Below, piece after piece: positions 1 to 64,000 of a stretch of DNA of 64,000 nt (position 1 is its first letter; each line of letters begins with the position of its first letter). Below the pieces are notes generated by a model, which was not told the DNA's origin, searched no databases, and saw only the letters and a program-made list of their open reading frames with translations. The DNA lies in NCBI GenBank assembly GCA_026414545.1, contig JAOAIU010000060.1, forward strand, positions 1 through 64,000, in the 5' to 3' direction. The DNA comes from Candidatus Saccharicenans sp. (GTDB taxonomy: Bacteria; Acidobacteriota; Aminicenantia; Aminicenantales; Saccharicenantaceae). A program made the position numbers and the translations under genes.

Positions 1-1197
1 CTCGGCCGTCTCCTCGGCAATCCGCTTTTTTTCGGCCTCGTATCTGGGGCGGTCCCTGGACAGCTCTTCCCAGTACTTATAATCCGTGGCATACCAGACT
101 TCGAGCGCCGACTTGCCCGCGGGCGCAGTACTCCTGTCAAAGGCATGGTTTATGATACACAACCATTTGAAGTCCCGATCGGCAATGGTAACCGGTTTTT
201 CTAATTCATAGACAATTTGCTTGGGCTCAGATGACAGGTCCAGGTCGACACCGAAACAAACATGAACCAGGGGCTTGACCACGGGCCAGGTCTCGTACAT
301 TTTCTGGATAGTTTCATCCACATATTTAGCGCCCAGAATGTCAAATATCAGTCTGTGCCCATCCGCTGCCCAGACTACAAGATCCGCCCTGTGCTCGCGG
401 CCATCTTCAAGCCGGATTCCAGTGGCCCGGTCGTTTTCAATCAAGACATCCACCACCCGGCTGTTGAAATTAATCTGGCCGCCCAGGTGGCGATAATAAT
501 CTGCGATCTTCTGGGCCACCCTGAATGACCCACCCAGGGGGTACCCGGATTCCCCTCCGGCCCTAGCCATGCCAGACATGGCCACCATCGGAAAGTCGGG
601 CATCGGCCAGCCCGGGGTATCCACAGCTGACCTGATGGCCAGGGCCAGGAAAGGATCTTTGAGCCGGGCCACATACTCCTGCAAAGTCAGGCGCCCGAAT
701 TTTTTGAACAGGCCGAGCATGGGTACCAGGGTCAGAGCCATTTTAAGCCCGCCGATTATCCCCGTCAGTTCCGGTGGATCCAGGGAGGCGGCACTCATGA
801 TGCCCCGGCCGAAGAAAAGCTTAAGAAAATCTTTTATCAACCCGGCATCTTCCGGAGATATATCCAGCATCTGTTTTTCGAGCCGCTCGCGGTCCAGGCA
901 AAAATCAAATTTTTTCTTCAAACCCTCAACCACGGCAATTCTATCGTGGTAAAAAAATTCCTGGTTTCTGGTAACTCCGAGCTCATCCCACATTCTTTTG
1001 AAAGGCCCCTTCTTGGAGTTGACCAGGATGTGCATGCTGATATCGAAGGTATACCCCCTCCGGGTCCAGGCAGCGCAGAGCCCTCCGGGGACTCTATTTG
1101 CTTCAAAGATGGCCGTTCTGTAACCATTCATCTGGGCATAGCAGCCCGTGGCCAGCCCGGCCATACCCGCCCCCACGATGACCATTGTTTCAGGCAT
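1..1197 (-). CDS. FAD-dependent oxidoreductase, phytoene desaturase (CrtI)-like, partial
   Basis: Open frame of 399 codons running off the left edge, so the C-terminus is missing. The start is ATG at 1197. The N-terminus carries the Rossmann FAD-binding signature GAGMAGLATG (residues about 9-18) followed at about residues 35-50 by an acidic residue, PGGLCAAW and an aromatic RGYTFD segment, the layout of CrtI/phytoene desaturase and related NAD(P)/FAD oxidoreductases. Family members desaturate or isomerise carotenoids or act on other lipids; the substrate here cannot be named. It follows the ICMT-like gene by 9 nt on the same strand, so the two are probably cotranscribed and may act on a common lipid or isoprenoid substrate (inference). 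Confidence 0.8.
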   Translation of the reverse strand, partial: MPETMVIVGAGMAGLATGCYAQMNGYRTAIFEANRVPGGLCAAWTRRGYTFDISMHILVNSKKGPFKRMWDELGVTRNQEFFYHDRIAVVEGLKKKFDFCLDRERLEKQMLDISPEDAGLIKDFLKLFFGRGIMSAASLDPPELTGIIGGLKMALTLVPMLGLFKKFGRLTLQEYVARLKDPFLALAIRSAVDTPGWPMPDFPMVAMSGMARAGGESGYPLGGSFRVAQKIADYYRHLGGQINFNSRVVDVLIENDRATGIRLEDGREHRADLVVWAADGHRLIFDILGAKYVDETIQKMYETWPVVKPLVHVCFGVDLDLSSEPKQIVYELEKPVTIADRDFKWLCIINHAFDRSTAPAGKSALEVWYATDYKYWEELSRDRPRYEAEKKRIAEETAE

Positions 1198-1206
1198 AAT
1201 ATTCTC

Positions 1207-1710
1207 CTAATTCACTTTGATTTTAGTTGGCCTCTTCAATGGAATAAGCCGATGGACCCGGGCCGAGTATTCGCCATACTCCTGGCCAAAAGCCGCGGCC
1301 AGCTGTCTTTCCTCCTGACCGATAAAAATCATAACCCCTGTATACAGGAACGCCGAGACAATAAAATAGACCCAGGTTAAAGTCAAAAACGCCACCCCTG
1401 GAAGGATAAAAAAAGTTGCGCTGGAATAAAGGGGGTTGCGCACCAGACGGTAAGCTCCGGTCGTTATCAGTTGGCCCCGGGAAAAACCTGATAACAACTG
1501 AATGAGGGCAGTAGCCCAGAGGGCCAGGCCGGACAAAAGCAAAACATATCCGGCGGGCCTGATAAAACTGAGGCCGGCCGGTAAGGCAGCAATAAAGGGA
1601 AATCGCCGGTGAAGATACACGGCCGTTATCAAAGAGGGTAAAGCAAAAAGGATTATCTTCCCGCCCTGGCCCACGATGTTCATTCCCCTCTGGTTTTTTA
1701 TTAAACTCAC
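1207..1710 (-). CDS. ICMT/PEMT-like integral membrane methyltransferase
   Basis: 167 residues with about four hydrophobic membrane spans. The conserved C-terminal half has GAYRLVRNPLY (residues 85-95) and EERQL...YGEYSARVHRLIP (133-156), the signature of the isoprenylcysteine carboxyl methyltransferase / phospholipid methyltransferase family, which binds S-adenosylmethionine at the membrane surface. The start is GTG at 1710, overlapping the mtnA stop in TAGTG and preceded by an AGGAAGGGG ribosome site; the internal ATG at 1683 has its purine run too close. Substrate unknown. Bacterial members often act on small lipids or quinones rather than proteins. Confidence 0.8.
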   Translation of the reverse strand: MSLIKNQRGMNIVGQGGKIILFALPSLITAVYLHRRFPFIAALPAGLSFIRPAGYVLLLSGLALWATALIQLLSGFSRGQLITTGAYRLVRNPLYSSATFFILPGVAFLTLTWVYFIVSAFLYTGVMIFIGQEERQLAAAFGQEYGEYSARVHRLIPLKRPTKIKVN

Positions 1711-2744
1711 TACTGCCCCTTCCTGATTTTCGCTATCTCCCGGGTATAGGGCGGCCGGATTATGCCTTTCTCGGTGATGATGGCCGAAATCAGCCGGGCC
1801 GGCGTAACGTCAAAAGCCGGGTTTTTAACCGGAACCCCGGGCAGGGTAATCAACCGGCCGCCAACCCTGCGGACTTCATCTGCTTTTCTTTCTTCAATGG
1901 GGATATCCTGGCCGCTCTTCAGGCTGAAATCAAAGGTGCTGAGCGGGGCAGCCACATAGAACGGAAGGCGATGCTCGCGGGCCAGCACGGCCAGGCTGTA
2001 CGTTCCTATCTTGTTGGCAGTGTCACCGTTTCGAGCTATGCGGTCAGCCCCGACGATAACCAGGTTGATTTCTCCCTGACGCATCAGCCAGCCGGCCATG
2101 TTGTCGGTTATCAGAGTAACCGGAATCCGGTCATGAGTTAGTTCCCACACGGTCAGCCTGGCTCCCTGAAGGAAAGGCCTGGTTTCGCAGGCCAGGACCT
2201 TAATTTTCTTTTTCCGGGCCTGAGCCGCCCTGACCACCCCCAGGGCCGTTCCGTAACCGGCCGTGGCCAGGGCTCCGGCGTTACAATGAGTCAGGATGGT
2301 TGCTCCTTCGGGAATCAGGCTGGCTCCATTCTCTCCTATCTTCTGGTTTATTCCAAGGTCTTCTTTTTCTATGGCTCGGGCTTCGGCCAAAAGAATTCTT
2401 TTTAGCCTGGCCAGCCCGGCCATTTTATTTTCTTCGTAAACCCTCTTCATCCTTTCCAGGGCCCAGAACAGGTTTCTGGCCGTGGGCCTGGTCCGCCACA
2501 GGCGTTGATAATAACTATCAAATTCGCTCTCCACATCTGCCCCCGCTTTCAGGTTGGCCATTCCCAGGGCCAGACCATAAGCAGCCGCTATCCCGATAGC
2601 CGGCGCACCTCGTATCACCATGTCTTCTATGGCCCGGGCCACCTCCTCCACAGATTTCAGGGTGAGATAAGATTCTTTCCACGGCAAACGGCGCTGGTCG
2701 ACCATCACCAGCGACCCATTTTTCCAGGCAATTGCCGGCAGCAT
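1710..2744 (-). CDS. mtnA: S-methyl-5-thioribose-1-phosphate isomerase
   Basis: 344 residues. Converts 5-methylthioribose-1-phosphate to methylthioribulose-1-phosphate in methionine salvage; homologous to eIF2B alpha-type proteins. Motifs seen: RGAPAIG (45-51), the [10 protein letters not shown] loop with catalytic Cys154, and [10 protein letters not shown] with catalytic Asp234. I chose ATG 2744 because AAGGAGGT lies five bases upstream; a longer frame to 2792 would overlap the upstream lipoprotein gene. No other salvage gene (mtnB, mtnC, mtnK) lies nearby, so the rest of the pathway is elsewhere or the enzyme serves a shortened pathway. It overlaps the methyltransferase gene by one base. 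Confidence 0.95.
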
Positions 2745-2746
2745 GC

Positions 2747-3607
2747 TTACCTCCTTTTCCAGTCCGGAGTCTCCGCGTCCGGCCATTTCCATTTATCTAT
2801 CCAGAGCCGGTAGGTGCGACTGAACTCAGCCCACTCCTCCCCGGCCAGAGATTCCTTGAGACGTCGATAGCAGAAGACAATCTGGTTGTCGTTATCGCGA
2901 TGAGTTTCCAATTTCGCCAACCCCAGTTCCCTGGCCATGACCGCCTCCTCAAAGCTCTGGCGATATTTTTTCTGGTGGCCAAGAAGCTGGGAAAGCAGGT
3001 AATGGTAATAGCCGCAGGCCGGGTCGGTGTCCAGAGCTTTTTCTACTATTCCGATAGATTTAATGATAATTTTTTCCTGCTCCTTTTCAGGCAGGGCAGG
3101 CAGCAATTCGAGCTGGCCATCTACCAGCCGGCCCAGCGCGGCCTGGACTACGGGGGAGAACTTACCTCGTTCGCCCAGGATGGAATAGACACGCAGGGCC
3201 GGCTCAGTCAGCCCCTGTTCCTGGAGAGAAATGGCCAGCCCCAGGAGACTGACCTCCCGGGCCCAGCTCTCGGCCTTCTCTTCCCCCAGGGCTGCGGCCT
3301 GGCTGAAACTCCGGCTGGCTTCAGGCCATTTGGCCAGCTTAACTTCAGACAGGCCCTTGAGCAGGTAGGCCTGGGCCGAAGGTCTCTTCCTGACCTCTCG
3401 TTGAGTTTCTTCCAGGGACATCTTGTAAAGGGCAATCGCTTCTTCAGTTTGGAAAGACTTTTCCCGTTCCTGAGCCGCGGCCAGGTGAAGCTTGGCCTTC
3501 TGCAGGGACGAAGCGCAGCCTGAAAAGAGCACCACGAAAGCCAGGATGATCAACATCCCGGACAATGTTTTTCTGTGCCATCTTGACCTTGGATGCTTTC
3601 TAATCAT
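2747..3607 (-). CDS. TPR-like lipoprotein
   Basis: 286 residues beginning with a basic stretch, a hydrophobic helix and a lipobox ending LFSGC (Cys31), so it is probably a lipid-anchored envelope protein. The rest is alpha-helical with A/L-rich repeats resembling tetratricopeptide or Sel1-type helices (for example near residues 45-70 and 85-115). No enzymatic motif is seen. It ends two bases before the mtnA start, so the genes are cotranscribed. Function not recognised; a scaffold or assembly role is the usual inference for such repeats. Confidence 0.75.
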
Positions 3608-3631
3608 CGCCCATCACCATCCTCATCCTGG

Positions 3632-4201
3632 CTACATCTTTTCCATCGCTCTTTTCAACAGCTCCCGGACCTGGTCATCCGTGAGCAGGTCCCAGCCCAG
3701 ATCCAGAGATTCTTCGGCCACCCCTTCTAGGGTCTTCCAGAAATCCTTCCGGCTGCCGGCAGCCCGAATTTCCACCAGGGCGGCTTCCAGCCTTGGCCTG
3801 AACTCGGCCACCAGGCGGCGATAATCATGGCCTTTTAGCTCGGCCGAGAACAGTTTCTCCAGGAAAGGGTCCTGCAAGCCGAGAACCGGGTACAGGGCCC
3901 GAAAGGCCGGCCGCAAGGTTCTTAAATCCCTGTTGCTGATTTGTTCCTCATAGACGGCCTTAAGCTCCGGTCTGGCCACAAAAAAGTCCAGGACAAATTC
4001 GGCCGGCTTGTTCTTGAGGGTCTCGGCTTCCAGCCAGACCTTCATCTCCATGATTTTCTTTTTAACCTCTCCGCGGCGGGTCGCCGCCCAGACCAGGGAA
4101 GAAAAAATGACCGGCAGCAGAGCCAGCGAAGCGGCCGGGAAAAAATCGCTGAGGATATCCCTGGACTGCCGGAGAAAAGCAACCAGCTTTTTTTCGTCCA
4201 T
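3632..4201 (-). CDS. Hypothetical protein with one membrane span
   Basis: 189 residues. The N-terminal 20 residues are amphipathic, residues about 21-40 form one hydrophobic span, and the remainder is a charged helical domain. ATG 4201 is preceded by GGAGGGGGC, a good ribosome site. I do not recognise a family. It lies 24 nt upstream of the TPR-like lipoprotein and probably shares its transcript. The charged domain after the membrane helix suggests a cytoplasmic or periplasmic helical domain anchored in the inner membrane. Confidence 0.6.
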   Translation of the reverse strand: MDEKKLVAFLRQSRDILSDFFPAASLALLPVIFSSLVWAATRRGEVKKKIMEMKVWLEAETLKNKPAEFVLDFFVARPELKAVYEEQISNRDLRTLRPAFRALYPVLGLQDPFLEKLFSAELKGHDYRRLVAEFRPRLEAALVEIRAAGSRKDFWKTLEGVAEESLDLGWDLLTDDQVRELLKRAMEKM

Positions 4202-4296
4202 TCCGCCCCCTCCAATTTTTCATGCGGGTCATAAAAAACTAACACCGTCAAAAATCCGGGTACAGGTTGACGCTCCGGCTATTATAGACGAAAATT

Positions 4297-6090
4297 CTAT
4301 TTGACTTCCAGAATGGCCAGAAATGCTTCCTGGGGAATGTCCACCCGGCCTACCCTTTTCATCCTCTTCTTACCTTCCTTCTGCTTTTCCAGGACCTTCA
4401 TCTTCCTGGTGTAATCGCCGCCGTAAAGCTTGGCCAGGACATCCTTCCGAAATGGTTTAACCGTCTCGCGGGCAATAACTCTCTTGCCGATGGCTGCCTG
4501 CAGCACCACCTCGAACTGCTGGCGCGGAATGGCCTGGCGCAGCTTTTCTACCAGCGACCGTCCGACACGGTAGGCTTTGTCCTTATGGACTATGACCGAT
4601 AGGGCATCAACTTCTTCATAATTGACCAGGATGTCGAGCTTGACCAGCGGGGCTTCTTTATAGCCGGCCAGCTCGTAATCCATGGAAGCGTAACCCTGGG
4701 AGAGCGACTTGAGCTGGTTGTAAAAATCAAAGACCACTTCGTTCAGGGGGACCAGGTAATCCAGCAGCACCCGGCTGGTCGAAATATACTCCATCTTTTT
4801 CTGCACGCCCCGCCGTTCATCCAGTAGCTGCAGCAGATTGCCCAGGTAGCGGTCGGGAGTCAGGATCAAAGCTTCGATAATCGGTTCTTCAATTCTGTCT
4901 ATGTACTGGGGTTCAGGCAACTCCGAAGGGTTGTGCACCTCAAGCACCTGGCCCTTGGTGGTCACCACCCGGTAACTGACGCTGGGTGCCGTGGTAATCA
5001 GACTCAGGTTGAACTCCCGCTCCAGCCTCTCCTGGATAATTTCGCGGTGGAGCAGTCCCAGGAACCCGGCCCTGAAACCGAAGCCCAGGGCCGGGGAATT
5101 TTCCGGTTCAAAATGGAAGGAAGCATCGTTGAGCCTCAACTTTTCCAGGGCATCGCGCAGGTCTTCGATGCTGCTTTCACCGGTCGGGTAAAGCCCGCAG
5201 AAAACCATGGGCTTGGCTTCCTTAAAACCGGGCAGGGGCTGCTCGGCTGGCCGCAGCTTGTGGGTGATGGTCTCGCCGATGCGGGCGTGGGCCAGGTTTT
5301 TTATCCCGGCAATCAGGTACCCGACCTCTCCGGTTGAAAGGGATTCAACCCGGACCGGCTTGGGCGTCAGGTAACCGATTTCTTCCACCTGGTACTCGGC
5401 TCCGGTGGCCATTAAAACTATTCGGTCCCCGGTTCTTATGGTGCCATCTACCACCCTTACCAGGACCACCACACCTCTGTAGGGGTCAAACCACGAATCA
5501 AAGAGCAAGGCCTTGAGAGGTGAAGCCGCGCTTCCCCGCGGCGGGGGAATTCTTTTGACCACGCTCTCCAGGACCTCTTCCACTGCGGTTCCTTTCTTGG
5601 CGGAGACCAGGAGGGCCTCTTCCCGCTTCAGGCCGACGATGTGTTCCAGCTGCTCCAGAGTCATTTCAACGTCGGCCTGGGGCAGGTCTATCTTGTTGAT
5701 GACCGGGATGATCAGCAGGTCATTCTGGATGGCCAGGTAGGCGTTGGCCAGAGTCTGGGCCTCCACTCCCTGGGAAGCATCGATGACCAGGACCGCCCCC
5801 TCGCAGGCCGCCAGGCTGCGTGAAACCTCGTAAGAAAAATCAACATGCCCGGGGGTATCAATCAGGTTCAGGATGTATTCTTCGCCCGACCGACTGCGGT
5901 AGGTCAGCCTGGCCGTCTGGGCCTTGATAGTGATGCCCCTTTCCCGCTCCAGGTCCATGGTGTCTAGAACCTGCTCCTTAAGCTCGCGTGGCGATAGGGC
6001 ACCGGTCAGCTCGATAAAACGGTCGGCCAGGGTGCTCTTGCCATGGTCCACATGGGCAATTATCGAGAAATTGCGTATTCTTTCCTGCAT
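4297..6090 (-). CDS. lepA: Elongation factor 4 (back-translocating GTPase LepA)
   Basis: 597 residues, the normal family length. It has the G1 motif AHVDHGKST (12-20), DTPGH and NKID boxes, EF-G-like domains II, III and V, and the LepA-specific C-terminal domain ending with [16 protein letters not shown]. It binds ribosomes and remobilises stalled or mistranslocated complexes. I place the start at ATG 6090 (product MQERIRNF...) because GGTGG precedes it and homologues begin there; the in-frame GTG at 6099 is an alternative. A consensus promoter lies about 70 nt upstream, divergent from that of tatA. Confidence 0.97.
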
Positions 6091-6158
6091 TATTTCCACC
6101 GCTCAATTATCCGGAAGACCGGCCTTTTTCAGCCAGGAAGGTGGCAGGCTGTATTCGT

Positions 6159-6187
6159 ATTTTAACGGAAAAAGACGGCACTGACAA
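6159..6187 (-). promoter_or_regulatory. Promoter of lepA
   Basis: On the minus strand TTGTCA (6182-6187) and TAAAAT (6159-6164) are separated by exactly 17 bp. The predicted start near 6152 leaves a leader of about 60 nt. It is divergent from the tatA promoter some 30 bp away. Confidence 0.7.
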
Positions 6188-6217
6188 CTGCCTGCGGGCA
6201 GCCCCACCAGTCTTTCC

Positions 6218-6246
6218 TTGACTTTTCCCCGGGCATAGAGTAACTT
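6218..6246 (+). promoter_or_regulatory. Promoter of tatA
   Basis: TTGACT (6218-6223), 17 bp, TAACTT (6241-6246). Predicted start near 6253, about 50 nt before the tatA ATG. Confidence 0.65.
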
Positions 6247-6304
6247 TTTATCTGGAATCGGAGACACCTCAACCAGTTTGAGTAAACTCCGGAAGGAGGC
6301 CTGA

Positions 6305-6496
6305 ATGTTAGGTTCAATCGGACCCACTGAACTCTTATTAATCCTGCTTATAGTTATCATCATCTTCGGGGCCAGAAAGCTTCCAGACCTCGGCAAATCC
6401 CTGGGTGAGGGCATAAAGAACTTCAAGAAAGCCGTCAGCAGCGGCAAGGAAGAACATCCCTCTGATAACCAGCCCAAGCCACCGGCAGCCGGCTGA
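6305..6496 (+). CDS. tatA: Twin-arginine translocase subunit TatA/TatE
   Basis: 63 residues. A short N-terminal membrane helix (about residues 5-22) is followed by the conserved [23 protein letters not shown] amphipathic region (given here as motif blocks [10 protein letters not shown] at 21-30 and [10 protein letters not shown]), then a polar tail. This is the pore-forming subunit for export of folded, often cofactor-containing, proteins. Start chosen on GGAAGGAGG just upstream. tatC is not in the window; TatA genes are often unlinked from tatC. Confidence 0.93.
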
Positions 6497-6520
6497 AGAA
6501 TCGTTCCCCAACCCTGAGCA

Positions 6521-7462
6521 ATGCCCGAAAATCTATACGCCGGGTTTGATTTAGGCGGAACCCAGCTCAAGTATGGCCTGATTAACGCAGGTGGAAGGAT
6601 AGTCTACAAGAGCCAGGCTCCCAGCCCCCCCGATATCGCATCCCTCATGGCTCTAATCCAGAAAATCTGGGTGGAGCTGGACGGCAGGTACCCGAAGCGG
6701 ATAAAGTCTGCAGGCTTCGGCTTCGCCGGCTTTTTCAGTCTCAAACAAAAAAGAATAATGCAGTCTCCGAACTACCCGGCCCTGGACAATTTCCCGCTCT
6801 TCCCGGCCCTGAAAAAAATAATTCCGGTTCCTTTTGCGGTGCATAACGACGCCAACCTGGCCGCTTACGGAGAATATCTCTTTGGCAGCGCCCGCCAGGT
6901 CCACAGCCTGGTCTTCCTGACGGTTGGCACCGGGCTGGGTTCGGGAATCATTCTGGAAGGCGAGCTGTGGCAGGGCAAAGGCGGCTTTGCCGGTGAGCTG
7001 GGCCACATCACCGTTAACCCCGAAGGCCTCAGGTGTGGCTGCGGCAATATCGGCTGCCTGGAAACTGAGGTCTCGGCTCCGGCCCTGGTACGCAATTACC
7101 TGAATTTCTCAGGAAAACCAGGCCAGAAAGAAACGCTGACCGCCCGCGACATCTATCTCCGGGCCCGGGCCGGGGAGGAGGCAGCCAGGAAGAGCTTTGA
7201 GCGCTGCGGCTACTTTCTGGGAATTGCCCTGGGTATCGTTATAAATTTCCTCAACCCGGAGAAAATAGTCATCGGGGGCGGGGTAATGAAATCGGGCCAC
7301 TGGCTGCTGAAGCCGGCCAGAGCTGAAGCCAGAAGAAGGGCGATAGCCCCGGCTTTTGCCACCTGCGAGATCAGGAAAGCCAGCCTGGGAAACGATGCCG
7401 GCCTGATGGGTGCGGCCGCCTGGGCCCGGCACAAGATGGAAGCCGGTAAAATAGCCCTTTGA
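6521..7462 (+). CDS. ROK-family sugar kinase (glucokinase-like)
   Basis: 313 residues. ATP-phosphate loop DLGGT (10-14), HNDAN with catalytic Asp110 (108-112), GTGLGSGI (137-144), and the ROK zinc motif: His162 with Cys172, Cys174 and Cys179 in CGCGNIGC. ROK kinases phosphorylate glucose or N-acetylhexosamines in the cytoplasm; no helix-turn-helix is present, so this is a kinase, not a repressor. The exact sugar cannot be read from sequence. It starts 25 nt after tatA on the same strand. The ribosome site is weak. Confidence 0.9.
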   Translation: MPENLYAGFDLGGTQLKYGLINAGGRIVYKSQAPSPPDIASLMALIQKIWVELDGRYPKRIKSAGFGFAGFFSLKQKRIMQSPNYPALDNFPLFPALKKIIPVPFAVHNDANLAAYGEYLFGSARQVHSLVFLTVGTGLGSGIILEGELWQGKGGFAGELGHITVNPEGLRCGCGNIGCLETEVSAPALVRNYLNFSGKPGQKETLTARDIYLRARAGEEAARKSFERCGYFLGIALGIVINFLNPEKIVIGGGVMKSGHWLLKPARAEARRRAIAPAFATCEIRKASLGNDAGLMGAAAWARHKMEAGKIAL

Positions 7463-7511
7463 GCTGTCTTGACCGGGGGTCGGGTAACTTTTTCCCCCTT
7501 CCAAAAGTTTT

Positions 7512-7549
7512 TATAATTTGATACAAATAAGACTAAAAAAAGCTATAAT
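7512..7549 (+). promoter_or_regulatory. Candidate promoter region of the TonB receptor gene
   Basis: An AT-rich stretch between the ROK kinase and the receptor holds two perfect TATAAT hexamers, at 7512-7517 and 7544-7549. A TTGATA at 7518-7523 is 20 bp from the second, longer than ideal. A 5-prime leader of roughly 90 nt would result. Confidence 0.4.
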
Positions 7550-7644
7550 GTTTATCTTGTTTCCAGCCTTAAAGGCCCTGATTTTTGAACATTCAGCCTG
7601 CGGGTGGAGTAATATCAGTTTCTGAGCAGACAAAGGAGGACCAG

Positions 7645-10600
7645 GTGGTCAGGATGAAAAGCAAGCTTTTCTTAATCATAATCAGCCTATCATTGCTATT
7701 GTTTACCTTTCTGACCGCCGCCGCCAGCCTCCAGGCTGCGGTTAAACTCGACGGGACGGTCAAAGGTCGCATCACCGACAAGTCCGGCCGGCCGGTAGAA
7801 GGCGCTTACATCTATCTCTCCTCGCCCAGTCTGGTGGGCCTCCGTTATTTCCTGACCGATAAGAACGGCTACTATTATTTTCTGCATCTACCCTCCGGCA
7901 CCTACAAGCTGGCCATTGAAGCCCCTGGCTTTCACACGGCCATAATCAACGACATCCGAATAGAAACCGGTAAGACACTCACCCTGCCGGTCAGCCTGGA
8001 AACAGCCGCCGACCAGGAGGAGGAAAAGGTTCTTCTCTATCCCCTGCCGGCCCTGGATAAGGAAAACCCGGGTATATCATATGTTCTGGATAAAGATATC
8101 CTCAATCATATTCCCCGGACCAAGGACCTGGCCGGCCTGCTGCAACTTGCCCCGGGATTGAATCCCGAAACTCCACCCCGTGACCTGAATTTTTCGGTCA
8201 ACGGCTCACCCGTTGGTTCCAATCTGGTCACCTTCTCGGGCAACGAACTTAACCATCCTTTTAGCCTGACCCCGGCCCGGAACATAAATCCTGACTCCGT
8301 TGAGGAAATCGAGATTGTTAATGCCGGAAACCAGGTGGAGAACTACTCAACTCCAGGGGCCTTCATAAAAATGATCCCCCGCTCCGGGCAGAACCGCTCT
8401 TCCGGCCAGCTTCAGTTTCTTGGTACCGGTGGCAATCTAACCGGAAGCCTCTGGAGTCAGGATGAGCTGAACCAGATGGAATCGCCGGCAGTAGTCAAGG
8501 ACCGTTATAACCTCGATTTTGACCTGAGCCTGGAAGGGGCCATCCTGCCGGACCGGGTCTGGTACTTTACCAATTTCAGGTACAACCGCCGGGCCAGGTC
8601 AACTCCCTTTGCTCCCTGGCGGGACCCAAACAACATTCCTTACCCAATGTATAGTTGGAAATCCGGCGACTTCGCTTCCCTCATCCGTTTTACTTCCCAG
8701 GTTACCCCCGAGATCAACGCTTCAATCATGATGAGCTTCAATAAAAACAGGCAGACCGTGGACCCGGAATTTCTGACACCCTTCAATCCCCAGATCGCCA
8801 CCCTCAGCATTGCCGGGCAGAATCTTTTTCTGCTTAGCGCCAGCGGCGGTTATAAGCTGAACCAGGCCACCCAGGCCAGCCTGTTCCTTTTCTATACGCG
8901 CGATTTTCTTCCCAGGCGCCTGGATGCCAAGGGTGAAAACAATCCCAGGTATGTAGACCTCGGCAGCGGCTACTCCTGGGGCAGCGGCCCATACAACCAG
9001 GACCAGATCGGAGAAGTCTTCCGGGCCGGCGCTTCCATCACCAGGTTCCAGCCATTCTTAAAGACCTTTCATGAACTGGTGGCCGGAGCCGAATACCAGA
9101 GCACGCGGGCCGATGATTCGGTCTGGAAATCAAACAACCTGATCTATTATTACCTGAATGGAAGTCCCTATTACTACGGCTCCGGAGTTTCTCCCGAGAC
9201 TGGAAACCTGGTCGGGAAAGGATTGCTGGGCTTTTACCTGGCCAGCAGCGCCCGGGATGGATTATTGCAGAGAGCCTCCTTGCACCGCCTGACTCTTTAT
9301 CTGCACGATACCTTCAACCTCGGCCGGCGGCTTAATTTTTCGTTGGGACTGAAGCTGGAAAGAATTCAGTCAGGCCTGGCCGCAGTTTACAAGGGCGTAA
9401 GCGGTTCTAGCATTTCTTTCTATGCCGGCGAAGCTGCCATCCGGCCAGTTTATGGTGTTAACCCATACAGCGCGGTGAACTACCCCTCCTGGGATAACAT
9501 GGTAATCTGGTATAACCTGTCCCCGCGACTGGGATTGGTCTTCGACCTCCTGGGGACAGGCAAAACCCTGATCAAGGGGTCATTCGGCCGCTACCCGGAT
9601 AACATTAACCTGAGCTATCTTATGAACTTTGGCCCGGGCTGGACCACCGGTTATCATAATTTCTACTGGTACGACGAAAATCAAGATGGGACGGCCGACA
9701 TCGATGACACCTTCTTGCCCCTGGCCGAGGACTACAGGATTCACCAGAGCGATTACTTCCACAAACGAGTCTCTTCAGAATTGAAAGCCCCTCTGACCAC
9801 GGAATGGACGGCTACCTTTGAACAGCAACTGTCTGAAATGTTCACTCTGTCGCTGTCCTATCTCTACAGAACCCGGACCAGGATCATAGAGGACGTGCTT
9901 TACGACCCGGACGCTGACCGGGAATGGTACTCTGTTGACCAGGCCAGCGGGCTCTGGGTACCTTTTTCCACAGTGGTTCCTGGACAGACTGGCTACGGAG
10001 AAGTGCCGGTAACGGTATATTTCCCTTCCTCAACGGCCCCGGCCTTTTTCACCAGACTCAGTAATGTCGACGGCCTGAAACAAACTTACTCCGCTTTTCA
10101 ACTGGTGGTCAGAAAGAAAATGAGCGACAACTGGCAGTTCCTGGCCTCAGCCACCTGGAGTCGGGCCAGGGGCAATGCCGGATTGAGCCGGTTGAATGCC
10201 ACCACTCTGACCCAGCTGGCCAATTCCCCCAACTCTCTGGTTAACGTCACCGACAGCAGCCGCCTGGACCTGGACCGGCCCTGGGTGATCAAGGTCATGG
10301 GCACCTACCGCCTGCCGCGGGATTTTTACCTGAGCGTCTTTTTCCAGTACCTGAGCGGAACTCCCTGGGCCAGGACCGTGACCATCGTCCCGCCGGCCAG
10401 CTGGCTGGAAAGCCACCAGGCCCAGAATATCCCGGCTACGGTCTACCTGGAAGAACCTGGCTCCAGGAGATGGCCTGACTTCCACAGCCTGGACCTCAGG
10501 CTGGAACGCAGTTTCAAGGTAGGCCAGAAAACGAGGCTGGATGTGGCGGTTGACATCCTCAATCTGCTCGGGAATAAATACGGCCTGAAAGACTTAAACG

Positions 10601-10731
10601 ACGGCGGCTACTGGTACCCGGAAGGTGAGGGCAGCGCCATTGGAACCAGGATTTACAGCCCCTCTTACCAGAAAATCCTGGCCCTCTATGGCACCCGGTC
10701 CGGGCAGCTGGTCTTCAGCCTTAAGTTCTAA
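7645..10731 (+). CDS. TonB-dependent outer-membrane receptor with carboxypeptidase-regulatory-like domain
   Basis: 1028 residues. Signal peptide in the first about 30 residues (KSKLFLIIISL... ending near QAA). Next comes a beta-sandwich of the carboxypeptidase-regulatory-like type (GTVKGRITDKSGRPVEGAYIYL about 34-55; motif GRITDKSGRPVEGA), then a plug-like region and a long beta-barrel rich in aromatic, alternating strands ending in LVFSLKF. This is the Oar/SusC-like class that imports large ligands with energy from TonB. The start is GTG 7645, with AAAGGAGG five bases upstream; the ATG at 7654 is the alternative. No partner lipoprotein (SusD) is adjacent. Ligand unknown. Confidence 0.88.
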   Translation: MVRMKSKLFLIIISLSLLLFTFLTAAASLQAAVKLDGTVKGRITDKSGRPVEGAYIYLSSPSLVGLRYFLTDKNGYYYFLHLPSGTYKLAIEAPGFHTAIINDIRIETGKTLTLPVSLETAADQEEEKVLLYPLPALDKENPGISYVLDKDILNHIPRTKDLAGLLQLAPGLNPETPPRDLNFSVNGSPVGSNLVTFSGNELNHPFSLTPARNINPDSVEEIEIVNAGNQVENYSTPGAFIKMIPRSGQNRSSGQLQFLGTGGNLTGSLWSQDELNQMESPAVVKDRYNLDFDLSLEGAILPDRVWYFTNFRYNRRARSTPFAPWRDPNNIPYPMYSWKSGDFASLIRFTSQVTPEINASIMMSFNKNRQTVDPEFLTPFNPQIATLSIAGQNLFLLSASGGYKLNQATQASLFLFYTRDFLPRRLDAKGENNPRYVDLGSGYSWGSGPYNQDQIGEVFRAGASITRFQPFLKTFHELVAGAEYQSTRADDSVWKSNNLIYYYLNGSPYYYGSGVSPETGNLVGKGLLGFYLASSARDGLLQRASLHRLTLYLHDTFNLGRRLNFSLGLKLERIQSGLAAVYKGVSGSSISFYAGEAAIRPVYGVNPYSAVNYPSWDNMVIWYNLSPRLGLVFDLLGTGKTLIKGSFGRYPDNINLSYLMNFGPGWTTGYHNFYWYDENQDGTADIDDTFLPLAEDYRIHQSDYFHKRVSSELKAPLTTEWTATFEQQLSEMFTLSLSYLYRTRTRIIEDVLYDPDADREWYSVDQASGLWVPFSTVVPGQTGYGEVPVTVYFPSSTAPAFFTRLSNVDGLKQTYSAFQLVVRKKMSDNWQFLASATWSRARGNAGLSRLNATTLTQLANSPNSLVNVTDSSRLDLDRPWVIKVMGTYRLPRDFYLSVFFQYLSGTPWARTVTIVPPASWLESHQAQNIPATVYLEEPGSRRWPDFHSLDLRLERSFKVGQKTRLDVAVDILNLLGNKYGLKDLNDGGYWYPEGEGSAIGTRIYSPSYQKILALYGTRSGQLVFSLKF

Positions 10732-10756
10732 CCGGGCTCAAAGACCGGCTCTGGAT

Positions 10757-11698
10757 TCAGAGCTTAATTTCGGAAACCTTCTTGAGCTCTTTGCCTTCGG
10801 TTCTCTGCTTAAGGGTTGAGTACATCAAGTACTTCCCCGGCGGCGGCAGGGGATACTTTTCATCGGGCAAATTGATTTCCACGTCCATGGAGAACTTAAG
10901 CCCCCTCATCTTTTTCAATTCTTCCTCGTCGGTGAAGGTCAGCTGGGCGGTTTTCTGGCCGCTCCAGATTGTTTCTCCAGCCTTGTTCTTTATCTCCACG
11001 GTAAGAAAGAGCTGGGTTTCCAGGCTGGCGTCGTCCCGGGTCTCAAACCAGATCTGCTCGTACTTCATGCTGAAGACCAGCCTGGCTCTCAGGCTGTCTC
11101 TGTCCCTCTGGCTGCGGGCCAGCTTCAGTTCATAGTCAAAAACGCTTCTTTCCTGGGTGATGGTATTCTGGAAATAGCCCTGGGCCAGGTTCAGGTCCTG
11201 CAGGTGTTCCAGATTGATGGCCGAGAGAATGAAATTGCCTGAACAGTGCTCGTCGATAAAAATTACCGGAAAGCTGCCATAATACCAGACTTCCCGGCAG
11301 TAGCCCGTGGCCTCCATCGGAAAGGTATGGCGTTCGGTCGGTGGCCCGAAGAGGATGTAGATGCGGCCGCGGTCGGTCAGCCATCCGGGACGGCCTTCGC
11401 CCAGGAACATCTGGTTAGCCCGGTTCAGACGCTGGTAATACTCATCCTTATACTCGTTGTTCGCGGTATCCGGGTCCGGGTCCCGACGGGCCCAGAAATC
11501 TTCTTTGAACTTCTCCCGTTCCGATTCCGGCAACTCCAGGAAGATTTTGCGCTCCTCCGGGGTGATGATATAACGAACCTCGGACAGCCAGTCCTGGTCA
11601 GCGGGTTTCAGTTTTCTCTCGAGGCGGCTCATCAGGCAGGAGCTGGCCAGAAGACTCAGGATTGACAGAAAAAAAATAAACAAAAATTTTTTTCTCAT
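10757..11698 (-). CDS. GWxTD-domain lipoprotein
   Basis: 313 residues. Basic start, hydrophobic segment and lipobox LASSC (Cys21) indicate a lipoprotein. The GWLTDRGRIYILFGPP block (105-120) is the hallmark of the GWxTD domain, followed by a beta-rich C-terminal half. The domain is common in Acidobacteria-like and related lineages; its function is not established. It is convergent with the TonB receptor and has its own promoter at 11718-11746. Confidence 0.88.
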   Translation of the reverse strand: MRKKFLFIFFLSILSLLASSCLMSRLERKLKPADQDWLSEVRYIITPEERKIFLELPESEREKFKEDFWARRDPDPDTANNEYKDEYYQRLNRANQMFLGEGRPGWLTDRGRIYILFGPPTERHTFPMEATGYCREVWYYGSFPVIFIDEHCSGNFILSAINLEHLQDLNLAQGYFQNTITQERSVFDYELKLARSQRDRDSLRARLVFSMKYEQIWFETRDDASLETQLFLTVEIKNKAGETIWSGQKTAQLTFTDEEELKKMRGLKFSMDVEINLPDEKYPLPPPGKYLMYSTLKQRTEGKELKKVSEIKL

Positions 11699-11717
11699 TT
11701 AATTTATCTCCACTAAT

Positions 11718-11746
11718 AAATTACCCTTCCGGGAGGATTAAATCAA
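11718..11746 (-). promoter_or_regulatory. Promoter of the GWxTD lipoprotein gene
   Basis: Minus strand TTGATT (11741-11746), 17 bp, TAATTT (11718-11723), just after the stop of the radical SAM gene. Confidence 0.5.
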
Positions 11747-11752
11747 CTCGGG

Positions 11753-13111
11753 TTAGCTCTGGCGGCCAGCACGTTTTATTTCCTCCAGCTCTTCCGGAGA
11801 AAGGCTTCCCCAGAAATAGGGAAAAACCAGCTTGTTGTGAACAAGCGGGTCGGAGTCGGTCTTGAGCTTTCCAGCTTCCAGTAACAGCTCATAATCCCTG
11901 GTCCCGGGAACTGGAGAGTAGTAAGCCAGGCGGGGCCGGGCCCCCAGTTGCCTGACCAGTTTCAGGCTGTCCCGCACCTGGTCGCCAGTCTGCAGGGGCT
12001 GCCCCACCAGAACGTAGACAGAAATCTCATGGCGACGGTAGCCGGCTTTTTCCAGGCAGTCCAGAGCTCTTTCCAGGTCGGCCGCTTCCACCTTCGGCCC
12101 GGTCTGCCTGAGCCAGTCCGTGTCGGAACTTTCCAGGCTGAGGAAAATGGAAGTGAAGCCAGCTTTTCTCATCAGGGTCGCCAGCTCCCCGTCGACCGCC
12201 CGTGGCGACAGGCCGTTGGGGGTGTGAAAATTCAAACCAATCTGGAACCGGGCTATGGACTCCAGAATCTTTGACAGGTGCCATTGTCGGTTGAGCAACA
12301 GGGCATCATCATAAAAGGCAATATGCCTCGCCCCCAGGCCGTAAAAATGCAGGATTTCGGAAACTACCCGCTCTGGCTGCCTCTGTTCAAAACCAGGGAA
12401 CAGAAGCCGACTGGCACAGTAGCTGCAATTCAGGGGACAGCCCTTGGAGGTGAGCAGACAGACCGTGGACCTGTCCTGATAAAGGTCATATGCCGGGAAG
12501 GGCAGAGAATCAAGCCCTGAAAAGCTGACAGAATCTGAACCAGGCCTGAGGCTATCGGCGCCGCAGATTTCTTTTATCATGGGCAGAATAATGTTCTCAC
12601 CGGCTCCGGTTACCACCACCTCAGCCCCTGACTGGCGGCGGGCATGCTCCGGGCAGAGCGTGGCATAAATACCCCCGAGAACCACCGGGACCTGGCCGAA
12701 GATCTTTCTGACCAGCTCAACTGCCGTCTGGACCCCGGGATACCAGTAGGTCATGGTACAGGTCAGGAGGACAGCTTCGGGTGGCGGCAGATTCTTCAGG
12801 AATTCCTCGGCCTGGGCCAGAGGCCAGCCATACCTGGAAAACTTTCTTGGGATATGGCGGAACAGGTCCGGCTTCTTGACTTCTTCCTTGTAAAAAGAGG
12901 CCCGCCCATCAGACCGCCGTCTGCTCCGGAAACCAAAGCCGCTTCCCAGCCGGCTGCAATCCAGAAAGTCCAGGAAGTCAATCTCCAGGTTGGTATGGGT
13001 CCTGATGATGGAGGCCAGGTAGAGTAGCCCGAGAGGTCTCAGCCAGAAATCACAGGCGGTAAAATCATATATCCAGGGATTGATAAGAAGGACGCGCTTG
13101 TTATGAGGCAT
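11753..13111 (-). CDS. B12-binding-domain radical SAM protein
   Basis: 452 residues. N-terminal cobalamin-binding-like Rossmann region (KRVLLINPW at 5-13, LGGIYATLCPEHA about 145-157) followed by a radical SAM core with Cys225, Cys229 and Cys232 in KGCPLNCSYCAS, binding a [4Fe-4S] cluster and SAM. Such proteins methylate or rearrange unreactive carbons; the substrate is unknown. The start at ATG 13111 fits homologues, but there is no Shine-Dalgarno: the ATG lies only 12 nt from the 3-prime end of tRNA-Leu on the same strand, so it is probably cotranscribed with and released by processing of that tRNA. A longer frame to 13153 would run into the tRNA and is not used. Confidence 0.88.
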   Translation of the reverse strand: MPHNKRVLLINPWIYDFTACDFWLRPLGLLYLASIIRTHTNLEIDFLDFLDCSRLGSGFGFRSRRRSDGRASFYKEEVKKPDLFRHIPRKFSRYGWPLAQAEEFLKNLPPPEAVLLTCTMTYWYPGVQTAVELVRKIFGQVPVVLGGIYATLCPEHARRQSGAEVVVTGAGENIILPMIKEICGADSLRPGSDSVSFSGLDSLPFPAYDLYQDRSTVCLLTSKGCPLNCSYCASRLLFPGFEQRQPERVVSEILHFYGLGARHIAFYDDALLLNRQWHLSKILESIARFQIGLNFHTPNGLSPRAVDGELATLMRKAGFTSIFLSLESSDTDWLRQTGPKVEAADLERALDCLEKAGYRRHEISVYVLVGQPLQTGDQVRDSLKLVRQLGARPRLAYYSPVPGTRDYELLLEAGKLKTDSDPLVHNKLVFPYFWGSLSPEELEEIKRAGRQS

Positions 13112-13123
13112 AAATAAAAAAGG

Positions 13124-13210
13124 TGGTGCGGAAGGTGGGACTCGAACCCACACAGCCTTTCGGCCATAAACTCCTGAGGCTTACGCGTCTGCCAATTCCG
13201 CCACTTCCGC
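13124..13210 (-). tRNA. tRNA-Leu (CAG)
   Basis: 87 nt including an encoded CCA. Acceptor GCGGAAG pairs with CTTCCGC, discriminator A. The anticodon stem TAAGC/GTTTA encloses the loop CTCAGGA with anticodon CAG (reads CUG). It has a long class II variable arm (TGGCCGAAAGGCTGT) and a canonical T arm with GTTCGAG. A T-rich stretch follows the CCA before the radical SAM ATG. Confidence 0.97.
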
Positions 13211-13233
13211 AACCAGCCTCGGTAAGCAGAATA

Positions 13234-13262
13234 ATTATATATATTTGCAAGCCCTCTGTAAA
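13234..13262 (-). promoter_or_regulatory. Promoter of tRNA-Leu
   Basis: Minus strand TTTACA (13257-13262), 17 bp, perfect TATAAT (13234-13239). The predicted start is near 13227, 17 nt before the tRNA. Confidence 0.8.
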
Positions 13263-13264
13263 GA

Positions 13265-13699
13265 GCCGAAGAACCGGCCGCCGAGTGCCTGGCCGGAGCT
13301 TTGTTCTTACAAGAACATACAGAAAATCTGGTCCAGAAAAACAACATCGAGCTCTGCCTGGTCACGGAACATGACCTTAATCAGACAATTGTCCTGAGCC
13401 CCGGTTACCCCAGGACAACGTTCAACCTGAGCGAATAATATCAGGCTGATCTCGGACACGCGCTGAGCAGCGAGGCCATCGGCGGTCAGGGGAGATTAAA
13501 AATCAACGAAAACAGCAGTCTGGATGCTGGCATTCTTTATGTTTTTTACAGGTCCTGTGCCAGAAATTCCTCTCATAATATACTCGGAGACTGCCAAAAA
13601 AATTTTGACCGAGACACCTTCACCCTGGCTGTGGGCAAACTACAAGAATTAAGCCCGGTTCATCCTGTGAAAAAAGGGGCCTGGCCCGACCAGCCGTGA
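13265..13699 (+). pseudogene. Decayed outer-membrane protein remnant (C-terminal barrel part)
   Basis: A 145-codon frame with protein-like composition but no start and an in-frame TAA at 13436-13438. After the stop it reads YQADLGHALS..., then LKINENSSLDAGILYVFY and NFDRDTFTLAVGK, a pattern of alternating strands like the final barrel strands of OMPP1/FadL-type outer-membrane proteins (similarity judged by eye). The upstream part is less recognisable. It ends at TGA 13697-13699. It has no visible ribosome site and is flanked by non-coding DNA, so I read it as a broken gene fragment. A chance frame is the alternative. Confidence 0.4.
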
Positions 13700-13968
13700 G
13701 CGGGCCCTGTTGTTATCATTATCGGCCGCGAAAGAAACCTTTCTTTCTAACTCGATACTAGTTCTCATTCCAGCATAAACTCCTGAAACTTCCAGACTGC
13801 CCGCTCATAACACCCGCCAGCAAGCGAATGCTGCTGGAACGAACGTCAGACAACGGACACCTAAAATGATCCCTATGCTGGTTAAAAATGGCCGGTACCA
13901 GAAGAGGGCCAGATATTGATAGCCTGTTCAATAGCAGTGGAAATCTCCTGGCAAAAAATATAAGATAA
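13700..13968. other. Intergenic stretch without a recognisable gene
   Basis: About 270 bases between the outer-membrane-protein remnant and the RDD gene. No credible frame, RNA gene or strong promoter is seen; a TATAAG hexamer at 13959-13964 just before the RDD ATG is the only suggestive element. It may be further decayed DNA continuous with the remnant. Confidence 0.5.
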
Positions 13969-14754
13969 ATGACTGGAATAGAGAAAAACTTGAAAAGCAG
14001 ATTCTCCCGCCTTTTCCCGAGAAACAAAGCCCATCCAGCTCAGGCTGGTTTTATCCGTCGGGGCCTGGCCTTCGGACTGGATGGCATGATAATAGCCATC
14101 CTGTCCTCCATAGTTTATTCCGGGTATTCTGAGCTGGTGGCCAGAATCAGGCATGAACCTTCTCCGGTGGCCGGGGTTGTACAGTCCATAAGAGAAGGAG
14201 GGAGCGCCACCTGGTCACCGCAAAAGGGGCTGCAGACCGGGACGGATAAAAAGGGGGAATATCTTGAGCTCTTAAAAGACCTTCTGCCGGACGAAGAATT
14301 CCAGAAGGCTTCGGCCCTGACCGCAGAGGAAATTGAAAAAAATTACCGAACAGCTCTGGCCAGAGCCAGGATTCGTCAGGCAGAAGAGAGATTGGGCGGA
14401 AGCAGCGGAGAGGGTTTAGGAAATCGGGCCTATAAGGTCATTAAGGAATACCTGATAACCATGCTTTATTTCGTCCTGTTCTTCCGCTATGGCGGACGCA
14501 CCCCGGGTAAGAGGCTTTTCGGCCTGAAGGTTATCGACCTGGAAGGCAAACCGCGCCTGAGTTGGTACCAGTGCTTCGAGCGGGCTCACGGGTATGTTTG
14601 TTCCGGCTTGTTTGCTTCTCTCGGCTTCTGGCAGGTCTTATGGGACAGGCACGGGTTGACCATGCATGATAAGATAGCCGATACCACTGTTATCAGGTGG
14701 TCAAGTCCGGCCCGGAATCGGAAAGAAAAAGCAAGGGAAAAAAAGAACAGATAG
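13969..14754 (+). CDS. RDD-family membrane protein
   Basis: 261 residues. RDD hallmarks: an Arg then Asp in the first membrane helix (RRGLAFGLDGMIIAIL, about 29-44), a second span near residue 160 (LITMLYFVLFFRYGG), the conserved GRTPGKRLFGLKVID (about 175-190), and the LWDRHGLTMHDKIADTTVI ending block (DRHGLTMHDKIADT). A roughly 100-residue polar helical insert separates the first two spans. The tail is very basic. Function of RDD proteins is poorly defined; some are proposed transporters. There is a stop codon immediately before the ATG and no ribosome site; a TATAAG sits 5 bases upstream. Confidence 0.8.
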   Translation: MTGIEKNLKSRFSRLFPRNKAHPAQAGFIRRGLAFGLDGMIIAILSSIVYSGYSELVARIRHEPSPVAGVVQSIREGGSATWSPQKGLQTGTDKKGEYLELLKDLLPDEEFQKASALTAEEIEKNYRTALARARIRQAEERLGGSSGEGLGNRAYKVIKEYLITMLYFVLFFRYGGRTPGKRLFGLKVIDLEGKPRLSWYQCFERAHGYVCSGLFASLGFWQVLWDRHGLTMHDKIADTTVIRWSSPARNRKEKAREKKNR

Positions 14755-15118
14755 CAGGAATAATAATAAGTGCCAATTCCTCACTCCCCCTCCATTATGT
14801 GGCTCCAGAAATTCCTGTTAAGGCCACCCTCAAGCTGTGGCGGATAATTCTAAGACCATCAGCTCGCCGGAATAAAGGCCGGCCCTGTCCACTCTGAGGC
14901 CCCTGAGAAATCACTCCCCGATACTTCAAAAAGAGGATGAAAGAGACGTCGGCCACATTTCCCTTGACAAAGCCTGAAGGGAAGATTAATTTTTAATCAG
15001 TGGCTTTAACAAGGGCCGTTATCTGGAACCGATTTTCTTCTATCTTCGATGGTCAGTCATATAAATACCATTTCTGCACTTATTTTTCTTAATTTCATAA
15101 ATTCAGAAAGGAGGTCTC
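14755..15118. other. Intergenic stretch, no gene seen
   Basis: 364 bases without a convincing frame or RNA. The right end supplies the ribosome site AAAGGAGG of the next gene and a TATAAA at 15060-15065 with no good -35, a weak promoter candidate. Confidence 0.5.
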
Positions 15119-16270
15119 ATGAAATTTGCCAGCTCTGCTCAGGTCGAAGCCCTGGCTCAGATGAAAACCCATCCCTACCAGGCCACCAGCTTTTACCTGA
15201 ATACTGACAAAAGCCAGCAGACCCTCAAGGCCATTAATGCCGCCTACAAGGGACTCCTGAACCAGGCTAGACTGGAACTGGAAGCCAGAGACCTGTCGCG
15301 GGAAGTAAGAAAATCGCTGCTGGATGACCTGGACAGAATTGCCCAGTTCTGCACCAACCGGCTGAATGCCTGGAAATCACCCGGGCTGGCTGTTTTTTCC
15401 TGTTCAGCCCGAAACATCTGGCAGGAGCTGGAACTGCCCCACGGACCGAGAAACAGGCTCATCCAGGATTTTGATTTTTACACTCGCCCCCTTTCTGCTA
15501 TCCTGGAAAAATTCAAGAGGCTGTGTGCTTTCTTGGTAAACCGCCGGGAAGCCTGCTGGTACGAAATTCACATGGGTGATATCAGGCTGCTGGACAGCCT
15601 GACCTCAGATGTCCCCAAGAAGGTCAAGAAAGGCGGTTTTGAAGGCTACGAATCCAAAAGGATAGAACGTCACATAGATGCCCTCCTGCTGGAGCATTTC
15701 AAGAAAGCCGCCCAGAGAACTTTTGATATCCTGAAACAGAATAGTTTTGACTGGCTATTTCTCGGTTGTGACGACCAGTTTTATCCTCAGCTGGAACCAC
15801 TGTTCCATACCTACGTGAAAGACAAATTGAAGGGCCGGATTAAGGCCAGGCCAGGAACAGAAGCTTCCCGGGTACTGCAGGAATGCCTGGAGCTGGAAGA
15901 CCGGCTTAAGAGGGAAGAGGAAGCCAGCCTGGTTAAAACCCTGGTGGCCGAACTGGAGCGGGGAGGGCAGGCAGTGGCTGGACTGGCCGACACTCTCAGA
16001 AAGCTTAATTCCTATGAAGTCAGACACCTGATTATAACCCATAACTTTTCCAAGCCCGGGCGAGTCTGTCCAGGCTGCCACGGGCTTTTTCTGAACGACG
16101 AGACCTGTCCGGCCTGCAAAGTTAAAACCGAGCCGGTGGCCGATGTGGTGGACGAAGCCATAGAAATCGCCCTCAGCAAGAATATTCCTTTGACCCAGGT
16201 CAGCTCGCCAACCCGGTTGGAACATTACGGCAATATCGGAGCACTGCTCAAGTTCAAACCACAAAAGTAG
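15119..16270 (+). CDS. baeRF-type protein (bacterial archaeo-eukaryotic release-factor-like)
   Basis: 383 residues. The overall layout matches the bacterial eRF1/Vms1-like family: an N-terminal alpha/beta domain (SFYLNTD about 24-30), a central domain with the conserved acidic FLGCDDQFYPQLE region, and a C-terminal zinc ribbon with Cys317, Cys320, Cys330 and Cys333 (CPGCHGLFLNDETCPAC). Family members are thought to act on peptidyl-tRNA or stalled ribosomes; this is inference from homology, and I do not see a GGQ motif. Strong ribosome site AAAGGAGGTCTC before the ATG. It stands alone, with no operon partner. Confidence 0.7.
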   Translation: MKFASSAQVEALAQMKTHPYQATSFYLNTDKSQQTLKAINAAYKGLLNQARLELEARDLSREVRKSLLDDLDRIAQFCTNRLNAWKSPGLAVFSCSARNIWQELELPHGPRNRLIQDFDFYTRPLSAILEKFKRLCAFLVNRREACWYEIHMGDIRLLDSLTSDVPKKVKKGGFEGYESKRIERHIDALLLEHFKKAAQRTFDILKQNSFDWLFLGCDDQFYPQLEPLFHTYVKDKLKGRIKARPGTEASRVLQECLELEDRLKREEEASLVKTLVAELERGGQAVAGLADTLRKLNSYEVRHLIITHNFSKPGRVCPGCHGLFLNDETCPACKVKTEPVADVVDEAIEIALSKNIPLTQVSSPTRLEHYGNIGALLKFKPQK

Positions 16271-16340
16271 AACGGCCCCGACTGGCAACCACAGGCTATT
16301 ACCTGACTCTGTTCGGAGAGCAGGTTATTGTTTTATTATT

Positions 16341-18566
16341 TCATTTGGCCGCGGGGACCTTGCGCATCGGAAAACTTGCCTTTTCGGCCGAAAGCCAGTT
16401 GTTTAACTTCCTCACGGCAACTGTCAGCTGGCCGCTTCTTCTTCCGGTTTTTAAGCTGACCACCAGAAAAGTCCCGGGCTCCGGGTCATTATTGAAAGCC
16501 CCGACCCCCCAGGTCCGGATATCATTCCAGCTCAGGCTCTGGGCCACATGGGCATGGCCCCAGAATATGGCAATGACATTATAGGGCTGGATGGCCTGGA
16601 GAAAGGCCGCCCGTTCCTTCTGAGTCCACCAGGCCTCGCTCCAGGAATCAAAACCGTAATGCTGGAAAATGACCACCGGTCGGCCGCTACCCCCTACGTT
16701 TTTCCTCAAGTCTTCTATCAGGAATTCCAGGCTGTGTTTAGGATAGCGAGCATCGCCGCTAACCCGACGACGCCAGATGTTCAGGTATTCTTCTCCTACG
16801 CTTCCGGGATAGAGGTTAAGATGGACAAAATGAACCTTACCCCAATCCCAGGAATAGTGCTGGCCGTCGGCCGAGATGCTTTTCAGGCCCGGACGGAGTC
16901 GGTTGCGACTCCTCAGGTTGGACCTGACCAGACCGCCGGAAGACCCATCATGCTCGCCGAAGCCCTCATAGACCGGATAGGCCAGAAGCTGATCGCCCTT
17001 GAGCCCGAAATCGGCCACATACTCCTGCCAGAACTTTTCTGCTTCGGCAGCTCCCCCGTCGTCGACAATATCGCCGAGTACCACCGCTCCGCGGGGAGTG
17101 CCTACCTTTCCTTTGAGGCCAAGCTCTTCCGGCCAGCTGGCGCCAGCGACGGCGTTCATGGCCATGACCATGTCCCTGTTAATCCTCCTGGCATTCATTG
17201 AGCCCCCATAATGGAGGTCAGCCGCCACCAGGAAAGTTATCAGGTCCTCGTCGGGCTGGTCCTGCACCCGGAAAGTCCAGACCTCGCCAGGCGAAGCCGG
17301 CAGTGAACCGTTTCTGGTGTCAACCCTCCAGAAATAACTCTGGCTGTATTTCAGGTTTTTTTCCGGGACAAAAAAGAAACTCAATCCTGGCTTCAGGTCT
17401 CTGACCACCGGCTTGGCCTTCTCCAGTTTTCTGGGGTCCTGGCTGAAATAAACGTCCTGGGAAGTAGCCCAGGGACCCGGAGTCCAGCTCAGGCGGTTTA
17501 ACTCCCGGCTCACGCTACCGTGAAGGTGGTGCGGCACAGGATTCCTGGCGGCCCCGTTATCGACCAAGAACTGCCTGACCGAGCCGGCCTCAAGCACCTG
17601 TCCCTTATTGTCGAGCTGGTCCACTCGCCAGAAATAAGTTTGACCCGGTTTAAGGTCTGCGACCTCAAGGCTGACCACCCCTGAGGGAAAGTTCCCTTGG
17701 TGTGCTTTCTTTTCGCCCCTGGCCACTTCGTCTTTCTTAGCGGAGAAATAAACAGCATAAGCAACGGCCTTTTCGTCGCCTCTCTGCCATTTCAAAGAAA
17801 CAGAAAGAGAGGTGACGACCCCTCCTTCTTCCGGGTAAACGGGGATGGCTTCCTTCCTCCCGGCCAGGTTCCAGACATCCACCGGGCTGTAAGCCGCATC
17901 CAGCAGCTCCAGTGAAGCCAGATACCCGTTGAAGGGGTCCACCGGCAGCGGCCAGCGGTCCGCCGTTTCGCCGCCGAGGTAAAAATATTTGTCCGGTTTA
18001 ATGGCCAAGGCCGCTTCAGCTTCGGCTTTAAGCCAGCCATCCACGTATACCCGGATAGTCTTGCCATCATAGACAAAAGCCACAAGATGCCAGATTCCGG
18101 GCTCTGGATAGCCGTTCCTGTAGCCGAGTTTGACCCGGTCCGAGTGATAAAAAGCTGCATCCAGTCCTTTGCCCAGGCCAAAGCTGGCTCCCGCCCCCGT
18201 CTGCTGCGACCAGGTCAGGATGGTCCCCTTCTGAGCCAGTTCAGGAATGAAGGCCCTGACCAGGAGCGTGAAGGGCTGCCGGCCGTTGAGATTGGCAGGC
18301 GGAGAAAAGGTGGAACGGAGCAGAACATCCACGGCTGTCAGGTTAACGGCCTTCTGGTTCTTGATGATTTCCACCGTCGGCAGCGTCCGGAAAACCGGGA
18401 CGAAACTTCCGCCCAGCACTCCCAGGTTCCGCCAGCTGGAAAGTCGCCCTTCGGGCAGGACCGAAGCATCCAGATAGATCAACTTCCTGGGAGCGGCTGG
18501 AAGAACCGAGCTCAAAGAAATAAATATTGCCAGAAAGGAGAGAGTGAATGATAGTAATCTTCTCAC
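16341..18566 (-). CDS. Secreted LamG-like / fibronectin-like / metallophosphoesterase protein
   Basis: 741 residues. Signal peptide (1-24). Residues about 75-240 resemble a concanavalin-like LamG-type jelly roll (GIWHLVAFVYDGKTIRVYVDG, core VAFVYDGKTIRVYVDG). Two fibronectin-III-like modules follow (about 242-335 and 345-435, each ending with YFWRVD and a closing strand). The C-terminus is a calcineurin-like metallophosphoesterase: Asp450-x-His452, GDIVDDGG (Asp499), GEHD (His539) and WGHAH. It probably cleaves a phosphoester outside the cytoplasm. GTG start at 18566 with AAGGAGG six bases upstream. Confidence 0.85.
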   Translation of the reverse strand: MRRLLSFTLSFLAIFISLSSVLPAAPRKLIYLDASVLPEGRLSSWRNLGVLGGSFVPVFRTLPTVEIIKNQKAVNLTAVDVLLRSTFSPPANLNGRQPFTLLVRAFIPELAQKGTILTWSQQTGAGASFGLGKGLDAAFYHSDRVKLGYRNGYPEPGIWHLVAFVYDGKTIRVYVDGWLKAEAEAALAIKPDKYFYLGGETADRWPLPVDPFNGYLASLELLDAAYSPVDVWNLAGRKEAIPVYPEEGGVVTSLSVSLKWQRGDEKAVAYAVYFSAKKDEVARGEKKAHQGNFPSGVVSLEVADLKPGQTYFWRVDQLDNKGQVLEAGSVRQFLVDNGAARNPVPHHLHGSVSRELNRLSWTPGPWATSQDVYFSQDPRKLEKAKPVVRDLKPGLSFFFVPEKNLKYSQSYFWRVDTRNGSLPASPGEVWTFRVQDQPDEDLITFLVAADLHYGGSMNARRINRDMVMAMNAVAGASWPEELGLKGKVGTPRGAVVLGDIVDDGGAAEAEKFWQEYVADFGLKGDQLLAYPVYEGFGEHDGSSGGLVRSNLRSRNRLRPGLKSISADGQHYSWDWGKVHFVHLNLYPGSVGEEYLNIWRRRVSGDARYPKHSLEFLIEDLRKNVGGSGRPVVIFQHYGFDSWSEAWWTQKERAAFLQAIQPYNVIAIFWGHAHVAQSLSWNDIRTWGVGAFNNDPEPGTFLVVSLKTGRRSGQLTVAVRKLNNWLSAEKASFPMRKVPAAK

Positions 18567-18601
18567 CCCTGCCTCCTTACAGGAGTTTCCAATTTCTTAA
18601 T

Positions 18602-18630
18602 AGGATATAAAATTCCAGAGTTGAGGGCAA
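18602..18630 (-). promoter_or_regulatory. Promoter of the metallophosphoesterase gene
   Basis: Minus strand TTGCCC (18625-18630), 17 bp, TATCCT (18602-18607), with a leader of about 30 nt. Confidence 0.5.
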
Positions 18631-18737
18631 TCAGTATCAGTAATTTCATTCCAGCAGGGGTGCAGACGACTGTGGCCAGAAAGTTCCAGCTTGATGCCTC
18701 ATTTTCTTCAGGCAGCGGTGCCCTGTTCTCCCGGGTT

Positions 18738-18765
18738 AAAAAAAAGGGCAGCCCAAAGCTGCCCC
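18738..18765 (-). terminator. Rho-independent terminator of the efflux operon
   Basis: Stem GGGCAGC (18746-18752) / GCTGCCC (18758-18764) with a five-base loop, followed on the minus strand by a run of eight T. It lies about 25 bases beyond the RND stop codon. Confidence 0.88.
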
Positions 18766-18788
18766 TTTACCGGTTAAATCCAGGTTAA

Positions 18789-21913
<3,125 letters not shown>

Positions 21914-21917
<4 letters not shown>

Positions 21918-23023
21918 CTTACCACCTCGCCTTCCACTTCAACCGGGCTGCCGTCCATGAGCCCGAAATTTCCCTCGACAATCACCAGGTCGCCCTCGTT
22001 CAGGCCGGAGGTAATCTCAATCAAGTCAGTGTTCTTCAGGCCGGTGGTGACAGCTCTCCTGACTGCCTTATTGCTTTCCACCACCAGCACATAAGAGTTC
22101 TCCAGAATGGCTTTCTGGGGCACGGCCAGAGAATTTTCCCTGGTGCTGACCTCGAGAATGACCCGCCCGAAAGTTCCTGGCTTGAGGCTAAGCTCCGGAT
22201 TGTTGACCACAGCTTCGACCCGGAATTTTTTGGTCTGGGGGTCGGCACTGGTGTTCACCACCGTCACCTGGCCCTCAAACTGCTGCCCGGGCAGAACAAA
22301 ACTTTCCAGGAAGACTTTTTGCCCCCTGGCCAGTCTTATCACGTCTGCCGGAGAAACATCGAAGCGAACCTTGATTTTGGAATAATCGACCAGGGTTAAG
22401 ACGCTGGAAGAAGCGGAGAATCCGCCCATCATGGGATTGATGACATCGCCCTCCTCCAGATTCTTGGCGGCTATCACTCCGTCAAATGGAGCTCTCATGA
22501 TGGAGACATCCAGGGAATGCCTGGCCAGGTTGACGGCGGCTTCGGCCTGTTCTTTCTGGGCTTTAGCCGCTTCAAAGGCCAGCCGGACTTTCTCATACTG
22601 CTGGTCGGAGACAGCTTTTTCTTTATAAAGCCTTTCCATTCTCTCCAGGTTCCGGCTGGCATCCTCGAAATTGGCCCGGGCCATGGCCAGAGCTGCCTCG
22701 GCCTGTTCCAGCTGCAGTCGTATGGACCGGGTATCAAGCTCGGCCAGTAGCTGCCCCTTTTTAACCCTTTCGCCTTCGTTGACGTAGATCCTGGCCACCT
22801 TCCCGGAAATGTCCGGGGTGATGGCCTGTCTTTTCCAGGCTTCCAGGGTAGCCGTATAGATTAATTTTTCCGATATTTTCTGTTTCTTAACCTTATAGAC
22901 CTTTACAGAGGCGGGCTTCAAGCTATCGTCCGCCGCCTTCTTCTCCACCGGTTTCTGACAGGAAACCAGAAACAGGAAAATAGCTCCATAAACTGCGTAT
23001 TTGGCTTTTCCTCTCAAGAACAT
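21914..23023 (-). CDS. Membrane fusion protein of RND efflux system (AcrA/HlyD-like lipoprotein)
   Basis: 369 residues. Lipobox FLVSC (Cys22). A lipoyl-like domain (ITPDISGKVARIYVNEGERVKKG; core GKVARIYVNEGERVKKGQLL, about 70-95) flanks a coiled-coil hairpin (about 105-170), followed by beta-barrel and membrane-proximal domains. It bridges the RND pump and the outer-membrane channel. It lies between the tolC-like gene and the pump gene in the same operon. Confidence 0.93.
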
Positions 23024-23057
23024 TTTTTCCTCCTATTCGACTGCGGGTGATTTATTG

Positions 23058-24419
23058 TCACCTGTCTGACTTATATCCGGATACCGATTCGCCGGTAGCC
23101 TTCTCCAGCTGGGCCAGGGCCATCAGGCATTCATACTGGGCCTGGGCGTAATTGGTCCTGGCCTGACTCAGGGCCACCTGGGCCGTGGTCACGTCCAGAG
23201 TGGTGGCCAGGCCTTCGGCAAAGTTGAGTTCGGCCAGGCGCACGGCTTCGGCTGCCTGTTCCACGTTTTTCTGCTGTGAGAGCAGGGCTTCCCGGGCCTG
23301 CTGGTAATTCAAAATGGCTTGCTCGACCTCCAGCCTGATGGCCTCGGTCAACCCCTTCATCGAGTAATCGAGCTGCCGGGCCAGGGCCTTGGCCTGGGCG
23401 GCCTGGGCCTGAGCGGCAAAACCGTTGAAGATGGGAATGTTCAGGGCCAGGCTGATGGTGTAATAATTCTCCCAGTTGTTTTTCTTGAAATTAAGATAGT
23501 TGGACCAGTAATTGATCTGCCCGCCTATGGCCACAGTTGGCAGGTCGGCTGCCCGGGCCAGCTTGATCATCTCCCCGGCCATTCGCTGCTGATAGCCAAG
23601 CTGTTGAATTTCGGGGCGGTTGAGCAGAGCTTTCTGAATGGATTCTTCCGGGTCTATCTGCACTTCCTGAAAAGCGAGCTCGCCTTTGATTTCGACCGGC
23701 TGCTTCAGGTCCAGGCCGAGCAGATTCTTAAGGGCCAGCTCTGACATCTGCAACCCGTTCCTGGCCCTGATCAACTGGGGCTGCAGGTTGGCCAGCTGGA
23801 CTTCGGCCCGGAGCAGGTCAAACTTGGTAGCCATGCCCACCTCGGCCAGGTTCCTGACGTTTTTCAGGTGCTTCTCGGCCAGGTTGACCGATTCCTCGGC
23901 CACCTCCAGGAACCTCCGGGCCAGGAGGTACCCGTAGAAAGCCTGCTTGACGTTCAGGATGGTCTCCTGGCGGGACTGCTTGATTGATTCCTGGGTAGCC
24001 TGGTAATTATAATTGGCCTGGCGGTAAGCCGAGGTCAGTCGCCCGCCGGTGAAAAGGGGAAAAGAGAAGTTCAGGCTCATCTGGTAGGTCCGGGTGAAAT
24101 CAAACTTTACCCTCTGCGGCTGCCCCCCGGGAACCATCGGCGGGATCTCTACGGTGAAAACCTTTTTGTCCAGGATATCGCTGCCCTGTGCGTTTAAGGT
24201 TGGCAGAAACCCGGCAACCGCCCGATGAACCTGGGCTCTGGCCTCGCTCTCTTTTTCCAGGTTGGCCAGGTAAAATGGGTTTTGTTCCAGAGCCAGTTTC
24301 AGGCAGTCATCCAGGGTCAACTCCAGTTTGTTACCGGTTGATTCCTGGGCCGGCAGGTCAAGCCAGCCGGCGACCAGAAAGATAATCAATGCCAAGAACC
24401 AGAATTTTGCGGCTTTCAT
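23058..24419 (-). CDS. TolC-family outer-membrane efflux channel
   Basis: 453 residues with a cleavable signal peptide (1-24). Two repeats of long helices with short barrel strands (LTLDDCLKLALEQNP near 35-49; PLFTGGRLTSAYRQA about 123-137; IPIFNGFAAQAQAAQAKA second repeat), as in TolC/OprM proteins. Forms the outer-membrane exit duct for the adjacent RND pump. It overlaps the tetR stop codon region by one base. Confidence 0.93.
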   Translation of the reverse strand: MKAAKFWFLALIIFLVAGWLDLPAQESTGNKLELTLDDCLKLALEQNPFYLANLEKESEARAQVHRAVAGFLPTLNAQGSDILDKKVFTVEIPPMVPGGQPQRVKFDFTRTYQMSLNFSFPLFTGGRLTSAYRQANYNYQATQESIKQSRQETILNVKQAFYGYLLARRFLEVAEESVNLAEKHLKNVRNLAEVGMATKFDLLRAEVQLANLQPQLIRARNGLQMSELALKNLLGLDLKQPVEIKGELAFQEVQIDPEESIQKALLNRPEIQQLGYQQRMAGEMIKLARAADLPTVAIGGQINYWSNYLNFKKNNWENYYTISLALNIPIFNGFAAQAQAAQAKALARQLDYSMKGLTEAIRLEVEQAILNYQQAREALLSQQKNVEQAAEAVRLAELNFAEGLATTLDVTTAQVALSQARTNYAQAQYECLMALAQLEKATGESVSGYKSDR

Positions 24420-25099
24420 TACGTCGCTCCTTTCCGAAGAGTCTTCCCGGCAATGCCTTTCATCAAGAATTCGAAGATCTGTTCGGTTTCTTGTTCGGGT
24501 GAAATTTTTTCCTCCTGCCAGTACCGGGTATGGATCAGGCCTTCTATCAAGGCCCAGACGTAGCGAAGAAGTTTTTCGGGGTCGGCGGCCACGAACATAC
24601 CCCGGTTCATGCCTTCGGTCAGCACCTTGCTGCCCGATTGATATATCTCGTCCCTTTTTGTCTTGAAAATTTTCAGGGTCTGCTGGAATTCCCGGTTATC
24701 TTCCTTGCTGGCCGGGGTGAAAATCCTGTGGATGAAATCGCGCAAGCTCTTATCCTGGACAAACAGCCGGGAGATATTTTCTTTCCTGGTCTGGATGTCC
24801 AGAACTGACAGTATCATCTGCTTCAGCTTTTCATCCGGAGATAAGGCTGATTGCTGGATTTCCTTCAAGCGCTCTTTGATCTCATCGATGTATTGCAGGA
24901 TGATTTCCAGGAGAATCTGCCCCTTGTTATCAAAGTACTTGTAAAGGGTGGCCTTGGAAAAATTAGCCTCCCTGGCAATTTCATCCATGGTAGCCGACCT
25001 GAAGCCGCGGCGGAGGATAACTCTTTCCGCAGCCAGCAGCATCAGTCTCTTGTATTCGGCCTGGATTATTTCTTTCTTATTTATACGGCCTTCGGCCAT
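24419..25099 (-). CDS. TetR-family transcriptional regulator
   Basis: 226 residues. N-terminal helix-turn-helix: AAERVILRRGFRSATMDEIAREA then NFSKATLYKYFDNKGQIL (about residues 22-62). The helical C-terminal ligand-binding domain is typical. First gene of the tetR-tolC-MFP-RND operon, so it probably represses the pump until an exported compound binds. Note the perfect palindrome at 25124-25140 just upstream of the start. Confidence 0.93.
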   Translation of the reverse strand: MAEGRINKKEIIQAEYKRLMLLAAERVILRRGFRSATMDEIAREANFSKATLYKYFDNKGQILLEIILQYIDEIKERLKEIQQSALSPDEKLKQMILSVLDIQTRKENISRLFVQDKSLRDFIHRIFTPASKEDNREFQQTLKIFKTKRDEIYQSGSKVLTEGMNRGMFVAADPEKLLRYVWALIEGLIHTRYWQEEKISPEQETEQIFEFLMKGIAGKTLRKGAT

Positions 25100-25123
25100 T
25101 CTGACCTCCGCGCTTTACTTTTG

Positions 25124-25140
25124 AGTTTAATAATTAAACT
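25124..25140. promoter_or_regulatory. Candidate TetR operator (17-bp perfect palindrome)
   Basis: AGTTTAAT-A-ATTAAACT, 25 bases upstream of the tetR start. Further AGTTTA half-sites lie at 25145-25150 and 25150-25155, with a related one near 25166. Size, symmetry and position suit a TetR dimer site for autoregulation; the half-sites could extend it. Confidence 0.6.
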
Positions 25141-25196
25141 GATTAGTTTAGTTTATAGCCTGATAAGTTTATACAATCTACCACTGGAAGTGCCGC

Positions 25197-25226
25197 TTGT
25201 CAATAGACGGCTCCCGCGTCTAAAAT
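25197..25226 (+). promoter_or_regulatory. Promoter of the hypothetical secreted protein at 25247
   Basis: TTGTCA (25197-25202), 18 bp, TAAAAT (25221-25226). Predicted start near 25233. Confidence 0.6.
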
Positions 25227-25246
25227 AGATACGAAGGGCAAGGGCT

Positions 25247-25912
25247 TTGGGTTTCAGGAAAGCTTCATTGTTCAGTCTGGTCGCTCCGGCCCTGGTATTT
25301 CTTGTGGCTCTGCCTTTTCAGACCGGCCAGCTAGCCCGTGAGGAAAATCAGTTCTGGCAGATAACCCTGAGACTCCAGGTCCGGAGCGATTTCCGTGGAG
25401 GCTCGGCAGCTCAAACCGTCGGAGAATATCTGCTGGAAGCAGACTGGTCCGGTTTCCTGGAAGAGGACGGCCCGGATTTCATCATCTACCACCTGGGGGC
25501 AGAGGTGGTTCGCTGGGAATTAAGGCTGGACCCGGATAAGAATCGTGGTCAGCCCGTTCCGAGCCCTCAATTAAAACTGGATTATGTTGAGGGAAAAAGA
25601 GAAGATCTCAATTTTTATTATAGCTTCTGGCCCGAGGTCTTAAGTTGCCCTGGAATTTCTCCGGGCAGCCAGGTAGGACTGGTCCTGCCGGCCATTCCCT
25701 GGTCCCGGTCTGCGGAAAAAATCCCAGGGTTCAGCAGGAAAGTCATCAGCGGTGATAGAAACCTCAGGCTCAGTAGAAACCGGTTGACCCGAAATGAAGT
25801 CCGGCAAGAATTCTGCTGGGAAGAAGAAACGAGTTGCCAGGATCCCGGTTCCCGGCTGGCCAGCCAGAGAAGCCGGGTTAAAGTCGTCGTGGAGTTGAAA
25901 AAGAGCGGATAG
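25247..25912 (+). CDS. Hypothetical secreted protein
   Basis: 221 residues with a signal-peptide-like N-terminus (basic start, hydrophobic 9-24). The rest looks beta-rich (alternating strands such as FWQITLRLQVRSDF and LEADWSGFLEE). Start is TTG 25247 after AAGGGCAAGGG. I do not recognise a family. It is divergent from tetR and convergent with the recombinase gene, so it is probably a single-gene transcript. Its closeness to the palindrome cluster leaves open that TetR also controls it. Confidence 0.55.
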   Translation: MGFRKASLFSLVAPALVFLVALPFQTGQLAREENQFWQITLRLQVRSDFRGGSAAQTVGEYLLEADWSGFLEEDGPDFIIYHLGAEVVRWELRLDPDKNRGQPVPSPQLKLDYVEGKREDLNFYYSFWPEVLSCPGISPGSQVGLVLPAIPWSRSAEKIPGFSRKVISGDRNLRLSRNRLTRNEVRQEFCWEEETSCQDPGSRLASQRSRVKVVVELKKSG

Positions 25913-25922
25913 CCGGCAGGCT

Positions 25923-26816
25923 TCAGGCCCGGGGGTGGAACCGGTCATATATCTGCTTCAGCCTGTCCCGGCTGACATGGGTGTAAATCTGGGTGGTGGT
26001 AATCTGGCTGTGACCCAGCAGCATTTGCACCGACCTCAGGTCGGCTCCTCTTTCCAGGAGATGGGTGGCAAAGGAGTGGCGCAGGACGTGGGGATGAATC
26101 TTATCCCGCAGGCCAGCTTCCTGGCCGTAAGTTTTTAAGATTTTCCAGATGCCCTGCCTGGTAAACGGTTTCCCGCGTCGGGTGAGAAAAATAACAGGCG
26201 AGCCTCGTTTGTCCCAGAGCGGGCGGACTTCTTTCAGGTAGGTCTTCAACCAGCGGGCAGCAGCCCGGCCAACAGGAACTATTCTTTCCTTACTTCCCTT
26301 TCCCTTGCAGATTAAAAAGCCCTGGGCCAGGCGCACATCCTTGAGTTCCAGCGAAACCAGCTCGGAGACTCGCAGGCCACAGCCATAGAGGATTTCCAGC
26401 ACGGCCCGGTCTCTTATTCCCTGCGGTTTTTTGGGGTCCGGCTTTTCCAGCAGGCTCTCCACCTCTTCCAGCGACAGCACCCGGGGCAGGGTCAGCCAGA
26501 GCGAGGGCGAGGTCAGGCCCTCGGCCGGGTTTTTCTTGATATGGCTTTCCAGCAGGAGAAACCGGAAGAAAGATTTCAGAGAACTGACCAGCCTGGCCAG
26601 AGAACGCGGTGACAGGCCAGACTGGGCCTGAAGGTGAATGAATTCCACCAGGTCCGGCTCTTTTAACTTCAGAAGGCTCTTTTTCCCCCGGTCCAGGAAG
26701 TCAAACAGCTTCCTTATGTCCAGGGCGTAGGAGCTCAGGCTGTTGGCCGATAAGCCTTTCTCCACGGCCAGATAGTCGCAGTAAATCTTCAGCAGTTCTT
26801 CCTGGTATTTGGGCAT
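25923..26816 (-). CDS. xerD: Tyrosine recombinase XerC/XerD
   Basis: 297 residues, the normal Xer length. SAM-like N-terminal DNA-binding domain (1-105), then a catalytic domain with Arg149 (GCGLRVSEL), Lys173 (GKGSKER region), His243-x-x-Arg246 (HVLRHSFATHLL), His269 (LGHSQITTTQ) and nucleophile Tyr278. Resolves chromosome dimers at dif. No phage or integron genes are adjacent, so a housekeeping Xer is likelier than an element integrase. XerC versus XerD cannot be settled here. 17 nt behind the MBL hydrolase gene. Confidence 0.9.
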   Translation of the reverse strand: MPKYQEELLKIYCDYLAVEKGLSANSLSSYALDIRKLFDFLDRGKKSLLKLKEPDLVEFIHLQAQSGLSPRSLARLVSSLKSFFRFLLLESHIKKNPAEGLTSPSLWLTLPRVLSLEEVESLLEKPDPKKPQGIRDRAVLEILYGCGLRVSELVSLELKDVRLAQGFLICKGKGSKERIVPVGRAAARWLKTYLKEVRPLWDKRGSPVIFLTRRGKPFTRQGIWKILKTYGQEAGLRDKIHPHVLRHSFATHLLERGADLRSVQMLLGHSQITTTQIYTHVSRDRLKQIYDRFHPRA

Positions 26817-26833
26817 GGCAAACAGCTTTGCCT

Positions 26834-27454
26834 TTATTCAAGAAAAGGGTTGTTTTCTTTTTCTTCCCCTATCGTGGTTCGCGGGCCGTGCCCGGGCAGA
26901 ACCACGGTTTCTTCGGGGTAGGTTAACACCCTGGTGCGAAGCGATTGGATCAGCTCTTTCCAGGAACCGCCCGGAAGGTCCGTCCGACCGACTCCCCCGC
27001 AGAACAGGGTGTCGCCCGAAAAGAGCATGCCGGGAGTATAAAAACAGACACTCCCCGGGCTGTGGCCCGGGGTATGGATGACTTTAAGGCTGGTCTGCCC
27101 AACTCTGACCTCGTCCCCGTCTGCCAGCAAACGGTCCGGGCGAGGAGTGGGCTTGGCTCCCAGCATCAGGCCAAACTCCAGCTGGATGCTTTCTTCGAGC
27201 AGCGGCAGGTCGCCCTGATGCATGGCAATCGGGGCCCGGTACCTGTCCTTGATTTCAACATTGGCCCCGGTATGGTCCACGTGGCCATGGGTATTGAGAA
27301 TGATAACCGGCTTCAGGTTGAGGTGAGTGATCAGGGGAAAGATCTGGTCGGCTTCAGCTCCGGGGTCGATCACCGCGCATTCTCTGGTCTCGGGGCAGAA
27401 AAAAATGTAGCAATTAGTTTCCAGTGGCCCGACGATAACCAGTTGATAATTCAT
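26834..27454 (-). CDS. MBL-fold metallohydrolase (glyoxalase II-like)
   Basis: 206 residues. Metal site THGHVDH with His56, His58, Asp60 and His61; later ligands in HTPGHSPGSVCF and the final PGHGPRTTIGEE. This short form resembles YcbL/GloB-like hydrolases that cleave thioesters such as S-lactoylglutathione; the substrate is not determined. First gene of a two-gene operon with xerD, with its own promoter at 27478-27506. Confidence 0.9.
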   Translation of the reverse strand: MNYQLVIVGPLETNCYIFFCPETRECAVIDPGAEADQIFPLITHLNLKPVIILNTHGHVDHTGANVEIKDRYRAPIAMHQGDLPLLEESIQLEFGLMLGAKPTPRPDRLLADGDEVRVGQTSLKVIHTPGHSPGSVCFYTPGMLFSGDTLFCGGVGRTDLPGGSWKELIQSLRTRVLTYPEETVVLPGHGPRTTIGEEKENNPFLE

Positions 27455-27477
27455 TCAGCCACCACCTCGACGGGCTA

Positions 27478-27506
27478 ATATTATGTCAACCAGGAATAGG
27501 CGTCAA
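27478..27506 (-). promoter_or_regulatory. Promoter of the MBL hydrolase-xerD operon
   Basis: Minus strand TTGACG (27501-27506), 17 bp, TAATAT (27478-27483). Divergent from the promoter at 27515-27544. Confidence 0.72.
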
Positions 27507-27514
27507 GCGAATTT

Positions 27515-27544
27515 TTGCGGCCCGGGAAAAAGCTGTGTTATAAT
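27515..27544 (+). promoter_or_regulatory. Promoter of the 27557 gene
   Basis: TTGCGG (27515-27520), 18 bp, perfect TATAAT (27539-27544). The predicted start near 27551 leaves only about 6 nt before the ATG at 27557, so the mRNA has almost no leader. Confidence 0.55.
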
Positions 27545-27556
27545 CCCGTCAGAGAT

Positions 27557-27958
27557 ATGGAACTGATTATTCTCCAGGAAGCCCGGAAAGAGCTGCTACT
27601 GCTAGCCTGTTCTGCCCGTCCGGCCCAGGGATACCTGCTGGGCCGGCAAACCGGACCGGGTCTGTTCGTGGAAAAAATAATCTGCCTGCCCTGGAGTGAA
27701 CTTCTGAGGCCGGAAATCTTTTTCCGGGTGGAACAGAACCAGGGCCTGGCCATCCTCGGGGTGTTCAGCCTGGGTGCCGGCTCTGGAAACAGTAAAAGGC
27801 TACTAAGGCCGCTTTTCTCCGGTAAGGTGTTTCTGCTCCTCACCACCAGTGCTCGCGGAGAAATCAAACCCCGGGCCCGGATGATAGAATTCCGGCAGAA
27901 ATTCTATTTCCAGCCTCTAAGCCGGATTATCCTGGAATTGGAGGCCGAAGATGGCTGA
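27557..27958 (+). CDS. Hypothetical protein, weakly JAB/MPN-like
   Basis: 133 residues. N-terminus ELIILQEARKELLLLACS followed by QGYLLGR resembles the opening of JAB/MPN domains, but the metalloprotease motif (Glu, His-x-His, Ser-x7-Asp) is absent, so any relationship would be to an inactive form (low confidence). ATG 27557 is used because it directly follows a consensus promoter; the longer frame would start inside that promoter. No ribosome site is evident. The end overlaps the AMMECR1 gene by eight bases, so the two are translated from one mRNA. Confidence 0.6.
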   Translation: MELIILQEARKELLLLACSARPAQGYLLGRQTGPGLFVEKIICLPWSELLRPEIFFRVEQNQGLAILGVFSLGAGSGNSKRLLRPLFSGKVFLLLTTSARGEIKPRARMIEFRQKFYFQPLSRIILELEAEDG

Positions 27959-28517
27959 AAAATCCGAGTACCTGACGGAAGAAGAAAAGAAATTTCTACT
28001 GCAGCTGGCCAGACGCTCGATCACCTATTTTCTAAAAAACCGCCGGATGCTGGAAGAAGAAGTGGAGAACCCGAGGCTAAAACAAAAGCAGGGAGCCTTT
28101 GTAACCCTGAAGGTCAACGGCGAGCTGCGGGGTTGTATCGGTTACCCGCTTCCCTATAAACCGCTATATCAGGCGATAATCGAAATGGCCGTGGCCGCAG
28201 CTACCGAAGATTACCGTTTCCCCCCGCTGACCGAAGAGGAACTGGCTGACCTGAAGATTGAAATTTCAGTCCTGACCCTGCCCCGGAAGGTAAATAAACC
28301 GGAAGAGGTGGTCGTCGGGCGCCACGGCATTATCGTCAGCAAGGGCTTTAATAAGGGGTTGCTTCTGCCCCAGGTTCCCCTGGAATACGGCTGGGACCTG
28401 GAGACCTACTTGAACCACGGCTGTCTCAAGGCCGGTTTGGCCCCAGATGAATGGAAGCGGGGCGTTAGCCTTGAAGTCTTCGAAGCTCAGGTCTTTTCTG
28501 AAGAAGAACTGGGTTAA
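27951..28517 (+). CDS. amrA: AMMECR1-domain protein (AmmeMemoRadiSam system protein A)
   Basis: 188 residues. Contains the near-invariant LRGCIG motif (59-64) and the family blocks AAATEDYRFPPLTEEEL and GLLLPQVP, which cover the whole domain. The family often occurs with a Memo protein and a radical SAM protein; neither is adjacent here. Function is not established: a role in modifying a biomolecule is proposed from gene association. Overlaps the upstream gene by 8 bases. Confidence 0.9.
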   Translation: MAEKSEYLTEEEKKFLLQLARRSITYFLKNRRMLEEEVENPRLKQKQGAFVTLKVNGELRGCIGYPLPYKPLYQAIIEMAVAAATEDYRFPPLTEEELADLKIEISVLTLPRKVNKPEEVVVGRHGIIVSKGFNKGLLLPQVPLEYGWDLETYLNHGCLKAGLAPDEWKRGVSLEVFEAQVFSEEELG

Positions 28518-28546
28518 ATCAGTCCGGGCTCCAGGCCAAATCCTGA

Positions 28547-29353
28547 TTAATCTTCTTTTTCGGATTTCTTCCCAAGGCTAACCAGCTCTGCTTTCGCTTC
28601 TTCTTTGAGCTGTTTATCCTTGGACGAGGCCTCGGGTAGTTCCAGGCACCTGTTAAACTCCTGCCTGGCCAGGTCATATTTTTTCATGGCCATATAAGTG
28701 CGTCCCAGCTCCAGGTGATGGTTGATGTAATCCGGCTTCAGCTCCACAGCTTTTTTCAGCCATTTCTCAGATTCTTCCATGGAACCCTTGGGGATGGAGC
28801 CGTAAATCAGGCTGCCCAGAGCTCTCTTGGCTCCACCGATTTCGGCCATCCGGCGGTGCCAGCGACCGAGAGCGTGATAGGCCAGGTCGTTGTTGGGGTC
28901 GAGCTCTATGGCTTTATCCACAGCGGCTTTGACCTGCTTGGAAGCGTCGATCTGTTCCTTCTTACCGAGCATCAGGACCTTTTTGCCCAGGGCTGCCGAC
29001 AGGAAAAAATGCCCCCAGGTATCGTTGGGATTGACCGATATGGCCTGCCTGGCGTACTTTTCGGCCTTGACGTACATCTCAAATTTCTGCTTTTCTACTT
29101 CCTTTCCCGTTCCAGTCATTAGGTCGGCCACATCCACATGGCCCCGGGCCGCTTTCCAGAGGGCCTCATAATTCTTGGGTTCGACTTCAAGCGCTTTCAA
29201 GTACTCATCCAGCGCTTTCTGGTCTTCCCACCTGGAATAATATTCATCGCCGCTCTTGATGAAATCCCGGGCGGTCTGGGTCAGGCCGGGTCCGATCATC
29301 AGGCTGAGGCCGATAACCATTAAGAAGATTGTTTTCAGGCATTTTCCGGACAT
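28547..29353 (-). CDS. Secreted TPR protein (RMDN-like)
   Basis: 268 residues. Signal peptide (MSGKCLKTIFLMVIGLSLMI...; core KTIFLMVIGLSLM) ending near residue 25. Tetratricopeptide repeats at about 30-65 (GDEYYSRWEDQKALDEYLKA), 95-125, 145-180 and 205-240. The LGRWHRRMAEI segment is seen in the bacterial relatives of RMDN proteins. Start is ATG 29353 with AAGGAGGG before it; the longer frame to 29419 begins inside the -35 element and is rejected. Probably a periplasmic interaction protein. Confidence 0.82.
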   Translation of the reverse strand: MSGKCLKTIFLMVIGLSLMIGPGLTQTARDFIKSGDEYYSRWEDQKALDEYLKALEVEPKNYEALWKAARGHVDVADLMTGTGKEVEKQKFEMYVKAEKYARQAISVNPNDTWGHFFLSAALGKKVLMLGKKEQIDASKQVKAAVDKAIELDPNNDLAYHALGRWHRRMAEIGGAKRALGSLIYGSIPKGSMEESEKWLKKAVELKPDYINHHLELGRTYMAMKKYDLARQEFNRCLELPEASSKDKQLKEEAKAELVSLGKKSEKED

Positions 29354-29390
29354 CCATTCCCTCCTTGAACGTTGTAAACGATGCTTTAAT

Positions 29391-29419
29391 CTTGTATCCA
29401 CTTTCTTTTCCCTTGTCAA
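29391..29419 (-). promoter_or_regulatory. Promoter of the TPR gene
   Basis: Minus strand perfect TTGACA (29414-29419), 17 bp, TACAAG (29391-29396). Confidence 0.65.
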
Positions 29420-29751
29420 GAAAAATTCAGCCTGCCGAAGTCTTCCAGTTATAGGCTAAAATAGCTCGGCCAGGTCTCTATTTGATTGAAAAGGCAGGAG
29501 GTTCTTCCCTTTCCTTGTTCCCTGCCTGGTTGGCCGCTGACCCCTGACCTGAATCAGGCAGTTTAATCCGGGGCCAGGGGTTTCCGGCCACCTAATTTGA
29601 AGCTACTCCCAGGGGTATATAGAAAATTCCGTCTAAGGAACTGCCAAACTGGCAGAGGTCGGCCTGAATTGTCCATGACTATCAGCCTGGAAAAATATAA
29701 TTTATATCCCTTGAATTTCATCTCTGGCTACAAAGACCGGGCAGCCGCTGA

Positions 29752-29780
29752 TTGACATCTAAGACAGGCTCGGGGAAAAT
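29752..29780 (+). promoter_or_regulatory. Promoter of the lolA-sigma factor operon
   Basis: Perfect TTGACA (29752-29757), 17 bp, GAAAAT (29775-29780). The predicted start is about 23 nt before the lolA ATG. Confidence 0.5.
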
Positions 29781-29809
29781 AAGGGCAATTCCATTAGTTG
29801 AGAGGCACG

Positions 29810-30526
29810 ATGTCAAACCGAAAAGCGAACTGGGCAAGCAAGAAGCCCCTTCATTTCTCAACCGGGTGGCTCAGTTCTCTGTTTCTCCTGGCCTGGCTGG
29901 CCTTCCAGCCTCTCAGAACCGCCGCCAGCGAACTAACGCCAGAAGAAATTGCCCGCCAGCTGGAGAATAAGCTAAAATCCATCACCACCCTCAGGGCCGA
30001 GTTCAGGCAGTTCTACTATTCAGCTAGTAGCCCTGAGCCCGTAACCGGACAGGGTCAGCTTTTCATCCGGCGCCCCAACCGGATGCGCTGGGAATACAGC
30101 TCTCCGGAAAAACAGATTTTCCTGCTTAAGGATAACAATTTCTGGCTATATTTTCCCGATGATAAGCAACTCATCAAAAACGCTGCCCAGTCAGAAATCT
30201 TGGAATCTGAGGTTCTGGGTCTGCTCTCCGGGAAAATCTCTCTTTCCGAACGCTACCGCGTAGAGTCCAACCCTTTCCCCAGCGACCGGAAAAATGTCTA
30301 TCAGCTCCGCCTCCAGCCCGTAGAGGAAGGCCAATTCGCCTATATCCTCCTGGAAATTGATCGGCAGAACTGGCTGATTACCAAGGCCGTATTCTTTGAG
30401 CCAGACGGCAGTAAACTGGAATACCATTTCAGCCGCCTGGTGACCGGCCGGAAGATACCCGACGAACTCTTTGAGCTGCGCCTTCCCCCCGATTGCGAAA
30501 TAATCGAGGCCGGCCCCATTAAGTGA
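29810..30526 (+). CDS. lolA: Outer-membrane lipoprotein carrier protein LolA
   Basis: 238 residues. Signal peptide through about residue 42, then the LolA half-barrel: KLKSITTLRAEFRQFYYS, GQGQLFIRRPNRMRWEYSSPEKQ (motif FIRRPNRMRWEY) and a later DGSKLEYHFSRL strand. It ferries lipoproteins across the periplasm to the outer membrane. Start at ATG 29810 with GAGAGG before it; the upstream TTG is less likely. It leads a group with an ECF sigma factor, its anti-sigma and an envelope protein, so lipoprotein transport may be coupled to envelope stress control. Confidence 0.9.
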   Translation: MSNRKANWASKKPLHFSTGWLSSLFLLAWLAFQPLRTAASELTPEEIARQLENKLKSITTLRAEFRQFYYSASSPEPVTGQGQLFIRRPNRMRWEYSSPEKQIFLLKDNNFWLYFPDDKQLIKNAAQSEILESEVLGLLSGKISLSERYRVESNPFPSDRKNVYQLRLQPVEEGQFAYILLEIDRQNWLITKAVFFEPDGSKLEYHFSRLVTGRKIPDELFELRLPPDCEIIEAGPIK

Positions 30527-30564
30527 CCGGCAATTTTCCTTAAACCTGTCGGCCGGAAATTCGT

Positions 30565-31149
30565 ATGAATACACAGAAGCCAAAGATGGTGCCCGATGAG
30601 GACAAGGACCTGGTGCGCCGCAGTCTCAGAGGTGACAGGCAGGCCTTCGAGCTTCTGGTCACAAAATACCAGCAGCCGCTGTTCAACTATTTTGGCCGGC
30701 TGGTGCAGGAGAGAGAATTGAGCCAAGACTTTACCCAGGAGGTTTTTTTGAGAGCCTATGCCGCGTTACATACCTACAAGGAAAAATACCAGTTTTCCAC
30801 CTGGCTCTTCCGGATTGCTTCCAACCTGCTCATCGACCACTGGCGAAAAAAGAAACTTTCCCTGGTGTCGATCGACGCCGAAGTGGATAGCGAGGACCAC
30901 CGGCCACTGCAGCTTCCCGATTACGAGCCGCCGGTTTCGGAAGCTTATGAAAAAAGGGAACTTATGGAGAAAATCGAGCTGGCCATAAGCCGGCTCCCGG
31001 AGGCCCTGAGAGAACTGTTCGTCCTCAGACATATGAATGATTTTTCATATGAAGAAATCGCCGCCATCAAGCGCTTGCCGGTGGGCACGGTCAAGAACCG
31101 GGTTTTTCAGGCCCGGGAATTGCTCCGGTCCAGACTGGAGGAAAGATGA
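30565..31149 (+). CDS. ECF-type RNA polymerase sigma factor
   Basis: 194 residues. Region 2 is visible (FELLVTKYQQPLFNYF ... LSQDFTQEVFLRAYAAL ... FSTWLFRIASNLLIDHWRK) and region 4 carries the helix-turn-helix FSYEEIAAIKRLPVGTVKNRV. It directs RNA polymerase to alternative promoters, probably for envelope functions given its neighbours lolA and a membrane protein. The gene overlaps the anti-sigma gene by four bases, typical of a coupled sigma/anti-sigma pair. Weak ribosome site. Confidence 0.92.
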   Translation: MNTQKPKMVPDEDKDLVRRSLRGDRQAFELLVTKYQQPLFNYFGRLVQERELSQDFTQEVFLRAYAALHTYKEKYQFSTWLFRIASNLLIDHWRKKKLSLVSIDAEVDSEDHRPLQLPDYEPPVSEAYEKRELMEKIELAISRLPEALRELFVLRHMNDFSYEEIAAIKRLPVGTVKNRVFQARELLRSRLEER

Positions 31150-31724
31150 GTTGCCCGGAACTGGCTTCGATCTATGCTTACCTGGAGGATGAGTTATCGG
31201 CCGAAGACCGGAGGCAGCTGGAGGAACATCTGAAAACCTGCCCCGCTTGCCGGCGCTTGCTGGCCGACCGCCGTATCTTCCTGGAAGCCAGCTCCAGCCT
31301 CCCGGAACTGGAATTGCCCCCCGGCTTTTCCCGGCGGGTGATGACCTGTCTGCCGCCGCTAAAATCCCCATTCAGGCTGTGGTTGTGGCTGGCCGGGGGA
31401 GCTTATCTGCTGTTCAGCCTGGTGGTGATCGGCCTGGCCCTGGGCACCAGGACTTCACTCTTCCCGGTCTGCTTGCAAATCTTTAAGAGCCTATATAACC
31501 TGGCCGCCGACCTGAGTAGCCTGATCATCGGGCTTAGTCAACAAGCTTACGGGCTAATCAAAGCCCTGCGCATCCTGGTCGGGGTAGTGGCCGGGTTGTT
31601 AATCGATGTTTTCCCGGCCGGCAGCCTGGGGCTGGCCGCTCTGGTTCTGGGCGGAGCCCTGAGCCTGGTGCTGCTCTGGCCCCTGCTGAGGTCGGTAAAT
31701 TATCTGACAGGAGACAAGAAATGA
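31146..31724 (+). CDS. Membrane anti-sigma factor with zinc-finger (zf-HC2) domain
   Basis: 192 residues. N-terminal zf-HC2 motif with Cys3 and HLKTCPACRR (His-x3-Cys-x2-Cys, about 28-37), which binds the ECF sigma factor. This is followed by membrane spans (about 78-100 and two more before residue 185). It probably sequesters the sigma factor encoded immediately upstream at the inner membrane. Overlaps both neighbours by four bases. Confidence 0.88.
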   Translation: MSCPELASIYAYLEDELSAEDRRQLEEHLKTCPACRRLLADRRIFLEASSSLPELELPPGFSRRVMTCLPPLKSPFRLWLWLAGGAYLLFSLVVIGLALGTRTSLFPVCLQIFKSLYNLAADLSSLIIGLSQQAYGLIKALRILVGVVAGLLIDVFPAGSLGLAALVLGGALSLVLLWPLLRSVNYLTGDKK

Positions 31725-32677
31725 ATCGAATAAAAAATAGCCTTGCCCTTCCCGCCAGACTGGCGGCCATAACCGCGATGGTCATAATCCTGAGCGGAAC
31801 AGCCTCGGCCGCCTGGTACAAGTTCGACCGGACAGTTCGGCCCACCTATAAGGAAGAAATAATCATTTCGCCTTCCGAAACCCAGAAGAACGTCCTGTCC
31901 TTCGGCGGCCGGGTGGTGGTAGAAGGAAAGGTCGAAGAAAGCGTGGTGGTTTTCGGCGGTGAGATTATTGTCAGCGGCCAGGTCGGCCGGTCGGTGGTGG
32001 GCTTCGGCAGCAAGGTGACCGTCAGGTCCACGGCTATCATCCAGGAAGACCTGGTGGTTCTGGGAGGCACCCTGGAGAAGGAACCCGGCTGCACCATAGG
32101 TCAGGACACGGTCTTCATCCCGACCGGCGGAAAGTTGGCCTCAGAATTGTTCCGCAAGGGAATTTTCTTTCAACTGGGAACTTTCTTCTTAGCCTTAAAA
32201 CTGCTGTCCCTTTTCTTCGGGATTCTGCTGACCATTTTTGTGGTCGGGGTGTTCCCCAGGCAGATTTATTTTGCCGCCGGAAAAATCCGCAGCGATTTCT
32301 GGCCGACCCTGGGCACGGGTCTATTGGCCGTCATTATCTATGCCGGATTGATCCTCCTGTCGGTATTGCTGTTCTTTGTGATCATCGGCATCCCGCTCCT
32401 GTTTATGGTTATTTTTGCTGGCCTCATCCTGAAGGTTTTTGGCGGGACGGCCTTTTCCTATTTCTTCGGCGAATCATTCCTCAGGGCCGTGGGCGTGAAG
32501 AAAATGCCCCATATCATCTGGACGGCGGTTATCGGTCTGGTCATCTTGACTTTCCTTGGCCTGGTCCCGGTACTGGGTTTCATTTTTTCTCTGGTGGTTA
32601 GCCTGGTCGGCTGGGGAGTGGCCCTCAGAACCCGGTTCGGCACATTGGACAACTGGTTTGCCCGCCATCAATCCTGA
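31721..32677 (+). CDS. Membrane protein with bactofilin-like beta-repeat domain
   Basis: 318 residues. Signal peptide (1-30). Residues about 50-135 form short repeats (GGRVVVEGKVEESVVVFGGEIIVSGQVGRSVVGFG; sub-motifs VVVEGKVEESVVVFGG and IIVSGQVGRSVVGFG) like the polymer-forming bactofilin beta-helix. Four to five membrane spans then follow (about 150-310) with glycine and proline-rich turns. Last gene of the sigma/anti-sigma group, thus a probable effector of that envelope regulon. Exact role unknown. Confidence 0.78.
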   Translation: MNRIKNSLALPARLAAITAMVIILSGTASAAWYKFDRTVRPTYKEEIIISPSETQKNVLSFGGRVVVEGKVEESVVVFGGEIIVSGQVGRSVVGFGSKVTVRSTAIIQEDLVVLGGTLEKEPGCTIGQDTVFIPTGGKLASELFRKGIFFQLGTFFLALKLLSLFFGILLTIFVVGVFPRQIYFAAGKIRSDFWPTLGTGLLAVIIYAGLILLSVLLFFVIIGIPLLFMVIFAGLILKVFGGTAFSYFFGESFLRAVGVKKMPHIIWTAVIGLVILTFLGLVPVLGFIFSLVVSLVGWGVALRTRFGTLDNWFARHQS

Positions 32678-32794
32678 AAGGGTACGGGAGCAAACTCAAT
32701 AAACCGAACACCTTGAATTCAGTTCTGGTCGGACAGCCTGTCGGAAAGTTTGAGGGCAAAGGCCTGCGAAAAAACCCGCTCGAGCAACCGGCGG

Positions 32795-33352
32795 TCAGGC
32801 CTGCATTATTTCTTTTTCCTTGGCCGCAGCCACTTCCTCAGCCTGCTTGATGTACTGGTCCAGCAGCTCCTGCAGCTTCTCCAGGCCCTGGAACTTGTCA
32901 TCTTCGGTAATCTTCTTGTCTTTTTCCAGTTTTTCAATGTATTCCTTGCTTTCCCGACGCATGTTCCGCAGGGCAGTTTTTTCTTCCTCCAGCATCTTGC
33001 TGACTTTCTTGGCCAGTTCCCGGCGCCGCTCCTCATCCAGGGGAGGCACCGGGACCTTGATTACCCGCCCGTCATTGATGGGGTTAAAACCGAAATCGGA
33101 AGAGCGGATAGCTTTTTCCACGGCTTCCATCAGGGTGGGGTCCCAGGGCTGCACGGTGATCAAGGTCGGGTCGGGCACTCCGATGGTGGCCACCTGATTG
33201 ATGGGAGTCGGCGTCCCGTAGTACATGACCTTGATATCCTCGAAGATGCTGATATTGGCCCGGCCGGTGCGGAGCTTGCTGATTTCTTTGCGGAAATGTT
33301 CGATGGAGGTTTTCATCTTCTTTTCCAGGTCTTTCAAGACATCTTTCACCAT
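32795..33352 (-). CDS. frr: Ribosome recycling factor
   Basis: 185 residues, normal length. The hairpin coiled-coil protein carries HFRKEISKLRTGRANISIFE (about 19-38), GVPDPTLITVQPWDP and PPLDEERRRELAKKVSKMLEE. With EF-G it splits post-termination ribosomes. It is the last gene of the translation operon rplM-rpsI-rpsB-tsf-pyrH-frr, 34 nt behind pyrH. Confidence 0.97.
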   Translation of the reverse strand: MVKDVLKDLEKKMKTSIEHFRKEISKLRTGRANISIFEDIKVMYYGTPTPINQVATIGVPDPTLITVQPWDPTLMEAVEKAIRSSDFGFNPINDGRVIKVPVPPLDEERRRELAKKVSKMLEEEKTALRNMRRESKEYIEKLEKDKKITEDDKFQGLEKLQELLDQYIKQAEEVAAAKEKEIMQA

Positions 33353-33386
33353 GAGGCTCCTCCTTGATAGAAATCTGGGAAAGGTT

Positions 33387-34106
33387 TCAGGATACCCTGG
33401 TCCCGACCTTTTCGCCCAGGACGGCCTTCTTGATGTTGCCGGGAACGTTCAGGTTAAAGATTATTATCGGCAGGCTGTTATCCTTACAGAGGGTTATGGC
33501 TGTGCTGTCCATCACCTTGAGCTCCTGCTGGATGACTTCGAGGAACTTGATGGAATCGAACCTGGTGGCCCCGGCTTCCACCATCGGGTCGGCGCTGTAA
33601 ACTCCGTCCACCTTGGTGGCTTTTAATATGACTTCCGCCTTGATTTCCAGAGCCCTGAGCACAGCTGCGGTATCGGTGGTAAAATAGGGGCTGCCCAGCC
33701 CGGCGGTGAAGATAATCACCCGTCTCTTTTCCAGGTGCCGGAGGACCCGGCGCCGGATGAAGGGCTCGGCCACGGCCCTGATCTCAAGGGCCGAAATCAG
33801 GCGGGTGTTGACTCCTTCCTTTTCCAGGGCATCCTGGAGGGCCAGACCGTTGATAACCGTAGACAGCAGCCCGATGTGGTCGGCTGCCACCCGGTCCATG
33901 CCTTCGGCCACTCCCCTTGACCCGCGGAAGATGTTGCCGCCACCGATCATGACGGCCACATCCACTCCCAGTTCGTGAACCTGCTTGATTTCGCGGGCGA
34001 TAGCCAGGGTTCTCTTGAAATCTATGCCGTAGGGCAGTTCTCCCAGCAGCGCTTCACCCGATAGCTTCAGCAGCACTCGCCTGTAAGCCGGCTTGCCCTC
34101 GTCCAT
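33387..34106 (-). CDS. pyrH: UMP kinase
   Basis: 239 residues. The amino acid kinase fold shows [12 protein letters not shown] (about 11-22), [11 protein letters not shown] (about 54-64), [15 protein letters not shown] (about 78-92) and the [32 protein letters not shown] region (motif [10 protein letters not shown]). It makes UDP from UMP in pyrimidine synthesis. The tsf-pyrH-frr order is standard in bacteria. It follows tsf by 16 nt. Confidence 0.97.
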
Positions 34107-34122
34107 TCTTTTTTATCGCTTC

Positions 34123-34722
34123 TTAATATTTGCCGATTTCAAAGCGAACAAAACGCCTGACCTTGATGTTCTCGCCAAACTTGGAGATATGGCTGTTAAC
34201 CAGATCCCTGACCTTTATTTTATCATCCCTGATATATGGCTGGTCAAGCAAACAAACTTCCTCAAAGAATTTTCCCAGCTTGCCTTCAATTATCTTTTCT
34301 ATAATCTGGGGCGGTTTCTTGGTATCCTGGATCTGAGCCCGGATTATTTCTTTTTCTCTCTCGATCACTTCGGGCGGGACATCCTCGGGCGAAATGTACT
34401 GCGGATTGGAAGCGGCCACCTGCATGGCCAGGTTCTTGACCAGTTCCTTGAACTCTTCGTTCCTGGCCACGAAGTCGGTCTCGCAGTTAACCTCGATCAG
34501 GACGCCGAGGCGGTTGGTGGCATGGACGTAAGCCCCCACCGCTCCGTCTGCGGCCGTCCGCTCAGCCTTATCCTGGGCCCGGGCATGGCCCTTTTTCCGC
34601 AGGATCTCGATGGCCTTTTCCATGTCGCCACCGGCTTCCTGCAGGGCTTCCTTGCATTCCATCATCCCGATGCCGGTTCTATCTCTCAGGGCTTTGACCT
34701 GTTCAGCTTTAATATCTGCCAT
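34123..34722 (-). CDS. tsf: Translation elongation factor Ts (short form)
   Basis: 199 residues, short compared with about 280 in E. coli but like the Thermus-type form with one core domain. Hallmarks: VKALRDRTGIGMMECKEAL (about 9-27), LVEVNCETDFVAR-like stretch (LIEVNCETDFVARNEEF) and KIKVRDLVNSHISKFGENIKV. It exchanges GDP for GTP on EF-Tu. Located between rpsB and pyrH as usual. Confidence 0.96.
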   Translation of the reverse strand: MADIKAEQVKALRDRTGIGMMECKEALQEAGGDMEKAIEILRKKGHARAQDKAERTAADGAVGAYVHATNRLGVLIEVNCETDFVARNEEFKELVKNLAMQVAASNPQYISPEDVPPEVIEREKEIIRAQIQDTKKPPQIIEKIIEGKLGKFFEEVCLLDQPYIRDDKIKVRDLVNSHISKFGENIKVRRFVRFEIGKY

Positions 34723-34744
34723 ATCTATCTCCTTTAGCAGCCAG

Positions 34745-35530
34745 TTATTCGTTTTCGCTGCCGGGTTCGGTTCTCGGTTCAGACTCGGCCGGCTGGGTTT
34801 CGGCTGCAGCTTCCTCTTTCTTTTCTTCCATCATACCCTGGGCTAGTCGGGCTTTCTTACCCTCGATGATGGCCTCGGCTACTTTGGAGGCAAACAGCTC
34901 AATGGCCCGGACGGCGTCATCGTTGCCGGGAATGGGATAATCGATGCCCTCCGGGTCGCCGTTAGTATCGACCACGGCCACGATGGGAATTCTCATCTTC
35001 CTGGCCTCGGCAATGGCAATCTCTTCCTTGGAAGAATCAATGATGAAAACGGCCCCGGGCAGCTCGGTCAGGGTCTTCAGCCCGCCCAGGTTTTTCTGGA
35101 GCTTGCGGAATACTTTTTCCTTTCGGGACTGCTCTTTCTTGGACAGAAGCTCCCAGCGGCCGTCCTCCCGCATCTCTTCCATCTCCACCAGCTTGTCCAC
35201 GCTGTTGCGGATAACCTTGAAATTGGTCAACAGGCCGCCCAGCCAGCGCTGGTTGACGTAGCTGGATTCGCACTTCAGGGCGTAATCCCGGATTATATCC
35301 TGGGCCTGCTTTTTGGTGCCGACAAATAGAATCTGCCGGTCGCTCTCGGCCACGCTCTTAACAAACTGCAGGGCTTCCTTAAAGCTTTTTATCGTTTTCT
35401 GCAGGTCGATGATGTAAATCCCGTTTCTCTGACCGAAGATGTATTCCTTCATCTTCGGGTTCCAGCGTCTGGTTTGATGACCGAAGTGAACGCCAGCTTC
35501 CAAGAGCTCTTTCATTGTTACTGAAACCAA
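34745..35530 (-). CDS. rpsB: 30S ribosomal protein S2
   Basis: 261 residues. [20 protein letters not shown] and IYIIDLQKT blocks at the N-terminus, [10 protein letters not shown] and [21 protein letters not shown] further on. The start is TTG 35530 with GGGAGG upstream; the product then aligns with E. coli S2 from its first residue. The acidic tail after about residue 235 (E-rich, [18 protein letters not shown]) is longer than a core S2. Bound S1 and the 30S head are its partners. Confidence 0.97.
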
Positions 35531-35554
35531 AGGACTTCCTCCCTTTCCCGGACT

Positions 35555-35959
35555 TTATCTCTTGTGGTACTGCGGTGCCTTCCTGGCAGCCAGCAGGCCG
35601 TATTTCTTCCGTTCCTTGATCCTGGAATCTCTGGTCAACAGGCTGGCGTTGCGCAGCACCGGCCTCAATTCCCGGTTGAATTCGACCAGAGCCCTGGCTA
35701 TGCCCAGCCGGATGGCCTCGGCCTGTCCCCGGAGTCCTCCGCCTTCAATTCTCATGAAAATATCGAACTTGTTCTCAGTCTCGGTGACCATCAGCGGCTG
35801 ACGGATGGTGTAGCGCAGGGATTCCAGCTTGAAGTACTCCTCAAAAGGTCGGAGTTTTTTATTGACCACCAGAGTGATATCACCCTTGCCCGACCTCAGG
35901 AAGACCCGGGCAATGGCGTTTTTTCTTTTGCCTGTTCCATAATACTGAATCAGACTCAA
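35555..35959 (-). CDS. rpsI: 30S ribosomal protein S9
   Basis: 134 residues. Starts [17 protein letters not shown] and ends with the conserved [25 protein letters not shown] (final part [17 protein letters not shown]), whose C-terminal Arg reaches the P-site tRNA. TTG start at 35959 right behind AGGAGG. The frame before the TTG has no better start. Follows rplM by eight bases. Confidence 0.97.
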
Positions 35960-35967
35960 GGTGCCTC

Positions 35968-36396
35968 CTAAAACTTATATTCCTCAGGATTCTGGGCCTG
36001 GTGGGGATGTTCGGGACCCCGGTAGACTTTCAGCTTCTTTATTATGGACCGGCCCAGCTTATTCTTAGGGATCATTCCCCAGACAGCTTTCCTGATGACT
36101 TCTTCCGGCTTGGTCTCAAGCATTTCTTTGAGCTTCTTCTCCTTGATGCCACCCGGATACTGGGAATGATGATAATAAATCTTGTCTTCCAGCTTATTGC
36201 CTGTAACTTTAATCTTCTCAGCGTTGACCACGACCACAAAATCACCAACGTCGGCGCTGGGAGCGAACTGAGGTTTATTCTTGCCTCTCAACAGAACGGC
36301 AATTTCTGTTGCCAGGCGGCCCAGAATCTGGCCGTCGGCATTTATCAGCCACCACTTCTGTTGAACTTCTTCTTTTTTTGGATGATAAGTCTTCAT
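35968..36396 (-). CDS. rplM: 50S ribosomal protein L13
   Basis: 142 residues. [16 protein letters not shown] (about 14-29), [24 protein letters not shown], and [23 protein letters not shown] (motif [13 protein letters not shown]) are all characteristic. An early 50S assembly protein. First gene of the translation operon; promoter at 36442-36470. Confidence 0.97.
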
Positions 36397-36441
36397 TTTC
36401 CAACCTTGCCTTATGAAAAAATATGGCTAATTTGATGAATA

Positions 36442-36470
36442 AAGATACTAAATAACGCCTAAATTGTCAA
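36442..36470 (-). promoter_or_regulatory. Promoter of the rplM-rpsI-rpsB-tsf-pyrH-frr operon
   Basis: Minus strand perfect TTGACA (36465-36470), 17 bp, TATCTT (36442-36447). The predicted start near 36435 leaves a leader of about 39 nt. Confidence 0.85.
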
Positions 36471-36522
36471 CCGGCCGAGGCTATTAATTGTAGCCTTTTT
36501 GCCCTGTAAATTCAAGTATGTA

Positions 36523-37194
36523 TTAAACATAGTAGAATTTCCGGCGCCGGCGCAGGGCCGGAAGGACCATGGACAAACCGGCCAGGAAACCGCCAATATG
36601 GGCAAACCAGGCCACCCCGCCCCCCAGGCCAATGTTAGAAACCTGCAGAACAAACCACAGGCCAAGCAGCACCCAGGCCGGAACATAAATTACCGTTATG
36701 TAAAAAAACAGGAAAACCAGCGTCTTGACCCGGGCTGAGGGAAAAAGCACCAGGTAGGCTCCAAGCAACCCGGCGATGGCCCCGCTGGCTCCGATCATCG
36801 GAATGCGAGAATTGGGATAGACTGCTACCTGCAGAAGGGAAGCGGTCACCCCGCAGGCCAGGTAGAATAACACAAATTTTACCGGGCCCAGAAAATCCTC
36901 GACGTTGTTGCCGAATATCCAGAGGTAGAGCATGTTTCCTATGAGGTGTAACAGGCTGCCGTGAAGGAACATTCCAGTGATCAGGCTCAGCGGCCAGAAT
37001 ATCCTGGGAACAGCCGCCGCCCCTTCCCAGTGGGTGATCTCATAGGGTATGATGCCAAACCTCAGGACATGGTACTCCAGCCCCTGAGGAGATAGTACCT
37101 GATACAGAAACACCAGGCAGTTCACAACAATCAGGATGATAGTGATGACGGGCACCCTTAAGGTGGGGTTCTCGTCTTTGAGAGGAATGAACAT
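36523..37194 (-). CDS. Rhomboid-family intramembrane serine protease
   Basis: 223 residues with about six membrane spans. Catalytic Ser137 in IGASGAIAGLLGAY and His199 in FAHIGGFLAGL; HLIGNMLYLWIFG (83-95) carries the conserved His and Asn of the oxyanion region. Cleaves substrates within membrane helices; the target is unknown. The short basic tail is cytoplasmic. Monocistronic candidate, 61 nt beyond the TPR lipoprotein gene and its terminator. Confidence 0.93.
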   Translation of the reverse strand: MFIPLKDENPTLRVPVITIILIVVNCLVFLYQVLSPQGLEYHVLRFGIIPYEITHWEGAAAVPRIFWPLSLITGMFLHGSLLHLIGNMLYLWIFGNNVEDFLGPVKFVLFYLACGVTASLLQVAVYPNSRIPMIGASGAIAGLLGAYLVLFPSARVKTLVFLFFYITVIYVPAWVLLGLWFVLQVSNIGLGGGVAWFAHIGGFLAGLSMVLPALRRRRKFYYV

Positions 37195-37202
37195 CTAAGC
37201 AA

Positions 37203-37240
37203 AATAAAAAGGGGGCAGACGGTTTCTCCCATCTGCCCCC
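37203..37240 (-). terminator. Terminator of the TPR lipoprotein gene
   Basis: Stem GGGGGCAGA (37211-37219) / TCTGCCCCC (37232-37240), then on the minus strand TTTTTATT. It lies 15 bases beyond the stop codon at 37255. Confidence 0.85.
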
Positions 37241-37254
37241 CAAAATAAAGGCTA

Positions 37255-38265
37255 TTATTTAACTCCCTTGAGTTCTTCCTCAAGTTTCTTTTTCTCGGCC
37301 GCTCTCTTTCTCAGTTCCTGGAACTTCTCGATATTCTTCTGACCTTCAGCAGTGTACCTGGCAGCCTTGTCAGGTTCCAGTTTGGCCAGGACTGACTGAT
37401 AAAGAACGCTCAGCCAGCTATAGGGCTCTGGGTAGTTGGGGTCGAGATCCCTGGCCTTTTCTATGGCCTGAAGAGCATCGCGGGCGATAGCCAGTCTTTC
37501 AGCCTCGGGCACAATCTGAAAACGGTAAGCCCGGCTCCAGCGATTAACTCCCTTGGCCAGCCAGGCCTGGGGATTCTGCGGGTCGAGGGCAATTCTCTTC
37601 TCCCAGAACATATTGGCTTTGTCAAAATTCTCAATGGCCCCTTCCAGGTTCTGCTCGGAAACCGGCAGGTGTTCATAGTAGTTAGCGGCATAAGCATAAC
37701 CCATCGGGTTTTCCGGGTCAGCCTCGATGCGGCGCAGGTACATGGTTTCGGCCTTCTTGGCCGCATCCGGGATTTCGCCGGCATAGCGGCTGTAGAACTC
37801 AGCGACAACGTAGAAGTTGTCCATGTTCTGCGGGTCGAGTTCCAGAATCCGCAGGTAGAGTTTTTCGGCCTCGGGGAATCTTCTCAGCTTGTCGTACATA
37901 TCGCCCAGGGAGTAGATAATGTCCTTGTTGTTGGGCTCAATTTCCAGAGCCTTGTTCAGGGCTTCCAGGGCCTTTTTCTCCAGCTCCTTGTTCAGGGCGG
38001 ACTCAACACCGGGTTTGTAAAGCTGCTTGTAGCTTTCGCCGATATACCGGTAAGCCTGAACCAGGTCAGGCCTGTATTTCAAGGCCAGCTCGTATTCGGC
38101 CACTGCATTCCGGTATTTGCCTTCTCTGAACAGGTTGTTGGCTCTCTTAAAATGATAATTTGCCTGCAAATTGTTAACCTTAAGCTTCTCGCAACTGGTG
38201 GCGGTCACAAGAACAGCCAAGGCTAAAAGGATAACTGCCAAGCCGTTTATCCTCTGACGAGTCAT
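37255..38265 (-). CDS. TPR lipoprotein
   Basis: 336 residues. Signal (MTRQRINGLAVILLALAVL; core ILLALAVLVTATS) with Cys25 in TATSC as probable lipidation site. Long tetratricopeptide array: HFKRANNLFREGKYRNAVAEYELALKYRPDL at about 36-65 (core GKYRNAVAEYELALKYRPD), EALNKALEIEPNNKDIIYSLGDMYDKLRRFPEAEKLYL and three further units. ATG 38265 is preceded by AAGGAGGTC; an adjacent ATG one codon earlier is possible. Likely an outer-membrane or periplasmic assembly scaffold. Confidence 0.88.
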   Translation of the reverse strand: MTRQRINGLAVILLALAVLVTATSCEKLKVNNLQANYHFKRANNLFREGKYRNAVAEYELALKYRPDLVQAYRYIGESYKQLYKPGVESALNKELEKKALEALNKALEIEPNNKDIIYSLGDMYDKLRRFPEAEKLYLRILELDPQNMDNFYVVAEFYSRYAGEIPDAAKKAETMYLRRIEADPENPMGYAYAANYYEHLPVSEQNLEGAIENFDKANMFWEKRIALDPQNPQAWLAKGVNRWSRAYRFQIVPEAERLAIARDALQAIEKARDLDPNYPEPYSWLSVLYQSVLAKLEPDKAARYTAEGQKNIEKFQELRKRAAEKKKLEEELKGVK

Positions 38266-38308
38266 CATGACCTCCTTAAACATCTGGTCTTCAGACAATT
38301 AGAAATAT

Positions 38309-38337
38309 TTTATATAAGATTAAGGTCATAAAGTCAA
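38309..38337 (-). promoter_or_regulatory. Promoter of the TPR lipoprotein gene
   Basis: Minus strand TTGACT (38332-38337), 17 bp, TATAAA (38309-38314). Confidence 0.8.
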
Positions 38338-38459
38338 GAAAAAATGGAACATTTGCCTTGTGGTCTGTTCGCTTTTTCAGCCTCAATATCTAACAACCTG
38401 GTTAAGACCGGCCCCAACCCGGCACTGCGGGTCACGGCATCCAAATTACGGCCAGCGAT

Positions 38460-39791
38460 TCAACTTTTTCTCAGATGAAATCTGATTGGCGTCCCTGCGA
38501 AACCAAACTGGCGCCTGAAGGTATCGGCCAGGAATTTCTCATAGGCCGGAAGCAGCGGAGCCCGGCCATGACCGAAAAGGACAAAAGTCGGGGGCCGAAC
38601 TCCTTTCTGCACGATGTATTTAACCTTAAGAGTTGACCCATCTCTGGTCTTGGGCGGATAATCACGGGAAAATTTTTCCCAGAACCTGTTAAGGAGTGGG
38701 GTGTCCACCTTCCTGGAGGCCGACTGGTAGACTTCCTCTGCCAGGTCCAGGATTCTGGTCACCCGCTGTCCGGTCAGGGCCGAAACGAAAACCAGCGGCG
38801 CGTAATCCACAAAATTAAGGCGGCTGAAGACGTGTTCCTGTACTTCCTTCGGGTTAACCCGCTGCCTTTCCGCCAGGTCCCACTTGTTCAGGGCTATCAG
38901 CATGGGCTTGCCCGATTTATGGGCCAGGCCGGCGATATGGGCGTCCTGGCGGGTGGGAAATTCCTGGACATCCAGCACCAGACAGATGACATCAGCTTCC
39001 TCGATATTTCTCTGGGCCCTGATGATGCCGGCCTTTTCCCTGGAATCTTTTGTTCCGCTGAACTTCCTGATGCCGGCCGTGTCCACCAGGCAATAACTCT
39101 TTTTATTCCTGGTAATCAGGGTATCGACGCTATCCCTGGTGGTGCCGGGAATTTCTGAGACCAGCAATCTTTCTTCACCGCACAGGCGGTTGACCAGCGA
39201 CGATTTGCCGACATTGATCCGGCCAACGATGGCAATCTTCAGGGGCTTGGGGACAGGCTCCGAAGGCTCCTCCGCTCCCGGTCGGGCCGGCAAAAATTCC
39301 CTGATTTTCTCTTTCAGGTATTCCAGGTTGAGCTTGTGTTCGGCTGAAATGGTGATGAAATCTTTTATCCCCAGGCGGTAATACTCTGACAGGTCGGGGT
39401 CGGCTTCGGGCGTATCGACCTTGTTGACTACAGGGAGTAAAGGCCGGCCGTACTTCTTTATTTCCAGAAAAAGTTCCTCCTCTCCCCCGCTCAGGGGCCG
39501 CTTGCTATCAAAAAGGAAAATTAACAGGTCGGCCGAACGGGCCGCCTCCAGGGCCTTGTCTCTGACCTTGGCGGAAATGGGGTCCACCCGGCCATCGGCA
39601 AATCCGCCCGTATCCACCAGCAGAAACTCGCGGTCATCAATCCTGGCCACTCCCGTTATCAGGTCCCGGGTCATTCCGGGAAGAGAATGGACCAGGGCTT
39701 TCTTCTGGCCCAGCAGCCGGTTGAAAAGGGTGGATTTGCCGGCATTGGGGTAACCGAGGATTACCACGCGGGGCAGTTTTTTATGCTTCAT
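38460..39791 (-). CDS. der: Ribosome-assembly GTPase Der (EngA)
   Basis: 443 residues with two tandem GTPase domains. G1 of the first is GYPNAGKST (13-21), of the second GRINVGKSS. VDTGGF and VDTAGI Switch II motifs and two N-K-x-D boxes (NKVD, NKWD) are present, followed by a KH-like domain ending FLADTFRRQFGFAGTPIRF. Needed for 50S subunit maturation. It follows the GerMN gene by 22 nt. Confidence 0.96.
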   Translation of the reverse strand: MKHKKLPRVVILGYPNAGKSTLFNRLLGQKKALVHSLPGMTRDLITGVARIDDREFLLVDTGGFADGRVDPISAKVRDKALEAARSADLLIFLFDSKRPLSGGEEELFLEIKKYGRPLLPVVNKVDTPEADPDLSEYYRLGIKDFITISAEHKLNLEYLKEKIREFLPARPGAEEPSEPVPKPLKIAIVGRINVGKSSLVNRLCGEERLLVSEIPGTTRDSVDTLITRNKKSYCLVDTAGIRKFSGTKDSREKAGIIRAQRNIEEADVICLVLDVQEFPTRQDAHIAGLAHKSGKPMLIALNKWDLAERQRVNPKEVQEHVFSRLNFVDYAPLVFVSALTGQRVTRILDLAEEVYQSASRKVDTPLLNRFWEKFSRDYPPKTRDGSTLKVKYIVQKGVRPPTFVLFGHGRAPLLPAYEKFLADTFRRQFGFAGTPIRFHLRKS

Positions 39792-39813
39792 TTATGGAAT
39801 TAATAAAAGATAA

Positions 39814-40395
39814 TTACCTGGCGACGAGCGAATAATCCGGGTTGAACGGGCGCGACAGGTCGATGTGGCCGCCCAGGGTTTCTCTCTCGTTGCCCTCGAC
39901 CAGCAAGCTAACCCTCTTGATGCCCTTAAAATTATAGGTAAGGGAGTTGACGATGGAATAGACCGCAGCCATCTCGCCGGATGAACCATAATAACTGGCT
40001 TCCAGTATCTGGCGGCTCAGGTCAACGTAGGCTGTACCGTCGGAGGTCACAAAAACCTGCCTGAGTCGGGTGTTTTCAGGCAGCGTGTTCAGCCATCCCG
40101 ACCTGGACCCTCTTATCAATTCTTCCACCACCTCCCGGGCTTCTTCGTTCAGGGTGGCTGCCTGAATTTCTCTTTCTTCGGGGTGAAGGAGATTATCGTT
40201 TTCGGACAGGAAGAAAAGGGTAACCCTCTTGGTCTTCACTGCCTGCACCTGCCCGCTGCCGGTAGCGGAAACAGCCGGCCCTGCCTGGTGCTTGATTTTT
40301 TCCCGGCGACCGCCAAAGAAAAAGACCAGAACCACCACGGCCAGCACCGTCAGCAGGACAAACAGGGTTGTCAGTTTTTTCTTTTTGCGTTTCAT
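39814..40395 (-). CDS. GerMN-domain protein with N-terminal membrane anchor
   Basis: 193 residues. Basic start and one membrane span (about 8-27), a low-complexity linker, then a GerMN domain (about 75-180) with VFVTSDGTAYVDLSRQI and YSIVNSLTYNFKGIKRVSLLVEGN. Found in spore germination GerM and in many non-sporeformers near cell-wall amidases. It overlaps the amidase gene by four bases, supporting a role in peptidoglycan turnover (inference). Confidence 0.87.
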   Translation of the reverse strand: MKRKKKKLTTLFVLLTVLAVVVLVFFFGGRREKIKHQAGPAVSATGSGQVQAVKTKRVTLFFLSENDNLLHPEEREIQAATLNEEAREVVEELIRGSRSGWLNTLPENTRLRQVFVTSDGTAYVDLSRQILEASYYGSSGEMAAVYSIVNSLTYNFKGIKRVSLLVEGNERETLGGHIDLSRPFNPDYSLVAR

Positions 40396-41603
40396 GGTTT
40401 CTCATAAAGCTGCAGGAAACGGTTTAGCCCGCGGTAGATGGCCTCGGCCACTCTGGCTTGAAAGTCTTCAGACTGCAGCAGCTTCTCTTCTTCCGGGTTG
40501 GTGATAAAAGCCACTTCCACCAGGATGGCCGGGCAGGCCGCACCGGTCAAAACCTTGAAGGGGGCCTGCTTGACCCCGCGGTTCCTGGTGTTCAGCAGCT
40601 CGTTGAGTTCCTGCTGCACAAACTCGGCCAGCTGGCTGCTCTGCTTGAGATAGGCCGACTGAGCCATGTCCCACAGGATGAGCTTCAGGTCGTCGAAGTC
40701 CTTTTCCGGCACCCGGTTTTCCAGTTCTTCCGAGTTGTTCTCAAAGTAAGCCAGCCGGCGCGATTCTTCGTCGCTGGCATTCAGGCTCAGGAAAAAAGTT
40801 TCGGAGCCGGTGGCCTTGACCCGCCTGGAGCCGTTGACATGAATGCTTATGAATAAGTCAGCCTTGTTGTTATTGGCTATGGCTGCCCGCCTTTCCAGGG
40901 GAACCGAGAGGTCAGTTTCCCTGGTCATGACCACCCGGTAATTCAGCCCACGTTCTATGGCCTCTTTTAGTTTCCTGGCAACGGTCAGGGTCACATCTTT
41001 TTCCAGAGTTCCGTATGTCCCCTTGGCTCCAACTTCGTTGCCGCCGTGCCCCGGGTCGATGACAATCGTTTTAACCTGCTTTTTTCCTCCTCTGGCCAGA
41101 GGGGCAGGTGGCTCCACGGCGACCGTGGGCTGGGCCTGGGTCGCTGCCGGCTTCTCGGGCGCAGCCGGCTTGGTTTCGGGCGAAGCTTTTTTCTCTTCCC
41201 CGGCCCTGAGCTCAATAGTCAGTTCAAAGGGATTCCAGCGGGCCGATTGAGTGTAAGAAAAATCAGGCGACCCCATTTTTATCAATAACAGGAAAGCTTC
41301 GGGCGATTTGGCCAGGTCAACGGACTGGACCAGACGGCTGGAAAAGGGTGTCCGGTCGTAGCGGAGCCCGCTCAACGACCTGAAGGAAACGGTCAGCACC
41401 TCCCCGGATTTTCTCAGGCTATAATTAAGGTTCGAACTGGAGGTTATTTTCAGCCTGGTTCCCCCGGTAAAGTCAACCACCTCCACTTTGATGATCGGGA
41501 CGGGCTGGCTCTTCTTCTGGGCCAGAACTGGGGAAAAAAACGGGCCGAATAAAGCAATAAACAACAGCGACAGGAAAACTATGACCTTGGCTTTTCTGAG
41601 CAT
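40392..41603 (-). CDS. N-acetylmuramoyl-L-alanine amidase with AMIN domain (AmiC-like)
   Basis: 403 residues. Signal peptide (1-28), AMIN domain (about 35-132) that targets the septum or pole, a proline and alanine-rich linker, then Amidase_3 (about 175-395) with zinc site VIDPGHGGNEVGA (His186, Glu190) and SIHVNGS, plus TREXD-like TRETDLSVPLERR. It splits the amide between muramic acid and L-Ala during daughter cell separation. Operon amiC-like, GerMN, der; 31 nt downstream of ssrA on the same strand. Confidence 0.94.
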   Translation of the reverse strand: MLRKAKVIVFLSLLFIALFGPFFSPVLAQKKSQPVPIIKVEVVDFTGGTRLKITSSSNLNYSLRKSGEVLTVSFRSLSGLRYDRTPFSSRLVQSVDLAKSPEAFLLLIKMGSPDFSYTQSARWNPFELTIELRAGEEKKASPETKPAAPEKPAATQAQPTVAVEPPAPLARGGKKQVKTIVIDPGHGGNEVGAKGTYGTLEKDVTLTVARKLKEAIERGLNYRVVMTRETDLSVPLERRAAIANNNKADLFISIHVNGSRRVKATGSETFFLSLNASDEESRRLAYFENNSEELENRVPEKDFDDLKLILWDMAQSAYLKQSSQLAEFVQQELNELLNTRNRGVKQAPFKVLTGAACPAILVEVAFITNPEEEKLLQSEDFQARVAEAIYRGLNRFLQLYEKP

Positions 41604-41634
41604 CTTGTCTTCTTCATTTCACTGTATAAAAAAA

Positions 41635-41986
41635 TGGTGGAGGCGGCGGGAATCGAACCCGCGTCCGAAGGCATTCCACAGACAGCCTCTACAGGCTTAT
41701 CCTCTTCAGTACATCTTGTTGAGCGCTTCTCGAAGAGGAAGAGCATCGCTCAACCAGCCCAAGTGGAACTTCATCGGCCGGACCCTGAGCACGCCCGGCA
41801 GACTATCCTGCTAGTCGGCGTCTCTTCAGGCCCGCAGGAAAGGCCTCAAGAGACGGCTGCACTTTCTATCAGGCAGCGACTGCAACAGGTTCTGCAGTTA
41901 ATTGTTTCCCACCTGTTTAACGAGGTTGATGGGACCTCGGCCTGCAGCTTCTGCTTCACTACCTCCGTCGAGTCCATTTCGCCCCC
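41635..41986 (-). ncRNA. ssrA: tmRNA
   Basis: 352 nt. The 5-prime end GGGGGCGAAATGGACTCGACGG (motif ATGGACTCGACGG) pairs as GGGGGCG/CGCCTCC with the 3-prime tRNA-like half, which carries GGACGCGGGTTCGATTCCCGCC and ends CCA. The tag frame ends with codons for VAVAA and tandem stops TGA-TAG. By comparison with E. coli (resume GCA after TAGTC) the resume codon is the GCA after TAACT, giving the tag AEPVAVAA; a longer tag starting further upstream cannot be excluded. Rescues stalled ribosomes. Confidence 0.95.
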
Positions 41987-41996
41987 GACACATTGA

Positions 41997-42026
41997 ATTA
42001 TAGTTAAGACTGGGGCAGAATGTCAA
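41997..42026 (-). promoter_or_regulatory. Promoter of ssrA
   Basis: Perfect TTGACA (42021-42026) and perfect TATAAT (41997-42002), 18 bp apart on the minus strand. Predicted start near 41990, 4 nt before the mature RNA. Confidence 0.9.
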
Positions 42027-42069
42027 TTTAACAGAGACAACACATAGAATGGCGCCGGCGTCGATTGAC

Positions 42070-42115
42070 GGCCGGTAAGCCAGCCACCTGAAAACCTTAG
42101 GTGGCTCTGCCGGCC
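42070..42115. repeat. Inverted repeat / stem-loop
   Basis: Arms AGCCACCT (42082-42089) and AGGTGGCT (42099-42106) around a 9-base loop, extended by GGCCGG (42070-42075) and CCGGCC (42110-42115). No T-run follows on either strand, so it is not a standard intrinsic terminator; a factor-dependent end or 3-prime stabiliser of the hydrogenase operon mRNA is possible. Confidence 0.6.
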
Positions 42116-42141
42116 GGGGAGAAAAATCCAGAACCGACACC

Positions 42142-42164
42142 GACCGGGACCGGGCTGCCCGGTC
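42142..42164. repeat. Inverted repeat GACCGGG/CCCGGTC
   Basis: Seven-base arms at 42142-42148 and 42158-42164 with a nine-base loop, adjacent to the larger stem-loop. Confidence 0.5.
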
Positions 42165-42330
42165 AAACCGATCGGGTTGAGATTTTATCTAAGCCAGCCG
42201 CCCAGACAAATAGAACAACTCGTCGTTGGCCGGGAAACTGAGATGGCCATCATCTGGCGATAAAAATGACCCGGGAAGCCTGTCCTGATTTCCTGGAGCG
42301 AGAGAGAAACTAAATTAGACCGGGCCGCCG

Positions 42331-43395
42331 TCAGGCCGCCAGGGGAAGGCTGACAAAAAAAGTAACCCAGCGACCGGGTTCAGATTCAAACCAGATTCGG
42401 CCCCCGTGACTGTCGACAATCTTCTTGCAAATGTAGAGCCCAAGTCCTGAACCCTTGACCCCTTCCGTCCCCTGCTGCTTGAGTCGTTCAAACTTGCGGA
42501 AAAGCCTCGGCCCGTCTTCCGGCTTGATGCCCACCCCCAGGTTGTGGACAGAAAAAACCATCTGGCCATCCTTCTTTTCCAGCCCCAGCTTTATTTCGGT
42601 GCCTTCGGCCCCGTACTTAATGGCATTGCTGACCAGGTTACGGACCAGGATTTTAAGCAACCGCGGGTCGCCGCTAATCCTTACGTCCTGGGGAAAATTT
42701 TTGCTGATCGTCATCTTCTTAGTGTTACCCTGGATTTCAGGCAAAACCAGGACCTCCTCCACCACATCCTTAACAAAATAAATTTCCTCCTTGAACGAAT
42801 CCAGCTGGTTCAGTTCCATCTTCGACAGGTCCAGGTAACTGCGGATGATATCTTCCAGATATTCGCAGTTACGGATGATGGTTTCCAGAATTTTCATCTG
42901 TTCGGGAGAAAGCTGCCCGAAATAACCTTTATAGAGTGTGGAAGCGGTGGTATGCAAGGCCGAGACCGGGCTCTTTAGTTCGTGGGAAACAATGGCCATG
43001 AGGTCCAGCATGGTTCTTTGCTTGCCAGCCCTGGCTTCCAGGGCATTCTTGATAACTTCCCTGATTTCTTCGGGAGTGAATGGCTTGGGGATATAATCGA
43101 AGGCTCCATTTTTCAAGGCTTCCCTGGCCGTGTCCACGCTGGCATAACCGGTGAAGATGATCACCGTGGTATCTGGCCTGGATTTCCTGAGCCTGTTCAG
43201 GACTTCCATTCCGCCAATACCAGGCATTTTGAGGTCGGTGACCACGATGTCAAAGTCCTGATTGAGGGCCTTGCTCAGCCCCTCTTCCCCGGAGAGGGCA
43301 GTATCAATTTCGTAGCCCGAACCGGCAAAGATCCGGCGACAGCTCCGCAGGACTATTTCTTCGTCATCGATGAACAGGATTCGCGGTTGATTCAT
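42331..43395 (-). CDS. Receiver-histidine kinase hybrid
   Basis: 354 residues, soluble. Receiver domain first (acidic pocket ILFIDDEE, phospho-accepting Asp54, Lys104 in YIPKP), then HisKA with His138 (IVSHELKSPVSALHTT) and an HATPase domain with NLVSNAIKYG, VGIKPEDGPRLF and GSGLGLYICKKIVDSHGG. The order REC-HK lets it receive phosphate and transmit it onwards. Last gene of the long hydrogenase operon, 22 nt after the sensor kinase; it probably tunes that system. No DNA-binding domain is seen. Confidence 0.92.
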   Translation of the reverse strand: MNQPRILFIDDEEIVLRSCRRIFAGSGYEIDTALSGEEGLSKALNQDFDIVVTDLKMPGIGGMEVLNRLRKSRPDTTVIIFTGYASVDTAREALKNGAFDYIPKPFTPEEIREVIKNALEARAGKQRTMLDLMAIVSHELKSPVSALHTTASTLYKGYFGQLSPEQMKILETIIRNCEYLEDIIRSYLDLSKMELNQLDSFKEEIYFVKDVVEEVLVLPEIQGNTKKMTISKNFPQDVRISGDPRLLKILVRNLVSNAIKYGAEGTEIKLGLEKKDGQMVFSVHNLGVGIKPEDGPRLFRKFERLKQQGTEGVKGSGLGLYICKKIVDSHGGRIWFESEPGRWVTFFVSLPLAA

Positions 43396-43417
43396 ATACT
43401 TTTCCTCCGGCCGGTCA

Positions 43418-45361
43418 TCACTCCACCGGCAGCTTTATCGTGAATTCGGTCCCCTCACCCACCTGGCTGCTGACGTCAATGGTTCCGTTGTGCCTCTTGA
43501 TCACTCCGTAGGCCATGGCCAGGCCCAGGCCCGTTCCCTTGCCTTTTTCCTTGGTGGTGAAGAAGGGCTCAAAAATTCTTTTCAGGTTTTCCGGGCTGAT
43601 GCCAACACCGGTATCGGCCACCCGGACTATCACCTGGTTATGTTCACGGTCATAAGAAGTTGATATGGTCAACTGCCCACCCTCCGGCATGGCATCGGCT
43701 GCGTTCACAGCCAGGTTGTTAATAACCGAGCGGAACTCGTCGGCGTCAACTTTTACTTCCGGAAGGTTCGGGTCCAGGTTCTTTATTATTTTTACATTCT
43801 GAAAGTTGACATGCTTTTCCAGCAGGCCCAGCACTTCCTCGATCAGGACGTTCAGGTTAGCTGCCATCCTTTCCGGCTTGTAGTCACGGGCAAAATCCAG
43901 CAGGCCGCGGACAATCTTTCGGCAGCGCAGCGTTTCTTCCCTGATGGTCCTTAAGTCTTCTTCGTAAGGGGTACCCTTCATTTCTTCCAGCAGCAGGCTG
44001 CTGTAGGTCAAAATACCGGTCAGCGGGTTATTGATTTCATGGGCGATACCCGAAGCCAGCCGGCCGACCGAGGCCAGCTTTTCCGAGCGGAGAATGGTTT
44101 TCTCGGCCAGTTCTTTAAGCCGGCGGTCCCGGTCTTCGATGGCCCGAACCATTTCATTGAAATGTTCTTCAACTTCCCGAATTTCGGCGCTCTCGTCGGG
44201 AGAGATGTCCAGCAGATGGTAATTTCCCCGGGCAATTTCAGCCGTAGCTTCGATCATCCGGTTGATGGGCCGGGTGTACAGGTTGACCAGGTAGGTCGAG
44301 ATGTAAATGGCAATCCCGGTCATCAGGAATATCAGAAGAAAATAAAGAATGGCTGTCCGCCGCAGGATGCCTGAAAACTTGGCCTCCAGGATGCCCACAT
44401 AGAGCATGCCCACGGGCTGATTTTCGATATCAGTCAGACGAGTATAGCCGGAAAGGTAATAATCGTTGACCACGAAAGCCCGGCCCAGCCAGTCCCGGCC
44501 CTGCTCATATACCTGGCGAAAGACTTCTTCCGAGACCAGGGTGCCCACCGCCCGCCGGCCGTTTCGGTCAACAACGTTGGTAGCTACCCGGACGTCTTCT
44601 ATGAAAATAGTGATGGTCCCGACGTCCTTCCCCCTTATTTTTTCTGCCTTGAAAATCAGGTTCTTGAACCGGTCCACGAAGCGGTCGTTGTTATTGAGCA
44701 AGACGGCCGCATAGAGAACTCCCACCAGGCGCCCGCTTTGAAAAATGGGAGAAACGGTTTTCAAAACCAGGGCTCTTTCTTCCATTTCCCGCTTCTGAGC
44801 TCTGGCCCTGGGTGTGGGGACTATGTTGATGAGCGTTCTCTCGGCCAGATCCGGTCCTTCATTTTTGATGTTTTCATAACCGAGGATGCCAGTTCCGGCG
44901 GCCGGCTTCCTGTTGGCCAGTACCCACTTTATATATTTGTAATGCCTGACGCTGTCGCCGTAAGCTGCAAAATTATTGGCTCTCACCAATATGGTGCCAT
45001 CCGGCTTGACCACGTTAACGATGTCGAAGCCAAATTCCTGTTTGATCTGAACCAGCTTATCAAACAGATACTCCCTGTTTCCAGAGGCTGTAGCGTTGAC
45101 TATTTCTGAAGTCCTGGCCAGGTATTCAACTATTCCAGCGCGGTTCCGGATTTCTTCCTGGTAGAGGTCGCTGATGGCCTTCAGGCTGTTCCTGACGTTG
45201 TCGTAAGCTTCCCTGATAACATTGCGATTAATAGAATTAACACCGAGGTAGATGGACATCGCTCCCATCAGGAAGACGATAGTCAGCAGACCAAAAATCA
45301 GCTTGAACCTGAGGCTGGATCTCAGGTAATCAAGTTTCCTGATGAGCTCCCCCAGCTTCAT
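43418..45361 (-). CDS. Membrane sensor histidine kinase with extracytoplasmic Cache-like domain
   Basis: 647 residues. Membrane spans at about 19-41 and 337-359 enclose a roughly 295-residue periplasmic sensor resembling a double-Cache domain; HAMP at about 360-412. HisKA with His441 ([12 protein letters not shown], the NtrB/ZraS-like subgroup) and HATPase with [21 protein letters not shown] and GTGLGLAM. Senses an unknown external ligand. It overlaps the response regulator gene by four bases and belongs to the hydrogenase operon. Confidence 0.93.
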
Positions 45362-45768
45362 TTTCGTCCTTCCAGGCTCCTGGAGATCTTTTCCAGGAGT
45401 TCGTCCACTTCTACGGGCTTGGTCAGGAATTCATTGCGTCCGGGCAGGAAGCTTTCTTCCTGGTTGAGGGAAAACCGGGAATTAGTGACCTGGTCGATGG
45501 CGGTCAGAATGATGATGGGAATATCCCTGAAAGCCCGGTACTTTGAATCTGGCCGCTCACTCCTGATTTTATAAACAGCTTCGAAACCGGCGGTATCGGT
45601 TTCCATCATGACATCCAGGATGACCAGGTCCGGCTTGACCTCCAGCAACTTCTTCAAGCCTTCATTTCCGCTGTGAGCAATTTCTACCTCATAACCTTTA
45701 AGACGGAGGACCTGTCCCAGGCTATCGGTCAGGTCGCGGTCATCATCCACCAGCAGAATCCTGGCCAT
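45358..45768 (-). CDS. Single-domain response regulator
   Basis: 136 residues, receiver domain only. Acidic pocket Asp8-10, phospho-acceptor Asp52 (LVILDVMM), Lys117 in FLTKPVE. A polar insertion (about 93-112) precedes the last helix. ATG 45768 with GGGAGG upstream is preferred to a longer frame that enters the hydrogenase subunit gene. With no output domain it must act by protein contact or phosphorelay, probably with the two kinases that follow. Confidence 0.9.
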   Translation of the reverse strand: MARILLVDDDRDLTDSLGQVLRLKGYEVEIAHSGNEGLKKLLEVKPDLVILDVMMETDTAGFEAVYKIRSERPDSKYRAFRDIPIIILTAIDQVTNSRFSLNQEESFLPGRNEFLTKPVEVDELLEKISRSLEGRK

Positions 45769-45769
45769 G

Positions 45770-46336
45770 TCATTTCCTCCCGAATTCCAGGCGGTCATCC
45801 TCTTCGCCCAGCAGTTTGTAGATGACATTATTCACTTCGAAAAGCCTGGCCCGGCGGTACATATCGACCGGAAATTCCATCTGCTTGAGCTCCACCGGGG
45901 CCACTTTTTTATCAACCAGCCCCAGGGCCAGAGCCACCCCGTAGATGATGGCTTCCGGGCGGGGTGGACAGCCCGGTATGAAATAATGAACCGGGATGGC
46001 TTTCTCTCCGCCGCCGGTTACATTATAAGTATCGTACCAGCAACCGCCGCCGATGGCGCAGGAGCCTATGGCAAAAACCAGCTTGGGAGCCGGGACGGCC
46101 TGGTAGGCCTTTTTAACCAGGGGGAGGGTGGGCCGGGTCACGGCTCCCGACAGCAGGATGGCGTCGGCCTGGCGGGGCGAGCCCACCAGCCTGATTCCAA
46201 ACCTTTCCACGTCGTAGTATGGAGTCAGGATGTTCAGGATTTCTATGTCGCAGCCGTTGCAGGCCCCGCTGTTGCAGTGATAGACCCAGATGGAACGGCG
46301 AAAGGCTCTGCCGGCCAGCTTTTTTAAGATGGTCAT
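45770..46336 (-). CDS. [NiFe] hydrogenase small subunit (HycG/EchC/NuoB-like)
   Basis: 188 residues. Binds the cluster proximal to the active site: Cys21, Cys26 and Cys29 in CNSGACNGCD, with later Cys in GSCAIGGG and PGCPPRPEAI. This short NuoB-like form is typical of group 4 membrane hydrogenases. ATGA overlap with the ferredoxin gene upstream, one base from the response regulator downstream. It passes electrons between the ferredoxin-like subunit and the large subunit. Confidence 0.93.
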   Translation of the reverse strand: MTILKKLAGRAFRRSIWVYHCNSGACNGCDIEILNILTPYYDVERFGIRLVGSPRQADAILLSGAVTRPTLPLVKKAYQAVPAPKLVFAIGSCAIGGGCWYDTYNVTGGGEKAIPVHYFIPGCPPRPEAIIYGVALALGLVDKKVAPVELKQMEFPVDMYRRARLFEVNNVIYKLLGEEDDRLEFGRK

Positions 46337-46890
46337 TTCTCCAACCTCCCCGGCCTTTCATAGGTAACGGTTTTCTCCAGCTCATCAGGAGAGAACTCGG
46401 CCGTGCTCCGGCGAATAACCTTCCGGGCTTCCAGGCAATCATAGCGGTAACCGAGAGCACTAAGCCTGTCTATGTAATTCTTAATCTCCAGGTCATAGCA
46501 GCGGCCGCAGCGCTGGCAGGTCATCATGAACAGCTCAATGGTCTGGGTGATGTCCTGGCGATTATCGGTGGCCAGCTCAAACCTGTCGCTCATGGTGATG
46601 GCTTTTTCCGGGCAGAGGTCGGCGCACCTTCCGCAGTAGGTACAGCGCGAAGAATCGTAAAGAAGGATCCTGAGCTCCTGGCAGATATCCCTCAGAAAAA
46701 TGGTCCGGGCCGGGCAATGGCTGGCACAGCCGGCGCAGCCTATACACTTGGCATGGTCCCAGAGGGGCTGGCCCCTGAAGCCCTCGGGGGCCGGCCTCGG
46801 CTCGAACGGATAACGAAGGGTTACCACTCCAGCCTTAAAGGAGATCGCCAGTTGCTTGATTTTATTCCACAGCCACATCTCAGGCTTCAC
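46333..46890 (-). CDS. Hydrogenase 4Fe-4S ferredoxin-like subunit (HycF/NuoI-like)
   Basis: 185 residues. Two [4Fe-4S] motifs, CIGCAGCASHCP and CTYCGRCADLCP, as in HycF/NuoI, plus a third CQRCGRC of CxxCxxC type. The last may hold an extra iron site or be structural. It conducts electrons toward the small subunit. It overlaps that gene by four bases and lies 21 nt behind the NuoH-like gene. Confidence 0.92.
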   Translation of the reverse strand: MKPEMWLWNKIKQLAISFKAGVVTLRYPFEPRPAPEGFRGQPLWDHAKCIGCAGCASHCPARTIFLRDICQELRILLYDSSRCTYCGRCADLCPEKAITMSDRFELATDNRQDITQTIELFMMTCQRCGRCYDLEIKNYIDRLSALGYRYDCLEARKVIRRSTAEFSPDELEKTVTYERPGRLEK

Positions 46891-46911
46891 CTTTCATCCA
46901 GCTATCCTGGC

Positions 46912-47811
46912 CTACCATCCCCTGACTCCAAGGCCAACCGCCAACAAGGCCAGCAACAACAGTATCCCATAGAATTTGAGAGCCTGGTCCATCCGAAAGC
47001 GGGGATGGGTAGCCCCTATCACCGAAATTAGCACAAACAAAGCCAGGATGAGAACTGTCTGAATGACCAGACATAAGATAATATTACCCGGCAGCATGAA
47101 CCCCAGGAACCCGGCCACGAACAGCCAGCTGTAAAACATCCTTTTGAGGTTCAGAGTATAACGGAACAGAGCATAATTAGGCCCGCTGTATTCCACATAG
47201 GGCCCTTCCAGGATTTCAACCTCGGCTTCTGGAATATCAAAAGGCTGCCTGGAAACAAAAGCCTGCAGAGCTACCAGGTAAACCGCCATCATCAGGAAAT
47301 AAGAAAGACCCCGGTTAGTTGAAACCCCTTCGGTCACCGACACCAGGCCCAGGCTTCCGGCCCGAACGACGCCGAGGATCAGGGTCATGGCCAGGACCGG
47401 TTCCAGCATGATGATGGTCATCATTTCACGGCTGGCACCCACACTGGCAAAAGGATTGCCGCTGGCCAGGGCTCCCACCAGAATTGAAAAACCGCCAAGG
47501 GTCAGGAAATAAATCAGAGTCATCAAGTCGGAAGAATGGGCCAGGAAGCTGCTCTGACCGGCCAGGGGGAGCAGGGCGATGGCCGACAGAACGGAAGCAA
47601 GGGCGAGAAGCGGAGCCAGACGGAAAACTGGATGCCCGGCGGCATTTAAGTTTTCTTTTCCCAGGAGCTTTAAGAGGTCAAGATATGGCTGGTAGAGGGG
47701 TGGGCCCTGTCTGGACTGAATCCTGGCCGTGATTTTTCGCATCACCCCTTCCAGAAAGGGAGCCAGCAGCAGGAAATAGAGCAGGTTGATGACCACAGCC
47801 GCAACTTTCAT
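46912..47811 (-). CDS. Hydrogenase membrane anchor subunit (HycD/EchB/NuoH-like)
   Basis: 299 residues, eight predicted membrane spans. Conserved QSRQGPPLYQPYLDLLKLLGKE near the N-terminus (motif QGPPLYQPYLDLLKLLGKE) and the acidic FDIPEAEVEILEGPYVEYSG loop (motif PEAEVEILEGPYVEYSG) that contacts the quinone/proton-channel entrance in complex I. Anchors the soluble hydrogenase arm and transmits conformational change to the antiporter-like subunit. Overlaps the large subunit gene by four bases. Confidence 0.93.
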   Translation of the reverse strand: MKVAAVVINLLYFLLLAPFLEGVMRKITARIQSRQGPPLYQPYLDLLKLLGKENLNAAGHPVFRLAPLLALASVLSAIALLPLAGQSSFLAHSSDLMTLIYFLTLGGFSILVGALASGNPFASVGASREMMTIIMLEPVLAMTLILGVVRAGSLGLVSVTEGVSTNRGLSYFLMMAVYLVALQAFVSRQPFDIPEAEVEILEGPYVEYSGPNYALFRYTLNLKRMFYSWLFVAGFLGFMLPGNIILCLVIQTVLILALFVLISVIGATHPRFRMDQALKFYGILLLLALLAVGLGVRGW

Positions 47812-49499
47812 CTTCCGGACCTCTTGGCGCGCGAAATGTTTTCCAGCTCCTGCCTGGAGAGCAACCTGGCTTTCCCCGACCGGTTCTCCACCACCAGCAC
47901 CCGGTCGGTGCAGGAAATGCAGGGGTCAATCTGGCCGACGATGATGGGGAAATCGGCCAGCTTGTTGTTCAACAGCATGGAGGGAACCGCCTGCAGGTTG
48001 GGATAAGTTGGGGCCCTGACCCGCCAGCGTTCGGGCCGGTTTTCATTACCGGTCAGGACAAAATGCACGGCCTCTCCTCTCGGGGCTTCGACCAGCGACA
48101 GGCCCTGCCGGCCAGCCGGTATTGGTCCTTCCAGTTCAACCGCCAGGGGTTCGTTTTTCGAAAGTTTTTCCAGTCTATCCAGGCACTGGTTGATAATTTT
48201 GATGGCTTCGTAGACTTCCTTCACCCTGACCACCAGCGTTCCCCAGACATCACCGGAGTCGGCCACAGGGACCTCAAACTCCACTTCGTCGTAGGCGGCG
48301 TAGGGATGGTCCCGGCGGGCGTCAATTTTCAGCCCGCGGGCTCTGGCCACCGGCCCTACCAGGTTCCATTTCACTGTTTCTTCCTTAGAAAGATACCCCA
48401 CGCCCCGGGTTCTTCTGTGAATGGTCCGATCCTTGAGGATGGCTTTTTCCAGGGCCTGCATTTCCCTGTCAACTTCTTCCAGAGTAGACCTGATATCCCG
48501 CGAGCTCTCCCGGTTGATATCGCGGCGAACTCCGCCGATTATCACCAGGCCATAGGTCTTACGGTTCCCGGTCAGTCTTTCGGCCAACCACATTATTTTT
48601 TCCCTGATTCTCCAGGCCTGCATGAAGACAGTATCAAAGCCGATCAGGTGCCCGGCCACTCCCAGCCACAGCAGGTGAGAATGCAGCCTTTCCAGCTCCA
48701 GGGCCACCATCCGGATAAACTCGGCCCGCCTTGGAATACTGATACCGGCGGCCGCTTCCACCGCCTGGGCGTAGTTGACCGCATGAACCGAACCACAGAT
48801 GCCACAGATCCTTTCAGCGACAAAGGGTACGTCGTTATAGGTCAACTCGGTCTGGGCCAGTTTCTCGATTCCCCGGTGGGTCATAAAACCACGATACTCG
48901 CAACCCTTGATGTCCTCCCCGTCCACGTAAACTGAAAAATGGGCCGGCTCATGCAGGCTGGCATGGAAGGGGCCAAAGGGAATAATGGAGGTGCCCGGCG
49001 GGGCTTCCTCCAGCCGGAAGGCCACTTCCTCGGCTGCGGGCGGCATCAGGTCATGGGGGACTTCCCGGCGCAGTGGATAAATACCTTCAGGCCAGTCATC
49101 AGACAGCACCAGGCGTTTCCGGTCGGAAAGGTTCCTGAATTTCAGGCCGAGAAGGTCCTGGTATTCTCTTTCTGACCAGCCGGCCCCGGGAATAAAGGGT
49201 GTCAATGAATCAAATTCAGGGTTGTCCCCGGGAGCAAAAGTTCTGAGGGCCACCAGCAAGGAATCTCGGTCAAAGGCAAAGGTGTGAACCAGACCAAATC
49301 CCCGGCCATCCTTTCTGGCATCGTAGCCGATGCCCATCTGGTAGCGGGCACCCTGATTCATCAGGCCTGAGGCGGCCGCGGTCAGAGCCTCCCTTTTCAG
49401 GTCGATAAAAAGCCGTCCCGGAAAAGGGGTTTCAGCCGAAATGAGATTACCACCCAGTTCTTTCTCCAACCAGCGACGGAGTTTCTCTGCCCGGCTCAT
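47808..49499 (-). CDS. [NiFe] hydrogenase large subunit, HycE-type (NuoC+NuoD fusion)
   Basis: 563 residues, matching E. coli HycE (569). Residues 1-150 are NuoC-like (RLFIDLKREAL ... YQDLLGL). The NiFe centre ligands are intact: Cys232 and Cys235 in RICGICGSVHA, Cys527 and Cys530 in DPCISCTDR. After Arg533 a 30-residue basic tail follows, exactly like the C-terminal peptide that HycI removes from HycE; the protease gene lies two genes upstream. It therefore looks catalytically competent for H2 production or uptake. Group 4 (FHL-like) by architecture. Confidence 0.95.
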   Translation of the reverse strand: MSRAEKLRRWLEKELGGNLISAETPFPGRLFIDLKREALTAAASGLMNQGARYQMGIGYDARKDGRGFGLVHTFAFDRDSLLVALRTFAPGDNPEFDSLTPFIPGAGWSEREYQDLLGLKFRNLSDRKRLVLSDDWPEGIYPLRREVPHDLMPPAAEEVAFRLEEAPPGTSIIPFGPFHASLHEPAHFSVYVDGEDIKGCEYRGFMTHRGIEKLAQTELTYNDVPFVAERICGICGSVHAVNYAQAVEAAAGISIPRRAEFIRMVALELERLHSHLLWLGVAGHLIGFDTVFMQAWRIREKIMWLAERLTGNRKTYGLVIIGGVRRDINRESSRDIRSTLEEVDREMQALEKAILKDRTIHRRTRGVGYLSKEETVKWNLVGPVARARGLKIDARRDHPYAAYDEVEFEVPVADSGDVWGTLVVRVKEVYEAIKIINQCLDRLEKLSKNEPLAVELEGPIPAGRQGLSLVEAPRGEAVHFVLTGNENRPERWRVRAPTYPNLQAVPSMLLNNKLADFPIIVGQIDPCISCTDRVLVVENRSGKARLLSRQELENISRAKRSGR

Positions 49500-51376
49500 G
49501 AAATTACCCCTTTTCCCGAAGGTACAGACCCCGGCAACTCTTCATCATCAACCACCACATTTTTATTAGCTCCGGTCCACCGGAAAAATTTCTTCAGGTC
49601 GGAAAACATGTTGCGGTCGGCATAAACATTATTCTTGTTGAGGTCCTGGTAGCCGCAGAGCCAGGCCGGAACCACGGTTTCCTTAGCCCCGGCCGATTGC
49701 CTGACCAGGCGGGCCAGGAAAGTCAGAACCAGGAGCAGGACCAGCATGGCCAGGGGGGCGGCCGCGGCCAACAAAGCTGGCCCATCGAAAATCTGGAGCC
49801 CCAGCGGGTTCGTCTTCAAACCGTCAGGGCTTACTCCTGGCAGCAAAAAGCCCTCGGCTGCGGAGAGGCTGCGGCCGATGAGCCTGACGTAAGCCAGCGG
49901 CAGGAAGGCCTGGCTCAGGCAGACAGCCCCCAGGAAAATTTTTGGAATCAGAAGTGAAGCCGGCACTTCCCTGATTTCTTTTTTCAGTTTCCAGCTGGCT
50001 CCGGCCGAGGTAAAAGCCAGCCCGAAAAATTTCACGTAGCAGGCCAGAGTAAAGGCAGCGGTGAACAGGGCCACTATCCCGGCCAGGGTTAAAGGCAGGC
50101 TATCTTTACCAGCCAGGAAATTCCCGGCAATCATCAACCACTTACTAACAAAACCGCTGGAGGCCGGCATCCCGGAAATAGAATAGGAGGCCAGGGCCGC
50201 CAGGATAGCGGTAGCAGGCATGAAAGACAGGAGGCCGCCCAGCCGGTTAAGGTCCCGGGTCCCGGTGGCATAGAGTAAGCTCCCACCGGTCAGGAAAAGA
50301 AGACTCTTAAAAACCCCATGATTCAGGCTGTGATAAACAGCGCCCGTAAAGATAACCCCGGCCAGCGGCCATCCCGAATGCCAGGCTACCAGGCTGCTGC
50401 CCAGGGCAAAGATGATGTAGCCTACCTGGCCGATAGAACTGTAGGCCAGAAGCTGGAGATAATCGCTCTGTTTGATGGCCTGCACCGTGCCGATAAACAG
50501 GGTCAACGTTCCGACCACCAACAGCACCTGGCCCCACAGGCCGGGGCTGAAGCCATTTTCGGCTCCTCTGGCCACGAAGAAAAATATCCTGATCAGCCCG
50601 AATACGCCCGTTTTTTCCAGGATGCCGGCCAGCAGGGCAGCAACCGGCGGGGAGGCTGTGGAGTAAGCCCCCGGTATCCAGAACTGTCCGAGCGGGAAAA
50701 TGCCGGTCTTGAGCCCGAAACCCAATAGAAGCAGGCCGAAAAAAATCGCCGCGGCAACCGGTCCCGAACCAGATAATTTTTCGCCGATTACAGCCAGTGT
50801 ATCGCCGTAATGATACCCTTTAGCCAGGAAGGCCGCGCCGGTTATCAGCAACCAGGCCGATTCCATGAAAGCCAGATAGACCAGGGCTGGCCTGGCTGAA
50901 AGCTTCACCGGCCTGCCCCACCTGACCAGAAAATAAGAGGAAACGGCCATTAATTGCCAGGCCAGGAAAAATCCCGGGCCGAGGTCATCCACCGTCAGCA
51001 GGCCCACCAGGCCAGCAATAAAAACAGGCAGAGCCAGGTAGATTTTCCTGGCTGTCCGGGCCTCGGTTCTTTCATAAAAACCATAAGCAAACAGAGTGGA
51101 GCTCAGGACCAGGACGGAAAGAAGGAGCAGAAAAAGGGCTGACAAACCATCGAGCAACAGGGGCAGATGAATTCCAGCCAGATTTATTTCCAGTTCTACC
51201 GGTTGGCCTCCGCCCAGGATCATGACCCCCTGCCAGGCCAGGAAAAAGCAGCTCAGGGAGTTCAGGAGCGTGCCGACCAGACGGATCGCGTAAGCTCTCT
51301 TTCCCAGGATAAGAGTGGCCAGGAAAGACAGCAGCAGGTTAATTAAACCCAGCCAGAGAGCCTCAGTTCCGGTCAT
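49496..51376 (-). CDS. Hydrogenase antiporter-like proton-conducting subunit (HycC/HyfB/NuoL-like)
   Basis: 626 residues, about 15 membrane spans. Proton_antipo_M signatures: GLKTGIFPLGQFWIPGAYSTASPPVAALLAG (motif KTGIFPLGQFWIPGAYSTA), Lys-containing central helices, YHSLNHGVFKSLLFLTGG and FVSKW. The C-terminal CGYQDLNKNNVYADRNMFSDLKK resembles the HycC/HyfB tail. It couples electron transfer to proton or sodium movement. Only one such subunit is encoded, as in Hyc, whereas Hyf and Mbh complexes have two or more. Four-base overlaps on both sides. Confidence 0.93.
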   Translation of the reverse strand: MTGTEALWLGLINLLLSFLATLILGKRAYAIRLVGTLLNSLSCFFLAWQGVMILGGGQPVELEINLAGIHLPLLLDGLSALFLLLLSVLVLSSTLFAYGFYERTEARTARKIYLALPVFIAGLVGLLTVDDLGPGFFLAWQLMAVSSYFLVRWGRPVKLSARPALVYLAFMESAWLLITGAAFLAKGYHYGDTLAVIGEKLSGSGPVAAAIFFGLLLLGFGLKTGIFPLGQFWIPGAYSTASPPVAALLAGILEKTGVFGLIRIFFFVARGAENGFSPGLWGQVLLVVGTLTLFIGTVQAIKQSDYLQLLAYSSIGQVGYIIFALGSSLVAWHSGWPLAGVIFTGAVYHSLNHGVFKSLLFLTGGSLLYATGTRDLNRLGGLLSFMPATAILAALASYSISGMPASSGFVSKWLMIAGNFLAGKDSLPLTLAGIVALFTAAFTLACYVKFFGLAFTSAGASWKLKKEIREVPASLLIPKIFLGAVCLSQAFLPLAYVRLIGRSLSAAEGFLLPGVSPDGLKTNPLGLQIFDGPALLAAAAPLAMLVLLLVLTFLARLVRQSAGAKETVVPAWLCGYQDLNKNNVYADRNMFSDLKKFFRWTGANKNVVVDDEELPGSVPSGKGVIS

Positions 51377-51912
51377 TCGCCTTTCTCCCTGTTTTCTTGG
51401 TTTTTATTGCCATCTACCGCGAGCTCATTCGTTTTATCTTTGATAAGCCTTTCCACCAGGGAAACAAGTTCCATGGCCGCCTTCTTGACCACTGGCGACA
51501 GCCCATGGCCAAACTCCATGGACTCCGGGACCACTCCCAACAGATAAACTTTTTTCCCGCTTTCCTCGATAATTCTGGCCGTCAGCCGCAAGGACAGCTT
51601 ATGGGTGGAAGCTATCTGGCCGATTTCCTCCAGTTCTTCCAGCGGACCCAGAACGACCGTGCCCGGCGGAGCTGCCAGAATGACGGCGTCCACAAAAACC
51701 ACTTCGCTCACATCCATCCTGGAGATGGGGAAAGCATAATTTTCTGGCACATCTTCCACAGTCATCAATCTTCCTTCCGGAAGCAGAGCCTTCTCCCTGA
51801 GCTTTTCTATGAAATAGGGACCGAAGCCATCGTCGCCGCGCAGATTGTTGCCAATGCCGACCAGACAGGTCTTCCCGGCCAGAACTTTTTGCAGCAGCTC
51901 CAGTGATTCCAT
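51373..51912 (-). CDS. hycI: Hydrogenase maturation endopeptidase (HycI-like)
   Basis: 179 residues. GIGNNLRGDDGFGPYF (about 19-34) with the metal-probing Asp, VEDVPENYAFPISR and FVDAVILAAPPG correspond to HycI-family sites; THKLSLRLTARIIEE and LLGVVPESMEFGHGLSPVV match the remaining conserved blocks. It clips the C-terminal peptide of the large subunit after Ni insertion. ATG 51912 is one base from the stop of the reductase gene; longer frames are not used. Its presence supports an active hydrogenase. Confidence 0.93.
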   Translation of the reverse strand: MESLELLQKVLAGKTCLVGIGNNLRGDDGFGPYFIEKLREKALLPEGRLMTVEDVPENYAFPISRMDVSEVVFVDAVILAAPPGTVVLGPLEELEEIGQIASTHKLSLRLTARIIEESGKKVYLLGVVPESMEFGHGLSPVVKKAAMELVSLVERLIKDKTNELAVDGNKNQENREKGE

Positions 51913-51913
51913 C

Positions 51914-52762
51914 TTAGATCTGTTCTCCCAGAGTCTTAATCTGCCTGTAGGTATAAACCGGGCCGTCAACGCAGACCAGGGTCCGGCCGATGGCACAATG
52001 CTGGCATTTTCCGATGCCGCACTTCATGTGCCTTTCCAGGGTGGAATAAATCTCCTGTTCCTTTATTCCCTTCAATTTCAATTCTTTGATAACAGCGTTG
52101 AACATCACCGGCGGGCCGCAGACAAAAGCCACGGTATTTTCAGAGGGGAGATTAAGTCCGGCCACCAGCTGGTTGACAAAGCCCACCCGGCCGTCCCACC
52201 CAGGTTCCGGCCGGTCGATGGTGAAATAGGTTTCAAAATCCCGAGTGGCCTGCCACTCCCGGATGGAATCCTTGTACATCAGGTCCCGGGAAGTCCTGGC
52301 CCCGTAGACCAGGATCAGCCGACCGAATTCCTGGCGGTGCTGCAGGACATGAACGATGGAAGACCGGAGGGGAATAAGGCCGATCCCGCCGGCCACGTAA
52401 ATGACATTCTTGCCCTTGATCTCTTCAAAAGGAAAGCCGTTGCCGAACGGCCCGCGAATGCCGATTTTATCTCCGGGCTGAAGCTCATGCAGGGCAGCGG
52501 TCACCTTGCCCACTTTCCTGACCGAGATATGCTTCCGGTCGTTCTCCGGACTGAACGGCAAAGAAACGGCAAACTCACCGGCCCCGAAGACGGTGCACAT
52601 GATGAACTGGCCGGAACGGATCTTGAAGGCCTGCTCTATTTCCTGCCGGTCAAAGGCGAAATAAAATGTCCTGACGTCAGCAATTTCCTCGCGGATTTCC
52701 AGCACTGTGGCCACTTCAGGCACGGTTATGATGGGCACCAGCTTGTTCTCCATCTCCCTCAT
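51914..52762 (-). CDS. FAD/NAD(P)-binding reductase subunit (HydG/AsrB-like)
   Basis: 282 residues. FNR-like: an FAD domain with SGQFIMCTVFGAGEFAVSLPFSP (motif GQFIMCTVFGAGE), an NAD(P) domain with YVAGGIGLIPLRSSIVHVL and FVCGPPVMFNAVI, and a C-terminal [2Fe-2S] site with four Cys in CGIGKCQHCAIGRTLVC. This is the gamma (diaphorase) subunit type of sulfhydrogenases and anaerobic sulfite reductase. Start ATG 52762 overlaps the upstream stop (ATGA); ATG 52753 is the alternative. It links the complex to NAD(P)H, with reduction of the pyridine nucleotide or its oxidation undetermined. Confidence 0.92.
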   Translation of the reverse strand: MREMENKLVPIITVPEVATVLEIREEIADVRTFYFAFDRQEIEQAFKIRSGQFIMCTVFGAGEFAVSLPFSPENDRKHISVRKVGKVTAALHELQPGDKIGIRGPFGNGFPFEEIKGKNVIYVAGGIGLIPLRSSIVHVLQHRQEFGRLILVYGARTSRDLMYKDSIREWQATRDFETYFTIDRPEPGWDGRVGFVNQLVAGLNLPSENTVAFVCGPPVMFNAVIKELKLKGIKEQEIYSTLERHMKCGIGKCQHCAIGRTLVCVDGPVYTYRQIKTLGEQI

Positions 52763-53817
52763 TCTCCGGTTATCTCTCTCCGGATGTAGGTCACCACATT
52801 TGGCAAACCGATATCCCCCGGGCAGACCCGGGCACAACGGCCGCAGCCCACACAGCCCGGCCGCAAGTATTTTTTGGACTGGGAATAGGAAAGTTTGCAG
52901 AAAAATCTCTTGTTGCGACGGTCTTCTACCGGTTTCCTCGGATTGTGGTCCCCGGCCATCTTGGTATAGCCCTCGAACGAACAGGAATCCCAGGTGCGGA
53001 CCCGGTCGGTCTGCCCGTCCACCCGATTGACCTCTTCCACGTTGAAACAGGAACAGGTAGGACAGACAAAGGAGCAGGCCCCGCATTCAAAGCACTGGTT
53101 GCCTATGTATTCCCAGACCTCCGGTTTGATAAAGCCCGTGGTCAAGCGGTTGGTGGCTCGGGATACCCAGGCCTTATTTTCCAGCGCAAAGCTATCGAAG
53201 GAAGAAACAGACTCATCAACGATTTTCTCGCGCAGGGACGCGGCCTCGGGTCCGGCCGGCTGCAGGCCGAGTTCTTCCACCAGCTTCTGCCCCTTTCTTG
53301 AGCCGACCTGAACCAGGTAGCCCTGCCCGGCAAAAGTCAGGTCCAGGTCAAATCCTTCCCTGGCAGCCGGACCGCTGTCGGTGCAAACGCAAAAGCACTG
53401 GGGGAAGGGCCGGACACAGGTATTAGAAATGAGGAATAACTTTTGCCGGTGTTCCAGATAGACCTCATCAACAAACTCCTGCCAGAGGAAAAACCGGTCC
53501 AGGCAGAGAATACCGTTCAGGTCACAGGCTCTCAGACCGACCAGGGCCTTTGGCTCAACCTTATCTATTTTTTCAATCGCAACTTTCTGAGAATCCCTCT
53601 CATAAAGATACCTCAGGATTTCTTCATAGTGGGGAAAAAGAACATGCTTGGGGGGATTATATGGAATCGCCGCCTGCAGGTCCAGCCGCTCCGGGACCTC
53701 CAGCCGGTCAAACACCACCTCGCCCGAGATTTCGTCCCGTCGCGGTCCATAAACCGAATAACTTTCAGCCAGCCTGCGGGCCAGCAACTTTACCTGATCC
53801 CCGGGTAGCCAGTACAT
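52759..53817 (-). CDS. 4Fe-4S dicluster electron-transfer subunit (HydB/AsrA-like)
   Basis: 352 residues. Central Cys-rich region FECGACSFVCPTCSCFNVEEV (motif CFECGACSFVCPTC) and a second CVGCGRCARVCPGDIG near the C-terminus, each binding [4Fe-4S]. The N-terminal half (LVGLRACDLNGILCLDRFF; ISNTCVRPFPQCFCVC) is the beta subunit type of sulfhydrogenase and AsrA. ATG 53817 with GGAG six bases upstream. Placed between the molybdopterin subunit and the flavin subunit, it can carry electrons among them. Confidence 0.93.
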   Translation of the reverse strand: MYWLPGDQVKLLARRLAESYSVYGPRRDEISGEVVFDRLEVPERLDLQAAIPYNPPKHVLFPHYEEILRYLYERDSQKVAIEKIDKVEPKALVGLRACDLNGILCLDRFFLWQEFVDEVYLEHRQKLFLISNTCVRPFPQCFCVCTDSGPAAREGFDLDLTFAGQGYLVQVGSRKGQKLVEELGLQPAGPEAASLREKIVDESVSSFDSFALENKAWVSRATNRLTTGFIKPEVWEYIGNQCFECGACSFVCPTCSCFNVEEVNRVDGQTDRVRTWDSCSFEGYTKMAGDHNPRKPVEDRRNKRFFCKLSYSQSKKYLRPGCVGCGRCARVCPGDIGLPNVVTYIRREITGE

Positions 53818-53820
53818 GAC

Positions 53821-55839
53821 TTACTCCAACTTCTCCAGCCGGACGGGCAGGAAAAATTCTTCGTTCTTTTCAAGTTCCGATACCTGGCGGTGCAGAAACC
53901 CCGAAACCATCTCTTCAATAAAATAAGGAATATAAAGCATGCCCGGCAGGATGTCGGGCGAAATGCGGACAGCCAGGCTGATTTCGGCCGCCTCCGAAAC
54001 TATCCTCACCGGCTGTTTCTCCCGCAACCCCAGGGCCCGGGCATCGTCTGCCGAGATTTCTACAAAGCCTTTCGGATAAAGCAGCAGGAGGGCGTTGTAT
54101 TCTCTTTTCGGAATGAAAGTCCTTTTCATAACCGAGTTCTGATGCCAGAAATAATTACTCCGGCCCACGACCAGCTTGAAAGGAAACCGGTCTTCAAACC
54201 CGGAAGACAAACCCTTCAACTGCTCTCGGGTCCTGCCAAATATGAACTTGAACCTTCGCCCAGGCTCCCCGGCCAGGGGAAATTCCGTTCCGCCGGGATT
54301 TTGCTCATCAACTGGCCATTTTATACCCAGGCTGGCTCTCAATTTATCATAGCTGAGACCTGAGTACTGGGGGACAGTCCTGCTGATCTCGGCCATAACT
54401 TCCTCGGCAGATTTATAAGCCCAGGGGTGCCCCAGTGCGCCAGCCAGCTCGCTCAATATTTCCCAGAGAGGCCTGATTTCTGAAGGCGGCTCAACTTTTT
54501 TCTGGCTCAATTGCACCCGTCTTTCTGAATTGGTATAGGTCCCGTCCCCCTCCACATAATTGAGCCGGGGAAAAATTACACTGGCCAGGCCGGCAAAAGC
54601 ATTTCGGTAGGCTCCGAAATAAACCACAAAATCCAGCTCTTTTATCCGGCTGGCCTGGCGGATGATTTCTTCATCATGGTCCACGACCAGCAGGGCCCGG
54701 AGTGATTGATCTTCCTGGAGACAGGCCCCGACGCTCTTTCCTGGCCACCGGTCCAGCCTGACCTGCCAGAGTTCCTCAAATCGTTTCCAGCTATCACCCC
54801 TATCCGTCGGCAAATAGCCGGGCAGAAAAGCTGGAGATACTCCCATGTCCAGGCTTCCCAGCAGGTTGCTGATACCGGTGACCGGGCACAGTCCGCCGGC
54901 GGGGCGGACCAGCTTGCCGGTCATAAGGAACAGATTGAATAGGGCTGACATTGAGCGTCGGTCCAGGCTCTGGATGCCCACGGGATAAAAAGCGTAAGCT
55001 GACTCTGATTCATAAAATTTTCTGGCCAGCCCAACTATTTCCTTCTCATCGACCCCGGTTAGCTCTGAGGCCTGCTTGAGGTCCAGGGACTCCAGGTACT
55101 CAAAATACTGGCTGGCATTTTCAACCCTTTCTCCAAGATGATTACCATTGACCAGGCCTTCAGTCTGCAGAGCCCGAGCCAGGGCTTCGAGCAACAGCCA
55201 GGTGGTACCGGGGTTCGGCCGGAGGTGCTTCTGGCTGAGCCTGGCCATCTGGGTCCTTCGAGGAGAAATCGTGACCAGGAAGGCCCCCGACCGGCTGGCA
55301 AAATGAATCTCGCTGGCAATTATGGGGTTTTGTTTTGTCAGATCGCCCCCCACCACCATGATAAAATCAGCCTGCCTTAACTCCGACAGGGAAGCGGTCA
55401 TGGCCGGCCAGCCACAGCCTTCCAGAAGTATCCTGGCGCTTTCCTCCAACCCGGCATCCGAGCTCAGGCTGAGGTTATTGCTTTTCATGACCGCCCGGGC
55501 GAACTTTCCGAACAGATAATTTTCCTCGTTAGAAGCTCTGGGGGAGCCCAGGAAGGCTACCTCGTGCCCGGAAAAATTTTTTAGACGACGGGCGGCAAAA
55601 TCTATGGCTTCATCATAAGAAACCGCTCGGTACCTGTCACCTTCCCTGATCAACGGCCGGGTTATTCTTTCCTCCGTCTGCAGGAGTTCGTGAATGTGCC
55701 AGCCGCGGACGCATAAACGGCCGCGACTCAGGGGATGGCCGGGCAGGGGATAAACGCCGCGGACCCGGTTGTTCTCTACCTGAAGCAGGTGTCCGCAACC
55801 GGTGCCGCAAAAATTGCAGATACCGCGATGATAAGGCAC
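53821..55839 (-). CDS. Molybdopterin oxidoreductase subunit without catalytic Cys/Sec
   Basis: 672 residues. N-terminal [4Fe-4S] ligands Cys8, Cys11, Cys15 and Cys43 (CNFCGTGCG; GRLCVRG), then the molybdopterin domains and a C-terminal MoCo-dinucleotide-binding domain (VGRSNYFWHQNSVMKRT ... VEISADDARALGLREKQPVRI). Aligned with E. coli FdhF by eye, the catalytic Sec140 position is Gly130 and the following His is Leu; the Lys after Cys42 is Arg45 here. No in-frame TGA is present. So it is not an ordinary formate dehydrogenase. It may be NuoG-like (structural/electron-transfer) or use an unusual substrate. GTG start at 55839 with GGAGG upstream. Confidence 0.88.
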   Translation of the reverse strand: MPYHRGICNFCGTGCGHLLQVENNRVRGVYPLPGHPLSRGRLCVRGWHIHELLQTEERITRPLIREGDRYRAVSYDEAIDFAARRLKNFSGHEVAFLGSPRASNEENYLFGKFARAVMKSNNLSLSSDAGLEESARILLEGCGWPAMTASLSELRQADFIMVVGGDLTKQNPIIASEIHFASRSGAFLVTISPRRTQMARLSQKHLRPNPGTTWLLLEALARALQTEGLVNGNHLGERVENASQYFEYLESLDLKQASELTGVDEKEIVGLARKFYESESAYAFYPVGIQSLDRRSMSALFNLFLMTGKLVRPAGGLCPVTGISNLLGSLDMGVSPAFLPGYLPTDRGDSWKRFEELWQVRLDRWPGKSVGACLQEDQSLRALLVVDHDEEIIRQASRIKELDFVVYFGAYRNAFAGLASVIFPRLNYVEGDGTYTNSERRVQLSQKKVEPPSEIRPLWEILSELAGALGHPWAYKSAEEVMAEISRTVPQYSGLSYDKLRASLGIKWPVDEQNPGGTEFPLAGEPGRRFKFIFGRTREQLKGLSSGFEDRFPFKLVVGRSNYFWHQNSVMKRTFIPKREYNALLLLYPKGFVEISADDARALGLREKQPVRIVSEAAEISLAVRISPDILPGMLYIPYFIEEMVSGFLHRQVSELEKNEEFFLPVRLEKLE

Positions 55840-55920
55840 GTCTCTCTCCTCCAGCAGCCGGGCCTGGTGGAACTCAGACCTTACTCCCCTGCCTTTTAGA
55901 CGGCAAAATACCAGAAATAT

Positions 55921-56433
55921 TCAGTCTTGTAAACTCTCCTGGCCTATCCGGCCGATAAACAGCTTCAAGAGGTAACAAACATTCAGCAGGGAGGACAGGC
56001 CCCCCAGGAATCTTTCCTTTACCATGCCCTTGGGCAACTCATCGACGATGGCCTTCAGCCCGTCCAGAGAAGCCTGGAGCTGCCCGAAGCCAGCAGCCAG
56101 TTCGGGTCCCTGGCCAGACCCGCTCAGTCCCGCCACCAGACCGGCGATGTTTTCGGGCTGGTCAAAAGCCTGGCGGAAAAAATCTTTTAACTCTCTCTTC
56201 ATTCCGGCCATGGATTTTTCCAGGAGGCAGAACCGGGTTAGCTGATAGCCCAGTCTGACTTCTTCCAGATTCCTCTGGACAAATTTTTCTGGATACTTAT
56301 CGAAGTAAGCCTGGCCCAGAGCCTCCATCTCTTCCCGGTCGAACCGGAATTGTCCTTCCAGTCGTCTGACCTGAAGGAAAAATCCCTGAAGGTCGGGCTC
56401 GAGGCGGAAGATTTCGGCCAGGGATTTATCCAT
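55921..56433 (-). CDS. Hypothetical protein in hydrogenase operon
   Basis: 170 residues, mostly helical and acidic, no membrane span or Cys cluster. Conserved-looking blocks: EALGQAYFDKYPEKFVQRNLEEVRLGYQ and DELPKGMVKERFLGGLSSLLNVCYLLKLF. Not recognised. It lies between the first response regulator and the molybdopterin subunit (81-base gap), so a role in sensing, assembly or maturation of the complex is plausible but unproven. Confidence 0.55.
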   Translation of the reverse strand: MDKSLAEIFRLEPDLQGFFLQVRRLEGQFRFDREEMEALGQAYFDKYPEKFVQRNLEEVRLGYQLTRFCLLEKSMAGMKRELKDFFRQAFDQPENIAGLVAGLSGSGQGPELAAGFGQLQASLDGLKAIVDELPKGMVKERFLGGLSSLLNVCYLLKLFIGRIGQESLQD

Positions 56434-56463
56434 TCTTAGGGCTTTCAGAGAAGAATTTTGGGC

Positions 56464-56841
56464 TCAGGCTTTTTTCCTGTGTTTTTCCAGCACGCTGAGC
56501 AGCAGGTCAAAATTTACTGGTTTCTGAAAAACGCCATTAAAGCCAAGCTCATCCAGGCCGATGGTTCTGGCCGTAGCTTCACCTATGGTGCTAAGAAGGA
56601 ATACGGGCAACTCCGGACGTTCTTCTTTAATGACCTTGGCCACCTTGGCTCCGGCGTCTATATCTTCCATCATCATGTCGCACAGGACGATGTCAGGGTT
56701 AAGCCGGCGGAAAAGCTCCAGGCCCTCCTTGCCGCTCAGGGCCGTGGCCGTTTCATAACCGCTGGCTTCCAGAATGGCCTTGACCGAAACGCAGATGGCC
56801 GGGTCATCATCTATTACCAGGACCTTGGTTTTATCGGGCAT
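56464..56841 (-). CDS. Response regulator, receiver domain only
   Basis: 125 residues. Acidic pocket DDDP (11-14), phospho-acceptor Asp55 (IVLCDMMMED), Lys107 in FQKPVN. Probable first gene of the hydrogenase operon, with an extended -10 promoter just upstream (56869-56877). It lacks an output domain, so it may serve in a relay with the kinases encoded at the operon's far end. Confidence 0.88.
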   Translation of the reverse strand: MPDKTKVLVIDDDPAICVSVKAILEASGYETATALSGKEGLELFRRLNPDIVLCDMMMEDIDAGAKVAKVIKEERPELPVFLLSTIGEATARTIGLDELGFNGVFQKPVNFDLLLSVLEKHRKKA

Positions 56842-56868
56842 CGGTTCCTCCTGAATACATTAGGTTAA

Positions 56869-56877
56869 TTTATACCA
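56869..56877 (-). promoter_or_regulatory. Extended -10 promoter of the hydrogenase operon
   Basis: TGGTATAAA on the minus strand (TG-n-TATAAA), 28 to 36 bases before the ATG, with only a weak -35. A regulated promoter needing an activator is possible. No sigma-54 motif was found. Confidence 0.45.
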
Positions 56878-57039
56878 TACATCAAGCCCGGGTGAAAGTC
56901 CTTTTGGCTAAAATGCGGTCTGGCCGGCAATCTGATGATGAAGGGAAGAGGGGGACGACCCCGGGACGGCGGAGAGCTGTCAACATCAGGAAACCCGCGA
57001 ATTCCTTTTAGCCGCTGCCCGCGGGTTAGATAAAAAAAA

Positions 57040-57116
57040 TGGCGGGGCCGACGAGGCTCGAACTCGCGACCTCCGGCGTGACAGGCCGGCGTTCTAACCA
57101 GCTGAACTACGACCCC
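57040..57116 (-). tRNA. tRNA-Asp (GTC)
   Basis: 77 nt with encoded CCA. Acceptor GGGGTCG pairs with CGGCCCC, discriminator G. Anticodon stem CCGGC/GCCGG encloses loop CTGTCAC with anticodon GTC. D arm TAGTTCAGC and T arm GCGAGTTCGAGCCTCGT are canonical. Confidence 0.97.
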
Positions 57117-57131
57117 GCCAAGGGCAGCTAA

Positions 57132-57160
57132 ATTATAGACAAAGACCACCGAAGTTGCAA
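57132..57160 (-). promoter_or_regulatory. Promoter of tRNA-Asp
   Basis: Minus strand TTGCAA (57155-57160), 17 bp, perfect TATAAT (57132-57137), 15 bases before the tRNA. Confidence 0.85.
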
Positions 57161-57222
57161 GAGACCTGGCCCCGCTTTTGATAAAGGTTGCCCTGTTTTC
57201 GGCCGCGGAATGGGGATGCTTG

Positions 57223-58128
57223 TCAGACCCGTTCCAGGGCCATTTTTTCCAGGGCAGCAATCCGTTCTTCTATGGGCGGATGCGTGCTAAAAAGCTTGTT
57301 CATCTTGCCGCCGATATTTTTAAGAGGGTTGACGATGTAAAGGTGGGCAGTGGCCTTGTTGGCCGCTTCCAGCGGTTCCGGGTCAGCCGCGATTTTGCGC
57401 AGGGCCGAAGCCAGCCCGGCTGGATATCTGGTCAGCATGGCAGCACTGGCATCGGCCAGGTATTCCCTCCGCCGGGAAATGGCCAGCTGCATCAACTGAG
57501 CCACCAGCGGCGACAGAATCGCCAGGACAATTCCCACCAGAAGCAGGATAGCTCCGGCGTTTCCGCTCCTGTCACGGCTCTTTCTCCGTCCGCCTCCCCA
57601 CCACAGGCTGCGCAGCATCCAGTCGCTGAGCAGGGCCACCACCCCGACCATAACCACGGCTACCGTCTGTAGAAGTACATCATAATTCTTAATATGGCTC
57701 ATCTCGTGGGCAATCACGCCCTCCAGTTCCAGCCGATTCATTTTCTGGAGAAGACCGGTGGTCACACAGATGACCGCATTTTTAGGGTTGCGGCCGGTGG
57801 CAAAAGCATTAGGAGCCGTGTCTTCTATCACATAACAGCGAGGAGCGGGCAAGCCGGCAGCTATGGCCAGGCCCTCAACCGTATGATAAAGATAAGGAAA
57901 TTCTTCCCTGGTCACCGGCCGGGCCCGGCTGATGGCCAGAACAATCCGGTCGCTATAATAGTAACTGCCCGCGGCCATGACCATTGAAATGACCAGGGCC
58001 AGGATGAAACCGCCTCGGCCCCACCCGGTGAGTTCCTCAAAGACCCAGACCAGGAGAAAAATAAAAGCCACGAAGAACAGAACCAGAAAGACAGACTTGA
58101 CTTTGTTGCTGGTAATCTGCTCATACAT
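57223..58128 (-). CDS. htpX: HtpX-type M48 metalloprotease
   Basis: 301 residues, normal length. Zinc site HEMSH (His141, Glu142, His145) with a further Glu in SRRREYLADA; membrane spans at about 11-31, 39-55 and two more around the catalytic site. A membrane quality-control protease. It follows lemA by 51 nt in the same orientation, an arrangement common in bacteria. Confidence 0.94.
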   Translation of the reverse strand: MYEQITSNKVKSVFLVLFFVAFIFLLVWVFEELTGWGRGGFILALVISMVMAAGSYYYSDRIVLAISRARPVTREEFPYLYHTVEGLAIAAGLPAPRCYVIEDTAPNAFATGRNPKNAVICVTTGLLQKMNRLELEGVIAHEMSHIKNYDVLLQTVAVVMVGVVALLSDWMLRSLWWGGGRRKSRDRSGNAGAILLLVGIVLAILSPLVAQLMQLAISRRREYLADASAAMLTRYPAGLASALRKIAADPEPLEAANKATAHLYIVNPLKNIGGKMNKLFSTHPPIEERIAALEKMALERV

Positions 58129-58179
58129 GAGGAAACATTCTCAATCCGGGTTCGTTCAAAAAATCTCAGGGGCAGCTGT

Positions 58180-58734
58180 TCAGAAGGAAACTTTGACCGG
58201 CCCCCTGGCTTCTGGTTCTTCTATCTCAAAGTAGTCTCTTTCCTTGAAGCCAAATAGATTGGCTATTATGTTGGAAGGAAAGACCTGTTGCTTCATGTTG
58301 AACTTCATGACCGTGTCGTTGTAGAACTGCCTGGCAAAAGCGATCTTGCTTTCAGTCCCGGCCAGCTCCTCCTGCAGCATCAGGAAGTTCTGGTTGGCTT
58401 TCAGTTCCGGATAATTTTCCACCACGGCAAACAGAGATTTCAGGGCACCGGTCAGCATGTTTTCGGCCTGTCCCTGTTCCTTGACTGTCTGGGCATTGAT
58501 GGCTCGGGTCCGGGCTTCGGTCACTTTCTCGAAGACTTCCCGCTCATGCTTGGCATATCCCTTGACCGTTTCCACCAGGTTGGGAATCAGGTCATAGCGG
58601 CGCCGCAGCTGCACATCCACCTGGGCCCAGGCATTATCGCAGCGGTTTCTCAGGACCACCAGGCTGTTGTAGATGGCGACGACAATCAGGACCAGTAAAC
58701 CTATGATTATTAACAACACAAGAAGCGCTCCCAT
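58180..58734 (-). CDS. lemA: LemA-family protein
   Basis: 184 residues. One N-terminal membrane helix (about 2-22), then the coiled LemA domain with [35 protein letters not shown] (motif [21 protein letters not shown]) and [14 protein letters not shown]. The outside domain is cytoplasmic or periplasmic; function unclear. ATG 58734 after AAAGGAG is preferred over a TTG at 58749. Promoter at 58782-58810. Confidence 0.92.
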
Positions 58735-58750
58735 TTTTTCTCCTTTCAAT

Positions 58751-58768
58751 TATCCTGTTAGCAGGATA
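58751..58768. repeat. Inverted repeat TATCCTG-TTAG-CAGGATA
   Basis: Perfect seven-base arms with a four-base loop, within the lemA leader, just downstream of its promoter. It could be an operator or an mRNA hairpin. Confidence 0.55.
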
Positions 58769-58781
58769 TCGCTTTCCTTAA

Positions 58782-58810
58782 AGAATATAAGTCCCGTCCT
58801 CAAAAATCAA
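58782..58810 (-). promoter_or_regulatory. Promoter of lemA-htpX
   Basis: Minus strand TTGATT (58805-58810), 17 bp, TATTCT (58782-58787). Divergent from the citrate synthase promoter. Confidence 0.6.
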
Positions 58811-58836
58811 GCCCTTTTATTCCCAGAAAATATAAA

Positions 58837-58866
58837 TTGACTTGCCGGCGAAGGACGTGTTATATT
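58837..58866 (+). promoter_or_regulatory. Promoter of the citrate synthase gene
   Basis: TTGACT (58837-58842), 17 bp to TTATAT (58860-58865) or 18 bp to TATATT. Confidence 0.7.
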
Positions 58867-58933
58867 TCAGTCTCAAATTGTTCTTTTTTTAAAACCTAGA
58901 AAAAGCAATTAAAAGCCTAAAGGAGGTTTCTGA

Positions 58934-60256
58934 ATGGCTACATTAAAGGAAAAGTTTGTCTCCAAAATGATGCCCATGCGGGAGAGAATCCAGAAGATTC
59001 TCAAAGAACATGGGGAACTGAAAATCTCTGAGGTGACCATAGCCCAGTGTTATGGTGGCATGCGCAGCGTCAAGTGCATGATGTGGGAATGTTCGGCCCT
59101 GGATCCGAACGAGGGTATCCGCTTCCGCGGTTATACCATTCCCGAAGTTCGGGAAAAGCTGCCCAAGGCCCCCGGTACCGAAGAACCGCTGCCCGAAGGC
59201 ATGTTCTACCTGCTGCTGACCGGTGATATCCCTACCTATGAAGATTGCGTAGCCATCACCGAGGAGTGGCGCAAGAGAAGTGCTTTGCCCAAGTACCTGA
59301 TTGACGTCCTGAACACTGTACCGGCCGACACCCACCCCATGACCCAGTTCGCCCTGGCCATTCTGCAACTGCAGAAGGACTCCATATTTGCCGAGAGATA
59401 CCGCCTGGGTATGCACAAGCTGGATTACTGGGACCCGATGTACGAGGATGTGATGAACATCCTGGCCAAGCTTCCGGCCATCGCTGCCTACATTTATCGC
59501 CGCAGCTACAAGGGCGGCAAGCACATCCCGGCTGACCCCAAGCTGGACTGGGGCGGTAACTTCGCTCACATGCTCGGCGTTACCGACGACCCGGCCTTCA
59601 AAGACCTGATGAGGCTCTACCTGGTGCTCCATTGCGACCACGAGGGTGGAAACGTCTCCGCCCACACCTGCCACCTGGTTGGGTCTGCTCTGTCTGACGC
59701 CTATTATTCCCTGTCAGCTTCCATGGACGGACTGGCCGGGCCCCTGCACGGGCTGGCCAACCAGGAAGTCCTGCGCTGGATCATGGAAATGATGGAAAAG
59801 ATCGGACAGGAGCCGACCAAGGAACAGATCAGCCAGTACATCTGGGACACTCTGAATGCCGGAAAGGTCGTTCCCGGATACGGCCATGCCGTTCTGCGCA
59901 AGACCGACCCGCGCTTCATCGCCCAGAGAGAATTCGCCCTCAAGCATCTGCCCGATGACCCCATCTTCAAGGTGGTCAGCAAGGTGTTCGAGGTCGCCCC
60001 TGACATCCTGACCCAGCACGGCAAGGCCAAGAACCCCTGGCCGAACGTCGATGCCCATTCCGGCTGCTTGCTCTGGCATTACGGCGTAACTGAATACGAT
60101 TTTTACACCGTGTTCTTTGGCGTTTCCAGAGCCATGGGCGTTCTGGCCCAGCTCATCTGGGACAGGGCCCTGGGACTGCCGATCGAAAGACCCAAGAGTG
60201 TAACCACCGAGTGGATCGAGCAGTTCATCGCTTCCCAGCAGGCTCCCAAAGCCTGA
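58934..60256 (+). CDS. gltA: Citrate synthase, eukaryote-like (mitochondrial) type
   Basis: 440 residues. Condenses acetyl-CoA and oxaloacetate. Catalytic His of GPLHGLANQE, His of PGYGHAVLRKTDPR and Asp of VDAHSG are all present. The stretches DHEGGNVSAHTCHLVGSALSD, GPLHGLANQEVL and REFALKHLPDDP are nearly the same as in animal mitochondrial enzymes, unlike the usual bacterial type II proteins. AAAGGAGG precedes the ATG. Single gene with its own promoter and terminator. Confidence 0.97.
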   Translation: MATLKEKFVSKMMPMRERIQKILKEHGELKISEVTIAQCYGGMRSVKCMMWECSALDPNEGIRFRGYTIPEVREKLPKAPGTEEPLPEGMFYLLLTGDIPTYEDCVAITEEWRKRSALPKYLIDVLNTVPADTHPMTQFALAILQLQKDSIFAERYRLGMHKLDYWDPMYEDVMNILAKLPAIAAYIYRRSYKGGKHIPADPKLDWGGNFAHMLGVTDDPAFKDLMRLYLVLHCDHEGGNVSAHTCHLVGSALSDAYYSLSASMDGLAGPLHGLANQEVLRWIMEMMEKIGQEPTKEQISQYIWDTLNAGKVVPGYGHAVLRKTDPRFIAQREFALKHLPDDPIFKVVSKVFEVAPDILTQHGKAKNPWPNVDAHSGCLLWHYGVTEYDFYTVFFGVSRAMGVLAQLIWDRALGLPIERPKSVTTEWIEQFIASQQAPKA

Positions 60257-60279
60257 GAACCTGAGAACTGAACTGGACA

Positions 60280-60312
60280 GGGCTGTCCTTCGGGACAGCC
60301 CTTTTTATTTTT
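60280..60312 (+). terminator. Terminator of gltA
   Basis: Stem GGGCTGTCC (60280-60288), loop TTCG, GGACAGCCC (60293-60301), then TTTTTATTTTT. Confidence 0.95.
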
Positions 60313-60464
60313 AAATGATTAGAAACGGGCCCCTCCACCCGGAAGCAGCCCGGGGCCGCCTTTTTGGCTCACCGGAGCCGGGTCAAACCTGCCTGCTGAC
60401 ACTATCTGGCGGAAGACCACCAGAAACAAATCAAGGCCTTTTGTCCGAACCCGAGTGCCCGGGT

Positions 60465-60487
60465 GGTTTTCTGCCAAACAGAAAACC
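60465..60487 (+). promoter_or_regulatory. Hairpin in the hom upstream region
   Basis: Perfect nine-base stem GGTTTTCTG (60465-60473) / CAGAAAACC (60479-60487), loop CCAAA. It is about 80 nt before the hom ATG. Could be an attenuator-like or operator element; no T-run follows. Confidence 0.4.
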
Positions 60488-60567
60488 CGATTTGGGGCCG
60501 GCTCACCTTTCCCGCTTTTAAGAAGTACTTTTTTGTGATAACATTTCCAGCACGATGGGAGGTCATC

Positions 60568-61617
60568 ATGGAATATAAAATTATGTTGATAGGCTGCGGA
60601 ACTGTCGGCCAGGGACTGCTGGAAATCCTGCAAAAAAAAGCTGAATTTCTCCGCGACTGCCACGACTTTGAACCCAGGGTCGTGGCCATTACCGATATGA
60701 TAAAGGGTACGGTAATAGCGCCTGAAGGACTGCAGATAGACAGGATACTGGAGACACTAAAAGCGGGCAAAAAGCTAAATGACTACCCCGGTCCCCGACA
60801 AAAGAGCGAACCCTACGTGGACCCGCTCGACCTAATCGAGCAGGTAGAAGCAGATATCATGGCCGAGATGACCTATACAGATATCAAGACGGGTGAGCCC
60901 GCCACCTCTTACATCAAAAAAGCCCTCCGCACCGGGAAACACGTGGTCACTTCCAACAAGGGGCCAGCTGCCCTCCATTATGCTGAGCTCCAGGAACTGG
61001 CCCGCCTCAACCGGCGCCACTTCCGGATTGAAGGCACGGTTATGAGCGGAACCCCGGTCTTCCATCTCTTCGAACACGGCCTGGCCGGGAATGACCTCGG
61101 GCAGGTCAGGGGAATCTTGAACGGCACCACCAACTTCATCCTCACCAAGATGGAACTGGATGGAATGGAATACGACGAAGCCCTGAAATTAGCCCAGCAG
61201 CTGGGCTATGCCGAAGCCGACCCCACGGCCGATGTTGAGGGCTTCGACGCCGTGGCCAAGGTGGTTATCCTGGCCAACGCCTTGATGGGCGGGAAAATCA
61301 AGCCAGCCGACGTCCGGCGCCAGGGCATTTCGCACCTTAGAAAAAAAGATATACTGGAAGCCAGGGAAGCCGGGCAGCGATACAAGCTGATTGCCAGCGT
61401 GAAGAAGGACGGGGAGAAAATAGAGGCCAGCGTGGCTCCAGAAAAATTGCCCTTGACCGACCCCCTGGCCGGAGTCATGGGAGCCCAGAATGCTCTGACT
61501 TTCGAAACCGACCTGATGGGCAAGGTGACCATCCAGGGCGCCGGTGCCGGACGGATTGAAACCGGCTTTTCCATACTGTCCGATATGCTGGCCATCAGCC
61601 GCTGCCAGAAGAAATAA
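60568..61617 (+). CDS. hom: Homoserine dehydrogenase
   Basis: 349 residues. NAD(P) loop GCGTVGQGLLEIL (about 9-21), catalytic region VVTSNKGPAALHY, and the family signature LNGTTNFILTKM. Converts aspartate semialdehyde to homoserine for threonine and methionine. It lacks the C-terminal ACT regulatory domain. Start ATG 60568 with GGGAGG upstream; longer frames cross the hairpin. The PLP enzyme downstream may use its product family. Confidence 0.92.
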   Translation: MEYKIMLIGCGTVGQGLLEILQKKAEFLRDCHDFEPRVVAITDMIKGTVIAPEGLQIDRILETLKAGKKLNDYPGPRQKSEPYVDPLDLIEQVEADIMAEMTYTDIKTGEPATSYIKKALRTGKHVVTSNKGPAALHYAELQELARLNRRHFRIEGTVMSGTPVFHLFEHGLAGNDLGQVRGILNGTTNFILTKMELDGMEYDEALKLAQQLGYAEADPTADVEGFDAVAKVVILANALMGGKIKPADVRRQGISHLRKKDILEAREAGQRYKLIASVKKDGEKIEASVAPEKLPLTDPLAGVMGAQNALTFETDLMGKVTIQGAGAGRIETGFSILSDMLAISRCQKK

Positions 61618-62074
61618 GGGGTGGCTGGAATCCTTCCAAGCCAGGAGTCAGCCTGACTGGCCACGAATTAGAAGAGATCATCTAATAATTGCTTTTAGCT
61701 GAGGGCAACCTTAGCCAGGATGCCCATAACCGGAGACAGGTTCGACCCAAATTCTCACGACATAAACTCTCTGCAAATACAGTATCCAGGTGCCGGAAAA
61801 AGCTGCCTGTTTGAGTTTATCATCCATGCCCTGAACGCTTCCTTTGGCGATATTAGCCAAACCCAAAATGGCTGTTTTCTGCAGACTCAGGCCATAAGGC
61901 CCTACCGGCCGGTTCCGGTTACCGGTTTAATTCCTATAAAATTGTAGGGACTGTGCCAAAATTTTTACAAAACAGACCCTGCCTTTAATAATAAATCAAT
62001 TAATATGACTCAGTTATGTTCTGGCCCGACATTTGCTTCTTAAAATGGCGAAACTCAGGAAAAGGAGGTTAAAC
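61618..62074. other. Intergenic stretch with promoter for the small peptide gene
   Basis: 457 bases. No credible gene, though a 75-codon frame occurs at 61720. A candidate promoter (61964-61992) lies near its right end; the rest shows nothing recognisable. Confidence 0.5.
61964..61992 (+). promoter_or_regulatory. Candidate promoter of the small secreted peptide
   Basis: TTTACA (61964-61969), 17 bp, AATAAT (61987-61992). Confidence 0.4.
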
Positions 62075-62197
62075 ATGAGGATTAAAAGTATGTTGAGGGC
62101 AGTGGCCATCTGCTTTTTAGCGGTTGCCTTTGTTGCTTCCTATTCCTTCGCTCAGAAGAATACCGAGCAGACCAAGGAAAAAGCCAGCGTCGAATAG
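62075..62197 (+). CDS. Small secreted peptide, unknown function
   Basis: 40 residues. AAAAGGAGG ribosome site before ATG 62075. Signal peptide with basic start and hydrophobic core (AVAICFLAVAFVAS) cut near SFA-QK, leaving a short, charged KNTEQTKEKASVE-type tail. It stops at TAG 62195-62197; in-frame codons continue for KEQVKNQRSRN before TAA, so the TAG may have truncated a slightly longer protein. Not recognised. Codon composition and the ribosome site support a real gene. Confidence 0.6.
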   Translation: MRIKSMLRAVAICFLAVAFVASYSFAQKNTEQTKEKASVE

Positions 62198-62241
62198 AAA
62201 GAACAGGTCAAGAATCAGCGCAGTCGGAATTAATTTACCAC

Positions 62242-62272
62242 TTGACTACCCCCACGGGCTTTGTGGTATTTT
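62242..62272 (+). promoter_or_regulatory. Candidate promoter of the PLP enzyme
   Basis: TTGACT (62242-62247) and TATTTT (62267-62272) are 19 bp apart, longer than ideal. Confidence 0.35.
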
Positions 62273-62386
62273 GTTATCTTCATGAGTTCCAGCTTAGAGT
62301 ATCTGATGCGGCCCCTGGCCGCCCCCTCAACATCCTTTCACTCCAACCATACCAAAACAACAAATCTTTAATAATCGGGAGGCATC

Positions 62387-63793
62387 ATGTCCGAAGAAAA
62401 GAAATATTCTCCAGGAGTTGAAAAGTACATGCGGGAAGCGAAAGCCTTCCTGGCCCGGCAGGAAGAAATTAAAGCCAGAATGCAACGGATGAAATTCGAC
62501 ACCATCGCCGTCCATGGTCTCTACTCACTGGAAGAAGCCCTGGACCGGAACCAGGGAGCAGTCATAGAACCTCTCTATCTGGCCACTTCCCAGGGCTACC
62601 GCGACTCAGACGAACTGGAAGCGGCCCTGGCCTATTTGATTCCCACCTGGTGTTACACCAGAATCGCCAATCCAACCACCTACTACCTGGAGCACGTGCT
62701 GGCCCTGCTTGAAGGTTACCAGACGGGTTACGAGACTTCCTGCGTGGTTACCTCTTCGGGCATGGCCGCTATCATGATGGCCATCGACCCCTTCCTGGTT
62801 AAGCAGAAGGAAGGCCCGGAAAACATGAATTTTGTTTCTTCCATACAACTGTATGGCGGCACCTTCCAGCATTTTTCGGTCCGCAAAATGAAAGAAAGGG
62901 GAATTGAGGTCCGCTGGGTCGTGCACCCCGAAGATATCGAGGAATGGAAAGCAAAAATTGATGAAAATACCCGCTTTCTTTATGTGGAAGCCCCGAGCAA
63001 CCCCCAGCAGTCGTTCTGCGACGTAAAGGCCCTGGCCGACCTGGCCCATTCCTGGGAAATCCCGCTGATCTTTGATGCCACCTGCGCCACCCCGGCCCTG
63101 ATGCGGCCGATAGCTTACGGCGTCGACATCGTGGTCCACTCCCTGACCAAGTCCATCACCACCGGCGGACTGGCCATCGGCGGGGCCCTGATCAGCAAGA
63201 AGCCCATAGTCACCAGGCTTAAGAACGACGATCCCAATTTCAAGGCCAGTTTTGCCGAATATGTTAAGTTCTGGCCCTACCGAGACAACGGGCCGGCCGC
63301 CTCTCCTTTCAACGCCCTGATGGCCATCAATGACCTGCGGACTCTGCGGATGAGAATGGATATCGTTAGCCAGAACTGCCAGAAGGTGGCCGAATTCCTG
63401 GAAAAACACCCGCGCGTTTACCAGGTTGACTATCTCGGCCTGCCCGGTTACAAACTTCATGCCCTGGCCAAGAAATACATGAAACTGGTTGACTCCGATG
63501 ATGGCCATGGACAGGAAGTTAACCGCTACGGGCATCTGATGAGCTTCAGGGTTGACGGCCCCCCGGAGAATGCCAGGAAGGTTTTCGACCGATTCAAGAT
63601 AATCTTCCGGGCAACCGACTTGGGTCGCATCAAGAGCGTGGCCACCATCCCGGCCATCTCCACCCACCAGCAGCAGGGTGAAGAAGCCAGGCGGATGGCC
63701 GACATCCCGCCCCAGCTAATCAGGCTATGCGTGGGAGCAGAAAACCCCGACGATATAATTGAAGACCTCAACCAGGCCCTCAATTCTCTCTGA
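62387..63793 (+). CDS. Cys/Met-metabolism PLP-dependent enzyme (cystathionine gamma-synthase family)
   Basis: 468 residues, longer than the roughly 400 of typical members because of an about 35-residue N-terminal extension and a long tail. YTRIANPT (Tyr90, Arg92, Asn95), SSGMAAIM, Asp230 (FDATCATP) and the PLP Lys255 in [10 protein letters not shown] define the family: cystathionine gamma-synthase, O-acetylhomoserine sulfhydrylase or methionine gamma-lyase. The subtype cannot be read reliably. Upstream hom hints at homoserine-derived methionine synthesis. Confidence 0.88.
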
Positions 63794-63817
63794 CCCGCCC
63801 TGGCTTCGCGGCCGGGT

Positions 63818-63846
63818 TTGAATTTTGCCACCGGCTCGACTACAAT
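63818..63846 (+). promoter_or_regulatory. Promoter of murA
   Basis: TTGAAT (63818-63823), 17 bp, TACAAT (63841-63846). The normal start position (+1 about 6-7 nt later) coincides with the ATG at 63853. Confidence 0.7.
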
Positions 63847-63852
63847 CAGGGC

Positions 63853-64000
63853 ATGGAAGCGCTGAGAATTTACACGGAAAGGCCGTACCAGCTCCGGGGA
63901 GAGGTAACCATCAGCGGGGCCAAGAACGCCGTTCTCCCGGCCCTGGCCGCCTCACTCCTGACGGGTGAAGAGGTCCATCTGACCAATATTCCACTGGTCA
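63853..64000 (+). CDS. murA: UDP-N-acetylglucosamine 1-carboxyvinyltransferase MurA, partial
   Basis: First 49 codons before the right window edge. [21 protein letters not shown] continues with [17 protein letters not shown] and VHLTNIPLV, the characteristic N-terminus of MurA (EPSP synthase fold; the Lys and Asn of SGAKNA bind substrate). It makes the first committed precursor of peptidoglycan. The mRNA may be leaderless: the -10 box ends six bases before the ATG and there is no room for a ribosome site. Confidence 0.9.

Follow-up and report, generated by a model that had tools for sequence, protein, structure and literature searches.

Gene content of the locus

The window, by which we mean the whole stretch of 64,000 nucleotides analysed, belongs to a 2.5-Mb, 93% complete genome of a relative of Candidatus Saccharicenans (Aminicenantes), lies on contig C29 and carries nine co-directional genes on its minus strand, from 55839 to 45770 (Table 1). 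Pfam and NCBIfam models assign their products to the core of a Hyc-type [NiFe] hydrogenase, to sulfhydrogenase-type HydG and HydB subunits, to a HycI protease and to a formate dehydrogenase-like protein of the molybdopterin family (Mop). All nine lie where an initial annotation had placed them, and coordinates and family models alike bear out its description of a complete Hyc-type core with HycI. Its remark that the genes mostly overlap by 4 bases holds for five of the eight junctions, the others being an 8-nt overlap (HydG/HycI) and gaps of 3 nt and 21 nt, and its limits for the locus were too narrow: the co-directional run reaches from 56841 down to 42331, with a largest gap of about 81 nt, opening upstream with a receiver protein and a 170-aa protein (up170) and closing downstream with a receiver, a Cache-HAMP histidine kinase and a REC-histidine kinase. 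No gene product has a BLASTP match to Escherichia coli HycB or HyfA, and no further gene is interspersed among the nine, which together with the family models agrees with the earlier view that HycB is missing and that HydB, HydG and a molybdopterin-family protein stand in its place.

Table 1. Genes of the co-directional run, in order of transcription.
Feature	Coordinates	Strand	Basis and remarks
Further receiver-only response regulator, preceding up170 (Aminicenantes)	56464..56841	-	Domain search
up170, 170-aa all-helical protein	55921..56433	-	Conserved upstream of mop in Aminicenantes
Mop/FdhF-like subunit, 672 aa	53821..55839	-	Fdh-alpha family (Pfam/NCBIfam); [4Fe-4S] Cys C8, C11, C15, C43 kept, catalytic residues lost
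HydB/AsrA-type Fe-S subunit	52759..53817	-	Best match sulfhydrogenase beta/AsrA; conserved Cys set
HydG/AsrB/PyrK-type subunit	51914..52762	-	FAD, NAD(P) and [2Fe-2S] domains; best match sulfhydrogenase gamma
HycI-type hydrogenase maturation protease, 182 aa	51373..51921	-	TIGR00072, 107 bits
HycC-like antiporter-type membrane subunit	49496..51376	-	PF00361; aligned to HycC/HyfB of E. coli
HycE-like [NiFe] large subunit, fused 30 kDa and 49 kDa domains	47808..49499	-	PF00329 and PF00346; four Ni-ligand Cys
HycD/NuoH-like membrane subunit	46912..47811	-	PF00146
HycF/NuoI-like ferredoxin subunit	46333..46890	-	2x Fer4: two [4Fe-4S] motifs and an additional CxxCxxC
HycG/NuoB-like small subunit	45770..46336	-	PF01058; proximal [4Fe-4S] ligands
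Receiver-only response regulator, directly after hycG	45358..45768	-	PF00072 only
Cache-HAMP-HisKA-HATPase sensor kinase	43418..45361	-	Domain search; downstream position shared by Aminicenantes and by many Spirochaetota loci
REC-HisKA-HATPase hybrid kinase	42331..43395	-	Domain search, synteny

Conservation and distribution

Sixty relatives were sampled, and the 24 with a readable cluster share one gene order, up170-mop-hydB-hydG-(hycI)-hycC-hycE-hycD-hycF-hycG, in which hycI was undetected between hydG and hycC in five (L050, L052, L054, L055 and L057) and up170 upstream of mop in one of these (L057). An alignment of large subunits, searched against 84,980 species genomes, returned 80 loci. 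About 57 named loci among them, a set that overlaps the 24 sampled relatives, have the compact form found in the window; its carriers are Aminicenantes/Acidobacteriota, Spirochaetota, Bdellovibrionota and, within Pseudomonadota, Rhodocyclus, Lamprocystis, Chitiniphilus, Chitinibacter and Chitinilyticum. About 16 loci are of a Hyf-type form that has additional antiporter-like subunits (Gemmatimonadota, Armatimonadota, Acidobacteriota and others), several on contigs too short to reveal HydB, HydG or Mop. Distribution is patchy, given that an even sample of the host phylum yielded the large subunit, at E < 1e-180, in 12 of 297 genomes. Its recurrence in the 24 relatives and the roughly 57 compact loci puts the arrangement far beyond what chance would give. 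The synteny of HydB, HydG and Mop with the hydrogenase in relatives, whose absence would by the initial annotation's own account have undone its proposal, is thus established, and the Hyc-type core, HydB/HydG diaphorase and Mop form one conserved unit of fixed order.

Large subunit and phylogeny

The HycE-like subunit has the NiFe motifs RICGICGSVH and DPCISCTDR, and both Ni-binding CxxC motifs (RICGIC, DPCISC) are kept in the window and in relatives. Homologues of NuoB/C/D/H/I and of an antiporter-like subunit lie within one cluster, as in group 4 membrane [NiFe] hydrogenases; large and small subunits are HycE/HycG-like and not of group 3b. Maturation is provided for by HycI inside the cluster and HypD in the genome.

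In a maximum-likelihood tree, the compact large subunits make up one clade (100/99) and those of true formate hydrogenlyases (FHL; E. coli, Pantoea, Rhodovastum, Azospirillum) another (100/100), a 99/99 branch dividing the compact clade from FHL, which groups with archaeal sequences; Hyf-type sequences are a further group (100/97), separate from the long-branched L130. The outgroup is not NuoD but the other group 4 hydrogenase of this genome, and it sits on a very long branch; the root is therefore uncertain, and the HydBG-linked forms may have one origin or several. A hydrogenase phylogeny had been suggested in the initial annotation as a check, and it puts the compact clade outside that of the true formate hydrogenlyases. 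Bacterial FHL reference loci have HycB-like genes, the three plasmid loci among them additionally have fdhF, and fdhF of E. coli lies at a separate locus.

The diaphorase and the Mop subunit

The GGIG and CGPP motifs of HydG and its cysteines C248, C253, C256 and C264 are conserved in compact and Hyf-type forms, as is the HydB cysteine set in the compact and the distant Hyf-type clade. Their nearest solved relatives are the beta and gamma subunits of Pyrococcus furiosus sulfhydrogenase 1 (HydB, 9NEZ_B; HydG, 9NEZ_C), a match that, from knowledge of the family, supports NAD(P)H as the partner.

Aligned to E. coli FdhF, every Mop copy keeps the [4Fe-4S] cysteines, and every compact copy has lost the catalytic residues (a census that, like those of HycC and of Mop dN/dS, counts some contigs twice): in FdhF numbering, Arg replaces Lys44, Gly or Trp occupies position 140, and Arg333 has given way to Thr, Ala, Pro, Val or Ser and Gln335 to an aliphatic residue. 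No selenocysteine occurs at position 140, where an ungapped alignment reads Gly. Hyf-type copies are more variable and none has the full catalytic set; as a control, Thermococcus FdhA of Mfh-type clusters retains the equivalents of K44, U140, R333 and Q335. Many or most of the putative pterin-contact positions, a list not derived from a structure, are also changed in the alignment. The gene is intact, and its dN/dS of 0.13 marks purifying selection. Its near-invariant residues cluster in 1-60, around the Fe-S site, and in 541-600, with few around the former active site; those aligned with that site are Arg45-Gly-Trp47, Trp565-His566 and Asn568, and most copies outside Saccharicenans retain Gly-His at 140/141, so that a reshaped cofactor site is conceivable.

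The genome of the window encodes moaA, moaC and moeA, and most cluster-bearing genomes make molybdopterin. Four in which these genes were not seen, possibly through an assembly gap, have as their sole MoCF match a protein that by its length seems CinA-like, and could be regarded as a sign of a cofactor-free Mop, which is suggestive only; as proof the argument is weakened by the other DMSO-reductase-family proteins, with TAT-like signals, that the same genomes encode. The loss of Sec/Cys140, Lys44 and Arg333 from every compact copy indicates that Mop is probably a NuoG-like pseudoenzyme and not the site for a second substrate; the unknown substrate that the initial annotation envisaged at this subunit is accordingly not supported.

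The membrane arm

In all compact HycC copies the TM5 Glu is replaced by Gln (Gln141), while the TM7, TM8 and TM12 lysines and one His are retained (Lys223, Lys255, His349 and Lys412). The TM5 Glu, important for pumping in complex I, is present in E. coli HycC/HyfB, in the Hyf-type forms and in archaeal homologues. The TM7 Lys is absent from E. coli HycC, so that FHL-type subunits vary at this site. Compact HycC thus has the Lys of the TM5 Glu and TM7 Lys pair looked for in an ion pump, and Gln for its Glu; since this is the sole antiporter-like subunit, the ion pumping proposed earlier is not established and cannot be assumed.

Signalling genes and up170

A receiver-only protein follows hycG in all 53 compact loci with enough sequence, all from the named set, and in four of 11 Hyf-type loci. 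Among 59 copies of it, 53 retain the phospho-acceptor Asp and six have Glu instead, the Thr and Lys being nearly invariant, and many loci have the Cache-HAMP kinase and the REC-kinase downstream. PF00072 is its only match; it has no DNA-binding domain, for which reason it more likely acts by direct protein contact or phosphorelay than by transcription control. The receiver and the kinases of the run probably regulate the hydrogenase. For up170 there is no Pfam or NCBIfam match, and the idea of a known Mo-enzyme chaperone was dropped when a confident AlphaFold2 model (pLDDT 92) had no PDB fold match at E 0.001 (best 0.48).

Proposed function and alternative readings

Gene content, fixed order, the pattern of retained and lost residues and phylogenetic placement lead us to infer, with reasonable though not high confidence, that the block specifies a single [NiFe] hydrogenase, anchored in the membrane and linked to NAD(P)H, a putative NAD(P)H:H+ oxidoreductase with a pseudoenzyme Mop. 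The subunits would assemble into a single complex, in which NAD(P)H would exchange electrons with H+/H2 through HydG (FAD, [2Fe-2S]), HydB ([4Fe-4S]), HycF (2x[4Fe-4S]), HycG (proximal [4Fe-4S]) and the NiFe site of HycE, with HycD and HycC as the putative membrane arm. Mop, apparently derived from a formate dehydrogenase, may contribute its [4Fe-4S] cluster without Mo-site chemistry, as a scaffold or wire from diaphorase to hydrogenase comparable to NuoG in complex I. Physiologically, its likeliest role would be to keep NAD(P)H and H2 in balance in an anaerobe that ferments and is probably syntrophic, where it would operate near equilibrium at low H2 pressure. The H+/H2 potential, about -414 mV under standard conditions, rises to about -300 mV at 10 Pa H2, near that of NAD(P)H, which makes reversible near-equilibrium operation plausible in syntrophic settings. 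Against this function count the uphill course of H2 formation from NADH under standard conditions and the possibility that a different carrier supplies HydG with electrons. The same genome has three further hydrogenase loci, judged by eye from gene content to be a second group 4 enzyme (C8; both Ni motifs and antiporter-like subunits), a group 1-like one (C9) and a Hox-like one with hypA/hypB (C29), and ferredoxin-derived electrons may therefore be handled elsewhere.

Several other readings share part of this evidence. An energy-converting, ion-pumping NAD(P)H hydrogenase, complex I-like and either H2-evolving or H2-oxidising, is compatible with the proposed function, from which it differs solely in the added ion translocation; given somewhat less than an even chance, it draws on the HycC/HycD arm, on lysines in TM7 and TM12 that every compact copy conserves and on a Hyf-type sister form that retains the TM5 Glu and has more antiporter-like subunits, and is held back by the Gln that 100% of compact copies have for that Glu. 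A complex that bifurcates or confurcates electrons among ferredoxin, NAD(P)H and H2 would have a flavin subunit and many Fe-S clusters at hand, and confurcation would remove the energetic obstacle to making H2 from NADH; such a complex nevertheless seems unlikely, as HydG is akin to the sulfhydrogenase/PyrK diaphorase and to no known bifurcating flavin subunit, and a separate group 4 hydrogenase in the genome could serve ferredoxin.

We reject membership of the formate hydrogenlyases in view of the Mop active site, the absent HycB and the position in the tree. These, namely the Sec/Cys140, Lys44 and Arg333 missing from all compact copies, the weakly conserved former active-site region, the lack of HycB and a large subunit outside the FHL clade, also make it very unlikely that an FHL-like complex survives in which Mop still oxidises formate or another small substrate and HydBG is a side branch to NAD(P), even though the Fe-S motif is kept, most cluster-bearing genomes make molybdopterin and Fdh-alpha is the best family model for Mop (402 bits, under the model's 666-bit cut-off). 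Least probable, to our mind, is a pair of neighbouring enzymes, a membrane hydrogenase and a soluble HydBG-Mop oxidoreductase: the single complex is a prediction from the genes, which leaves room for such a split, but the genes overlap, their order is invariant across phyla, hycI sits between the two sets and the hydrogenase would be left without HycB. Returning to the NAD(P)H-linked hydrogenase, a bolder extension that we regard as rather doubtful is an independent second invention of complex I logic, in which a formate dehydrogenase, frozen as a structural pseudoenzyme, would connect a NiFe core with an unrelated NAD(P)H flavin module, and a dedicated receiver, as regulatory partner, would tune electron flow to a sensor-kinase signal.

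If the proposed function is correct, carriers risk being annotated as formate hydrogenlyase producers, though the adjacent "formate dehydrogenase" very probably cannot oxidise formate; an NAD(P)H-fed membrane hydrogenase would be relevant to the H2 balance of uncultured fermenters in the deep subsurface and anaerobic reactors; and complex I's gain of a dead Mo-protein in its NADH module would have a parallel case. Cultured carriers, Rhodocyclus purpureus, Lamprocystis purpurea, Chitiniphilus, Chitinibacter and Chitinilyticum, make the block testable.

Comparison with known systems

The initial annotation recognised no described complex with this set, which holds only in part. In Saganbacteria RX5A a similar one has been mentioned as "enigmatic", a group 4 [NiFe] hydrogenase with asrA/asrB, Mrp-like antiporter-like subunits, a cooF-like gene and an unclassifiable Mo oxidoreductase, compared there with Mbh and described without the active-site or signalling analysis given here (PMC6349859). 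Judged by its description, it is possibly closer to the Hyf-type form. We found no other earlier mention in the open-licence literature. HydDB assigns FHL to group 4a and lists 4f as "formate-coupled (putative)" (PMC5037454).

With E. coli FHL-1 and FHL-2 (Hyc/Hyf; HydDB group 4a), the block shares HycC, D, E, F and G equivalents and HycI, with 40% identity in HycE, but it has HydB/HydG in addition, lacks HycB and an active FdhF, and has a large subunit in a separate clade. P. furiosus sulfhydrogenase 1 (group 3b; PDB 9NEZ) has the same NAD(P)-linked HydB and HydG subunits, whereas it is soluble, its large and small subunits belong to group 3b, and it lacks a membrane arm and Mop. The Thermococcus Fdh-Mfh/Mhy systems (group 4b type) likewise combine a formate dehydrogenase-type subunit with a group 4 hydrogenase, yet keep the active-site residues, have several antiporter-like subunits and give no HydBG match. 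Complex I, finally, unites an NAD(P)H flavin module, a NuoBCDHI/antiporter-type core and, in NuoG, a catalytically dead homologue of Mo-proteins; the block differs from it in an active NiFe site, a flavin module unrelated to NuoEF, a Mop related to Fdh-alpha and a single antiporter-like subunit.

Accessory genes and conserved motifs

Directly after hycG, a receiver-only response regulator occurs in all compact-form loci, across phyla, and the ETDTAGFE and RFSLN..SFLP-like motifs common to these proteins mark them as a distinct subfamily, six copies of which, Rhodocyclus and Chitiniphilus among them, have Glu at the phospho-Asp position. On the other flank, upstream of mop, up170 was found in Aminicenantes copies only and was assigned to no family; its AlphaFold model is confident and had no fold match in the PDB.

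Features of the window and its genome (G000)
Feature	Location	Description
Receiver-only response regulator	window 45358-45768	directly after hycG
HycC	window 49496-51376	antiporter-type subunit
Mop	window 53821-55839	Fdh-alpha family
up170	window 55921-56433	170 aa, all-helical, conserved
Second group 4 [NiFe] hydrogenase (L060)	G000:C8:55001-75000	CGIC and DPCICC motifs; antiporter-like subunits
Group 1-like hydrogenase locus (L061)	G000:C9	
Hox-like hydrogenase (L062)	G000:C29:84000-99000	with NuoEF-like protein and hypA/hypB

Mop carries new near-invariant motifs (Arg45-Gly-Trp47, Trp565-His566-x-Asn568 and Arg579-Glu-Tyr581), part of whose residues align with former cofactor site positions. 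The molybdopterin-synthesis genes moaA, moaC and moeA were not found in four cluster-bearing genomes (G019, G034, G046 and G056), which encode DMSO-reductase-family proteins with TAT-like signals; this absence may reflect an assembly gap or a real oddity.

Comparison with related hydrogenases

With respect to the second group 4 hydrogenase, most relatives contain sequences that match the large subunit of the window at about 41-45% identity. In Hyf-type loci of Gemmatimonadota, Armatimonadota and Acidobacteriota (L117-L141), HydB, HydG and Mop are joined with further antiporter-like subunits, and the TM5 Glu of HycC, replaced by Gln in all compact copies, is retained.
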